A stretch of 40,243 nucleotides of DNA from Jiangella anatolica (GTDB lineage Bacteria > Actinomycetota > Actinomycetes > Jiangellales > Jiangellaceae): contig NZ_POTW01000060.1 of assembly GCF_003236295.1 (NCBI RefSeq), positions 1-40,243 of the forward strand, written 5' to 3'. The notes under the pieces are model-generated. The model was given only the letters and a program-made list of their open reading frames with translations, did not search any database and was not told the DNA's origin. This document shows positions 1 to 40,243 of the stretch, in pieces. The stretch's first letter is position 1, and the number at the start of each line of letters is the position of its first letter. The position numbers were made by a program, and so were the translations under genes.

Positions 1-380
1 GTGGGGGCGGGCTGGCGGCCGGTACGGCGCTGGCCGCCGGCGGGCGGACCACCGTCGCCGTCGAGCCGGAGCACTGCAGCGCGCTGCACCAGGCGCTGGC
101 CGCGGGCGAGCCGGTGGACGCCGCCGTCGACTCCGTCGCGGCGTCGGCGCTGGGCGCGACCCGGGTCGGCGAGCTGCCGTTCGCGATCCTCACCGCGGCG
201 CCGCTGCGCTCGCTGCTCGTCACCGACGCCGAGCTGCTGGCGGCGCGGGACCGGCTCTGGGACGAGTTCCGGCTGCTGGTCGAGCCGGCCGCCGCCGTGC
301 CGTTCGCCGCCTGGCTGGCCGGCCGGGTGCCGGGCGAGCTGCCGTGCATCGTGCTCTGCGGCGCCAACACCGACCGCTGA
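1..380 (+). CDS. Threonine/serine dehydratase-like PLP enzyme, C-terminal part (5' truncated)
   Basis: The reading frame enters at the window edge (codons in frame from position 3) and ends with TGA at 378-380, leaving about 125 residues. It opens with a glycine-rich GGGLAAG stretch, which in fold-type II PLP enzymes (threonine/serine dehydratases, diaminopropionate lyases) forms the loop that binds the cofactor phosphate. It is followed by VAVEPEHC and a helical C-terminal portion ending LCGANTDR; a near-terminal CGGN/CGAN motif is usual in threonine dehydratases. The expected reaction is deamination of L-threonine or L-serine to a 2-oxoacid and ammonia in the cytosol. The catalytic lysine lies upstream of the window, so substrate and full length cannot be judged. 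Family assignment is fairly secure; exact substrate is inference. Confidence 0.75.
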   Translation, partial: GGGLAAGTALAAGGRTTVAVEPEHCSALHQALAAGEPVDAAVDSVAASALGATRVGELPFAILTAAPLRSLLVTDAELLAARDRLWDEFRLLVEPAAAVPFAAWLAGRVPGELPCIVLCGANTDR

Positions 381-408
381 GGCATTCCCCGCGGCCGCCC
401 GGGTCGCC

Positions 409-414
409 CATACT
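409..414 (+). promoter_or_regulatory. Putative leaderless -10 element (CATACT)
   Basis: CATACT sits exactly 7 nt before the ATG at 422, and no Shine-Dalgarno sequence precedes that ATG. This matches the AnnnT-type -10 spacing of leaderless genes elsewhere in the window. There is no clear -35. Confidence 0.4.
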
Positions 415-421
415 GGCGGGC

Positions 422-1039
422 ATGATCCGGACGGCGGCGGTGCTTCTCGCCCTGCTGGTGGCGGCCTGTGCCGGCGGCGACGACGGCGAGGCGAGCCCGA
501 CCCCGTCGTCCACCACGCGGGAGCTCGACGAGGAGCTGCGCGCCGAGCTGCTGGCGATGATGGAGCAGGACCAGGCCGAACGCTCCGGCCAGGCCGCCGG
601 CGAGTGGAACGACCAGGAGCGCACCGACCGGCTGGCCGAGATCCTCGACGAGCACGGCTGGCCGGGCTCGGACCTGGTCGGCGACGACGGCTCGACCGCG
701 GCGTGGGTGATCGCGCAGCACTCCGACCTCGACCCGCAGGTGCAGCAGCGGGCGCTGGAGCTGATGCGACCGGCCGCCGAAGCGGGCCTGGCCGACCTCG
801 GCGACCTCGCGTACCTGGAGGACCGGGTCGCGCTCAACACCGGCGGCGAACAGGTCTACGGCACCCAGATCGCCTGCGCCGGCCCGGTGCCCGAGCCCGC
901 GCCGCTCGCCGACCCGGAGACGGTCGACGAGCGGCGGGCGGAGGTCGGGCTGGAGCCGTTGGCCGACTACCTCGCCACACTCGAGGAGGCGTGCGCGGCC
1001 GAGGCGCAGGCCAGCGCCACCCCCACGGACTGGGGTTAG
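422..1039 (+). CDS. Putative lipoprotein, DUF6624-like
   Basis: This 205-residue protein starts with a short hydrophobic signal and a lipobox (LVAAC, Cys about residue 16). An acidic, Ser/Thr-rich linker follows, so it should be an exported, lipid-anchored protein. The mature region is helical and acidic and contains an RTDRLAEILDEHGWP segment and a later DLAYLEDRVALNTGG..YGTQ segment. That pattern resembles the DUF6624 family of unknown function. The ATG at 422 was preferred over the in-frame start at 344 because only 422 puts the signal peptide at the N-terminus, and a CATACT -10-like hexamer lies 7 nt upstream. Its 3' end overlaps the stop of the convergent beta-propeller gene by 4 bp. Function is unknown. 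Confidence 0.7.
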   Translation: MIRTAAVLLALLVAACAGGDDGEASPTPSSTTRELDEELRAELLAMMEQDQAERSGQAAGEWNDQERTDRLAEILDEHGWPGSDLVGDDGSTAAWVIAQHSDLDPQVQQRALELMRPAAEAGLADLGDLAYLEDRVALNTGGEQVYGTQIACAGPVPEPAPLADPETVDERRAEVGLEPLADYLATLEEACAAEAQASATPTDWG

Positions 1040-2994
1040 CCGAACGCCAGCCAGCCCTGCGGCGCCAGGTCGTCCAGCGCGTTGGCCTGCACGCCGTCCT
1101 GCCACACCGTGTAGAGCGTGTCGCCGACGACGAGCGTGCGGCGCAGCCACGTCCAGCCGTCGGGCGACGCCTCGGTGCGGGCGACCTGGCCCTGCTCGGT
1201 GACGGTGTCGGCGCCGAGCTGGACGACCAGTGCGCTGGAGCCGTTCATCCCCTCGATCGGCACCACGATCTGGCCGGTGTCGGCCCAGAACAGGAACGCC
1301 TGCGGGTCCCACTCGGTCTGCGACCACGCGTTCGGCACGACGTGTCCGTCCAGCTTGGCCGGCGCCGCCGGGTCGGCGACGTCGAACAGCGAGATCTGCG
1401 CGCCGACGCTGACGCCGTCGGCGGTCGCCTCCTGGCCGACACCGATCAGCCGGTCGTCGCCCGCGTCGTGGAGGTACGCCGAGTAGCCGGTGATCTTCAG
1501 CTCGCCGGTCACCGTGGGCTTCGCCGGGTCGGAGAGGTCGAGCACGTAGAGCGGGTCGACCTGCCGGAACGTGACGACGTAGCCGGTGTCGCCGAAGTAG
1601 CGGACGGCGAAGATCTGCTCGCCCTTGCCCAGCCCGCCGACCTGACCCAGCTGGACCAGCTCGCCGTCGCCCTCCTCGAGGGTGTAGAGCCGGCTCTCGC
1701 TCGTGTCGGTGGTGCCGGTCCAGGAGTCCAGCGTCGTGGCGACGCGCAGCACGCCCTCGTGCTCGGACATCGCGTACCGGCCGATGATCCGGCCCTCGAC
1801 CTCGCCGGAGGCCAGGTACCGCGCGGGCACCGTGCCGGTGATGTCGAAGGCGTGGATGCCGGTGGTGATCGTCTCGGGCGCCGGCATCAGCCGGGAGGTC
1901 GCGTCGGGTGTCGCGTAGGGGTCGCCCCACCGGGTCGTCGCGACGTAGAGCCGGTCCTGGCTGGCGTAGACGGTGTCGCCGTCGGTCAGCACGCCGACGG
2001 TGCCGTCGGTGCTCAGGCCCGCCTCCGGGTCGAACGTCAGCACGCTGAGCGTGGCGAACCCGGCGAACTCGTCCGGCCGGCTCAGTTGCTCGCAGCCGAC
2101 CAGCTGGCCGCTGACCGGGTCGGCGTCGCCCTGCGTGAACGTGTACGACGGCAGCCAGTCCTCGATCGTGGACTCGGCGACGATGTCCTGGTTGCGCTCG
2201 GTGAGCTCGTCCTCCGGCCGGTTCCAGTCCGCCTCGTCCATCGGGAACTCCAGCGTCGGGTAGGAGCTCACCACCAGCCGGACGGTGCCGTCGACCATGC
2301 GGGCGTCGAGGTAGCTGCCGTCGACGTCCAGCCGCGACTCGACCGCGGGCGCCGCCGGGTCGGAGATGTCGACCAGCAGCGCCGTCGTCGTCGCCGGCGG
2401 CATGCCACCGGCCGGATATGTGACGGCCATGTCGTAGGCGATCATCGGGTTCTGCCGGACCAGCGCGACGACGCGGTCGCCGGCGAGGAACACCGACGCG
2501 TCGACGGTCTCCGGCGCGAACCGCTGGTCGGCCTCGTCCGGCCCGACGGCCGCGGCGAGGTCGAGCGAGCCCAGCTCGCGCGGCGCGTCGCCGGTGACGT
2601 CGACGATGCGCAGCGTGCCGTCGGCCGTGGTGACCAGCACCCGGCCGTCGGTCTTCGCGACGTCGGGCTCGTCGACGCCGGCCTCCTGCACGTTCGTGGT
2701 GGAGTGCGGCTGGCGGGCGGCCGAGTCGTCGCCGCCGCCCTCCTGCGGCGCGGCCAGGGCGGCGGAGTCCTCGGCGGCCCCGTCGGTCGCGTACGCGACC
2801 ATGTCGCCGCCGGGGCCCAGGCCGTAAGGCCCGACCCGGTCGGCCGCCTCGCCTTTCAGGTGATCCAGGACGTCCGCGCAGGCATCGAAGGACGTCAGCC
2901 CCATGACGGCGATCGCACCGTCTTCGTTGTCGTTCCCGAACGTGCAACCGGCGAGCATGCCCAAGGAGACAAGGCCGGCAAACCACCGCCTCAT
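1036..2994 (-). CDS. Secreted lipoprotein with C-terminal beta-propeller domain
   Basis: The product is 652 aa, with an N-terminal signal and lipobox (MLAGC, Cys about residue 17), then a short charged linker. A long region follows of repeated beta-strand blades (for example LRIVDVTGD, LLVDISDPAAPAV, VLDLSDPAKPTVTG, ISLFDVADPAAPAKL). The recurring 'hydrophobic-x-D-(I/V/L)-(S/A)-D-P-A-x-P' signature fits the bacterial 'secreted protein containing C-terminal beta-propeller domain' family (Beta_propel). It should be anchored outside the membrane. No catalytic residues are evident, and a binding or scaffolding role is only inference. ATG at 2994 gives a clean signal peptide. It is flanked by genes of unrelated function and appears monocistronic. 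Confidence 0.8.
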   Translation of the reverse strand: MRRWFAGLVSLGMLAGCTFGNDNEDGAIAVMGLTSFDACADVLDHLKGEAADRVGPYGLGPGGDMVAYATDGAAEDSAALAAPQEGGGDDSAARQPHSTTNVQEAGVDEPDVAKTDGRVLVTTADGTLRIVDVTGDAPRELGSLDLAAAVGPDEADQRFAPETVDASVFLAGDRVVALVRQNPMIAYDMAVTYPAGGMPPATTTALLVDISDPAAPAVESRLDVDGSYLDARMVDGTVRLVVSSYPTLEFPMDEADWNRPEDELTERNQDIVAESTIEDWLPSYTFTQGDADPVSGQLVGCEQLSRPDEFAGFATLSVLTFDPEAGLSTDGTVGVLTDGDTVYASQDRLYVATTRWGDPYATPDATSRLMPAPETITTGIHAFDITGTVPARYLASGEVEGRIIGRYAMSEHEGVLRVATTLDSWTGTTDTSESRLYTLEEGDGELVQLGQVGGLGKGEQIFAVRYFGDTGYVVTFRQVDPLYVLDLSDPAKPTVTGELKITGYSAYLHDAGDDRLIGVGQEATADGVSVGAQISLFDVADPAAPAKLDGHVVPNAWSQTEWDPQAFLFWADTGQIVVPIEGMNGSSALVVQLGADTVTEQGQVARTEASPDGWTWLRRTLVVGDTLYTVWQDGVQANALDDLAPQGWLAFG

Positions 2995-3031
2995 GACCGA
3001 TTCGACGGCGGCTGTGCCGAGCCGGTTCCGT

Positions 3032-4282
3032 TCAGCCCAGATAGCGGTCCACGAAGTCGTTGCCGAACCGGTCGTCCGGGTCGTACTCGCCGCGCAGCCG
3101 GCGGAAGTCGGCCAGCCGCGGGTACCGCTCTTGGACCTGCTCAGGCTCGGCGGTGAACAGCTTGCCCCAGTGCGGCCGGGCGTCGTACGGAGCCAGCGCC
3201 GCCTCGATCTCTGCCAGCACCGGCAGGACGGCGTCCGGGTCCTGGCGCCAGGTGAAGTGGAAGCCCGCGACGTCGCGGCCGTAGGACGAGCTGAGCCAGA
3301 GGTCGTCGGCGGCGACGGTGCGCAGCTCGCACACCTGCAGCACCGGCGCGATCCGGCCGGCCAGCGCGGCGATCGCGCGGAAGGCGTCGGGCGCGTGCTC
3401 GCGGGGGACCAGGAACTCCGACTGCAGCTCGTCGCCGCTGCTCGGGGTGAACTCGAGCCGGAAGTGCGGCAGCCGGTCGAACCACGGACCGGCGACCCCG
3501 AGCTGCTCGGTGCAGTTGACGGCGGGCATGCCGGGCACCGGGTTGCGCGGCTCGGCGGCCAGCCGGGCGCCCATCCACGCCGGCTCCGGGGTCCAGTCGT
3601 CGCCGTCCTCGACCCGGTGCTTGACCCAGGCGCGGGTGGTGCCGGCCCAGTCGGTGAAGACGCTGACGCTGTAGGCGGCGGCGAAGATCTCGTCGAACCG
3701 CTCGGCGACGGTGTCCGTCGCGAGGTCGTCGTAGACCACCTGGCGCACGTCGAACGCGGGCACGACGTCGAGCGTCACCGTCGTCACGACGCCGAGGGCG
3801 CCCAGCGCGACCACCGCGCCGGGGAAGTCGGGGTCGCCGCGGCGGACGGCGAGCAGCTCGCCGTCGCCGCCCACGAGCTGCAGCCCGGTCACCGCCGTCG
3901 CCAGGTTGCCGTTGCGGTCGCCGGACCCGTGGGTGGCGGTCGCGACCGCGCCGGCGACCGAGATGTGCGGGAGCGAGCCGAGATTGTGCAGTGCCCAGCC
4001 GCGCCGGTGCAGCTCGGCGGCGACGTCGCCGTAGCGCAGCCCGGCCCCGACGGTCACCGTCCGCGCCGCCCGATCGACCTTGATCAGCCGCGGCAGCCGG
4101 GCCAGCGAGACCAGCTCGCCGGTCGTGTCGGCGACGTCGCTGAACGAGTGCCGGCTGCCCAGCGCCCGGATCCGACCGGTGCGGGCGACCAGGTCCTGGA
4201 CCTCGTCGACCGACGCCGGCGTGTGGATCCGGGTCGCGCCGTAGTGGAGGTTGCCCGCCCAGTTCGTCCGCTCCGCGCTCAC
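3032..4282 (-). CDS. Alditol oxidase (AldO/xylitol oxidase type)
   Basis: This 416-aa flavoprotein belongs to the vanillyl-alcohol-oxidase superfamily. It follows the Streptomyces AldO sequence closely as I remember it: TNWAGN at the N-terminus, GSRHSFSD (His45, equivalent to AldO His46 that binds FAD covalently), LPHISVAGAVATATHGSG, VPGMPAVNCTEQ.GV.GPW, PHFRLEFTPSSG and PHWGKLFT. AldO oxidises the terminal hydroxyl of alditols such as xylitol and sorbitol to the aldose, releasing H2O2. The GTG at 4282 was chosen over the longer frame beginning at 4387 for three reasons: it gives the family length, TACGCT lies 7 nt upstream (leaderless pattern), and the longer version would run into the divergent methyltransferase gene. 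The Gly before the flavin His is Arg here. Confidence 0.87.
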   Translation of the reverse strand: MSAERTNWAGNLHYGATRIHTPASVDEVQDLVARTGRIRALGSRHSFSDVADTTGELVSLARLPRLIKVDRAARTVTVGAGLRYGDVAAELHRRGWALHNLGSLPHISVAGAVATATHGSGDRNGNLATAVTGLQLVGGDGELLAVRRGDPDFPGAVVALGALGVVTTVTLDVVPAFDVRQVVYDDLATDTVAERFDEIFAAAYSVSVFTDWAGTTRAWVKHRVEDGDDWTPEPAWMGARLAAEPRNPVPGMPAVNCTEQLGVAGPWFDRLPHFRLEFTPSSGDELQSEFLVPREHAPDAFRAIAALAGRIAPVLQVCELRTVAADDLWLSSSYGRDVAGFHFTWRQDPDAVLPVLAEIEAALAPYDARPHWGKLFTAEPEQVQERYPRLADFRRLRGEYDPDDRFGNDFVDRYLG

Positions 4283-4289
4283 AGCGAGC

Positions 4290-4295
4290 AGCGTA
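4290..4295 (-). promoter_or_regulatory. Putative leaderless -10 element (TACGCT) of the alditol oxidase
   Basis: On the minus strand TACGCT is followed by 7 nt and then the GTG at 4282. There is no Shine-Dalgarno. The divergent methyltransferase has CAAGAT (4334-4339) 7 nt before its ATG, leaving 38 bp between the two hexamers. Confidence 0.4.
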
Positions 4296-4346
4296 CGGGC
4301 CGGGTCCGGGCGGCGCCGCGGCGGTCGGTCGAGCAAGATGGTCCGC

Positions 4347-5015
4347 ATGAGGCCCTGGCTGCAACAGTGGATGGACGACCTCGTCAACGAGCGCTACGTG
4401 GAGGCCGACGAGAACGTCCACTTCACCGAGAACCTGGCCGAGACCGTCATCGCCGAGTACTCGCTGCCCGGCCAGCTGGTGCTCGACCCGTTCGCCGGCT
4501 TCGGCACGACGCTGGTGGTCGCCGAGCGGATGGGCCGGTCCGGCCTGGGGATCGAGCTGCTGCCGGACCGCGCGGAGATGATCCGGCGGCGACTGGGCGG
4601 GAGCGGCGAGGTGATTACCGGCGACGCGCGGAAGGTGTCGGCGCTGGTGGACCGGCCGGTCGACCTCTGCCTGACGTCGCCTCCGTACATGACGCTGGAG
4701 AACCATCCGGAGAACCCGCTCAACGCCTACGAGACCCTCGACGGCGACTACAAGACCTATCTCGGTGAGCTGGACCGGATCTTCGGGCAGGTCGCGGGCC
4801 TGCTGCGGCCGTGGGGCCACCTCGTCCTCAACGTCGGCAACATGATCGACGACGGCGTCGCCACCACCCTCGCCTGGGACGTCGGCCGTCTCGTCGGCCG
4901 GCACCTGACGTTCCGGCAGGAGACGTTCCTGTGCTGGGACGAGCAGCCGGAGTGGCTCACCGGCGACTACTGCCTGGTGTTCCAGCGGATCGGCGAGGAA
5001 CCCCGCCCGGAGTGA
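4347..5015 (+). CDS. Orphan DNA methyltransferase-like protein (FxGxG + TSPPY)
   Basis: This 222-aa SAM-dependent methyltransferase has motif I LDPFAGFGTT (residues 46-55) and motif IV TSPPYM (110-115), the signature of amino-methyltransferases that modify exocyclic N4 of cytosine or N6 of adenine. The order (I before IV) and small size, with no obvious target-recognition domain, leave the substrate open. DNA is likely, but TRM11-like RNA methyltransferases share TSPPY-type motifs. No restriction endonuclease or specificity gene is adjacent, so it is an orphan here. The start at 4347 is chosen because the conserved MRPWLQQWMDDLV begins there and CAAGAT lies 7 nt upstream. Its last 59 bp overlap the 3' end of the convergent LysR gene. 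Confidence 0.75.
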   Translation: MRPWLQQWMDDLVNERYVEADENVHFTENLAETVIAEYSLPGQLVLDPFAGFGTTLVVAERMGRSGLGIELLPDRAEMIRRRLGGSGEVITGDARKVSALVDRPVDLCLTSPPYMTLENHPENPLNAYETLDGDYKTYLGELDRIFGQVAGLLRPWGHLVLNVGNMIDDGVATTLAWDVGRLVGRHLTFRQETFLCWDEQPEWLTGDYCLVFQRIGEEPRPE

Positions 5016-5874
5016 GGTCGCGGGCCGCCGCCAGCAGCAGCCGGATCGGCGCCGGCGGCGGGCCTGCGGGCACGGCCAGGTACGTCGTCGAGACGAGCGA
5101 CGCGAGCCTGCGGTAGGCGACGCCTGGCATCGGCGGTGGCGGTCCGACCTCGTAGAACGGCGTCCACGACGGTGTCGCGTGGGCGAGGTCGGCGAGCGTC
5201 TCGCGCAGCGACGTGAACGGCCGGCCGGCCGGCGGGTCGACCCCGGCCGCCTGGAACGCCGTCGTCATCAGCCGGTGGAACGGCGGGTTGGCGCGCGGTT
5301 CGGCCAGCCGGACCGGCAGCGCGCCCAGGTCGGACAGCTCGACGGTCTCGTGGGCGGCCAGCGGGTGCCCGGCCGGCAGAGCGACCACGACCGGGTCGGT
5401 CCACAGCTCGAGCAGCTCCAGACCCGGTGCCGTGGCGACGTCGCGGACCAGCGCCGCGTCGAGCCCGCCGGAGCGCACGGCGTCCAGCCGGTCGGCCAGC
5501 CGCACAGTGCTCAACTGGACGCGCAGCTCCGGCGCCCGCGTCGCGAGCGCGGCCAGCAGGTCCGGCAGCCACCGGCCGGGCGCCGGGCTGGTCCCCAGCC
5601 GCAGCGCGCCGGCGCCGGCGAGCTCGGCGGCCAGCCGGCGCGTGCGCTCGGCCGCGGCCAGCACGGCCCGCGCCTCGGCCAGCAGCCGGTCGCCCGCCGC
5701 GCTGAGCCGGACCCGCCGGGTGGTCCGCTCGAACAGCGTCACGCCCAACTCCCGCTCCAGCTTGCGCAGCTGCTGGCTGACGGCCGGCTGGCCGACCCGC
5801 AGGGTCTCGGCGGCGCGCGCGAACCCGCCCTCGTCGGCGACCGCGACGAAGTACGCGAGCTGCCGCAGTTCCAC
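4957..5874 (-). CDS. LysR-family transcriptional regulator
   Basis: The protein is 305 aa. The N-terminal winged helix-turn-helix is typical of LysR proteins (MELRQLAYFVAVADEGGF, AAETLRVGQPAVSQQLRKLE, LGVTLFERTTRRVRLSAAG). It is followed by a substrate-binding-protein-like effector domain from about residue 90 to 285. The Pro/Arg-rich C-terminal tail is encoded antisense to the end of the methyltransferase gene. The start is GTG at 5874, preceded by a purine-rich GAGGGAGG. The gene diverges from the FAD oxidoreductase at 5965. A perfect 15-bp palindrome with T-N11-A spacing lies in the 90-bp gap, so it probably controls that oxidoreductase and itself. The effector is unknown. Confidence 0.9.
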   Translation of the reverse strand: MELRQLAYFVAVADEGGFARAAETLRVGQPAVSQQLRKLERELGVTLFERTTRRVRLSAAGDRLLAEARAVLAAAERTRRLAAELAGAGALRLGTSPAPGRWLPDLLAALATRAPELRVQLSTVRLADRLDAVRSGGLDAALVRDVATAPGLELLELWTDPVVVALPAGHPLAAHETVELSDLGALPVRLAEPRANPPFHRLMTTAFQAAGVDPPAGRPFTSLRETLADLAHATPSWTPFYEVGPPPPMPGVAYRRLASLVSTTYLAVPAGPPPAPIRLLLAAARDLTPGGVPRRSAGTPGSSRR

Positions 5875-5891
5875 GGGCCTCCCTCTGATTC

Positions 5892-5906
5892 ATCACTGCC
5901 AGTGAT
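5892..5906. promoter_or_regulatory. LysR-type operator palindrome (AT-N11-AT)
   Basis: ATCACTGCCAGTGAT is a perfect inverted repeat with 7-bp arms around one base. It contains the T-N11-A core (T at 5893, A at 5905) typical of LysR recognition sites. It lies between the divergent LysR (start 5874) and FAD oxidoreductase (start 5965) genes. Confidence 0.65.
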
Positions 5907-5964
5907 AACTGTACGAGCCATTCGGGTCTGGCCGGGGTGCTCGGGGTGCGGTGGGATCGAGGAC

Positions 5965-7272
5965 ATGGACATGACACTGCTGCGGCCGGGGGACGACGGG
6001 TACGACGACGAGCGGTCCGGCTTCAACCTCGCCGTCGACCACCGCCCGGACGCGATCGTGGCGGCGACGTCCGCGGCCGACGTCGTCGCCGCGGTGCGGT
6101 TCGCCGCCGAGCGCGGCCTGCAGGTCAGCGTGCAGGCCACCGGGCACGGCGCCGGCGTCCCGCTGGACGGCGGCCTGCTGATCAGCACCCGGCGGCTGGC
6201 CGGCGTCGACCTGGATCCCGTCGCCAGGGTGGCCAGGGTCGAGGCCGGTGTGCGCTGGCACCAGGTCATCGAGCCGGCCGCTGCCGCCGGGCTCGCGCCG
6301 CTGAACGGGTCGTCGCCGCTGGTCGGCGCCGTGTCGTACCTGCTGGGCGGTGGGCTGCCGGTGCTCTGCCGGACGTTCGGCTGGGCCGCCGACCGGGTCC
6401 GCCGGCTCGACGTCGTCACCGCGGCCGGCGAGCTGGTCACCGTCACTCCGGACCAGAACGCCGACCTGTTCTGGGCGCTGCGCGGCGGCAAGGGCGGCTT
6501 CGGCGTCGTGACGGCGGCCGAGGTCGAGCTGGTGCCGCTGCCCCAGCTGTACGGCGGCGGCCTGGTGTTCGCCGCCGAGTACGCGGCGGCAGTCGTGCAT
6601 GGCTGGCGGGAGTGGGCCGGCGACCTGCCGGACGCGATGAACACGTCGGTCGGGCTGGTGCGGCTGCCGGACCTGCCCGGCGTGCCGGAGCCGCTGCGCG
6701 GACGGCTCACGGTGCACGTCCGCATCGCCTACGCCGGTGACCCGGAGGCGGGCGAGGCGCTGGTCCGGCCGCTGCGCGCGCTCGGCCCGCGGCTGATCGA
6801 CGCCGTCGCCGACCTGCCGCCGGCCGGCATCGGCGCCGTCTACAACGACCCGACCGAGCCGATCGGCTACGACGAGCGCTCGCTCATGCTCGGCTCGTTC
6901 GACGCCGCCGCGGACGCCCTGCTCGACGTCGCCGGCCCCGACGCGCCCACCGGCCCGATCATGGCCGACGTGCGGCGCCTGGGCGGCGCGCTGGCCCGGC
7001 CGCCGGAGCACCCGCGGGCGCTGGACCACAGCGACGCCGAGTTCAGCGCCGTCGCCGTCGGGCTGGACCCGGCGACCACCGAGCCGGCGCTGGCCGCGCT
7101 GCGGCCCTGGAGCACCGGCCGCCGCTTCCTCAACTTCATCAGCGGTCCGGCCGCGGCAGCGCTGGGCCCCGAGGCGTTCCGGCCCGAGACGCTGGCCCGG
7201 CTGGCCGCGATCAAGCGCGACCGCGACCCGGCCGGGCTGTTCCCGGCGCCGCACCTCGAGGGCGACCGGTAG
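5965..7272 (+). CDS. FAD-dependent oxidoreductase, BBE-like (berberine-bridge enzyme family)
   Basis: This 435-aa member of the PCMH-type FAD-binding family begins with a DERSGFNLAVDHRPDAIVAA segment. QATGHGAG then contains the His usually linked to the flavin 8-alpha position. GSSPLVGAVSYLLGGGLPVL and DLFWALRGGKGGFGVVTAAEVEL complete the FAD domain, and the C-terminus ends in RDPAGLFPAPHLEG, the usual BBE-type tail. Such enzymes oxidise sugars, alkaloids or antibiotic precursors with O2; the substrate here is unknown. ATG at 5965 follows GAGGAC. A second Met lies two codons on. The gene diverges from the LysR gene with an operator palindrome between, and the next gene starts 11 nt after its stop, so co-transcription is possible. 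Confidence 0.85.
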   Translation: MDMTLLRPGDDGYDDERSGFNLAVDHRPDAIVAATSAADVVAAVRFAAERGLQVSVQATGHGAGVPLDGGLLISTRRLAGVDLDPVARVARVEAGVRWHQVIEPAAAAGLAPLNGSSPLVGAVSYLLGGGLPVLCRTFGWAADRVRRLDVVTAAGELVTVTPDQNADLFWALRGGKGGFGVVTAAEVELVPLPQLYGGGLVFAAEYAAAVVHGWREWAGDLPDAMNTSVGLVRLPDLPGVPEPLRGRLTVHVRIAYAGDPEAGEALVRPLRALGPRLIDAVADLPPAGIGAVYNDPTEPIGYDERSLMLGSFDAAADALLDVAGPDAPTGPIMADVRRLGGALARPPEHPRALDHSDAEFSAVAVGLDPATTEPALAALRPWSTGRRFLNFISGPAAAALGPEAFRPETLARLAAIKRDRDPAGLFPAPHLEGDR

Positions 7273-7283
7273 GCTCGCCGGGC

Positions 7284-7718
7284 ATGCCGACCGTGCTGGC
7301 CGTGGAGGCCGACGTCATCGCCGAGCTGACCCACGCAGCGGCCGCCGGCGCCGCCCTCGTCGGGCTGGCGCAGGACGAGAAGCCCGACGTGATCGTGCGC
7401 GCGATCGACGAGCTCGCGCACGCCCGTCTGGACGCCGGCGCCGAGGCCGACCGCGGCGACGCGCTCAACCTCGGCGTGCTGCTGGGCGAGCAGTACGTGC
7501 GCGCCTTCGGCTGGGGGTGGGTGCAGCTGGAGTACCCCGACGGCGACACGTCGTTCGCCGTCGTCGACCCGCAACACACGGTCGGCAACCAGCCGATGAA
7601 CTGGGTCTACGTGGCCCTGCAGGGGCTCCAGACGGTCAACTTCATGCTGAACTTCAACATGGTCGCCGCGGGGCGGCTGCCCGCCGGCACCCACGGCGAC
7701 CCGGAGATGTTCCACTGA
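7284..7718 (+). CDS. Hypothetical protein, DUF3806-like
   Basis: This is a 144-aa soluble protein of mixed alpha/beta appearance with no signal peptide or membrane segment. Its middle reads LNLGVLLGEQYVRAFGWGWVQLEYPDGDTSFAVVD, reminiscent of DUF3806-type proteins (a helix ending LG..LGE..V...GW followed by beta strands). That resemblance is from memory and unverified. ATG at 7284 lies 11 nt after the FAD oxidoreductase stop. There is no Shine-Dalgarno, but TAGGCT (7270-7275) ends 8 nt upstream, so it may have its own leaderless promoter or be read through from the oxidoreductase. It ends 3 bp before the stop of the convergent ABC permease. Function is unknown. Confidence 0.6.
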   Translation: MPTVLAVEADVIAELTHAAAAGAALVGLAQDEKPDVIVRAIDELAHARLDAGAEADRGDALNLGVLLGEQYVRAFGWGWVQLEYPDGDTSFAVVDPQHTVGNQPMNWVYVALQGLQTVNFMLNFNMVAAGRLPAGTHGDPEMFH

Positions 7719-7721
7719 CGC

Positions 7722-8474
7722 TCAGGACGAGCGGCGCATCGCCCTCGTCCCCACGGCCAGCCCGAGGACCGCGACGACGACCGCGGCGACGACGGCGGAC
7801 AGCACGGTCGACGCGGGGAACTCTCCGTTGAAGAGGGCACGTTCGGCGTCGACGACATAGGTCAGCGGGTTCGCGGCGGACAGCGCGCGCAGCCAGCCGG
7901 GACCGTCGTCGACCGGGAGCAGGATGCCGGCCAGCAGCAGCACCGGGAACAGCACCGTCTGCTGGACCGTCCAGAACAGCCACTCGGTGTCCTTCGACGC
8001 CAGCGCCAGCGTGTACGACAGCGCGCCCAGCCCCACGGCCATCACGGCGAGGATCGCCACGCCGAGGAGCACGCCGAGGACGTGCAGGTCGAAGCCGAAC
8101 GGGACGCACACCAGCACGATGATCGCGGTCTGCACGATCATCGGGACGATCTCCTTCAGCGCCCGCCCGACGATCAGCGCCGGCCGCCGCAGGGGTGTCA
8201 CCAGCATCCGCTCGTGCGCGCCGGTCTGGATCTCGAACAGCAGGTTCGACCCGGTGAACGCCGTGCTGAACAGGCATGACATCACCACGATGCCGGGAAC
8301 GAACCACTGCAGCGCGGACCCGCCCTCGACGTCGGGCAGCAGCGGCGCGAACAGTCCGAGGAAGACCAGCGGCTGGATCATGGAGAACACGACCGAGAAC
8401 GGGTCGCGCAGGACCGGCCGCAGCTCGCGGCTGAAGACGGTGACGGTGTCGGTGATCATGGTCGTGCTGCTCAT
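7722..8474 (-). CDS. ABC-2 type exporter permease (DrrB-like)
   Basis: This 250-aa integral membrane protein has about six hydrophobic segments and matches the ABC-2/DrrB permease pattern: a cytoplasmic N-terminal helix (FSRELRPVLRDPFSVVFSMIQPLVFLGLF), the GAHERMLVTPLRRPALIVGRALKEIV region after TM2, and the ANPLTYVVDAERALFNGEF segment before the last helix. It should form the membrane channel for the ATPase encoded just upstream; ATG overlaps that gene's TGA (ATGA at 8471-8474). DrrAB-type pairs export hydrophobic compounds, often antibiotics. No biosynthetic genes for such a compound are present in the window, so self-resistance is not implied. Confidence 0.9.
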   Translation of the reverse strand: MSSTTMITDTVTVFSRELRPVLRDPFSVVFSMIQPLVFLGLFAPLLPDVEGGSALQWFVPGIVVMSCLFSTAFTGSNLLFEIQTGAHERMLVTPLRRPALIVGRALKEIVPMIVQTAIIVLVCVPFGFDLHVLGVLLGVAILAVMAVGLGALSYTLALASKDTEWLFWTVQQTVLFPVLLLAGILLPVDDGPGWLRALSAANPLTYVVDAERALFNGEFPASTVLSAVVAAVVVAVLGLAVGTRAMRRSS

Positions 8475-9463
8475 GCCGCGATCTCCTCGCTCGACGGGGT
8501 GACGACGCCCTCGCGCAGGCTGCGCCCGGTGAGGTTGAGGAAGACGTCGTCCAGGGTGGGCCGGTTGACGGCGGTGGACTCGACGGCGATGCCGGCGGCG
8601 TCCAGGTCGCGGAGGATCCCGGGGACCAGTCGCGGACCGCCGGCGACCCGCACCTCGACGGTCGCGCCGCCGGCCGAGACCGTCGCGCCGGACAGCGACG
8701 ACAGCCGCGCGGCCGCGGCGCCCGCGTCGGAGGCGGAGCCGAAGCCGAGCGTGATCAGGTCGCCCGCGTGCTCGGCCTTGAGCCTGGCCGGGGTGTCGTC
8801 GGCGATCACGGTGCCGTGATCGATGACGATGACCCGCTCGGCCATCGCGTCGGCCTCGTCGAGGTAGTGCGTCGTCAGCACGATCGTCGTGCCGTGCTCG
8901 GCGCGCAGCTTGAGGATGTGCTCCTGCAGGTTGGCCCGGTTCTGCGGGTCCAGCCCGGTGGACGGCTCGTCGAGGAACAGCAGCTGCGGGGCGTGGATGA
9001 GGCCCATCGCGATGTCCAGCCGCCGTTTCTGCCCGCCCGACAGCGACGACACCGGCCGGTCGGCGACGGCGGCGAGGTCCAGCGACGCGACCAGCTCGTC
9101 GGCCCGCGCCTTGGCGTCGCGCCCGGTCAGGCCGTACGCCCGGCCCTGGCTGACCAGTTCGTCGCGGCCGCGCTGGGCGTGCGCCGCGCCGTTGCCCTGG
9201 CCGATGTAGCCGATGACGCGGCGCACGTCGCGCTGCTGGGCGATGACGTCGTAGCCGGCGACGCTCGCGGTGCCCGAGGTGGGCGGGATCAGCGTCGTCA
9301 GCATGCGCAGCGTCGTGGACTTTCCGGCGCCGTTCGGGCCGAGCAGGGCGACGAGCTCGCCCTCCGCGACGTGCAGGTCGAGCCCGCGTACGGCCTCAAC
9401 CACGTCCTTCTTCACGGTGAAGTGCCTGGTGAGGCCGGTGGTCTGGATCATGGTGGCGTTCAT
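8471..9463 (-). CDS. ABC exporter ATP-binding protein (DrrA-like)
   Basis: The 330-aa product has Walker A GPNGAGKST, signature LSGGQKRRLDIA, Walker B LLFLDEPSTGLD, a switch histidine (VLTTHYLDEAD) and a C-terminal extension ending PTLDDVFLNLTGRSLRE, which is the DrrA C-terminal motif. It energises the DrrB-like permease encoded downstream (4-bp overlap). ATG at 9463 is preferred because TAGCGT (9471-9476) ends 7 nt before it. A longer in-frame version from GTG at 9493 is possible, since it has GAGG 7 nt upstream and would add ten residues, but the family begins near IQTTGLTRHF. It is divergent from the WYL regulator, the obvious candidate controller. Confidence 0.9.
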   Translation of the reverse strand: MNATMIQTTGLTRHFTVKKDVVEAVRGLDLHVAEGELVALLGPNGAGKSTTLRMLTTLIPPTSGTASVAGYDVIAQQRDVRRVIGYIGQGNGAAHAQRGRDELVSQGRAYGLTGRDAKARADELVASLDLAAVADRPVSSLSGGQKRRLDIAMGLIHAPQLLFLDEPSTGLDPQNRANLQEHILKLRAEHGTTIVLTTHYLDEADAMAERVIVIDHGTVIADDTPARLKAEHAGDLITLGFGSASDAGAAAARLSSLSGATVSAGGATVEVRVAGGPRLVPGILRDLDAAGIAVESTAVNRPTLDDVFLNLTGRSLREGVVTPSSEEIAA

Positions 9464-9470
9464 GGGAACC

Positions 9471-9519
9471 ACGCTAGAATCCATTCCGGCCACTTTCTGA
9501 CCTCAATTGCGAGGACTCT
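9471..9519. promoter_or_regulatory. Divergent promoter/operator region between the ABC exporter and WYL regulator
   Basis: TAGCGT on the minus strand (9471-9476) lies 7 nt before the ATPase ATG. GACTCT on the plus strand (9514-9519) lies 6 nt before the WYL ATG. The intervening 37 bp contain GGCC-N7-GACC (9488-9502). The region from hexamer to hexamer is 49 bp, the same as in the 28072-28120 region beside the second WYL gene. Confidence 0.45.
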
Positions 9520-9525
9520 GAAGAC

Positions 9526-10476
9526 ATGGCGAACACGAGTGCTCGGATGCTCCGGCTGCTGTCCCTGCTGCAGACGCATCGGTACTGGCCGGGGGAGGAG
9601 CTGGCGGACCGGCTCGGGGTCAGCCCGCGCACGCTGCGCCGCGACGTCGACCGGCTGCGCGAGCTCGGCTACCCGGTCGACGCGGCGCGCGGCGTCTCCG
9701 GCGGCTACCAGCTGCAGGCCGGCGCCGCGCTGCCGCCGCTGCTGCTCGACGACGAAGAGGCGGTGGCCATCGCGGTCAGCCTGCGCACGGCCGCCGGTGG
9801 GGCCGTCAGCGGCATCGAGGAGACATCGGTGCGGGCGCTGGCCAAGGTGGTCCAGGTGCTGCCGCCGCGGTTGCGCCGCCGGGTCGACGCGCTGCACACG
9901 TACACCGTGCCGTCGTTGCCCGGCGGCGGGCCGAGGGTCGACTCCGGCGCGCTCACCGTCATCGCGCAGGCCTGCCGCGACGACGAGCGGCTGCGGTTCC
10001 GGTACACGTCGCGCGACGGCGAGGCCACCGGCCGGCTGGTCGAGCCGTACCGGCTCGTGTCGCGCGGGCGCCGCTGGTACCTCGTCGCCTGGGACGTCGA
10101 GCGGCACGACTGGCGCACGTTCCGGGTCGACCGGCTGACCGACCCGGTCGCGACCGGCGCCCGGTTCCGGCCGCGGGAGCTGCCGGCCGCCGACGCCGCG
10201 ACGTTCGTGCACGAGCGGCTGGCCGCCGTGCCGACCCGCTACCGCGTCGTCGTCGACGTGCAGGTGTCGGCCGCCGAGGTCGCGGCGCAGGTGGCGGGCT
10301 GGGGGACGGTCGAGCCGGCCGGTGCCGCGTCCTGCCGGCTCACCATGAACGTCGACACCCTGGACTGGCCGGCCTTCCTGCTGGGCTCCATCGGCGCCGA
10401 GTTCGACGTCGTCGAGCCGGCCGAGCTCGGCGACTACCTGCGGACGATGGGCGGGTTGTTCCTCCGATCGGCCTGA
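9526..10476 (+). CDS. WYL-domain transcriptional regulator (YafY-like)
   Basis: This 316-aa protein has an N-terminal helix-turn-helix (MLRLLSLLQTHRYWPGEELADRLGVSPRTLRRDVDRLRELGY, about residues 8-50), a linker with LLLDDEEAVAIAVSLR, and a WYL domain (about 145-225: RLRFRYTSRDG, RLVEPYRLVSRGRRWYLVAWD, WRTFRVDRL). The C-terminal WCX-type extension is about residues 235-305. WYL domains bind ligands, probably nucleic acids or small molecules, and tune transcription. It diverges from the DrrAB exporter genes and likely controls them. It is clearly paralogous to the regulator at 28128-29273, and both share promoter layout. The start is supported by GACTCT 6 nt upstream rather than by a strong Shine-Dalgarno. 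Confidence 0.9.
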   Translation: MANTSARMLRLLSLLQTHRYWPGEELADRLGVSPRTLRRDVDRLRELGYPVDAARGVSGGYQLQAGAALPPLLLDDEEAVAIAVSLRTAAGGAVSGIEETSVRALAKVVQVLPPRLRRRVDALHTYTVPSLPGGGPRVDSGALTVIAQACRDDERLRFRYTSRDGEATGRLVEPYRLVSRGRRWYLVAWDVERHDWRTFRVDRLTDPVATGARFRPRELPAADAATFVHERLAAVPTRYRVVVDVQVSAAEVAAQVAGWGTVEPAGAASCRLTMNVDTLDWPAFLLGSIGAEFDVVEPAELGDYLRTMGGLFLRSA

Positions 10477-10532
10477 TCCGGTCCAAACGGTTGAAACCCG
10501 GTGGATCGGCGGACGCCGGCCGGGCGGACGGC

Positions 10533-10538
10533 GAGAAT
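10533..10538 (+). promoter_or_regulatory. Putative leaderless -10 element (GAGAAT)
   Basis: GAGAAT ends 7 nt before the ATG at 10546. There is no Shine-Dalgarno for that start. It supports 10546 over the upstream in-frame starts at 10501 and 10537. Confidence 0.3.
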
Positions 10539-10545
10539 GGTCGTC

Positions 10546-11460
10546 ATGTCTCGCCTGAGCGCCCCCACGCGAGTCCCGGCCGGCACGCAGGTCGTGGTGC
10601 ACGGCACCCCGGCCGACGACGCCTTGCCGGGCGCCGGTCGCGGTCTCGCCGGTCGCGTCGTCCGCGAAGCCGGCGGCACGTACAGCGTCGCGCTGGTCGA
10701 CGGACAGCTGGTCGACGCCGCGCCCGACCAGCTGGTCACGCTCGCCGACCCGCCGTCCGAGCTGCCCGAGCCGGTGCGCTCCGGAGGGGCCGACGATCTG
10801 GTGGTGGCTCGCACGATGTACGCGGCCGCCGTCGGCCGGCCGCCCGCCGACCCCGGCGGCCAGCTCACGGTGCGCGCTGTCTTCCAGGCGCCGACGGCCG
10901 CGTTCTGGTCGCTGCGCAAGCCGCCCGAGCAGGTCACCGGGCCGGGCCCGGCCTGGCTGTCGTGGGAGGTCGAGCACTTCTGCCGGCAGGCCCTCGATGC
11001 CGACCCGGTCTGCCTGGAGCTCCTGTGGTCGCCGCGGCGGGTGTGGGTCAGCGACGTCGGCCGCGAGCTGCTGGACCTGCGTCCGGCGTTCCTCTCGCAG
11101 ACCATCTCCGCCGCCTACGCCGACCACGTGCTGGCCGGCTTCACCCGGCTGGCCGGCGACGGCCACCCCGACGACGAGCAGGCCGGCGCCGCGGCGGACC
11201 TGCTGCGGCTGCTGCTCGACGGACAGGCGCTGCTGCGCACGGGCGACGTCGGCATCGTGGACGACGAGCACCACGAGCGGCTGGCCGCCGTCCGGTCCGG
11301 CGCGCTGGCCTGGGACGACGTCGACGCCTACCGGCTGGAGCTGCAGCAGCAGCTGGACGAGGCGGCGGCCGTGTCGTACCTGTCACCCGGTCCGGACATC
11401 GGGCGGGTCGACGCCTGGCTCAGCGACCTGCGCCGTCGCGATCTCGACGTAACCTCCTAG
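10546..11460 (+). CDS. RlaP/COG3541-like predicted nucleotidyltransferase relative, catalytic motif apparently lost
   Basis: The product is 304 aa. Residues 1-65 form a small beta domain (VPAGTQVVVHG, GLAGRVVREAGGTYSVALVDGQLV), like a KOW/SH3 barrel. The rest follows the predicted nucleotidyltransferase family related to RlaP: AFWSLRKPPEQV, SWEVEHFCRQALDADPVCLELLWSP, GRELLDLRPAFLSQTISAAYADHVLAGF, AADLLRLLLDGQALLRTG, and a final helix. Family members normally carry G-S-x-x-(Y/H)-G....SD(I/V)D before the FWSL segment. Here that region reads ARTMYAAAVGRPPADPGGQLTVRAV, with no acidic pair, so the metal-binding aspartates seem replaced and activity is doubtful. The family call rests on pattern memory. 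It could now serve a regulatory or binding role. Confidence 0.6.
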   Translation: MSRLSAPTRVPAGTQVVVHGTPADDALPGAGRGLAGRVVREAGGTYSVALVDGQLVDAAPDQLVTLADPPSELPEPVRSGGADDLVVARTMYAAAVGRPPADPGGQLTVRAVFQAPTAAFWSLRKPPEQVTGPGPAWLSWEVEHFCRQALDADPVCLELLWSPRRVWVSDVGRELLDLRPAFLSQTISAAYADHVLAGFTRLAGDGHPDDEQAGAAADLLRLLLDGQALLRTGDVGIVDDEHHERLAAVRSGALAWDDVDAYRLELQQQLDEAAAVSYLSPGPDIGRVDAWLSDLRRRDLDVTS

Positions 11461-11543
11461 GTCTCGAGCCCGATTGGACGGTGATTTGCCGGGTAAGTCC
11501 CGGTGCGTCACGAAATTCCGCTCACGGGGACGAAGGAGCTGGG

Positions 11544-11699
11544 ATGATCATCCTGGGTGTCGTTCTACTGCTGATCGGGTTGTTCGCAGGTGTGGGCATC
11601 CTGACGACCATCGGCATCATCCTGCTGGTCGTCGGCGCAGTGCTGTACATCGCGGGAGCCGCAGGCCGGCCGCTGGCCGGACGCCGGCACTACTGGTAG
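11544..11699 (+). CDS. Small hydrophobic membrane protein, DUF6131-like
   Basis: This 51-residue protein is almost entirely two transmembrane helices (MIILGVVLLLIGLFAGVGIL, then TIGIILLVVGAVLYIAGAAG) with a short basic tail ending RRHYW. The RRHYW ending and the two-helix layout match the actinobacterial DUF6131 family of unknown function. An excellent ribosome binding site (AAGGAG, five bases before ATG) fixes the start. Upstream, GGGTAA at about 11492 with GATT 15 bp before it resembles a stress sigma-B type promoter (GnnT-N14-16-GGGTA). That is weak but fits a stress-induced membrane peptide. The stop overlaps the tail of the antisense GNAT remnant. Confidence 0.75.
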   Translation: MIILGVVLLLIGLFAGVGILTTIGIILLVVGAVLYIAGAAGRPLAGRRHYW

Positions 11700-11847
11700 C
11701 GCCCCACGACGACCGGCCGGGGCTCCAGACGGCGGTACATGATGTGCCGCCGGACGTGGCCCCGTCCGGGTGCCGGAACGCCTCCGGCAACGTCCCGATG
11801 ACCTCGAGCGATCGCCACAGGCCGACCGCTCGGGTGTTCGTCTCGAC
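11690..11847 (-). pseudogene. GNAT acetyltransferase C-terminal remnant, frameshifted
   Basis: Read on the minus strand from 11847, one frame gives VETNTRAVGLWRSL then EVIGTLPEAFRHPDG. The family usually has SLGFEVIGT, so two residues (GF) appear deleted. After a frameshift near 11760 the next frame continues GHVRRHIMYRRLEP..VGRYQ and stops at 11690-11692. Together these are the last third of a typical GNAT N-acetyltransferase ('N.RA..LWRSLGF...GT.PEAFRHP..G.V..H.MYR.L'). The N-terminal two thirds, including the acetyl-CoA loop, are absent; the glutathione peroxidase leader occupies the expected position. It is a decayed gene fragment with no expected function. Confidence 0.6.
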
Positions 11848-11898
11848 GCCTAGGCTACTGTCGAAGGGGACGAACCAGCCTGGCCCGAGGAGTCCGCG

Positions 11899-12390
11899 TT
11901 GACCAGCCTGTACGACATCCCGCTGCACACGATCGACGGGGCCGAGGCCTCGCTCGCCGACCACAAGGGCAGCCTCCTGCTGCTGGTCAACGTCGCGTCG
12001 AAGTGCGGCCTGACCCCGCAGTACGAAGGCCTGGAGCGGCTGCAGCAGCGCTACGCCGGCCGCGGCTTCACCGTCCTGGGCTTCCCGTGCAACCAGTTCG
12101 GCGGGCAGGAGCCCGGCACCGCCGAGGAGATCCAGGAGTTCTGCTCCACCACCTACGGCGTGACGTTCCCGCTGTACGAGAAGGCCGACGTCAACGGGCC
12201 GGGGCAGCAGCCGCTGTACGCCGAGCTCACCCAGGTGGCCGACGCGGACGGCGAGGCCGGCGACGTCCAGTGGAACTTCGAGAAGTTCCTCGTCTCCGCC
12301 GACGGCGCCGTCCTCGGCCGGTTCCGCCCCGGCGTGCTGCCCGAGTCCGACGAGCTGGTCGGCGCGATCGAGGCACACCTGCCGCGCTGA
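11899..12390 (+). CDS. Glutathione peroxidase-family thiol peroxidase
   Basis: This 163-aa protein has all GPx signatures: LLVNVASKCGLTPQY with peroxidatic Cys36, LGFPCNQFGGQEPG (Gln of the catalytic tetrad and a further Cys) and WNFEKFLV (Trp and Asn of the tetrad). It is a cysteine rather than selenocysteine enzyme. Such bacterial GPx proteins usually reduce hydroperoxides with thioredoxin; actinomycetes lack glutathione. The start is TTG at 11899 with GAGGAG seven bases upstream, and no ATG alternative precedes the conserved LYDIPLHTIDG. It stands alone between a pseudogene remnant and a convergent lipoprotein gene. A second thiol peroxidase (Bcp type) lies 1.6 kb downstream. Confidence 0.92.
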   Translation: MTSLYDIPLHTIDGAEASLADHKGSLLLLVNVASKCGLTPQYEGLERLQQRYAGRGFTVLGFPCNQFGGQEPGTAEEIQEFCSTTYGVTFPLYEKADVNGPGQQPLYAELTQVADADGEAGDVQWNFEKFLVSADGAVLGRFRPGVLPESDELVGAIEAHLPR

Positions 12391-12396
12391 CGACCC

Positions 12397-13344
12397 CTAG
12401 TCGCCGTCCGCGGGCGGGCCGATCCGGGGCGCGATCCGCAGCAGGATCGGCGCGAACGCGTCGGCCAGGGCCATCAGCTGGTCGCGGTCGGCGTCCGGCG
12501 CGTGCGGCCGATGCCAGAGGTACGTGCTGACCTGCTGGTCGCCCATCCAGAAGTAGAGGCCGCCGGTGGGCACGTAGACGCCGTTGTCGCGCAGCCCGCC
12601 GACGTGGATGGTCTCGGCGCCGGGCAGCTCCTTCGCCCACATCCGGCCGACCTCGTCGCCGTAGCCGCGGATCGTCGCGGACAGCACGGCGCCGCCGGCC
12701 GACCACTCGCACCGCAGCTCGTCCTCGGTCCGCCGGTCCCGGCGCCGCTCGGGCTGCGCGCCCAGCACCGCGGCGGCCTGTGGGGTGACGGTGTCGCAGG
12801 CAGGCTCGGTGCCCAGCTCCGGCGCCGGCGCCAGGGACCGCAGCCGGGGCAGCACCAGCTCGGCCAGCTCGATCGCGTTGTCGTGGCCGCCGCCGCGCAC
12901 GCGCAGCACCCGCTCGCCGTCGTAGACCTGCAGGAAGCCCGGCGCGACGAAGTGGGCGGCCTCGCCGAGGCCGGCGATCTCGACGCTCGGACCCATCCCG
13001 CCGGCGGCGAACGCGCGCAGCATCTCCTCGTGGTCGGCCGGCGTCACCGGGTCGATGGTGACCTGGAGCGGGAACGGGCGTAGCGGGCTGGTGGTGGTGC
13101 CGTGGTCGACGGTGATCTGGCAGCTGTCGAACGACGGGTCGCCGACCGGGCCCGCATAGTCCGTCAACTGCACGCGCACGCCGCCGTAGATCAGGCGGAC
13201 CTCGTCCTCGCTCACCAGGTCGCAGACGCGGCTGGCCGTCAGCTCCGCACGGGTCTTCGGGCCGGACGGCCCGCCGGTCTCGGGCGCGCCGCCGCAGCAG
13301 GTGAGCAGCACGAGGCCGAGAGCCACGCCGGCCCGTAGTCGCAT
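12397..13344 (-). CDS. Putative exported (lipo)protein, DUF3558-like
   Basis: The 315-aa protein begins MRLRAGVALGLVLLTCCGG, a hydrophobic signal ending in two Cys. The lipobox is atypical (LLTC). The mature part has two similar halves, each starting with a Cys followed by a V/T-x-x-(E/Q)-(V/A) stretch (RVCDLVSEDEVRLIYGG and PACDTVTPQAAAVLGA). Each continues to a second Cys (DSCQI, LRCEW), as in mycobacterial/actinomycete DUF3558-type lipoproteins. It is probably an extracytoplasmic protein of unknown role. ATG at 13344 was chosen. An alternative TTG at 13374 would add ten basic residues and falls inside the palindrome at 13357-13379. The end lies 6 bp from the convergent GPx stop. Confidence 0.65.
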   Translation of the reverse strand: MRLRAGVALGLVLLTCCGGAPETGGPSGPKTRAELTASRVCDLVSEDEVRLIYGGVRVQLTDYAGPVGDPSFDSCQITVDHGTTTSPLRPFPLQVTIDPVTPADHEEMLRAFAAGGMGPSVEIAGLGEAAHFVAPGFLQVYDGERVLRVRGGGHDNAIELAELVLPRLRSLAPAPELGTEPACDTVTPQAAAVLGAQPERRRDRRTEDELRCEWSAGGAVLSATIRGYGDEVGRMWAKELPGAETIHVGGLRDNGVYVPTGGLYFWMGDQQVSTYLWHRPHAPDADRDQLMALADAFAPILLRIAPRIGPPADGD

Positions 13345-13356
13345 CCGCAGCACCTG

Positions 13357-13379
13357 CCTCTTGCATCGATACAAAGAGG
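13357..13379. repeat. Imperfect palindrome upstream of the lipoprotein gene
   Basis: CCTCTTG and CAAAGAGG flank a self-complementary ATCGAT core, with one mismatch pair and one bulged A. It lies 12 bp upstream of the lipoprotein ATG and between divergent genes, so it may be an operator. No family-specific consensus is recognised. Confidence 0.3.
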
Positions 13380-13435
13380 ATGACGGATGGGTCGGTCAGA
13401 ACGGTTGCACCAGGTGATCTGCCAGGATCGTCCCC

Positions 13436-13987
13436 ATGACGACGACGGTGGTGCTGCGGCACGCGCTGGCCCGGGCCGTGGCGGTGGCCGGCTGGGCCGC
13501 CGCGCTGGCCTGGCTGGTGGCGACGTGGCCGCCGGAGGGTTCCGGCCTGCTGTTCGCCGTGGCCGTGAGCGGGCTGCTCTGGGTGCTGTGCTGGCGGCCG
13601 GCGGTGGTCATCGACGACGCGGCGGTCACCGTACGCAACCCGCTGCGCGACGTGCGCATCGGCTGGTCCGCGTTGGACGAGGCGAGCTTCGGCTGGTCGC
13701 TACGGCTGCGCGCGGGCGACGTCGCGTGCCGGGCCGTCGCGGCGCCTGGTCCGGCGTCGATGTCGGCCCTCTACGACCGGCACGTCACCCCCGGCGGTGT
13801 GCTGGAGCGCGACGCCGTCGCCCAGGTGGGACGGCATCCGGCGCCGGCCCTGCTGGCAGTGCGGCAGCGCTGGGAGGCGCGCCGCTCCGCGCCGTCCGGC
13901 GGCGTGACGGTCGCGCCGGCGGTCGCGAGCGTCGCGGTGCTGGCGGCCTCGCTGGCGCTGCTGGTCGCGGCGGCCGTCCTGGCCTGA
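13436..13987 (+). CDS. Membrane protein with bacterial PH-like domain
   Basis: This 183-aa protein has two N-terminal transmembrane helices (residues about 12-55). A basic/aromatic beta-rich region follows (VVIDDAAVTVRNPLRDVRIGWSALDEASFGWSLRL), which is the signature of the actinobacterial PH-like domain family that includes the mycobacterial low-molecular-weight antigen CFP-6 relatives. A last hydrophobic helix is near the C-terminus (about 158-182). Its role is unknown. There is no Shine-Dalgarno; CAGGAT (13423-13428) ends 7 nt before the ATG, suggesting a leaderless message. The peroxiredoxin gene begins 24 bp after its stop with a similar CAGGAT of its own, so the two may be separately initiated. 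Confidence 0.7.
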   Translation: MTTTVVLRHALARAVAVAGWAAALAWLVATWPPEGSGLLFAVAVSGLLWVLCWRPAVVIDDAAVTVRNPLRDVRIGWSALDEASFGWSLRLRAGDVACRAVAAPGPASMSALYDRHVTPGGVLERDAVAQVGRHPAPALLAVRQRWEARRSAPSGGVTVAPAVASVAVLAASLALLVAAAVLA

Positions 13988-14011
13988 TCGGGGCGGTGGC
14001 AGGATGGAGAC

Positions 14012-14464
14012 ATGGATGCCGGAGACGTCGTCGACGATTTCGTCCTGCCCGACCAGTCCGGCACCCCGCGGCGGCTCAGCGAGCTGCTGGCCGCCGGCCC
14101 GGTGGTGCTGTTCTTCTACCCGGCCGCGATGAGCCGCGGCTGCACCGCCGAGGCCTGTCACTTCCGCGACCTCGCCGCGGAGTTCGCCGCCGCCGGCGCC
14201 CAGCCGGTCGGCATCAGCGCCGACGCCGTCGAGCGCCAGCAGGCCTTCGACGCCGGCAACGACCTCGGCTTCCCGCTGCTCAGCGACCCCGACAAGACGG
14301 TCGCCGCCCAGTTCGGCGTCAAGCGCCGCATCGGCGCCATCCCGGTCAAGCGGCAGACCTTCGTCATCGGCGCCGACGCGAAGATCCTCGGCGTGGTCCG
14401 CAGCGAGCTGGCCATGGAGAAGCACGCCGACCAGGCCCTGGACATCCTCCGCAACACCGCCTGA
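14012..14464 (+). CDS. bcp: Thioredoxin-dependent peroxiredoxin, Bcp/PrxQ type
   Basis: This 150-aa protein has the AhpC-TSA fold motifs DFVLPDQSG, VVLFFYPAAMSRGCTAEAC, GISADAVERQQAF, FPLLSDPDKTVAAQFGV and RQTFVIGADAKI. Peroxidatic Cys44 and resolving Cys49 are spaced as in PrxQ/Bcp two-cysteine peroxiredoxins. It should reduce hydrogen peroxide and organic hydroperoxides using thioredoxin in the cytosol. The usual T/P residue pattern around the peroxidatic site (P-x-x-x-T/S-x-x-C) reads YPAAMSRGC here, slightly degenerate from YPKDNTPGC. CAGGAT (14000-14005) lies 6 nt before the ATG; GGAGA overlaps the same spacer and could act as a weak Shine-Dalgarno. Confidence 0.9.
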   Translation: MDAGDVVDDFVLPDQSGTPRRLSELLAAGPVVLFFYPAAMSRGCTAEACHFRDLAAEFAAAGAQPVGISADAVERQQAFDAGNDLGFPLLSDPDKTVAAQFGVKRRIGAIPVKRQTFVIGADAKILGVVRSELAMEKHADQALDILRNTA

Positions 14465-14480
14465 GCGGATCGGGGGGCCC

Positions 14481-15368
14481 TCAGGCGATCCGGCGAGCGA
14501 GCGCCGGGTCCGGGACGCCCGCCACGTGCGGATGCAGGATCGCCGCGAGCGCCTCCACGCCGTCGACCAATCGTGGACCGGGCCGGGCGAACGAGGCGTT
14601 CGCGTCCACGGCCCACACCGGGACGGCCGGCAGCCCGCCGCGCTCGACGAGCTCGGAGGCCAGCCGCGCGGACTCGTCCAGGCCGTAGCCGCACGGCGCG
14701 CAGACCACGACGTCCGCGCCGCAGCCGGCCAGCGTCGCGGCGTCGATGCGGTACGAGCGTTCGCCGGCGGCGCCGAGCACCGGCGTGCCGCCCGCGGCCG
14801 TCACCATGTCCGGGACCCAATGGCCCGGGGCGAACGGCGGGTCGGTCCACTCCAGCACCATCGCCGGCACCGGCGGCCGGTCCGCGACCTTGGACCGCAC
14901 GACGTCGATCCGGACGGTCAGCTCGTCGACCAGCGCTCCGGCCCGGGCGGACGCGCCGACCGCGGCGCCGATCCGCCGGATCGACCCGAGCACCTCGCCG
15001 AGGTCCTGCGGGTCGATCGTCAGAACGTCGGCCGTGCAGCCCAGATGGGTGAGCGCGTCGTGCACCTCGCTGACGTCGACGGCGCACACGGCGCACAGGT
15101 CCTGGGTGACGACGAGGTCGGCGTCCAGGCCGGCCAGCGCGCCCTCGTCCAGGTAGTAGAGGTCCTCGCCCGCGGCCATCCGCTGCGACACGAGCCGGTC
15201 GATCTCGGCCGGGCCGATGCCCTCCGGGAGTGTGCTGGTCGAGACGATCCGCCGGGTCCGGGCCGCCGGCGGATAGTCGCACTCGAACGTCACACCGACG
15301 ACGTCCTCGCCCGCGCCGAGCGCGAACAGGATCTCCGTCGTCGACGGGAGCAGCGAGACGATCCGCAC
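14481..15368 (-). CDS. BtuF-like cobalamin-binding protein without signal peptide
   Basis: The 295-aa product belongs to the periplasmic-binding-protein type III superfamily (Peripla_BP_2): MRIVSLLPSTTEILFALG, DLVVTQDLCAVCAVDVSEV, VLEWTDPPFAPGHWVPDMV, AAGGTPVLG, GADVVVCAPCGYGLDESARLA and NASFARPGPRLVDGVEAL. This is the 'cobalamin-binding protein' branch whose members lack a signal sequence. Here the protein starts directly at the first beta strand, so it should be cytosolic. No BtuC/BtuD or other corrinoid gene is near. Its ligand (cobalamin or another corrinoid) is inferred from the family only. GTG at 15368 has TACGGT (15375-15380) six bases upstream, consistent with a leaderless message, and diverges from the LppM-like gene. 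Confidence 0.8.
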   Translation of the reverse strand: MRIVSLLPSTTEILFALGAGEDVVGVTFECDYPPAARTRRIVSTSTLPEGIGPAEIDRLVSQRMAAGEDLYYLDEGALAGLDADLVVTQDLCAVCAVDVSEVHDALTHLGCTADVLTIDPQDLGEVLGSIRRIGAAVGASARAGALVDELTVRIDVVRSKVADRPPVPAMVLEWTDPPFAPGHWVPDMVTAAGGTPVLGAAGERSYRIDAATLAGCGADVVVCAPCGYGLDESARLASELVERGGLPAVPVWAVDANASFARPGPRLVDGVEALAAILHPHVAGVPDPALARRIA

Positions 15369-15374
15369 ACGGTC

Positions 15375-15435
15375 ACCGTAACCCGGACTCCCGGGCCGCC
15401 CGGAGGTATCGGAACGATGATCGTTGTGCGAGGCT
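15375..15435. promoter_or_regulatory. Divergent promoter region with AACGATGATCGTT palindrome
   Basis: TACGGT on the minus strand (15375-15380) is 6 nt before the GTG at 15368. GAGGCT on the plus strand (15430-15435) is 7 nt before the ATG at 15443. AACGATGATCGTT (15413-15425), a 6-bp inverted repeat around one base, sits just upstream of the plus-strand hexamer and could be an operator. Confidence 0.35.
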
Positions 15436-15442
15436 GCGCCCC

Positions 15443-16300
15443 ATGAATCGAACGCGACCTGTGCGTGCCCTGGTGCTGGCGGCCTCGGCGCTGCTGCTGG
15501 CCGGCTGCTTCAAAGTCGACATGGAGCTCGACATCGCCGAGAACGACACCGTCAGCGGCGAGTTCGTGCTCGCCATCAGCCGCGACGCGTCCGCGATGGC
15601 GGAGTCGATGGGCGAGGACCCCAGCAGCATGCTCGGCGAGATGACCGACCTGCCCGAGGGCACCGAGACCGAGCCCTACGAGGACGACCGCTTCGTCGGC
15701 CAGCGCTATGTCTTCGCCGACGTGCCACTGTCGGAGTTCTCGCAGGACCAGGAGTTCAGCATCGTCCACGAGGGCGACGAGATCGTCCTCAGCGGCAACC
15801 TCGACCTGACCGAGATGAGCCCCGAGGCCCTGGGCAGCGAGCTGAGCGAGCAGCTGGGCGGGCTCGGCGACATGGACGAGCTGATGGAGTCGGTGGAGAT
15901 GCAGGTCGCCGTGACCTTCCCGGGCGAGGTCACCGAGCACAACGGCGACCTCGACGACACGACGGTCACGTGGACGCCGGTGCCGGGCGAGCCCAACGAG
16001 ATCAGCGCCCGGTCCGCCGACTCCGGCGGCGGTAGCGGCGACTCGTTCCCGGTATGGATCTGGATCGTCGTCGTGGCCGTGGTGCTGGGCCTGGTGGCGC
16101 TGCTGTTCTTCCTGTCGCGCAACCGGAACCAGGCGCCGCCGGCCGACACGGCCACGGCCGACACGGCCACGGCCGGCCCGGTGCCGCCGCCTCCTCCGGG
16201 TCGGGAGGCGGCGCCGACGCAGCCGACCACGCCGCTGCCGCCGCCGGCTCCGTCCGAGAGCGACCGGCCGGACCCGCAGCCGCCGGCGCCGCCCCGTTAG
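15443..16300 (+). CDS. LppM-like lipoprotein with C-terminal membrane anchor
   Basis: This 285-aa protein has a signal peptide and lipobox (LLLAGCFKVDMELDI, Cys about 21). The ectodomain is strongly acidic (about residues 25-195), with the V(D/N)M.L.I..ND.VSGE start characteristic of LppM-family proteins. A transmembrane helix (about 198-220) follows, then a Pro/Ala/Thr-rich tail containing a short repeat of the ADTAT motif. Mycobacterium LppM is a surface protein linked to phagosome manipulation; in a free-living actinomycete the role is unknown. GAGGCT ends 7 nt before the ATG. The gene runs 4 bp into the convergent YceI gene. Confidence 0.75.
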   Translation: MNRTRPVRALVLAASALLLAGCFKVDMELDIAENDTVSGEFVLAISRDASAMAESMGEDPSSMLGEMTDLPEGTETEPYEDDRFVGQRYVFADVPLSEFSQDQEFSIVHEGDEIVLSGNLDLTEMSPEALGSELSEQLGGLGDMDELMESVEMQVAVTFPGEVTEHNGDLDDTTVTWTPVPGEPNEISARSADSGGGSGDSFPVWIWIVVVAVVLGLVALLFFLSRNRNQAPPADTATADTATAGPVPPPPPGREAAPTQPTTPLPPPAPSESDRPDPQPPAPPR

Positions 16301-16983
16301 CTCCGGGTGAGGGTCAGCAGGAACTCCACCGTGCCGTGATCCTCCACCCGGACGAAGCCGAGGTCCGGCGGGTCCACGTCGAAGTCGGCGAACTGGATCT
16401 CGCCGGAGCCGGCCACCTGCACGCCGTCGCCGGAGCGCTGCACATCCAGCTGGATCTCGATCGACTGCGTGACGTCGCGCACCGTCAGGTCGCCGGTCGC
16501 GGTCACGCTGATCGGGCCGGCGCCGTCCAGGCCGTCCAGCGACACCGGCGACGTGAGCGTGAACGTCGACGTGGGGAACTGGTCGGTCTGCATGATCGGG
16601 CCGCGGAACTGGCCGTCGCGGCTGCCGCTGTCGGTGGTGATGGTCGTCATGTCGACGGTGATCTCGCCGGCGGTCGCCTCGGTGCCCTCGACCGTGACCT
16701 CGCCGGTGACGTCGCTGGTGCGGCCGACGACGGTGTTGTCCTGGCCGTTGAGGACCTCGTCGACGCGGTAGCCGGCCTCGGACCCGCCGGCCACCGTCCA
16801 GGTGCCGCCGAGCTCGGCGGCGTCGCCGGACGCGGGTGGCGGCGACGTCTCCAGCGCCAGCGGTGGTGGCGCGTCGTCGCTGAACACGTTGATGTAGAGG
16901 AACGTCCCGCCGACCACGAGCAGCACCAGGGCGGCCAGCGAGCCGACGCCGATGAAGACACGGCGGCGGGTGAAGACGGACAT
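16297..16983 (-). CDS. YceI-family lipid-binding-like protein, membrane-anchored
   Basis: The protein is 228 aa. An N-terminal transmembrane/signal helix (about residues 10-33, not followed by a lipobox) and a Pro-rich linker lead into a YceI domain: GTWTV..GSEAGYRVDEV, VVGRTSDVTGEVTV, ITVDMTTITTDSGSRDGQFRG, FPTSTFTLTSPV, GDLTVRDVTQSIEIQLDVQ and a terminal HGTVEFLLTLTR strand. YceI proteins are lipocalin-like barrels that bind polyprenyl or fatty-acid ligands; this one should face the outside of the membrane. ATG at 16983 is fixed by GGGAGG nine bases upstream, while the longer frame upstream has no such signal. Confidence 0.88.
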   Translation of the reverse strand: MSVFTRRRVFIGVGSLAALVLLVVGGTFLYINVFSDDAPPPLALETSPPPASGDAAELGGTWTVAGGSEAGYRVDEVLNGQDNTVVGRTSDVTGEVTVEGTEATAGEITVDMTTITTDSGSRDGQFRGPIMQTDQFPTSTFTLTSPVSLDGLDGAGPISVTATGDLTVRDVTQSIEIQLDVQRSGDGVQVAGSGEIQFADFDVDPPDLGFVRVEDHGTVEFLLTLTRS

Positions 16984-17071
16984 CTCGTCGACCTCCCGGA
17001 TCAGCGTTTGCGACTCACTCGTTATACGAGGAACTCGGCGGCCGGGATGGCGGTTCCGTGAGTAGAGCCCG

Positions 17072-18205
17072 TCACAGCATCCGGACCTCCTCCGTCGGCA
17101 ACCCGTCCCACCAGCGGTCATAGCGGCGGTACACCGTCGGGTCGCGGGCGGCGAGCAGCGCGGACAGCGCCGCCGCCTCCGCCGCCAGCCCGTCCCACTC
17201 GGCGGCGGCGAGCGGCCGGAACGCGGTCGCCTCGATGCCGCCGTCGACCGGCCGCCACACCCCGGCGACGAACCCGTCGACCAGCAGCGTCGGCAGGGTG
17301 TCGCCGTTGCTGCGCGTGACCAGCTTGCGGTACTCGGGCGGGATGATCCGGCCGCGGTCGGCGTGGGCGAGCAGCACGCTGTCCCACATGGCCATCAGCC
17401 GCGGCGGCGCCGGGACGTCCTCGTCCGGGCGTGGCGCATCGGGCAGGTCGTAGAGCACTGCGCCGTCCGGACCCTCGAACCGGGTCAGCCCGGCCGCGGC
17501 GGCGTCGGCGGCGGCCCGGGCCTGCGGCATGCGGACCAGCGCGAACCGCGCGAAGTCCGGCGCCGACACCGGACCGAAGCCCGCCACGTAGCGGTGGAAC
17601 AGCCGCGCCTGCGCCGCCGCGGCCGTGTCGTCGTCGGCGATCGACGGCGGATCGGCGGCAGCGACGTGGACCGGGCGGGCGCCGAACGACCACGGCGGCC
17701 CGGTCGGCGCGTGCAGCACCGGCCCGAACTGCCGCAGCGCCCACCACAGCCCTTTCATCGGCGCGCCGTGCCGCTCGGTGAGCCACGCCTCGCACTCCGG
17801 CCCGCCGCGCGGCGTCGCGAGGAACTCCAGCAGCGCCGGGATCGCGGCCTCCGCCTCGGCCTCGCTCAGCCCGGTGACGCGGAACCGCGCGTCGTACAGC
17901 CGGGCCGCCCGCAGCGTGGGCTGCATGGCCTGCTGCCAGACCGGGTAGTCCGCCGCCGGCACCGCGTGCAGCGTGACCCGCATGAGCGTCGCCTTGACCA
18001 GCGCGCGATCGGCGAACGCCGCGTCGAGCTCGGCCGGGTCGAACCCGTCGAGCCGGTTCCACAGCGCGATGTACGGCGACGCCGGGTGCTGCGCCTGCAG
18101 CGCGACCAGCCGCCCGACGGCGTCGACGACGTCGAGCGGCACGCGTTCCAGCAGCAGCTGCCGGGCCAGCGTGGCGCGGTTGAGCGCCCGGGCGGTCATC
18201 GCCAT
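17072..18205 (-). CDS. HTH_42 winged-helix protein, AlkZ-like DNA glycosylase candidate
   Basis: This 377-aa protein of the HTH_42 (YcaQ/AlkZ) superfamily has near its N-terminus VGRLVALQAQHPASPYIALWNRL with Gln37-Ala-Gln39. The AlkZ interstrand-crosslink glycosylase of Streptomyces sahachiroi carries its catalytic QxQ at the same numbered positions. Further family features are RVTLHAVPAADYP, FHRYVAGFGPVSAPDFARF, AHADRGRIIPPEYR, NGDTLPTLLVDGFVAGVWR and a C-terminal HTH-like helix. AlkZ relatives excise bulky alkylated bases from DNA and often sit by genotoxin clusters; no such cluster is visible here, so a housekeeping repair role is more likely. ATG at 18205 has CAGAAT six bases upstream. 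Confidence 0.8.
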   Translation of the reverse strand: MAMTARALNRATLARQLLLERVPLDVVDAVGRLVALQAQHPASPYIALWNRLDGFDPAELDAAFADRALVKATLMRVTLHAVPAADYPVWQQAMQPTLRAARLYDARFRVTGLSEAEAEAAIPALLEFLATPRGGPECEAWLTERHGAPMKGLWWALRQFGPVLHAPTGPPWSFGARPVHVAAADPPSIADDDTAAAAQARLFHRYVAGFGPVSAPDFARFALVRMPQARAAADAAAAGLTRFEGPDGAVLYDLPDAPRPDEDVPAPPRLMAMWDSVLLAHADRGRIIPPEYRKLVTRSNGDTLPTLLVDGFVAGVWRPVDGGIEATAFRPLAAAEWDGLAAEAAALSALLAARDPTVYRRYDRWWDGLPTEEVRML

Positions 18206-18244
18206 GGCGGCATTCTGCCCCGCCGGACCGACAGCCGCGCGCCG

Positions 18245-20725
18245 TCAGCCGTCGGTGCGCTCGCCCTGAACCGGTCCGGGCGCGGCCTCGAAGTCGGCGG
18301 CGGTGTCCTCGCCGCCGCGCGCCGGGAGCCCGCGGGCGCGCGCGTCGGGCCAGGCCCACTCCGCGACCTCGGGGATGTCGGTGCCGTACTCGCGGGTGTA
18401 CTGCCGGGCCCGCAGGCGGGCGTCGACCATCCGCTGCCGGAGCACCGCGTGCTCGGCGGCCAGCCCGGGCACCCGGTCGATGACGTCCATGACCAGGTGA
18501 TAGCGGTCGAGGTCGTTGAGCATCACCATGTCGAAGGGTGTCGTCGTGGTGCCCTCCTCCTTGTAGCCGCGAACGTGGATGTTGTCGTGGTTGGTGCGCC
18601 GGTAGGTCAGCCGGTGGATCAGCCACGGGTAGCCGTGGTAGGCGAACACGACCTGCTTGTCGGTGGTGAAGAGCGCGTCGAACTCGCGGTCGCTGAGCCC
18701 GTGCGGGTGCTCGCGCTCGTCCTGCAGCCGCATCAGGTCGACGACGTTGATCACCCGCACCCGCAGCTCCGGCAGGTGCCGGCGGATCAGGTCCACGGCG
18801 GCCAGCGTCTCGATGGTGGGGACGTCGCCGGCGCAGGCCAGGACGACGTCGGGCTCGCCCTCGCCGCCGTCGGTGCTGGCCCACTCCCAGATGCCGATGC
18901 CGCGGGTGCAGTGCGCGATCGCCTCGTCCATCGTCAGCCACTGCGGCCCGGGCTGCTTGCCGGCGACGACGACGTTGACGTAGTCGCGGCTGCGCAGGCA
19001 GTGGTCGTACGTCGACAGCAGCGTGTTCGCGTCCGGCGGCAGGTAGACCCGGATCACGTCGGCCTTCTTGTTCACCACGTGGTCGATGAAGCCGGGGTCC
19101 TGGTGCGAGAAGCCGTTGTGGTCCTGCCGCCACACGTGCGACGAGAGCAGGTAGTTCAGCGACGGGATCGGCGCCCGCCACGGGATCTCGCGGGTCACCT
19201 TCAGCCACTTCGCGTGCTGGTTGAACATCGCGTCGATGATGTGGATGAACGCCTCGTAGCAGCTGAACAGCCCGTGCCGGCCGGTCAGCAGGTAGCCCTC
19301 CAGCCAGCCCTGGCACTGGTGCTCCGACAGCATCTCCAGCACCCGGCCGGTCGGCGACAGCGAGTCGTCGGTCGGCAGCGTCTCGCCCAGCCACCGCTTC
19401 CCGGCCACGTCGACCGCTGCGGACAGCCGGTTCGACGCGGTCTCGTCCGGCCCCATGATGAGGAAGTTGTCCGGGTTCTCGCGGACGACGCCGGCCAGCC
19501 ACTCGCCCAGCACCCGGGTCGGCTCGGCGACCGAGCCGCCCGGCACCGGCACGTCCACGGCGTGCTCGCGGAAGTCGGGCAGCCTCAGGTCGCGGGTGAG
19601 CAGGCCGCCGTTCGTGTGCGGGTTCGCGCTCATCCGCCGCGGCCCCGACGGCGACAGCTCGCGCAGGTCGGCGCGGAGCCGGCCGTCGTCGTCGAACAGC
19701 TCCTCGGGCCGGTAGGAGCGCATCCACTGCTCCAGCAGCCGGGTGTACTCCTCGTTGCCGCGGACGGCGCTCATCGGCACCTGGTGCGCCCGGTAGGTGT
19801 TCTCGACCAGGTGGCCGTCGACCTCGTGTGGGCCGGTCCAGCCCTTCGGCGTCTTGAAGATGATCGCCGGCCAAGCCGGCCGGTGGTCGTACTCGCCGGC
19901 CCGGAAGCCGGCCTGCGCGCTCGCGATCTGGTCCAGCGCCTGGTCCAGCAGCTCGGCGAAGCGTCGGTGGATGGACAGGTGGTCCTCGTCGTCGAAGCCG
20001 GCCTCGAACCAGAAGGGCGTGTAGCCGTTGCCGACGATCAGGTGCTCGAGCTCGCGCCGCGGGATCCGGGCCAGCACCGTCGGGTTGGCGATCTTGTACC
20101 CGTTGAGGTGCAGGATCGGCAGCACGGCGCCGTCGGTGGCCGGGTTGAGGAACTTGTTGCTGTGCCAGGCCGTGGCCAGCGGGCCGGTCTCCGCCTCGCC
20201 GTCGCCGATGCAGGCCGCCACGATCAGCCCAGGGTTGTCGAACGCGGCCCCGTAGGCATGCGACAGCACGTAGCCCAGCTCGCCGCCCTCGTGGATCGAG
20301 CCGGGCGTCTCGGGCGCGACGTGGCTGGGGATGCCGCCGGGGAAGGAGAACTGGCGGAACAGCTCGCGCAGGCCGGCCCTGTCGTCGCCGACGCCGGAGT
20401 AGACCTCGCTGTAGGTGCCGTCGAGCCAGGCCGCCGACACCAGCGACGGGCCGCCGTGGCCGGGGCCGGAGAGGTAGATCATGTCGAGGTCGCGCTGCAC
20501 GATCGCGCGGTTGAGGTGCGCGTACAGGAAGTTCTGGCCGGGCGACGTGCCCCAGTGGCCCAGTAGCCGTGGCTTGACGTGCTCGGCCCGCAGCGGCTCG
20601 CGCAGCAACGGGTTGTCGAGCAGGTAGATCTGCCCGACGGAGAGGTAGTTGGCCGCCCGCCACCACGCGTCGATGCGGGTGAGCAGGGCGTCGTCGATGG
20701 TCTGGGTGCCGGCCTCGTCGAGCAT
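18245..20725 (-). CDS. xfp: Xylulose-5-phosphate/fructose-6-phosphate phosphoketolase
   Basis: This 826-aa thiamine-diphosphate enzyme splits xylulose-5-phosphate (and often fructose-6-phosphate) with phosphate to acetyl phosphate plus glyceraldehyde-3-phosphate or erythrose-4-phosphate. Diagnostic segments are [69 protein letters not shown], the TPP motif [56 protein letters not shown] and [14 protein letters not shown]. Length is that of full-length enzymes. ATG at 20725 follows AAGGAG, whereas the longer frame to 20761 has no signal. No acetate kinase or phosphotransacetylase gene is within the window, so the fate of acetyl phosphate is not shown here. Confidence 0.95.
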
Positions 20726-20801
20726 CGTCGCCGCTCTCCTTCGGGGTGGGCTGCTCGTCAAGGTCCAGCATGTACCCGGCGCGGGCCGTCCTCATACCCG
20801 T

Positions 20802-20831
20802 TTCTCAGGACGGTCTCCGGATGTTCTCAGG
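20802..20831. repeat. Three 8-bp repeats with exact 11-bp period (TTCTCAGG)
   Basis: TTCTCAGG at 20802-20809, GTCTCCGG at 20813-20820 and TTCTCAGG at 20824-20831 are spaced exactly 11 bp apart, so they lie on one helix face. This is the layout of OmpR/PhoB-family response regulator binding sites. The array lies between divergent phosphoketolase (start 20725) and the small protein (start 20889). Confidence 0.5.
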
Positions 20832-20888
20832 TTCGCCCGGAAGGATTCAGAGCACGAACCAACGCGGACCCCACAGATGGAGACGGCC

Positions 20889-21197
20889 ATGTACGCGATC
20901 CCCACGGCGGCAGACATCCTCGGCGTCACCCCGGCGGCCCTGGAGACCGCGCTCGCTCGCGGCGAGACCATTCGCAGCCTGGCCATCGCCTGCGGGCAGG
21001 ACCCGGAGCGCATGACCGAGGCGATCATCGACGCCGAGACCGCCGACGTCGTGACGCTGGCGCGGATCGCCGGCTTCGGGGCCGACGCGATCGCCGAGTT
21101 CGCCCGCGAGCTGCGCGCCTACCTGGTCGCGTTCGTCACCGACGGCGCGCACGTCGCCGATCGGCTGTTCGAGACGCGCACCCTGCAGCCGGTCTGA
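20889..21197 (+). CDS. Small helical protein of unknown function
   Basis: The product is 102 aa, predicted all-helical, without signal or membrane segment. Its centre (ADILGVTPAALETALARGET, then AIACGQDPERMTEAIIDAET) resembles the short two-helix 'LGV..xxL..AL..G.(S/T)(L/I)..(I/L)A...G' unit found in many actinobacterial proteins, often in tandem. Here two to three units are present, which suggests a binding scaffold rather than an enzyme. ATG at 20889 is preferred over the ATG at 20877 because GGAG lies six bases upstream. It is divergent from phosphoketolase, and an 11-bp-periodic repeat stands 58 bp upstream of its start. I do not recognise a characterised homologue. Confidence 0.6.
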   Translation: MYAIPTAADILGVTPAALETALARGETIRSLAIACGQDPERMTEAIIDAETADVVTLARIAGFGADAIAEFARELRAYLVAFVTDGAHVADRLFETRTLQPV

Positions 21198-21225
21198 CCC
21201 GCCCGGACGGCCGGGTGGCCGCGGG

Positions 21226-22104
21226 TCAGGCTCCTCGAGATTCGGCCACCCGGCGCATCCAGTACCGGAACCAGCTGTCGCCGTACGGCGCGTAGATCCG
21301 CACCGGCACGCCCCGCGCGACCAGCGCGTGGGCGTCGTCCTCGCGGACGCCCAGCAGCAGCTCGACCCCGGCGCCCGGCACCGTCGCCAGCAGCGCCTCG
21401 CGCAGCACCGGGTCGTGCGTCGCCAGCACGGGCGCCGACCCGCCCGCGTGCACCTGATGGGCCAGGCGGACGAACGCGACGGTGGCCGGCTCGCCCCACG
21501 CGTGCGCGACGTCGGCGGACTCCAGATAGGCGCCCTTGACCAGCCGGACCGGCACGCCGGCGGCGAGCAGCCGCTCGACGTCGCCGGGGCTGCGGCGCAA
21601 GTTCGCCTGGACGGTCGCCATGACCGGCGCGCCCGCCTCGGCCAGCGCGACGGTGAGGTCCATGATCTGCGGCGTGCGCCGGCTCTCCTCGGCGCTGATC
21701 TCCAGCCGCGAGCCCGCCGGCAGGAACTCGACCAGCTGCTCCACGTGCCGGCGGCACACGTCCAGGCCGAGGTCCAGGCCCAGGTGCGACGGCACGATCT
21801 CCAGGTTCACGTCGCCGTCGACATCGGCCAGCGCGGCGGCCGCGGCGCGGTAGCCGCGCACCGTCCGCGTCACCGCCTCCTCGTCGGCCGCGCCCTCACC
21901 GAACAGGTCGAGGCTGACCCCCAGGCCGGCGCCGGTCAGCCGGCGGACGGTCTCGATCGCGTCGTCGAGGGTGACGCCGGCGACGTAACGCCGGGCGGCG
22001 GAGTACGCGAGGTCCCGGGCCGGCGGGATCGCACGGACGACGGACTCGACCTCGGAGCTGGTGGCCAGCGCGTAGAGCGCCCGGCGGGTGAGCGATGCGA
22101 TCAC
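21226..22104 (-). CDS. Proline dehydrogenase
   Basis: This 292-aa monofunctional PRODH has the FAD-binding TIM-barrel motifs: ASLTRRALYALATSSE near the start, RRYVAGVTLDDAIETVRRL, LDLFGEGAADEEAV, LEISAEESRRT.QIMDL, ATVQANLRRSPGDVERLL, VRLVKGAYLES, LATHDPVLREAL and the C-terminal VPVRIYAPYGDSWFRYWMRRVAESR that contacts proline and FAD. It oxidises L-proline to pyrroline-5-carboxylate at the membrane or in the cytosol. The usual partner, P5C dehydrogenase, is not in the window. The start is GTG at 22104, two bases after the TGA of a 36-aa upstream ORF, implying translational coupling; there is no Shine-Dalgarno of its own. Confidence 0.9.
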   Translation of the reverse strand: MIASLTRRALYALATSSEVESVVRAIPPARDLAYSAARRYVAGVTLDDAIETVRRLTGAGLGVSLDLFGEGAADEEAVTRTVRGYRAAAAALADVDGDVNLEIVPSHLGLDLGLDVCRRHVEQLVEFLPAGSRLEISAEESRRTPQIMDLTVALAEAGAPVMATVQANLRRSPGDVERLLAAGVPVRLVKGAYLESADVAHAWGEPATVAFVRLAHQVHAGGSAPVLATHDPVLREALLATVPGAGVELLLGVREDDAHALVARGVPVRIYAPYGDSWFRYWMRRVAESRGA

Positions 22105-22106
22105 GA

Positions 22107-22217
22107 TCAGAGCTTGAGGAGGAGGCCCGCGAGCACCGACGCGTACCCGACGCACAGCGCGACGACCGCGATGACGGCGACGGTGTCGCGCCGACCCGGT
22201 GGCGATGGCTGGAACAC
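22107..22217 (-). CDS. Predicted 36-aa single-pass membrane peptide upstream of proline dehydrogenase
   Basis: On the minus strand, GGAGG followed by six bases and GTG at 22217 opens a 36-codon frame. It begins VFQPSPPGRRD, continues into one hydrophobic helix (TVAVIAVVALCVGYASVLAG) and ends LLLKL with TGA at 22107-22109. Two bases later is the proline dehydrogenase GTG. The clean ribosome binding site, the positive-inside N-terminus, the single transmembrane helix and the tight coupling support a real gene. It might help membrane association of PRODH or merely couple its translation. No homologue is recognised, and conservation in relatives would decide. Confidence 0.5.
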   Translation of the reverse strand: MFQPSPPGRRDTVAVIAVVALCVGYASVLAGLLLKL

Positions 22218-22273
22218 GCGGGCCCTCCGATGGTCGAGGGCGCCGGCCGGCCGCCGGCGCCCTCAGAGACGGG

Positions 22274-22897
22274 TCAGGGCGCGATGAGCCCCGTGGTCTT
22301 CGACCGGGCCGCCTCGAACCGCGCGGCGACGTCCGGCCAGTTCACGATGTTCCAGAACGCCGCCACGTAGTCGGGCTTCACGTTCTTGTACTGCAGGTAG
22401 AACGCGTGCTCCCACATGTCCAGCATGAGCAGCGGGACGGTGCCGGCGGCGAGGTTGCCCTGGTGGTCGTAGAGCTGCTCGATGACCAGTCGCTGGCCCA
22501 GGCTCTCCCACGCCAGGATGGACCAGCCCGAGCCCTGGATGCCCAGCGCGGCGGCGGTGTAGTGCGCGCGGAAGCCGTCGAAGGAGCCGAAGAACTCGTC
22601 CACCGCGGCGCCCAGCTCACCGTCGGGCTTGTCGCCGCCCTCGGGCGACATGTTGTTCCAGAAGACGGTGTGGTTGACGTGGCCGGCGAGGTTGAAGGCC
22701 AGGTTCTTCTGCAGCTGGTTGACGGTGCCGAGGCTGTTGTTGGCGCGCGCCTCCTCGAGCTGCTCGAGGGCGGTGTTCGTGCCGGCGACGTACGCCTGGT
22801 GATGCTTGGAGTGGTGCAACTCCATGATCTGACCGGCGATGTGCGGCTCGAGCGCACCGTAGTCGTAGGGGAGATCCGGCAGAGAATAGTCGGCCAT
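22274..22897 (-). CDS. Superoxide dismutase (Fe/Mn family)
   Basis: This 207-aa cytosolic enzyme has all four metal ligands visible: the first His of [13 protein letters not shown] (His28), the second His of [17 protein letters not shown], and Asp/His of [23 protein letters not shown] and the C-terminal [19 protein letters not shown] are also typical. It dismutates superoxide to H2O2 and O2. Mn versus Fe use cannot be settled by eye, though GPx- and Bcp-type peroxidases nearby in the window could remove the product. The start ATG at 22897 is preceded by GAGAGGAAG at a rather long spacing. A TAGGTT hexamer at 22949-22954 may be its -10 and is embedded in an IdeR-like half-site. Confidence 0.95.
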
Positions 22898-22945
22898 GGC
22901 TTCTGAGCTTCCTCTCGACGTCGTCAGGCCCGAGACCTGTCTCTA

Positions 22946-22955
22946 GCTAACCTAC
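22946..22955 (-). promoter_or_regulatory. Possible SOD -10 overlapping an iron-box half-site
   Basis: Read on the plus strand, GCTAACCTAC matches nine of ten bases of the right half of the IdeR/DtxR iron-box consensus. The left half is not conserved. On the minus strand the same bases give TAGGTT, a good actinobacterial -10, about 50 bp before the SOD start. Confidence 0.3.
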
Positions 22956-23009
22956 GCCTGCCCATCGGCACGGACCAGCGACGGCCCGGACTCGGCGGTG
23001 TCGCCCTGA

Positions 23010-23660
23010 TCACGGTGCGACGTCCGGTTCGGACAGGGTGATCCGGATCGCCCGGAACGCCTCCGGGGTCGCCCGGAGGACGGCCAGCTTCGGGTCCGGC
23101 ACGGCCAGGTGCTGACGGGTCGCGGCGGCCAGGGCCGCCAGCGCGGCGAGCCGGCGATCGGCCAGCACGTGGTCGGCGGCGGACCGGTCGCCACCGGTCA
23201 CGACGGCGTCCAGCTCGCCCGCGTGCGGCAGCAGCACCCGCGCCGCGACGTCGGCGGCGGCCTCGAACGCCTCGCGGGCCTGCTTCTCGCGGCGACGGGC
23301 GAACCGCTGCTGCGACTGCCCGCCGGCCGCCGTCCGTCCCTGCACGTGCCGCGATCCCACCTTCGAGGCCACCAGCCGGGCACCGTCGAACACACCGGCC
23401 GCGTAGCCGCCGCGGCGCACCAGGAGCACGCCGACCCAGCGGTCGCGGGCGGCGTGCGCGAGCAGTCCGCCGTACGCCTCTGTCTCGTCCGGCCGCAACG
23501 GCGGGAATGGGACGGCGCAGCTCGCGACGGCGCCGTCAGCGGCGGTGACCACGACGGCCTCCGGCCCGGCCCGGTGCGTGGTGGCGCCGTGCCGGCGGGC
23601 GAAGCCGGTCAGCCAGGCCTCCAGCCGCTCGGGCGGGATGCTCAGCAGGCGTTCGGGCAT
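23010..23660 (-). CDS. acVLRF1-family peptidyl-tRNA hydrolase (bacterial Vms1/ANKZF1-like)
   Basis: The 216-aa protein shows the VLRF1 core: VGVLLVRRGGYAAGVFDG, ARLVASKVGSRHVQGRTAAGG, then SQQRFARRREKQAREAFEAAADVAARVL. The GGQSQQ segment (residues 113-118, GxxQ = Gly114-Gln117) corresponds to the catalytic loop that in eukaryotic Vms1/ANKZF1 cleaves peptidyl-tRNA on stalled 60S subunits. Actinobacterial members are named acVLRF1 and are thought to release stalled nascent chains in ribosome quality control; direct evidence in bacteria is limited as far as I know. ATG at 23660 begins the conserved MPERLLSIPPERLEAWL; CATCCT lies six bases upstream and there is no Shine-Dalgarno. A strong inverted repeat lies 40-100 bp upstream. 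Confidence 0.85.
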   Translation of the reverse strand: MPERLLSIPPERLEAWLTGFARRHGATTHRAGPEAVVVTAADGAVASCAVPFPPLRPDETEAYGGLLAHAARDRWVGVLLVRRGGYAAGVFDGARLVASKVGSRHVQGRTAAGGQSQQRFARRREKQAREAFEAAADVAARVLLPHAGELDAVVTGGDRSAADHVLADRRLAALAALAAATRQHLAVPDPKLAVLRATPEAFRAIRITLSEPDVAP

Positions 23661-24027
23661 GCCACGAGGATGCCCTGCCGGGCGCAGCGGTGGGAGCGGA
23701 GGTTGCGACCCCGGCCTCCGCAGCGAGCCGGGGCCGCAACCGGTACCCGAACGCTGCCGTCGATCCGTCGGCTCGGCGGCTCTTGCCTGACCCCCGCCGG
23801 TGTCCGGACTCCACGGCACTCGTCGAATGCACCCGTGATGTGAACTGGTCTGGGACCCCGGGCGTCCGCCCGGCGCCATCGCTGACCCTTCGGTCCGGTG
23901 ATCGACCGCCGGAAGGGCGAGAACATGTCGGCGACCGACACGATCTCACTTCGATTCCTACACCATACCGGACAGATCGTCGAGGTCCAGGTCATGTTCA
24001 CCCGCTGATCATCTCGGTGTGCGGACG
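23661..24027. other. Gene-free stretch of 367 bp
   Basis: No convincing gene is seen on either strand. Frames here lack ribosome binding sites and recognisable motifs. It contains the hairpins at 23672-23683 and 23684-23757 near the acVLRF1 start. A less GC-rich patch around 23935-24005 includes CTACACCATACC and could carry a promoter. It may hold the acVLRF1 5' region plus decayed sequence. Confidence 0.5.
23684..23757 (-). repeat. Long inverted repeat upstream of acVLRF1
   Basis: Arms 23701-23715 and 23727-23741 (15 bp, one mismatch that becomes a G-U pair in the minus-strand RNA) flank an 11-nt loop. Outer arms GCAGCG (23684-23689) and CGCTGC (23752-23757) extend it across internal loops of 11 and 10 nt. 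A separate small hairpin, GCCC-TGCC-GGGC, lies at 23672-23683, next to the start codon. There is no U-tract, so a terminator is unlikely. Confidence 0.55.
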
Positions 24028-24534
24028 TCAGCGGGCGGCCCGATCGGCCAGCCGGCGGGCCACCGTCACATAGCGACGGGTGGCGGCGCCCTGGACGGCG
24101 CGCGCGAGGGGGCCGCCGAGCCGGGCATACCACGCGGCCGCCCGGCTGAACGCCGTCACCGTGAACCAGACGTCGTCGCGCTCGTCCAGTTCGGCGACGA
24201 AGGACTCTTCACCGCGCTCGGGGTGGCCGGGCAGCGTGCCGTACGCGAACCCGGATCGGCGGTCCTCGTCGAGCACCCAGACCACCTCGCAGGGGATCCG
24301 CAGCAGCCCGGCCAGCGAGCTGGTGACCCGGACGCCGGCGGCGGCCCGCGGCTGCGACGTCGTGACGCGCAGGCCGAGGCCGCGCTGCACGCCGAACGTG
24401 AGGATGCCGTCGGCGACCGCCAGGAAGGCGGCTCGGCCGTGGCCGATCCGGCGGCGGACCCGCACGTGGTGGTAGCCGGACGGCAGCGCGGCGCCGTCGC
24501 GGGTGGCGCCGACCTCGGGGTAGGTGAAGGACAT
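24028..24534 (-). CDS. DUF1990 family protein
   Basis: The 168-aa product matches DUF1990: MSFTYPEVGATRDGAALPSGYHHVRVRRRIGHGRAAFLAVADGIL at the start, AGVRVTSSLAGLLRIPCEVVWVLDEDRRSGFAYGTLPGHPERGEESF in the middle, and a C-terminal helix RRYVTVARRLADRA. These compact beta-rich proteins resemble START/SRPBCC folds and may bind a hydrophobic ligand; no function is established. ATG at 24534 is used because the upstream in-frame GTG at 24552 lies inside the -35 element of the divergent sigma factor. CAGAGT ends 8 nt before this ATG. Divergence from the ECF41 gene makes it a candidate member of that regulon. Confidence 0.8.
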   Translation of the reverse strand: MSFTYPEVGATRDGAALPSGYHHVRVRRRIGHGRAAFLAVADGILTFGVQRGLGLRVTTSQPRAAAGVRVTSSLAGLLRIPCEVVWVLDEDRRSGFAYGTLPGHPERGEESFVAELDERDDVWFTVTAFSRAAAWYARLGGPLARAVQGAATRRYVTVARRLADRAAR

Positions 24535-24546
24535 CACGCGCGACTC

Positions 24547-24573
24547 TGTCACAACCGCGGCCCGGTGCGTGTC
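24547..24573 (+). promoter_or_regulatory. ECF41-type promoter (TGTCACA ... TGTC)
   Basis: TGTCACA at 24547-24553 equals the -35 motif described for ECF41 sigma factor targets. After 16 bp, TGTC at 24570-24573 approximates the reported CGTC -10. It points at the ECF41 gene starting at 24614, so the gene is probably autoregulated. Confidence 0.6.
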
Positions 24574-24613
24574 TGAAGGTCATGCCTACACTGCGCGAGG
24601 AGGTGTCCGCACC

Positions 24614-25546
24614 ATGACGCAGGACGTGTTCCAGCGGCACCGCGGCCTGCTCTTCACCGTCGCCTACGAGATGCTCGGCAGCGTCGCCGACGCCGAGGAC
24701 GTCGTGCAGGACACCTGGCTGCGCTGGTCCGCCGACGACCGCTCCGACGTCGCCGAGCCGAAGGCCTACCTCGTCCGGATCGCGACCCGGCTGGCGCTGA
24801 ACCGCCTGCGCACGCTGCGCACCCGGCGCGAGACCTACGTCGGGCCATGGCTGCCCGAGCCGCTGCTCACCGGACCGGACGCGGCCGGCGGCGTCGAGCT
24901 GGCCGAGGACGTCTCGATGGCGATGCTGGTGGTCATGGAGACGCTGACGCCGATCGAGCGGGCGGTGTTCGTGCTGCGCGAGGTGTTCGGCTTCCCGTAC
25001 ACGGAGATCGCGGCGGCGCTGGAGCGCGGCGAACCGGCGGTGCGGCAGGTCGCGCACCGGGCCCGCGAGCACGTCCAGGCCCGCCGGCCGCGGTTCGACA
25101 CCGACCCCGAGCAGCGTCGCGCCGTCACCGAGCGGTTCCTGCGGGCCACCGCCGAGGGCGACCTCGCGGCGCTGATGGAGGTGCTCGCGCCCGACGTCGT
25201 CATGGTGAACGACACCGGCGGCAAGGCGCGCGCGGCCCGGCGCCCCGTCATCGGCGCGGACAACGTCGGCCGGTTCCTGTGCGGCCTGGTCGCACGCGGC
25301 GAGATGGAGGGCTACCGGTTCGAGTACGCCGAGCTGAACGGCGCACCGGGCGTGGTCGGCTGGCTCGGCGGGCGCCTGGACGTGGCCGCCATCGTCGAGA
25401 CCGAGAACGGCCGCGTGGCGCGGCTGCTGGCGTTCCGGAACCCTGATCGGCTCACCGGGGTGAACCGCGTCCCGCTCCGGCCGGCCGGCATGGCGGATAT
25501 TGACACACCCGATGCCGGGCGGCCGGAAACCGAGACGTTTCGGTGA
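24614..25546 (+). CDS. ECF41-family sigma factor with SnoaL-like C-terminal domain (SigJ-like)
   Basis: This 310-aa protein has sigma-2 (about residues 5-75, AEDVVQDTWLRW) and sigma-4 (about 105-165, LTPIERAVFVLREVFGFPYTEIA...GEPAVRQVAHRARE) regions, joined by WLPEPLLTG (79-87). A SnoaL/NTF2-like domain follows that replaces a separate anti-sigma factor. The ECF41 hallmark motifs are present in slightly changed form: DTGGK for DGGGK and NPDRL for NPDKL. In this group the C-terminal domain modulates activity and RNA polymerase binding. ATG at 24614 has GAGGAGG ten bases upstream, and an ECF41 promoter precedes it. The usual ECF41 neighbour (a COE-type carboxymuconolactone decarboxylase, oxidoreductase or epimerase) is not seen; a DUF1990 gene is divergent instead. 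Confidence 0.92.
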   Translation: MTQDVFQRHRGLLFTVAYEMLGSVADAEDVVQDTWLRWSADDRSDVAEPKAYLVRIATRLALNRLRTLRTRRETYVGPWLPEPLLTGPDAAGGVELAEDVSMAMLVVMETLTPIERAVFVLREVFGFPYTEIAAALERGEPAVRQVAHRAREHVQARRPRFDTDPEQRRAVTERFLRATAEGDLAALMEVLAPDVVMVNDTGGKARAARRPVIGADNVGRFLCGLVARGEMEGYRFEYAELNGAPGVVGWLGGRLDVAAIVETENGRVARLLAFRNPDRLTGVNRVPLRPAGMADIDTPDAGRPETETFR

Positions 25547-25564
25547 TGTTTTGTGGCTATTTCA

Positions 25565-25588
25565 GAAAAGGCGGCGGCTCAGAGCCGC
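25565..25588 (-). terminator. Probable intrinsic terminator of the Tudor/SH3-like gene
   Basis: On the minus strand GCGGCTC-T-GAGCCGC (25574-25588) is followed by CGCC and TTTTCT (25565-25570). The stop codon of the small gene (25579-25581) lies in the top of the stem. It may also limit read-through into the sigma factor. Confidence 0.5.
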
Positions 25589-25803
25589 GTCACCTTCGGG
25601 TTCGGCAGGGCGATGCGGCGTACCGCGGTGCCGAAATCGACGTGCACCTCGTGCTCGCCGGGCACGCTGACCACGCGCCCGAGACCGTGACGGTCGTGAG
25701 TGAGCAGGTCATCGACGGAGAACTTCTCGAGGGGCGGGGGAGCGATGGGGCGGAACGGACTCGAAGGAAAAACAGGCCTCGCGGCCGGTGTACGAGAGGT
25801 CAT
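25579..25803 (-). CDS. Small Tudor/SH3-like protein resembling the PcrA C-terminal module
   Basis: This is a 74-aa protein with a disordered Pro-rich N-terminus (residues 1-25). A single small beta-barrel unit follows: FSVDDLLTHDRHGLGRVVSVPGEHEVHVDFGTAVRRIALPNPKVTRL. The pattern 'D.(V/L)THD..GLG.VV.V......VDFG...+RI......L' is that of the C-terminal Tudor-like domain of UvrD/PcrA helicases, which contacts RNA polymerase, here as a stand-alone gene; similar small proteins occur in other actinomycetes. It may therefore bind RNA polymerase or nucleic acid, but that is inference. It has a good vegetative promoter (25833-25862) and its own terminator, so it is a monocistronic expressed gene. Confidence 0.75.
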   Translation of the reverse strand: MTSRTPAARPVFPSSPFRPIAPPPLEKFSVDDLLTHDRHGLGRVVSVPGEHEVHVDFGTAVRRIALPNPKVTRL

Positions 25804-25832
25804 TGTGTCAGTCTGCCGTTCTGAAGAGCGGA

Positions 25833-25862
25833 TGTGTAGCCCTCTTTGGAAGACTATGTCAA
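25833..25862 (-). promoter_or_regulatory. Vegetative promoter (TTGACA, 18 bp, TACACA)
   Basis: On the minus strand a perfect TTGACA (25857-25862) is followed by 18 bp and TACACA (25833-25838). The predicted RNA start near 25826 leaves about 23 nt of leader before the ATG at 25803. Confidence 0.6.
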
Positions 25863-25942
25863 CTCTTGACCATCAGTTCGGCGGGCAGCGTTGAACACGT
25901 GTTCCCCCTCGTCCGGCACGCTGCCATGACAGCACCGAACGG

Positions 25943-26884
25943 CTAGGACACGGCTCCAGGGACGCGGTCCGGTACGGACCGGGCGGATGTCGCCGCGCCC
26001 GGTCCCGCCGGCCGGCTGGCGACCTGGTGCGCGACCAGGATCGCGGCGAACGCGAGCGCCGTCACGGCCACCACGCCGAGCGACGCGCCGACATACGCCG
26101 TCGCCAGATCGGACCGCTCGGACACCTCGCCGGCGGTGTTCAGCACGTCGCGGGTGCGCAGCAGCGCGGACCCCGACATCAGGCCGGCGACCCCCGCCAC
26201 GACGACGAACAGGCCGGTGACGACCGCCGTCGGCAGCGTGCCGACCGGCGGCGACGGCATCCGCTCCGGGCTGCTCAGCGCCGTCAGCACCGTCGTCAGC
26301 CCGGCCCAGGCCAGCACGACGGTGATCGCGGCGACGACGTCGGACGGCCGGTGCCAGCCGCCGACCATCGTCGAGACGCCGGTCAGCGCGGTGTACCCGG
26401 CGCCGACCACCGCGACCGCGGGCCGGGCCCGTCGCGGCACCACCAGCAGCAGCGCCGCCGCGACGCTGGCGGCGACCGTGGTGTGACCGCTGGGCAGCGA
26501 GTTGTCCAGCGGGCCGGTGTCCTCGGCCAGCCGGGGACGGTCCAGCACGCCGTGCTTGAGCACCTGGGTGGTGAGGTTGGCGCCGCCGACCAGCACGACG
26601 ACCTGCAGCGCCAGCAGCCAGCGCTGCCGCAGCAGCGCGATCGCCGCGACCGCGCCGAGCACCACGACGACGAACGGAACCGACACGATGTCGAGGACCT
26701 GCTCGGCGCCGGACCACAGCGTGGACCGGCCGATGCCGGAGCCGCGGAAGGCGACCTGGTCGATCCGCTGGCCGACCGCGGTGTCGACGAACCATCGCCA
26801 ACTCGCCCAGGTGCCCAGGACGCCGGCCGCGAACATCAGCAGGCCGAGGACGACACCGCCGGGCCGGGGCGAGTTGGGGCGCAT
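25943..26884 (-). CDS. PAP2-superfamily membrane phosphatase
   Basis: The protein is 313 aa with about six transmembrane helices. The three phosphatase motifs of PAP2 lipid phosphatases are present: KHGVLDRPR (motif 1), the PSGHT signature in DNSLPSGHTTVAASVAAALL (motif 2), and STMVGGWHRPSDVVA (motif 3, S...H...D with GWHRPSD in place of the common SR.Y.GVHYPSD). The likely substrate is a membrane lipid phosphate such as undecaprenyl diphosphate or phosphatidic acid, hydrolysed on the outer face. Two further C-terminal helices exceed the minimal domain. ATG at 26884 has TACCCT (26891-26896) six bases upstream, so a leaderless message is likely. It follows the epoxide hydrolase gene by 13 bp, so it could also be co-transcribed. 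Confidence 0.88.
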   Translation of the reverse strand: MRPNSPRPGGVVLGLLMFAAGVLGTWASWRWFVDTAVGQRIDQVAFRGSGIGRSTLWSGAEQVLDIVSVPFVVVVLGAVAAIALLRQRWLLALQVVVLVGGANLTTQVLKHGVLDRPRLAEDTGPLDNSLPSGHTTVAASVAAALLLVVPRRARPAVAVVGAGYTALTGVSTMVGGWHRPSDVVAAITVVLAWAGLTTVLTALSSPERMPSPPVGTLPTAVVTGLFVVVAGVAGLMSGSALLRTRDVLNTAGEVSERSDLATAYVGASLGVVAVTALAFAAILVAHQVASRPAGPGAATSARSVPDRVPGAVS

Positions 26885-26897
26885 GGTTCGAGGGTAG

Positions 26898-28064
26898 TCA
26901 GAGTCCCTGTGAATCCCGGACCTTCGCGAAGAACGCGCGGATGTCGGCGGCGTGGCCGGCCGGCTCGTCCATCGCGATGAAGTGGTGGCTGCCGGGGTTG
27001 CCCTCCGGCCAGTGCACGATCGTGTTGTCGCGTTCGGCCAGCCGCCGCATCAGCGCCGAGCCGCCGCCGTAGACGCCCGACGGCACCGCCCGCTGGCCCT
27101 CCGGCCACTCGAACCTCGGCCGTCCGGCGTCGCGCGCCAGGCCCTCGTACATCGGCCAGGACGACGTCGCCGCCGTCTTCGTGAACCAGTAGACGCTGAC
27201 GTTGTCGAGGAACAGGTCGCGGTCGATGACGTCGAACAGCGGCCGGTCGGACATGGAGAACTCCTGGAACTTGTGCGCGTGCCAGGCCAGCAGCGCCACC
27301 GGCGAGTCGTGCCAGCCTGCGCCGAACGTCTGAGGCGCCGCCCGCAGCAGCGCGTGATGGTCGACGCCGCCGGACATCCACTGCTGCATCAGGTCCCACT
27401 CGGCCCGCTCGGCCTCGTCCATGCCGGGCACGTCGGCCTCCGTCGGGAACCCGAAGCCGCCGTCGATGTGGACGCCGACGACGCGGTCCGGGTGCAGCCT
27501 GGCCAGCTCCGGCGCGACGTAGGCGCCGAGGTCGCCGCCCTGCGTCCCGTAGCGGTCGTAGCCGAGCCGCTCCATCAGCGTCGCGAACATGCCCGCCACG
27601 GCCGGGATGCCGAAGCCCGTCGAGCGCGGCGCGGCGGAGAAGCCGAACCCGGGGACGGACGGGACGACGACGTGGAAGGCCTGTGCCCGCCCCTGTGCCG
27701 CGTCGCCGTGCGCGCGCGGGTCGGTGAGCAGCGGGATCGTGCGGGCGAACTCGACGAACGAGTTCGGCCAGCCGTGCGTGAGGATCAGCGGCAGCGCGTC
27801 CGGCTCCGGCGAGCGCACGTGCAGGAAGTGCAGGTCCATCCCGTCGATCTCCTCGACGAACTGGGGGAACGCGTTGAGCTGTTCCTCGCGGGCGCGCCAG
27901 TCGTAGCCGGTGCGCCAGTACTCGGCTGTCTCGCGCAGCCAGTCGGTGGGCACGCCCCGGTCCCACCCGTCGCCGGGCAGCTGCGGTGTCCAGCGGGTCC
28001 GGGCCAGCCGGTCGTGCAGGTCGTCGAGATCGTGCTGGGGGACGTTGATCTGGAAGGTCGTCAT
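26898..28064 (-). CDS. Epoxide hydrolase (EHN-domain alpha/beta hydrolase)
   Basis: The 388-aa product begins with an EHN domain typical of microsomal-type epoxide hydrolases (INVPQHDLDDLHDRLARTRWTPQLPGDGWDRGVP, WRARE..LNAFPQF). An alpha/beta hydrolase core follows: oxyanion-hole HGWPNSFVEF, PGFGFS, nucleophile Asp in GTQGGDLGAYVAPELA, and catalytic His in GNPGSHHFIAMDEP. It opens epoxides to diols; the substrate is unknown. ATG at 28064 has TAGCGT (28072-28077) seven bases upstream; the extra seven codons from 28085 lack support. It is divergent from the second WYL regulator, in the same arrangement as the ABC exporter and first WYL gene, so WYL control is likely. Confidence 0.9.
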   Translation of the reverse strand: MTTFQINVPQHDLDDLHDRLARTRWTPQLPGDGWDRGVPTDWLRETAEYWRTGYDWRAREEQLNAFPQFVEEIDGMDLHFLHVRSPEPDALPLILTHGWPNSFVEFARTIPLLTDPRAHGDAAQGRAQAFHVVVPSVPGFGFSAAPRSTGFGIPAVAGMFATLMERLGYDRYGTQGGDLGAYVAPELARLHPDRVVGVHIDGGFGFPTEADVPGMDEAERAEWDLMQQWMSGGVDHHALLRAAPQTFGAGWHDSPVALLAWHAHKFQEFSMSDRPLFDVIDRDLFLDNVSVYWFTKTAATSSWPMYEGLARDAGRPRFEWPEGQRAVPSGVYGGGSALMRRLAERDNTIVHWPEGNPGSHHFIAMDEPAGHAADIRAFFAKVRDSQGL

Positions 28065-28071
28065 GCCGCTG

Positions 28072-28120
28072 ACGCTAGGAGCCATCTAGGTCTGTTCTTG
28101 TCCTATTTCTGCGGCATTCT
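28072..28120. promoter_or_regulatory. Divergent promoter/operator region between epoxide hydrolase and second WYL gene
   Basis: TAGCGT on the minus strand (28072-28077) is 7 nt before the epoxide hydrolase ATG. CATTCT on the plus strand (28115-28120) is 7 nt before the WYL ATG. Between them TAGGTC-N7-GTCCTA (28087-28105) forms an inverted repeat. Its core GGnC-N7-GnCC is shared at the same position with the region 9471-9519. Confidence 0.5.
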
Positions 28121-28127
28121 GTTTTTC

Positions 28128-29273
28128 ATGAGTGACACGCCCGGGCGGCTCCTCGCGTTGCTGTCCCTGTTGCAGACGCTGCGCGAGTGGCCGGGTAGCG
28201 AGCTGGCCTCGCGCCTCGGTGTCAGCTCACGCACCATCCGGCGCGACGTCGACCGGCTGCGTGACCTCGGCTATCCGGTGGACGCGACGCTGGGTGCGGC
28301 GGGTGGGTACCGACTGGTCGCCGGCGCGGCGCTGCCGCCGTTGCTGCTGGACGACGAGGAGGCGGTGGCGATCGCTGTTGGGCTGCGGGCGGCGGCCGGG
28401 TCCGCCGTCGCCGGGATCGAGGAGGCGTCGGTGCGGGCGCTGGGGAAGCTGGAGCAGGTGCTGCCGGCGCGGCTGCGGTACCGGGTGCGGACGCTCGGTG
28501 CGGCAACGTCGCCGGTCGGCGGCGGGCCGGTGGTCGACCCCGAGGTGCTGACGGCGCTGGCCGCGGCCGTCGCGGGACGCGAGCGGGTCCGTTTCCGCTA
28601 CGCGTCGCGTGCTGACGCGGACTCCGGCCGGCTGGTCGAGCCGCTCGCCCTCGTCCCCTCCGGCCGCCGCTGGTACCTCCTCGCCTGGGAGGTCGAGCGA
28701 TCCCCAGGAGTCGGCGGCGGGCCTGCCGGTTCCGGCTCGTCGGCAGTGCAGACCCCGCCCGGCTGGGAGGGCCCTCCCACCCTACGGGCGGGCACCGACA
28801 ACGTCGGCGGCGCGAGCCACGGCGGTGACGGCCGGGACGCCGGGCACGGCAATGGCCGCGACCGTACGCCAAGCGACGGCTGGCGGACGTATCGGGTGGA
28901 CCGGATCGCCCGCGTCCAGCCGACCGGCGTGCGGATCCGCGCCGAGCGCGTCCTGCCCGCCGAGGACGCCGCGTCGTACGTCGCCGGCCGGCGGACCGAC
29001 TGGGGCACCCCCGAAGTGCACGCCGTCGTGACGTTCGAGGCTCCGGCGAGCGCCGTGGCCGGCCGCCTCGGCGACAACCCCGGCGAGGTCACCGCCGTCG
29101 ACGCGGGGCGCAGCCGGCTCGACGCCCGGCGCGATGACTCGATGGAGTGGCTGGCCGCGCGCCTGGCGAGCCTCGGCTGCGCCTTCGCCGTCCACGAGCC
29201 GGACGAGCTGCGGGCGGCGGTCGTGGCACTCGGCGAACGCGCAATGGCGGCCGCTAATAGTCATACAAGATGA
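28128..29273 (+). CDS. WYL-domain transcriptional regulator with in-frame insertion
   Basis: This 381-aa paralogue of the regulator at 9526-10476 has an HTH at residues about 6-50 (LLALLSLLQTLREWPGSELASRLGVSSRTIRRDVDRLRDLGY), a linker with LLLDDEEAVAIAVGLR, and a WYL domain starting VRFRYASRADADSGRLVEPLALVPSGRRWYLLAWEVER. At that point about 58 residues rich in Gly/Ser/Asp/Pro interrupt the domain (bases 28701-28874), before it resumes WRTYRVDRIARV. The paralogue has only HD between VER and WRTFRVDRL. The WCX-type tail follows. The insertion could be a flexible loop. It is divergent from epoxide hydrolase, its probable target. ATG at 28128 has CATTCT seven bases upstream. Confidence 0.88.
   Translation: MSDTPGRLLALLSLLQTLREWPGSELASRLGVSSRTIRRDVDRLRDLGYPVDATLGAAGGYRLVAGAALPPLLLDDEEAVAIAVGLRAAAGSAVAGIEEASVRALGKLEQVLPARLRYRVRTLGAATSPVGGGPVVDPEVLTALAAAVAGRERVRFRYASRADADSGRLVEPLALVPSGRRWYLLAWEVERSPGVGGGPAGSGSSAVQTPPGWEGPPTLRAGTDNVGGASHGGDGRDAGHGNGRDRTPSDGWRTYRVDRIARVQPTGVRIRAERVLPAEDAASYVAGRRTDWGTPEVHAVVTFEAPASAVAGRLGDNPGEVTAVDAGRSRLDARRDDSMEWLAARLASLGCAFAVHEPDELRAAVVALGERAMAAANSHTR
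28701..28874 (+). repeat. In-frame insertion with nested palindrome inside the WYL domain
   Basis: Compared with the paralogue, 174 bp (58 codons) are added between the VER and DGWRTYRV codons. The insert contains a perfect 16-bp palindrome (28764-28779, TGGGAGGGCCCTCCCA) enclosed by CCGCCCG (28755-28761) and CGGGCGG (28785-28791), giving a long cruciform-capable core. No stop is introduced. It may be a palindromic mobile element or an expanded linker. Confidence 0.5.
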
Positions 29274-29275
29274 CT
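29259..29275. promoter_or_regulatory. GntR/FadR-type operator candidate
   Basis: AGTCATACAAGATGACT is an inverted repeat (AGTCAT/ATGACT, 5-nt centre). It overlaps the WYL stop codon and sits where the -35 of the SDR gene would be, 7 bp upstream of its TAGATT hexamer. The second gene of that operon is a FadR-type GntR regulator, its likely ligand-dependent repressor. Confidence 0.55.
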
Positions 29276-29281
29276 GAATGC

Positions 29282-29287
29282 TAGATT
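29282..29287 (+). promoter_or_regulatory. Putative leaderless -10 element (TAGATT) of the galactonate operon
   Basis: TAGATT ends 7 nt before the GTG at 29295, with no Shine-Dalgarno between. It is consistent with transcription starting at the GTG itself. Confidence 0.45.
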
Positions 29288-29294
29288 GCGGGAC

Positions 29295-30080
29295 GTGAAC
29301 GACAGCGCCGACGTCCTCGCACCTCGCTACCGCGGCCGGGTCGCCCTGGTCACCGGCGCCGCGTCCGGCATCGGCGCGGCGACCGCGCGCCGGCTGGCCG
29401 CGGAGGGTGCGCACGTCCTGCTGGCCGACCTGGACGAGGCCGGCCTGGAGCCCGCGGTCGAGGCGGCGACGGCGGCGGCCGGGTTCGGCGGCGGCGCCGA
29501 GGGCGTGCCGCTGGACGTGGCGGACGAGGACGGCTGGCGGCGGGTCGCGGCCCGCCTCGACGACGGTCCCGGCCGGCTGGACCTGCTGCACTCGAACGCG
29601 GCGATCGCGGTCATCGAGCGGGCCGATCGGATGGCAGTCGCCGACTGGCGCCGTCAGCTGGACGTCAACCTCACCGCGACGTTCCTCGCCGTGCGCGCGC
29701 TGGCCGCAGTGCTGACCAGGTCCCGCGGCTCGATCGTCCTCACGTCGTCGGTGCACGCGACGCGCGGGCTGCCCGGCCGGTCGGCGTACGCGGCGAGCAA
29801 GGGTGCGCTGGTCTCGCTCGGGCGCCAGCTGGCCGTCGACTACGGGCCCGAGGTGCGGGTCAACAGCGTCGAACCGGGCCCGATCCTGTCGCCGGCCTGG
29901 GACGGCACCAGCGCGGCCGACATCGAGCGCAGTGTCCGGATGACCACCCTGGCCCGCCTGGGCCGCCCCGACGAGGTGGCCGCCGCGGTGGCGTTCCTCG
30001 GCTCCGCCGACGCGTCCTACGTCACCGGAGCGAGCCTGCTGGTCGACGGCGGCTGGAGCGCGACGGCGGACTCCGCATGA
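29295..30080 (+). CDS. Short-chain dehydrogenase/reductase (SDR)
   Basis: The 261-aa classical SDR has the NAD(P) loop TGAASGIGAATARRLAAEGA, an acidic residue after beta-2 (LLADLDEAG, suggesting NAD preference), SNAAIAV for the usual NNAG motif, and catalytic Ser (IVLTSSVHATRG) and Tyr-Lys (SAYAASKGALVSLGRQLAVDYGPEVRVNSVEPGPI). The C-terminal GRPDEVAAAVAFLGSADASYVTGASLLVDGGWSA is canonical. In this operon it may oxidise an aldose such as galactose or its lactone precursor upstream of galactonate dehydratase, which is inference from context. GTG at 29295 is favoured by the TAGATT hexamer 7 nt upstream; TTG at 29286 is an alternative. Its stop overlaps the GntR start (ATGA). Confidence 0.85.
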   Translation: MNDSADVLAPRYRGRVALVTGAASGIGAATARRLAAEGAHVLLADLDEAGLEPAVEAATAAAGFGGGAEGVPLDVADEDGWRRVAARLDDGPGRLDLLHSNAAIAVIERADRMAVADWRRQLDVNLTATFLAVRALAAVLTRSRGSIVLTSSVHATRGLPGRSAYAASKGALVSLGRQLAVDYGPEVRVNSVEPGPILSPAWDGTSAADIERSVRMTTLARLGRPDEVAAAVAFLGSADASYVTGASLLVDGGWSATADSA

Positions 30081-30781
30081 CCGTCTTCCGCGGCATCCAC
30101 GGCGCCGTCGTCGCGCACCTCGGCGAGCTGATCGTCCGCGGCGACGTCGAGCCGGGCGAGCCGCTGGACCCGGTCCGGCTGGAGGCCGACCTCGGCGTGA
30201 GCCGTACCGTCGTCCGCGAGGCGCTGCGCGTCCTGGCCGCGAAGGGCCTGGTCGACGCCCGGCCGAAGCGCGGCACCATCGTCCGGCCGCGCGAGGAGTG
30301 GGCGCTCCTCGACGCCGACGTGCTGCGCTGGCGGGCGCAGGCGCCGGCCGACGCCGGGTTCCTGGCCGACCTCGCCGAGGTCCGCGGCATCGTCGAGCCC
30401 GACGCCGCCCGGCTGGCGGCGGCGCGCCGCACCGACGCCGACCTGGCCGCGATGCGCGCGGCGCTCGACGTCATGGCCGGCGAGGAGACGTCGGTCGACG
30501 CCGTCGTCGAGGCCGACCTCGCGTTCCACCGCGCGCTGCTGGACGCCGCGCACAACGCGCTGCTGCGGCAGCTGGAGCAGGTCATCGCGACCGGCCTGCG
30601 CGCCCGTGACCTGCTGGTGTACGGCCACGGCGGATGGGCGCACAGCGTGCCCGAGCACCTCGCCGTTCTCGACGCCGTCGCCGGTGGTGACGCGGACGGC
30701 GCCGAGCGCGCCGTCCGCCACCTGCTGACCCAGGCCGACCACGACGTCCGGACGATCACGTCCGGGAAGGAGCCCGAGTGA
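30077..30781 (+). CDS. GntR-family regulator, FadR subfamily (FCD domain)
   Basis: This 234-aa protein has a winged HTH at residues about 8-70 (HLGELIVRGDVEPGEPLDPVRLEADLGVSRTVVREALRVLAAKGLVDARPKRGTIV) and an all-helical FCD effector domain (ADLAEVRGIVEPDAARLAA, EADLAFHRALLDAAHNALL, HLAVLDAVAGGDADGAERAVRHLL). Its Asp/His positions coordinate metal and an organic acid in relatives. It lies between SDR and galactonate dehydratase with 4-bp overlaps on both sides, so it is co-expressed. E. coli DgoR, a relative, responds to galactonate, suggesting the same effector here. The inverted repeat at 29259-29275 is the likely operator. Confidence 0.92.
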   Translation: MTVFRGIHGAVVAHLGELIVRGDVEPGEPLDPVRLEADLGVSRTVVREALRVLAAKGLVDARPKRGTIVRPREEWALLDADVLRWRAQAPADAGFLADLAEVRGIVEPDAARLAAARRTDADLAAMRAALDVMAGEETSVDAVVEADLAFHRALLDAAHNALLRQLEQVIATGLRARDLLVYGHGGWAHSVPEHLAVLDAVAGGDADGAERAVRHLLTQADHDVRTITSGKEPE

Positions 30782-31923
30782 AGATCACCGCGATCGAGAC
30801 GTTCCTGGTGCCGCCGCGCTGGCTGTTCTGCCGGATCGAGACCGACGAGGGGATCGTCGGCTGGGGCGAGCCGGTCGTCGAGGGCCGCGCCGACACCGTC
30901 CGCACCGCCGTCCAGGAGCTGGCCGACTACCTGGTCGGCCAGGACCCGCTCCGGATCGAGGAGCACTGGCAGGTGATGACGAAGGCGACGTTCTACCGCG
31001 GCGGGCCGGTGCTCTCCAGCGCCGTCGCCGGGCTGGACCAGGCGTTGTGGGACATCGCCGGCAAGACCTACGGCGCGCCGGTGCACGCGCTGCTCGGCGG
31101 GCCGGTCCGCGACCGCATCCGCATGTACAGCTGGATCGGCGGGGACGAGCCGGCCGAGATCGCCGACGGGATCGCCGAGAAGATCGCCGAGGGGTTCACC
31201 GCGGTGAAGATGAACGGGTCGGCGCAGCTGGGCCCGATCGCCACCGTGGCCGAGACCGACGCCGCGCTGGAGCGGCTGGCGGCCGCCCGGGAGGCGCTCG
31301 GCCCGGACCGCGACGTCGCCGTCGACTTCCACGGCCGGGTCTCGCCGGCCAACGCGCGCCGGCTGCTGCCGCTGATGGCGCCGCTGCACCCGCTGTTCGT
31401 CGAGGAGCCGGTGGTGCCGGAGCTCGGCGCCCAGCTGGCGTCCATCGTCGCGGCCAGCTCGGTCCCGATCGCGACCGGCGAGCGGCTGTTCGGCCGGCGC
31501 GACTTCGTCGAGCCGCTGGCCGCCGGTGTCGCCGTCGTGCAGCCGGATCTCTCGCACGCCGGCGGCATCTCCGAGGTCCGCCGCATCGCCGCACAGGCCG
31601 AGGTGGCCGGCGCGAGCCTGGCGCCGCACTGCCCGCTCGGCCCGATCGCGCTGGCCGCGAGCCTGCAGGTCGGGTTCGCGACGCCGAACTTCCTGATCCA
31701 GGAGCAGAGCCTGGGCATCCACTACAACGTGGGCAACGACCTGCTCGACTACCTCGTCGACCCGGCCGTCTTCCGCTTCGACGACGGCTGGGTGCACCGC
31801 TCGACGGCGCCGGGCCTGGGCATCGAGGTCGACGAGGACGCGGTGCGCCGCGCGGACGAGATCGGGCACCGCTGGCGGGCCACGATCTGGCGGCACGCCG
31901 ACGGCAGCCTCGCCGAGTGGTGA
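30778..31923 (+). CDS. dgoD: D-galactonate dehydratase
   Basis: The 381-aa enolase-superfamily enzyme matches E. coli DgoD along its whole length by memory: MKITAIETFLVPPRWLF, ETDEGIVGWGEPVVEGRADTV, FYRGGPVLSSAVAGLDQALWDI, the VDFHGRVSP segment (metal Asp and catalytic His), FVEEPVVPE (metal Glu), ATGERLFGR (metal Glu), QPDLSHAGGISE, catalytic His in LAPHCPLGPIALAASLQ, QEQSLGIHYN and terminal WRHADGSLAEW. It dehydrates D-galactonate to 2-dehydro-3-deoxygalactonate (De Ley-Doudoroff route). The GTG start overlaps the GntR stop. The kinase and aldolase for the next steps are not in the window. Substrate specificity among the family (galactonate versus other aldonates) is likely but not proven. 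Confidence 0.9.
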   Translation: MKITAIETFLVPPRWLFCRIETDEGIVGWGEPVVEGRADTVRTAVQELADYLVGQDPLRIEEHWQVMTKATFYRGGPVLSSAVAGLDQALWDIAGKTYGAPVHALLGGPVRDRIRMYSWIGGDEPAEIADGIAEKIAEGFTAVKMNGSAQLGPIATVAETDAALERLAAAREALGPDRDVAVDFHGRVSPANARRLLPLMAPLHPLFVEEPVVPELGAQLASIVAASSVPIATGERLFGRRDFVEPLAAGVAVVQPDLSHAGGISEVRRIAAQAEVAGASLAPHCPLGPIALAASLQVGFATPNFLIQEQSLGIHYNVGNDLLDYLVDPAVFRFDDGWVHRSTAPGLGIEVDEDAVRRADEIGHRWRATIWRHADGSLAEW

Positions 31924-31938
31924 GCCCGGCGAGCTCAC
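31920..31938. terminator. Hairpin spanning the convergent stop codons
   Basis: GTGAGC (31920-31925) and GCTCAC (31933-31938) form a 6-bp stem with a 7-nt loop covering both stop codons of dgoD and the PHP gene. There is no U-tract, so termination is only possible. Confidence 0.3.
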
Positions 31939-33059
31939 CGCTCGACGAACACGGGTTGGGTCCAGGCGCGGCGGCCGTCGGCGTCGACGATGGTGGCGCG
32001 CACGTAGCCCTCGTCGCCGCGGATCCGGTAACGCGGGTTGGCCCCGGCCATCTCGGCCAGTAGCCGGCCGCCGCGGCCGGTGAACCTGGTCCGGAACCGG
32101 GTCAGCCCGACGAACTTCGCGGACCGCCAGCCGGGTATCGCTGCGAGGGAGATCTCGACAGAGTCGGGTCCGGCCGTGTAGCGGTCGACGACGATGCCCG
32201 TCGAGGCGTAGAAGTGGCCGTCCCTGAGCGCGTTCATGATCGACTCCTGGTCGAGCGAGCCCGCCCGCACGACGATCCATGCCTTGCCCGGCGTGGGTGC
32301 GTCCCGGTCGTCGAAGGCCGCGTACTCATGGACGTCGTCGCTCGCGGTGCCCCATACCCGCACTCCGTCGCTGAGCAGTTCGTCCCACAGCTCCTCGGTC
32401 GCGGGGGCGCGGTCACCGCCGTCGTCGACTCCGCCGAGGTTCCCGGCGAGCGAGAAGGCGTTCCAGATCTCCATCAGGTACGGCTGCGGCAGGCCGAGCA
32501 GGTCCTTGCGGCCGACGGACCAGTGCAGGTTGGGGTGGTTGATCTGGGCGATCCCGCCCGCCGCGCGGACTTCGGCGACGTTGCGGTGGAAGGTGGACGC
32601 CAGCGTGTGGTCGCCCTGCGGGTAGGCGGCGAAGATCGCGGCGATGTCCGGCCTGCGCTCGAACAGCGCCTCGCGGCCGCCCGGCGGACACGCGCGCCAC
32701 ACCCGCGCGATCTCGTCGGACAGCTCCGGATAGCCGACCGGCAGGATCACCCGGTCGGTGTTCAGCGCGTTGACGTGGCCCTGGCGGATGCCGTGCGGGT
32801 GCGCCGGGTCGACCACCATCTGCGTGATCTCCTGCCCAGGCAGCACCAGGAACTCACACTCGTCGCCGGACATCCGGCTGAGACCGGCCACGTCGGTGAG
32901 GTGCTCGTGGTCGGTGATGAACAGGAAGTCGTAGCCCTTGCGGCGGTACCACTCGGCCGCGAGCTCCGGGCTGCCGTTGGCGTCGGACGCCGGTGGGGCG
33001 CTGGTGTGGGTGTGCGTGTTGCCACGGAACCAGCGCTGGGGCGAGGCGGCAGTGATCAT
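31935..33059 (-). CDS. PHP-domain metallohydrolase (CehA/McbA-like)
   Basis: The 374-aa protein has PHP metal-binding motifs in order: WFRGNTHTHTSAPPASD (H-x-H), YDFLFITDHEHLTDVAG (D-H-x-H), PGQEIT, IAQINHPNLHW (H), and VWGTASDDVHEYAAF (D-x-H). A C-terminal beta-rich region (about 285-374) follows. This order fits the PHP family members annotated CehA/McbA and related phosphodiesterases that use two or three metal ions. Placement opposite an RpiR-ABC-HAD operon suggests hydrolysis of a phosphoester or phosphodiester taken up by that transporter. ATG at 33059 has GGAAGGG in front; longer versions to 33407 would cross the operator and the divergent RpiR gene. It lacks a signal peptide, so it acts in the cytosol. 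Confidence 0.83.
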   Translation of the reverse strand: MITAASPQRWFRGNTHTHTSAPPASDANGSPELAAEWYRRKGYDFLFITDHEHLTDVAGLSRMSGDECEFLVLPGQEITQMVVDPAHPHGIRQGHVNALNTDRVILPVGYPELSDEIARVWRACPPGGREALFERRPDIAAIFAAYPQGDHTLASTFHRNVAEVRAAGGIAQINHPNLHWSVGRKDLLGLPQPYLMEIWNAFSLAGNLGGVDDGGDRAPATEELWDELLSDGVRVWGTASDDVHEYAAFDDRDAPTPGKAWIVVRAGSLDQESIMNALRDGHFYASTGIVVDRYTAGPDSVEISLAAIPGWRSAKFVGLTRFRTRFTGRGGRLLAEMAGANPRYRIRGDEGYVRATIVDADGRRAWTQPVFVER

Positions 33060-33086
33060 GGGGCCCTTCCGAGGTCGGCTGCCGCC

Positions 33087-33136
33087 ACCGTAGGCGGTAC
33101 GAAATTTCGAACCATAGAGTGGAACGAAATTTTCAT
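33087..33136. promoter_or_regulatory. RpiR-type operator pair in the divergent promoter region
   Basis: ACGAAATTTCGA (33099-33110, core CGAAATTTCG perfectly palindromic) and ACGAAATTTTCAT (33124-33136) repeat 25 bp apart. The first lies between a minus-strand TACGGT -10 (33087-33092) and its -35 region for the PHP gene. RpiR-family repressors commonly bind GAAA/TTTC palindromes. Confidence 0.55.
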
Positions 33137-33179
33137 ACGGAGTTCGGATTCTGGTCGGACCCGATTCACGGCGCGTCCC

Positions 33180-33185
33180 TAGCGT
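33180..33185 (+). promoter_or_regulatory. Putative leaderless -10 element (TAGCGT) of the RpiR operon
   Basis: TAGCGT ends 7 nt before the ATG at 33193, identical to the hexamers before the ABC ATPase (9463) and epoxide hydrolase (28064) starts. There is no Shine-Dalgarno. Confidence 0.45.
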
Positions 33186-33192
33186 CGCCGGC

Positions 33193-34077
33193 ATGACTGG
33201 TGCAGAACTCGACCCGACTCCTCCGGCCGCCCGGCGAGACGAGCCGATCCTGGAGCGATTGCGTGCGTCGCTGGCGACGTTGAGTCCGGCCGAGCGACGC
33301 GTCGCGGAGGCGATCCTCCGCGACCCCGTCGGCGTCATCCACCAGTCGGTCTCGCAGCTGGCGCAGGACGCGGACACGTCGGCGGCCACGGTGGTCCGGC
33401 TGTGCACGGGGATCGGGTTGCGCGGCTACCAGGAGCTCAAGATCACCCTGGCGACCCAGTCCTTCTCCGCACCGGCACGGGTCCACAGCGACGTGGAAGG
33501 GGACGACGACGCCCGGGCCATCGCACGGAAGATCCTGAGCAGCACGTCCAGTGCGCTGCTGTCGACGGCGGAAGCACTGGACTCAGCCGTTCTGGGGGCG
33601 ATCGCCCGCCGGATCATGGAGGCCAGCCGAGTGCTGCTGGGCGCTGTTGGCACGTCGGCCCCGCTCGCGCAGGACTTCGCCTACCGGCTGACCACGCTCG
33701 GTATCCCGGCCACGTTCGTACCGGACGTCCACACGCAGCACGTGACGGCGCGGATGCTCGGGCCGGGAGACCTGCTGTTCGTCATCAGCCACACCGGTTC
33801 CACGTTCGAGACGCTTGCCGTGGCACGCGCCGCGCGAGACTCCGGCGCCGGGACCGTGGCGCTGACCAGCTTCACCGCCTCGCCGCTGACCGAGATCGTC
33901 GACCTCGCCCTGATCGCGGGAAGTCCCGAGACGTCGTACCGGGTCGAGGCCATGGCCAGCCGGATCGTGCATCTCGCGGTCCTGGACGCGCTGTACGTCG
34001 CGATCGCGCTCGCCCACCCCGGGAGCGCGGCCGGGCTGACCATGACCGAAGACGTGCTGATCGAGCACCGGGTCTGA
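33193..34077 (+). CDS. MurR/RpiR-family transcriptional regulator
   Basis: The 294-aa regulator has an N-terminal HTH_6 domain (LRASLATLSPAERRVAEAILRDPVGVIHQSVSQLAQDADTSAATVVRLCTGIGLRGYQELKITLA, about residues 25-92). A SIS domain follows (about 130-270: SRVLLGAVGTSAPLAQDFAYRLTTLGIPATFV, LLFVISHTGSTFETLAVARAARDSGAGTVALTSF). SIS domains in this family bind sugar phosphates; the phosphate loop here reads ISHTGST. It begins the operon of ABC importer genes (permease GTG four bases after its stop) and diverges from the PHP hydrolase, with GAAATTT operators between. It probably represses both directions until a phosphorylated sugar accumulates. Confidence 0.93.
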   Translation: MTGAELDPTPPAARRDEPILERLRASLATLSPAERRVAEAILRDPVGVIHQSVSQLAQDADTSAATVVRLCTGIGLRGYQELKITLATQSFSAPARVHSDVEGDDDARAIARKILSSTSSALLSTAEALDSAVLGAIARRIMEASRVLLGAVGTSAPLAQDFAYRLTTLGIPATFVPDVHTQHVTARMLGPGDLLFVISHTGSTFETLAVARAARDSGAGTVALTSFTASPLTEIVDLALIAGSPETSYRVEAMASRIVHLAVLDALYVAIALAHPGSAAGLTMTEDVLIEHRV

Positions 34078-34081
34078 TGTC

Positions 34082-35005
34082 GTGACCACGACCATGCGGC
34101 GACCCGTCGACGACCTGGCTCGGCCCCCGAGAGCCCGTCGCCGGCGTTCCGGCCGGCCGGCACTGATCCTGATGACGCTGCCCGCAGCGGTGGCCATGAC
34201 GGTGTTCGTGGCGCTCCCGGCGCTGCTGTCGCTGATCGGGAGCTTCTTCGAGATCCCGCTGACCGGCGGGGCCTGGAGGTTCGTGGGGTTCGGCAACTTC
34301 ACCGACGTGCTCAGCGATCCGGCAGTCCTGCAGGCGATCCGCAACACCGCCGTCTACAGTGCGATCACGATCGTGCCCAGCCTCGTGATCGGGCTCTCGC
34401 TCGCGCTGCTCGCCAACGCCGCCGGGCGTGGCCGGCCGTTCGTCCGCACCGTGCTGTTCCTGCCGATGACGGCGAACCTGGTCGCGATGGCCGTGGTCTT
34501 CAGCTGGATGTTCAGCTACCCCGGCGGGTTCGTCAACCAGGTCATCGGGCTGGTCGGCGCCGAGCCGGTCAACTGGCTGGGCGACCCGGCGACGGCGCTG
34601 CCGGTCGTGGCGCTGGTCGGGATCTGGCGTACCGCGTCGTTGACCATGGTGATCTTCTTCGCCGGGTTGGCTGCGATGCCGGCCGCGCTCGACGAAGCGG
34701 CGCGCGCCGAAGGCATCCGGGGGCTGCGCAAGCTCTTCCTCGTCACGCTGCCGACCATCCGGCCGACGGTGGTGTTCGCCACCGTCCTCGCGATCCTCAG
34801 CTCCGCCCAGGTCTTCGACACCATCAACGTCATGACCCAGGGCGGCCCCCGCGGGTCCACCGAGACCGTGCTCACCATGACCTGGCGGATCGGCTTCGGC
34901 TACTTCGACCTGGGCGCGGCGTCGGCGTTGGCGTTCCTGCTGCTCGTCGTCCTGGTGGGCATCGGCATCCTGCAGCGTCGCACGCTGTCGGGGTGGGGTC
35001 GATGA
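34082..35005 (+). CDS. ABC sugar transporter permease (MalF/UgpA type)
   Basis: The 307-aa protein has six transmembrane helices after a basic N-terminus (PRARRRRSGRPALILMTLPAAVAMTVFVALPALLSLIGSF). The inner-membrane-component signature is DEAARAEGIRGLRKLFLVTLPTIRPT, the EAA loop that docks to the ATPase. MTQGGPRGSTETVLTMTWRIGF near the C-terminus is typical of carbohydrate uptake family 1 permeases. It forms the transmembrane pore together with the next gene. The GTG start at 34082 lies four bases after the RpiR stop, and its TGA overlaps the next ATG, so it is part of a tightly coupled operon. Confidence 0.93.
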   Translation: MTTTMRRPVDDLARPPRARRRRSGRPALILMTLPAAVAMTVFVALPALLSLIGSFFEIPLTGGAWRFVGFGNFTDVLSDPAVLQAIRNTAVYSAITIVPSLVIGLSLALLANAAGRGRPFVRTVLFLPMTANLVAMAVVFSWMFSYPGGFVNQVIGLVGAEPVNWLGDPATALPVVALVGIWRTASLTMVIFFAGLAAMPAALDEAARAEGIRGLRKLFLVTLPTIRPTVVFATVLAILSSAQVFDTINVMTQGGPRGSTETVLTMTWRIGFGYFDLGAASALAFLLLVVLVGIGILQRRTLSGWGR

Positions 35006-35823
35006 GGGCCGCCGCCCGGGCCGGCCTGCTGGCCGCGACCTGCGTCGCCGTCGTCGTGTCGCTGTTTCCCTTCTACTGGATGGTGCGCACGTCCATCGCA
35101 CCGGCGGACGAGACGTTCTTCCAGGGCATCGCCTGGTTCCCGTCCGCGGTCGACCTGTCCGGCTACGCGCGGGCGTGGACCGACGGCGGGCTCGGCCGCG
35201 CGATGGTCGTCGGCCTCCTCCAAACGCTCAGCATTCTCGCGCTGCAACTGCTGACCTGTGTCCCGGCCGCGTACGTGCTGGCCAAGGTGCGTTCCCGGGC
35301 CACGGGAATCGCTCTGACCGCGGTGCTGGGCTGCCTGCTGGTACCCAGCCAAGTGACCTTGATCCCGCTGTTCATCGGCGTCAACGTCGTCGGCTGGTCG
35401 GACTCGCTCGTGGGGTTGGTGCTGCCCTTCACGACGAGCGCGTTCGGCATCTACCTGATCCGGCAGCAGATGATGACGATCCCTGACGCGCTGCTGGAGG
35501 CGGCACGGGCCGACGGGCTCGGCCATTTCCGCAGGCTGACCAGCGTGGTGATCCCGATGGCGGCACCGGGCATCGCGGCGTTCAGCGTGTTCTCGGTGTT
35601 CGCGCACTGGAACGAGTACCTGTGGCCCCTGCTCATCTCGCGCAGCCCCGACATGCGCACTCCACCGCTGGCGCTGGCCGTCTTCCAGCAGGCCGACGTC
35701 GGTTACGACTATCCAGCCCTCGCCGCGGGGGCGGTCATCATCACCGCCCCGATCGTGGTCCTGTTCCTCCTCGCCCAGAAACCGTTCGTGCAGGGCATGA
35801 GCGGCACCGAGATCACCGGCTGA
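35002..35823 (+). CDS. ABC sugar transporter permease (MalG/UgpE type)
   Basis: This 273-aa partner permease has six helices, beginning MRAAARAGLLAATCVAVVVSLFPFYWMVRTSI. FPSAVDLSGYARAW is the periplasmic loop usual for MalG-type proteins, and the EAA loop is LLEAARADGLGHFRRLTSVVIPMAAPG. AFSVFSVFAHWNEYLWPLLISRSPDMRT and the ending RPFVQGMSGTEITG-type tail (here QKPFVQGMSGTEITG) are canonical. The ATG overlaps the preceding TGA (ATGA), and GGGGTGGGG is upstream. It completes the membrane part of a CUT1 importer. The related UgpAE and MalFG families move di- and oligosaccharides, polyols or glycerol-phosphates; the substrate is not readable from the permease. Confidence 0.93.
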   Translation: MRAAARAGLLAATCVAVVVSLFPFYWMVRTSIAPADETFFQGIAWFPSAVDLSGYARAWTDGGLGRAMVVGLLQTLSILALQLLTCVPAAYVLAKVRSRATGIALTAVLGCLLVPSQVTLIPLFIGVNVVGWSDSLVGLVLPFTTSAFGIYLIRQQMMTIPDALLEAARADGLGHFRRLTSVVIPMAAPGIAAFSVFSVFAHWNEYLWPLLISRSPDMRTPPLALAVFQQADVGYDYPALAAGAVIITAPIVVLFLLAQKPFVQGMSGTEITG

Positions 35824-35867
35824 CCGAGCTTCGACAGCTGGACCCCATCGACCAGACAGGAACGACC

Positions 35868-37160
35868 ATGCGTACTCGATCGATCGCTCGTGCGGCGCTC
35901 GTCGCGAGCGTCCTCCCGCTCGCCGCGTGTGCCTCCGACAGCGGGCCGGACGCCTCGACGGCGGCCGCGGCCGACATCGCCGACTGCGACCCGGCCGACT
36001 CCACCCTCACCATCACCCACCAGCCACCGGCCGCCGAAGCCGTCGCGGTCGCCGTCGAGGCCATGAACCGCGAGTACCCCGAGCTGGAGATCACCGTCAA
36101 CGCGGTCCAGGCCGCCACCTACGACGAGTTCACCCGCACCGTCGTCGGCGACATCGCGGTCGGCAACCGGCCCGACATGATCGTCTCCGGGCTCGGCCAG
36201 CTGCCGTTCTGGGTCGAGCAGTACCAGCCGGCGCCGATCGACGTCGACGCGCTCCCGGCCACCTACCGGCGCGCGTTCCTGACCGCGGGCACCATCGACG
36301 GCGACGTGTACCTCGCGCCCGCGCAGGTGTCGGTGCCGTTCCTCGCCGTCAACCAGACCATGCTCGACCAGGCCGGTGCGGGCGACGCCGAGGACATCCG
36401 GACCTACGACGACCTGATCGAGGCCGCTCGGAAAGTCACCGCCATGACCGGTCAGCCCTCGGTCACCATCGCGACGCACAACATCCCGGACTGGCTCAGC
36501 CAGGCGTTCGTCCAGGGCGCCGGCGGGACGTTCATCACCGGCGACGGGCGGCCGGCCTTCGGCGACGGCCTCGGTGTCGACGCCATCTCGATCTGGAGCC
36601 GGCTGCACGCGGAGAACCTCGAGCTGGGCATCGTCCAGGACGCCGAGAGCCAGGCCGCGTTCGACAGCGGCACGGCGGCGTTCCTCGTCACCTCCAGCGC
36701 CGGCATCGCCGCCCGGGTGGAGAACATCGGCGACGCGTTCGAATGGGCCGCCGTCGACCTGCCCACCGTCAACGGCGAGCAGGGGCCGGCACCGGCCGGC
36801 GGCAACGGCTGGATCGTGCTGAGCGACGACCCCTGTCGCGCGGCCTTCGCCAACGCCGCGCTCGCCCACCTGCTGTCGACGGACGGGGTACTGGCCGCCA
36901 GCGGAACGTCGTTCAGCTACATCCCGGTCGACACCGCCGCCGCCGAAGAGTTGCTGGCCAGCGACGCCGTCACCCAGCAGACGACCTACGCCTGGTCCTT
37001 CGACGGCGAGATCACGCCCTGGGGCGGCTGGCGTGGCGACGCGACCGCCGAGGTCATCGGCGCCTTCCGGACGATGGCCCAGCAACTGCAGGCCGGCGCC
37101 GACCCCGAACAGACCATCCAGACCGCGGTCACCACCATCGACCAGTTGGTGGCGGAGTAG
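35868..37160 (+). CDS. ABC transporter extracellular solute-binding lipoprotein (sugar type)
   Basis: The 430-aa lipoprotein has a signal peptide and lipobox (VASVLPLAACASD, Cys about 21). A cluster B-type binding fold follows: LTITHQPPAAEAVAVAVEAMNREYPELEITVNAV, GNRPDMIVSGLGQLPFWV, VYLAPAQVSVPFLAVNQTMLDQAGAG, PAPAGGNGWIVLSDDPCRAAFANAALAHLL. It captures substrate outside the cell for the two permeases encoded just before. ATG at 35868 is preceded by AGGAA. The family is the UgpB/MalE-like group, but I cannot identify ligand residues. Glycerophosphodiesters or sugar phosphates are suggested only by the PHP and HAD neighbours. Confidence 0.9.
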   Translation: MRTRSIARAALVASVLPLAACASDSGPDASTAAAADIADCDPADSTLTITHQPPAAEAVAVAVEAMNREYPELEITVNAVQAATYDEFTRTVVGDIAVGNRPDMIVSGLGQLPFWVEQYQPAPIDVDALPATYRRAFLTAGTIDGDVYLAPAQVSVPFLAVNQTMLDQAGAGDAEDIRTYDDLIEAARKVTAMTGQPSVTIATHNIPDWLSQAFVQGAGGTFITGDGRPAFGDGLGVDAISIWSRLHAENLELGIVQDAESQAAFDSGTAAFLVTSSAGIAARVENIGDAFEWAAVDLPTVNGEQGPAPAGGNGWIVLSDDPCRAAFANAALAHLLSTDGVLAASGTSFSYIPVDTAAAEELLASDAVTQQTTYAWSFDGEITPWGGWRGDATAEVIGAFRTMAQQLQAGADPEQTIQTAVTTIDQLVAE

Positions 37161-37162
37161 CC

Positions 37163-38248
37163 ATGCCGGTCGTCGAACTGAACGGGATCCGGAAGTCCTT
37201 CGGCGCGGTCCGTGCCCTGGACGGAGTCGACCTGTCGATCGGCGACGGCGAGCACGTCGGCGTCCTCGGTCCGTCCGGGTCGGGTAAGTCCACCCTGCTG
37301 CGGGTCGTCGCGGGCCTGGAGACGGCCGACGAGGGCGACGTCCGGTTCGCCGGCGAGCCGCAGGGCGACACGCCGGCGCACCACCGGGACTGCGCGATCG
37401 TCTTCCAGCACTTCGCGCTCTACCCGCACATGACCGCGCTGGCGAACATCACCACGGGACTGCGGTACGGCCTCGGTCTGCCGAAGCGGGCCGCCGAGGC
37501 ACGGGCGCGCGACCTGGCCACTGTCATGCAGGTCGAACACCTGCTGGACCGCAAGCCGCGGCAGATGTCCGGCGGCCAGCGGCAGCGCATCGCGCTGGCC
37601 AGGGCGCTCGCTCGGCAGAGTGGCGTCGTCCTGCTCGACGAGCCGCTGTCCGGCCTGGACGCGCAGTTGCACTCCGTACTCCGGCTGGAGATCGCCGCCA
37701 TGCTGCGGGCCGCGGGCGCGACCGCGATCAACGTGACGCACGACCAGCTCGACGCGATGGCGATGGCCGACCGGATCGCCGTCATCAACCAGGGCCGCAT
37801 CGACCAGGTCGGGACCCCGGACGACCTCTACGACCGGCCGGCGACGCTGTTCGTCGCCGGGTTCATCGGGTCGCCGCCGATGAACCTGCTCCCCGTCGAC
37901 GCTTCCGGCAACGCGTCGTTCGAGGACGTGTGGATCAAGAGCAGCCAGCCGGTCACCCTCGGCGTCCGCGCCGAGCGGCTCACGCTCGGCGAACCGGCCG
38001 ACGGCGCCTGGCGGTTGACCGGGTCCGTGGCGCTGGTCGAGCCGACCGGGCTGGACCGGATCGTGCAGCTGCGTACCGAGCGCGGCGACTCGCTCGCGTT
38101 CCGGTGCCCGGTGCACCGGTCACCTGCGATCGGGAGCCAGGTCACGGTGTCGGCTCCGCCCGACGCGATCCACGTGTACTCGCAGACCACCGGGCAGCGG
38201 CTCGGCGGGCTCGACCACGCGGACCTCGCAGTGGTGCACCGCGCGTGA
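37163..38248 (+). CDS. ABC sugar importer ATPase (MsmK/UgpC/MalK type)
   Basis: The 361-aa ATPase has Walker A GPSGSGKST, Q-loop VFQHFALYPHMTALANI, signature MSGGQRQRIALARALARQ, Walker B VVLLDEPLSGLDAQL, switch His NVTHDQLDAMAMADR and D-loop. A C-terminal TOBE/OB region (about 240-350) includes LFVAGFIGSPPMNLLPV and LGVRAERLTL. It fits the CUT1 ATPases that energise the two permeases. Many actinomycete CUT1 operons lack an own ATPase and share MsiK; this one carries a dedicated copy, so the cluster is self-sufficient. It follows the binding-protein stop by 2 nt and overlaps the HAD start (GTGA). Confidence 0.93.
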   Translation: MPVVELNGIRKSFGAVRALDGVDLSIGDGEHVGVLGPSGSGKSTLLRVVAGLETADEGDVRFAGEPQGDTPAHHRDCAIVFQHFALYPHMTALANITTGLRYGLGLPKRAAEARARDLATVMQVEHLLDRKPRQMSGGQRQRIALARALARQSGVVLLDEPLSGLDAQLHSVLRLEIAAMLRAAGATAINVTHDQLDAMAMADRIAVINQGRIDQVGTPDDLYDRPATLFVAGFIGSPPMNLLPVDASGNASFEDVWIKSSQPVTLGVRAERLTLGEPADGAWRLTGSVALVEPTGLDRIVQLRTERGDSLAFRCPVHRSPAIGSQVTVSAPPDAIHVYSQTTGQRLGGLDHADLAVVHRA

Positions 38249-38895
38249 CGAAACTCGACGGCACCGCCGCAACCAACGGCGCCCGCTTCCACGACGTGCT
38301 GGTGCTGTTCGACTGGAACGGCACCCTGGTGCTCGACGCCGGCCGGGCCCGCACCGCGCTCAACGGCGTCCTCGGCCGGCGCGGGATCGCGCCGCTGACA
38401 CCCGACGACTTCGCCGAACGGTTCCACCTGCCGATGGCGACGATGTTCACCGACCTCGGCGTTCCGAACGCCGACACCGCGGCCGCGGAATCGGAGTGGA
38501 ACACCGACGTCGCCGGCCACGAAGCCGCGCCGCGCCCCGGGCTCGCGGCGGCCCTGGAGCAGTTGTACGACGGCGGCGCCAGGCTGGGGATCGTCTCGGC
38601 CGCCGCAGCCGCCGCGGTCGACGCCGACCTCGACCGACTCGGCGTCCGGCACCGGTTCCACACCATCGACACCGCCGCCGCGGACAAGCCCCACGCGCTG
38701 CGCAGCCGTCGGCAGAGTCGGGCGAACGCCTACTACGTCGGCGACACCACCTACGACATCCGGAGCGCACTGACCGCCGGGTTCGTCCCCATCGGCGTGG
38801 CCGACGGCTACACCAGCGCCCCTCGCCTGGTCGACGCCGGCGCCGCCGCGATCGTCGCGGACCTGCGCCAGCTCGTCCAGGTCATTGCCGGCTAG
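38245..38895 (+). CDS. HAD-superfamily phosphatase
   Basis: The 216-aa HAD hydrolase has motif I VLFDWNGTLV (Asp nucleophile followed by Asn where most phosphatases have the second Asp), a helical cap (residues about 45-95), motif II LGIVSAAAA (Ser), motif III Lys in AADKPHAL, and motif IV YYVGDTTYDIRSALTAGF (Asp pair). The DWNGT variant occurs in other small HAD proteins, but the general acid/base Asp is lost from motif I, so activity may be altered. It is the last gene of the transporter operon (GTG overlaps the ATPase TGA). It probably dephosphorylates the imported or PHP-released sugar phosphate, which is inference. Confidence 0.85.
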   Translation: MTKLDGTAATNGARFHDVLVLFDWNGTLVLDAGRARTALNGVLGRRGIAPLTPDDFAERFHLPMATMFTDLGVPNADTAAAESEWNTDVAGHEAAPRPGLAAALEQLYDGGARLGIVSAAAAAAVDADLDRLGVRHRFHTIDTAAADKPHALRSRRQSRANAYYVGDTTYDIRSALTAGFVPIGVADGYTSAPRLVDAGAAAIVADLRQLVQVIAG

Positions 38896-39065
38896 TCCAG
38901 GCTGGCGGACAGACCGCCGAACTCCTGCTGCAGGTCGTCGCCGGGCGAGCCGCCCAGGCTCAGGATGGCGATGATGGCGGCGGCCGCGACGGCGAGGCCG
39001 ATGAGGATCACGACCGCCAGTTCCAGGCGGTAGCGGCGTTCTTCCGTTGCCTTGTGCTGACTCAC
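38892..39065 (-). CDS. Small single-pass membrane protein
   Basis: This 57-aa protein has a charged N-terminus (SQHKATEERRYRLE), one transmembrane helix (LAVVILIGLAVAAAAIIAIL) and an acidic, Gly-rich outer tail. No family is recognised. GTG at 39065 is chosen because GGGGGG lies a few bases upstream; a GTG at 39086 would add seven residues without a Shine-Dalgarno. Its stop overlaps the convergent HAD gene by 4 bp. A TTGACA with GGGTATG downstream (about 39108-39133, minus strand) suggests an own promoter. Role unknown. Confidence 0.55.
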   Translation of the reverse strand: MSQHKATEERRYRLELAVVILIGLAVAAAAIIAILSLGGSPGDDLQQEFGGLSASLD

Positions 39066-39104
39066 GGAGCCCCCCGAGAAGTCCACGGACTGAGAAGAAT
39101 TGTT

Positions 39105-39135
39105 CCGAATACATACCCTAGAGGTGCTGTCAATC
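39105..39135 (-). promoter_or_regulatory. Possible promoter of the small membrane protein
   Basis: On the minus strand TTGACA is followed at 12-16 bp by GGGTATGTATTC. The -10 is ambiguous: TATTCG at vegetative spacing, or GGGTAT of a sigma-B-like promoter. Position is approximate. Confidence 0.3.
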
Positions 39136-39219
39136 GGTTCGCGAAGATCGTCCCCTTTCCGCGGTTCAGCGAACCCTGGAATCTCCGACGCTGTCGGACC
39201 CTCGTGTCAGGATCGGACC

Positions 39220-40243
39220 GTGCTCACCATCAGCGCCGAACAGCGCCGCCGGCGGCTGCTGCGGCGGCACCACCTCGCGGCCGAGACGCCGGCCGGCTCG
39301 GTCGCCGGCGCAGTCGCCGGAATGGTGGTGCTGCACGCCACCGACCCGGCGACGGTGTACGTGTCGGCGCTGGTCAGGGTGCCTGAGGCGACGCTGGACG
39401 ACGTGTCGGCGGCCCTCTACGACGACCGCTCGGTGGTCAAGCTGATCGCGATGCGTCGCACCATGTTCGTCACGCCGACCGACTTCGTGCCGGTCGTGCA
39501 CAGCGCCGCCGGGCTGATGATCGCCGACCGGCTGCGCCGCCAGCTGGTCCAGCACCTGAGCACGCTGCCCACCGAGCCGCCGGTCGACGGCGACGTCGCC
39601 GCCTGGCTGACCGACGTCGAGACCGCCACCGAGAAGGCGCTCGACGAGCGGGGCGAGGCGTTGGCCAACGAGCTGGCCCGGGCCGAGCCGCGGCTGCGCA
39701 CGGCGGTGCTGCCGACCACCGACAAGAAGTGGGACGTCAAGCAGAACATCACCAGCCGGGTGCTCACGCTGATGGGCGCCGACGGCCGCATCGTGCGCGG
39801 CCGGCCCGCGGGCACTTGGCTGTCACGGCAGCACCGGTGGGCGTCGGTGCGCGGCCTGTGGCCCGACGGCCTGCCGGACGTCCCGGAGGCCGACGCCCGG
39901 GCGGAGCTGGCCCGGCGCTGGCTGCGGGTGTTCGGCCCGGCGACGGTCGCCGACCTGCAGTGGTGGACGGGGTGGACGCTCGGCGTCACGCGCACGGTCC
40001 TGGCCGGGCTGGACGTCGTCGACGCAGACCTCGACGGCGAGCCGGGCCTGGTCCTGGCCGACGACACCGAGCCCGAGCCCGCGACGGCGCCGGTGGCGAC
40101 GCTGCTGCCGGCGCTCGACCCGACGCCGATGGGCTGGCAGCGGCGCGACTGGTTCCTCGGCCCGCACCGCGAGGCGCTGTTCGACCGCAACGGCAACGTC
40201 GGGCCGACGGTGTGGTGGGACGGGCGGGTGGTCGGCGGCTGGG
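39220..40243 (+). CDS. HTH_42 winged-helix DNA-binding protein (3' truncated by window end)
   Basis: At least 341 residues are encoded and the gene runs off the window. It starts with GTG at 39220, with CAGGAT (39208-39213) six bases upstream. Family features of HTH_42 are LTISAEQRRRRLLRRHHLA, MVVLHATDPATVYVSALVRV, SVVKLIAMRRTMFVTPTDFVPVVH, RRWLRVFGPATVADLQWWTGW and LLPALDPTPMGWQRRDWFLG. At the position of the AlkZ/YcaQ catalytic QxQ or QxD it has His39-Ala-Thr41. It is a distant paralogue of the gene at 17072-18205. It could be a divergent DNA glycosylase or only a DNA-binding protein. Confidence 0.85.
   Translation, partial: MLTISAEQRRRRLLRRHHLAAETPAGSVAGAVAGMVVLHATDPATVYVSALVRVPEATLDDVSAALYDDRSVVKLIAMRRTMFVTPTDFVPVVHSAAGLMIADRLRRQLVQHLSTLPTEPPVDGDVAAWLTDVETATEKALDERGEALANELARAEPRLRTAVLPTTDKKWDVKQNITSRVLTLMGADGRIVRGRPAGTWLSRQHRWASVRGLWPDGLPDVPEADARAELARRWLRVFGPATVADLQWWTGWTLGVTRTVLAGLDVVDADLDGEPGLVLADDTEPEPATAPVATLLPALDPTPMGWQRRDWFLGPHREALFDRNGNVGPTVWWDGRVVGGW

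Follow-up and report, generated by a model that had tools for sequence, protein, structure and literature searches.

What kind of protein is a Vms1-like ribosome-rescue factor in a bacterium, how might it free a nascent chain, and with which partners? We addressed these questions for an open reading frame within a 40,243-nucleotide stretch of the Jiangella anatolica genome (the window), which a preliminary description had assigned to the acVLRF1 proteins and portrayed as standing alone. The coding sequence (23010..23660, minus strand) begins with ATG and can be translated without interruption from 23660 to 23010 into 216 amino acids. Its product passes both curated HMM cut-offs, with 267.9 bits against NF041024 (NCBIfam, acVLRF1 family peptidyl-tRNA hydrolase; cut-off 125) and 153.3 bits against PF18859 (Pfam acVLRF1; cut-off 27.1), which upholds that assignment. 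Further Pfam matches are to baeRF_family10 (89.7 bits) and eRF1_2 (27.0 bits, cut-off 27.1), and the closest named relatives, at 78-84 % identity, come from Jiangella species. In common with the described acVLRF1 family (PF18859, NF041024; Burroughs and Aravind 2019) the protein has a GGxSQ motif, conserved arginines in the next helix and a short N-terminal extension, while the stop-codon-binding and Pelota domains are absent according to Pfam, the structural model and fold searches. Judged by these features the gene truly belongs to this already described family.

A sigma-70 promoter scan around the gene yielded no promoter-like site and a terminator scan yielded one terminator-like site, on the opposite strand, against 0.5 expected, both scans being uninformative in a high-GC actinomycete. 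Viral contigs, searched with one protein query able to reach close relatives only, gave no relative; of 11 pattern matches none was confirmed. Two unusual homologs were observed. The acVLRF1 frame at L099:5368-6657 (genome G139) is 430 amino acids long, running ~210 residues past the usual end, and possibly carries a C-terminal extension or fusion. The other, 58 % identical to the protein of the window, is encoded on a 4.4-kb MAG contig labelled Candidatus Dormibacteraeota (L178) and reflects either spread outside Actinomycetota or misbinning.

An AlphaFold2 model built from 39 sequences (mean pLDDT 96.5, pTM 0.90) predicts the architecture of an eRF1 middle domain with an N-terminal extension, the core occupying residues ~73-210 (23031..23444, minus strand) and the extension, which falls outside the eRF1 match, residues 1-71 (23448..23660, minus strand). 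In Foldseek searches aRF1 was the best match (E 6e-07); Vms1 (6r84) reached E 2.9e-04 and Balon (Rv2629) E 7e-04. VIA-align gave Z scores of 13-14 over residues 72-204 for the best eRF1-type chains, 8.7-10.4 for Balon chains on the core and 10.5 for yeast Vms1 (6r84_R; rmsd 4.4 Å over 170 residues spanning 8-211), so that the comparison with Vms1 called for earlier returns a predicted fold of the eRF1/Vms1 type. Among the 50 VIA-align matches listed, only the four Vms1 entries reach into the N-terminal extension past its last two residues; searched by itself, the N-terminal segment of ~72 residues (model 94.2) gave no Foldseek match at E ≤ 0.001 and no Z ≥ 5.

Alignment places the catalytic-loop motif at G113-G114-Q115-S116-Q117 (23310..23324, minus strand, codons 23324-23310), in agreement with a GxxQ earlier positioned at Gly114-Gln117; the string AGG-SQQRF is present, and the residue missing from its previous quotation is Q115. 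Passages of PMC6514570 describe the acVLRF1 motif as GGxSQ with conserved arginines in the following helix. To compare members of the family we assembled 116 distinct loci, excluding the window, from 40 family-diverse loci of the 95 acVLRF1-encoding genomes described below and the best 80 of at least 569 named-genome matches, less 4 duplicates; the named-genome loci are weighted to Streptosporangiaceae and Kribbella and the counts represent non-independent events. G113, G114, S116, Q117, R119, R122, R123, R124 and Q127 are invariant in all 116 loci, and the same nine positions are also invariant in 41 aligned proteins. Residue 115 is W in 86 loci, Q in 22, S in 6 and R in 2, and the "GGQ" visible in the window (GGQSQ) is by this alignment a minority state for the family. 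As position 117 is invariant while position 115 is variable and is the one that aligns with the GGQ glutamine of two archaeal aRF1 chains, Q117 is the constrained glutamine, two residues past the GGQ position.

The distribution of the family was determined with NF041024 instead of PF18859, which we rejected as a census tool. In a draw across the phylum 75 of 396 genomes pass the PF18859 cut-off, with only 6 places above 130 bits and the others below 74, and a weak hit checked further, in the J. anatolica genome itself, proved to be a baeRF_family2 protein. This protein of 362 amino acids (L002:1144-2229, contig C195) has Balon Rv2629 as its sole strong PDB match (E 5e-18), and because it also matches PF18859 weakly, censuses made with that profile can be inflated. 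The NF041024 cut-off is passed in 95 of 296 genomes drawn evenly from the class, representing 24 family-level groups. The preliminary description had proposed to examine co-occurrence with RqcH (PF05833), but no RqcH exceeds the cut-off in any of the 296 class genomes and the J. anatolica genome has no match at E 0.001. Sub-threshold PF05833 matches occur in 16 of the 296, all inside profile positions 161-259. Among 14 control genomes 11 give matches and 10 pass the cut-off, and we rejected an RqcH partnership for the class on this comparison (0/296 versus 10/14); one of the 11 matching controls is Corynebacterium glutamicum, a member of the class studied. HflX was found in 38 of 39 acVLRF1 genomes examined from the 95, and its presence in all 14 controls as well makes it non-discriminating, showing simply that a splitter is available. 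ArfB exceeds its cut-off in 202 of the 296 class genomes, that of J. anatolica included, and by hand count in 82 of 95 acVLRF1 genomes versus 119 of 201 others, a positive association that is uncorrected for kinship; the hand count gives 95 genomes lacking ArfB where the cut-off gives 94. We had entertained acVLRF1 as an ArfB substitute and rejected this, ArfB being commoner in acVLRF1 genomes.

From the family to which the protein belongs we infer a function in ribosome rescue. In the model that we judge probable, acVLRF1, a single eRF1-middle-domain protein, would enter the A-site where peptidyl-tRNA is still held, on a large subunit or a stalled ribosome, and there Gln117 of the GGxSQ loop would free the nascent chain. 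Release would take place downstream of a splitter such as HflX, and without Ala-tailing, as RqcH was not found in these bacteria. The location of the gene between SUF and ABC-F genes in many relatives further leads us to propose that acVLRF1 may be made in response to oxidative or iron-sulfur stress, possibly acting with the neighbouring ABC-F. Ribosome binding, catalysis and the 50S-peptidyl-tRNA substrate are inferred, as are a partnership with ABC-F and the part given to HflX. Apart from the non-discriminating presence of HflX and the uneven ABC-F linkage described below, two considerations weigh against the model. Among 39 members baeRF_family10 (39/39) and eRF1_2 (34/39) match better by sequence than the bVLRF1 profile PF18826, which matches a single member at E 0.07. 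A dedicated release factor is also not strictly needed, since ArfB is present in most acVLRF1 genomes and ordinary Pth is reported, in a passage of PMC11317155, to perform RQC release in B. subtilis.

Within the window no translation gene adjoins acVLRF1, as had been stated before. A neighbour scan identified an Fe/Mn superoxide dismutase (sodA; 22274..22897, minus strand) as the next gene downstream across a gap of 112 bp, a proline dehydrogenase further downstream on the same strand as acVLRF1 (21226-22155, minus strand), a DUF1990 gene upstream (24028..24552, minus strand) and a sigma factor of the sigma-70 family that carries a SnoaL-like domain (24524-25546, plus strand). The DUF1990 frame and that of the sigma factor, on opposite strands, share 29 bases where their starts were called mechanically. 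In 11 other loci, too, sodA follows acVLRF1 on its strand: 4 from the same family group (f1) and 6 from Jiangella/Phytoactinopolyspora, together all 10 distinct loci inspected from this family, and 1 MAG. DUF1990 precedes acVLRF1 on that strand in 10 of the 11, the exception being L106, where it was not seen. The further claim that genome context offers no partner stands for the window and for the inspected loci of its own family, but not for 8 other family-level groups in which an ABC-F gene lies downstream on the same strand, nor for the SUF genes that are often upstream in other acVLRF1 loci. In J. anatolica itself ABC-F (contig C233) is unlinked to acVLRF1 (contig C213).

SUF genes are upstream in 40 of the 116 loci, on the same strand in every case, and an ABC-F gene, recognised by at least 55 % identity to the copy in L062, is nearby in 46, of which 45 have it downstream on the same strand. 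Both neighbours were seen in 24 loci, ABC-F only in 22, SUF only in 16 and neither in 54 within the available flanks; where both flanks reach 9.5 kb or more (52 loci), ABC-F occurs in 26, SUF in 23 and at least one of them in 37. The examples of SUF genes were identified with Pfam, by specific domains for SufB, SufU and SufT and by general families alone for SufC and SufS. The aligned end of SufT is less than 100 bp from acVLRF1 in 11 loci, and the ABC-F start within 500 bp of it in 24. Linkage was also assessed across whole genomes. An ABC-F position was among the matches listed (to ~E 1e-252) for 79 of the 95 acVLRF1 genomes, the remaining 16 having none, and in 39 of the 79, from 8 family-level groups, the two genes lie within 16 kb of each other with ABC-F downstream on the same strand in all 39, 10 of them within 500 bp. 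In the other 40 the two were not seen within 20 kb, 35 being on separate contigs of draft assemblies, for which the distance is unproven, and 5 far apart on one contig. ABC-F as such was matched in 284 of the 296 genomes irrespective of acVLRF1. In Sphaerisporangium melleum (L158) ABC-F (7986-9581) and acVLRF1 (10001-10684) are adjacent but divergent, 420 bp apart, in contrast to the collinear arrangement of other loci; an inversion seems to have occurred without separating the pair. Among the best matches listed in a literature search, titles and abstract openings gave no report on a SUF/acVLRF1/ABC-F neighbourhood, and the name "acVLRF1" was unmatched.

The neighbouring ABC-F matches YheS, PoxtA, EttA and Arb1 in the PDB, and 3 of 5 copies scanned pass NCBIfam ribo_prot_ABC_F. 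The Arb1 chain that it matches sits with Vms1 in entry 6r84, although Arb1 (E 5.6e-53) is not its closest match, YheS reaching 1.3e-84. In passages of PMC9953336 Arb1, an ABCF protein in the E-site, is said to stimulate cleavage by A-site Vms1, and for this reason an ABC-F gene adjoining a Vms1-like gene is suggestive of a partnership. By analogy, the order SUF-acVLRF1-ABC-F, which appears to be an old gene block in many relatives, suggests an ABC-F partner. The leading alternative, to which we give a little short of an even chance, is that SUF and ABC-F represent mere inherited gene order, with acVLRF1 a generic standalone rescue factor that has no dedicated partners; bacterial VLRF-1s are indeed presented as standalone and separate from other RQC components in passages of PMC6514570, and the 54 loci with neither neighbour agree with this. 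In genomes lacking acVLRF1, SUF is upstream of ABC-F in 5 of 13 stretches inspected around ABC-F, with SufT-ABC-F gaps of ~55-65 bp in two, and because SUF and ABC-F are thus linked in some lineages without acVLRF1, the latter may simply live between its neighbours. One acVLRF1-lacking group of large genomes (f3) showed no SUF by ABC-F in 5 of 5, and L194 was too short upstream. Against mere inheritance, Streptosporangiaceae-type loci keep acVLRF1 and ABC-F adjacent (24 loci at ≤ 500 bp), with SUF 4-10 kb off or not seen, the divergent L158 pair looks as if it had been retained through inversion, and the closeness of SufT in the 11 loci mentioned above is consistent with co-transcription. The placement beside SUF in many lineages and beside sodA in Jiangellaceae would fit ribosome rescue under oxidative stress. 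Judged by gene order, the neighbouring ABC-F may be the ortholog of OcrA. Parts of PMC9045647 name iron limitation, nitrosative stress, oxidative stress and antibiotics as inducers of the suf genes in M. tuberculosis, and knock-down of the M. tuberculosis ABC-F Rv1473/OcrA sensitises to linezolid in the account given in parts of PMC9159947 (see also PMC13041422).

A second alternative concerns chemistry and not partners. Vms1 is described as tRNA-cleaving in passages of PMC11317155 and PMC9953336, and acVLRF1 might likewise be an endonuclease of the Vms1/ANKZF1 kind that cuts the CCA end of P-site peptidyl-tRNA and leaves the ester bond alone, as the presence of W at the position of the aRF1 GGQ glutamine in 86 of 116 loci, where the canonical glutamine is not kept, would allow. 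We consider this unlikely. The di-glycine is kept in 116 of 116 loci, compared with the eukaryotic motif GxuQ, for which the authors, in passages of PMC6514570, argue for hydrolysis, and the helix after the loop resembles that of aRF1. The loop aligns without gaps to the two archaeal aRF1 chains compared, by sequence alone, which suggests a length equal to that of aRF1, counter to the longer loop of the VLRF1 clade. The aRF1/eRF1 middle domain is also the top fold match, and it differs from acVLRF1 in being accompanied by stop-codon and Pelota domains and in that the fixed glutamine of acVLRF1 is residue 117 and not that of the GGQ position. The retained di-glycine favours hydrolysis; the frequent absence of the GGQ glutamine, on the other hand, leaves room for CCA cleavage.

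How closely acVLRF1 can be equated with Vms1/ANKZF1 (eVLRF1) depends on what is compared. The sequence tie is weak, a profile search of the PDB returning no Vms1 chain at E up to 10. In structure the two align over residues 8-211, and the work of Vms1 with Arb1 is paralleled by the adjoining ABC-F gene in many acVLRF1 loci. Unlike Vms1/ANKZF1, acVLRF1 keeps the di-glycine, is only 216 amino acids long and lacks the zinc-finger, ankyrin and VIM segments that passages of PMC6514570 attribute to its eukaryotic counterparts, and its class, over 296 genomes, has no RqcH above the cut-off. A full counterpart of the Vms1-Arb1 system, in which an E-site ABC-F would position the peptidyl-tRNA on a split 50S subunit for release of the chain by A-site acVLRF1, tailing and Rqc2/RqcH both being absent, encoded in a SUF/superoxide-stress locus, is a doubtful extension of the preferred model; if true, the release step of RQC would predate the tailing module or be independent of it.

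That acVLRF1 is instead a non-catalytic, Balon-like hibernation or stress factor blocking the A-site is improbable: Balon chains do match its core, a Balon relative is encoded in the same genome and stress-gene neighbours would fit dormancy, but the loop glutamine and its flanking glycines are invariant, unlike in the glutamine-lacking baeRF families, and the 216 amino acids compare with ~360 for Balon chains, the further domains of which are missing. Balon and the baeRF-1 families share the superfamily core with acVLRF1, and all 39 members match baeRF_family10; most baeRF families lack the catalytic glutamine, family 10 excepted, in passages of PMC6514570, and the absence of a conserved loop glutamine that marks the Balon type does not apply to acVLRF1, with Q117 present in 116 of 116 loci.

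To the existing description of the family these data add the finding that no genome drawn from the class has RqcH above the cut-off, a fixed Q117 beside a variable residue 115, and a recurrent SUF-acVLRF1-ABC-F order that corrects the picture of a gene standing alone and proposes a partner. acVLRF1 is a candidate release factor in a class without RqcH hits, for which the conserved gene order points to candidate partners in ABC-F and perhaps HflX, and to oxidative or iron-sulfur stress as the setting in which it may act. The natural variation among W, Q, S and R at the GGQ position alongside an invariant Q117 would offer a handle on the dispute over whether the VLRF1 clade are hydrolases or nucleases.
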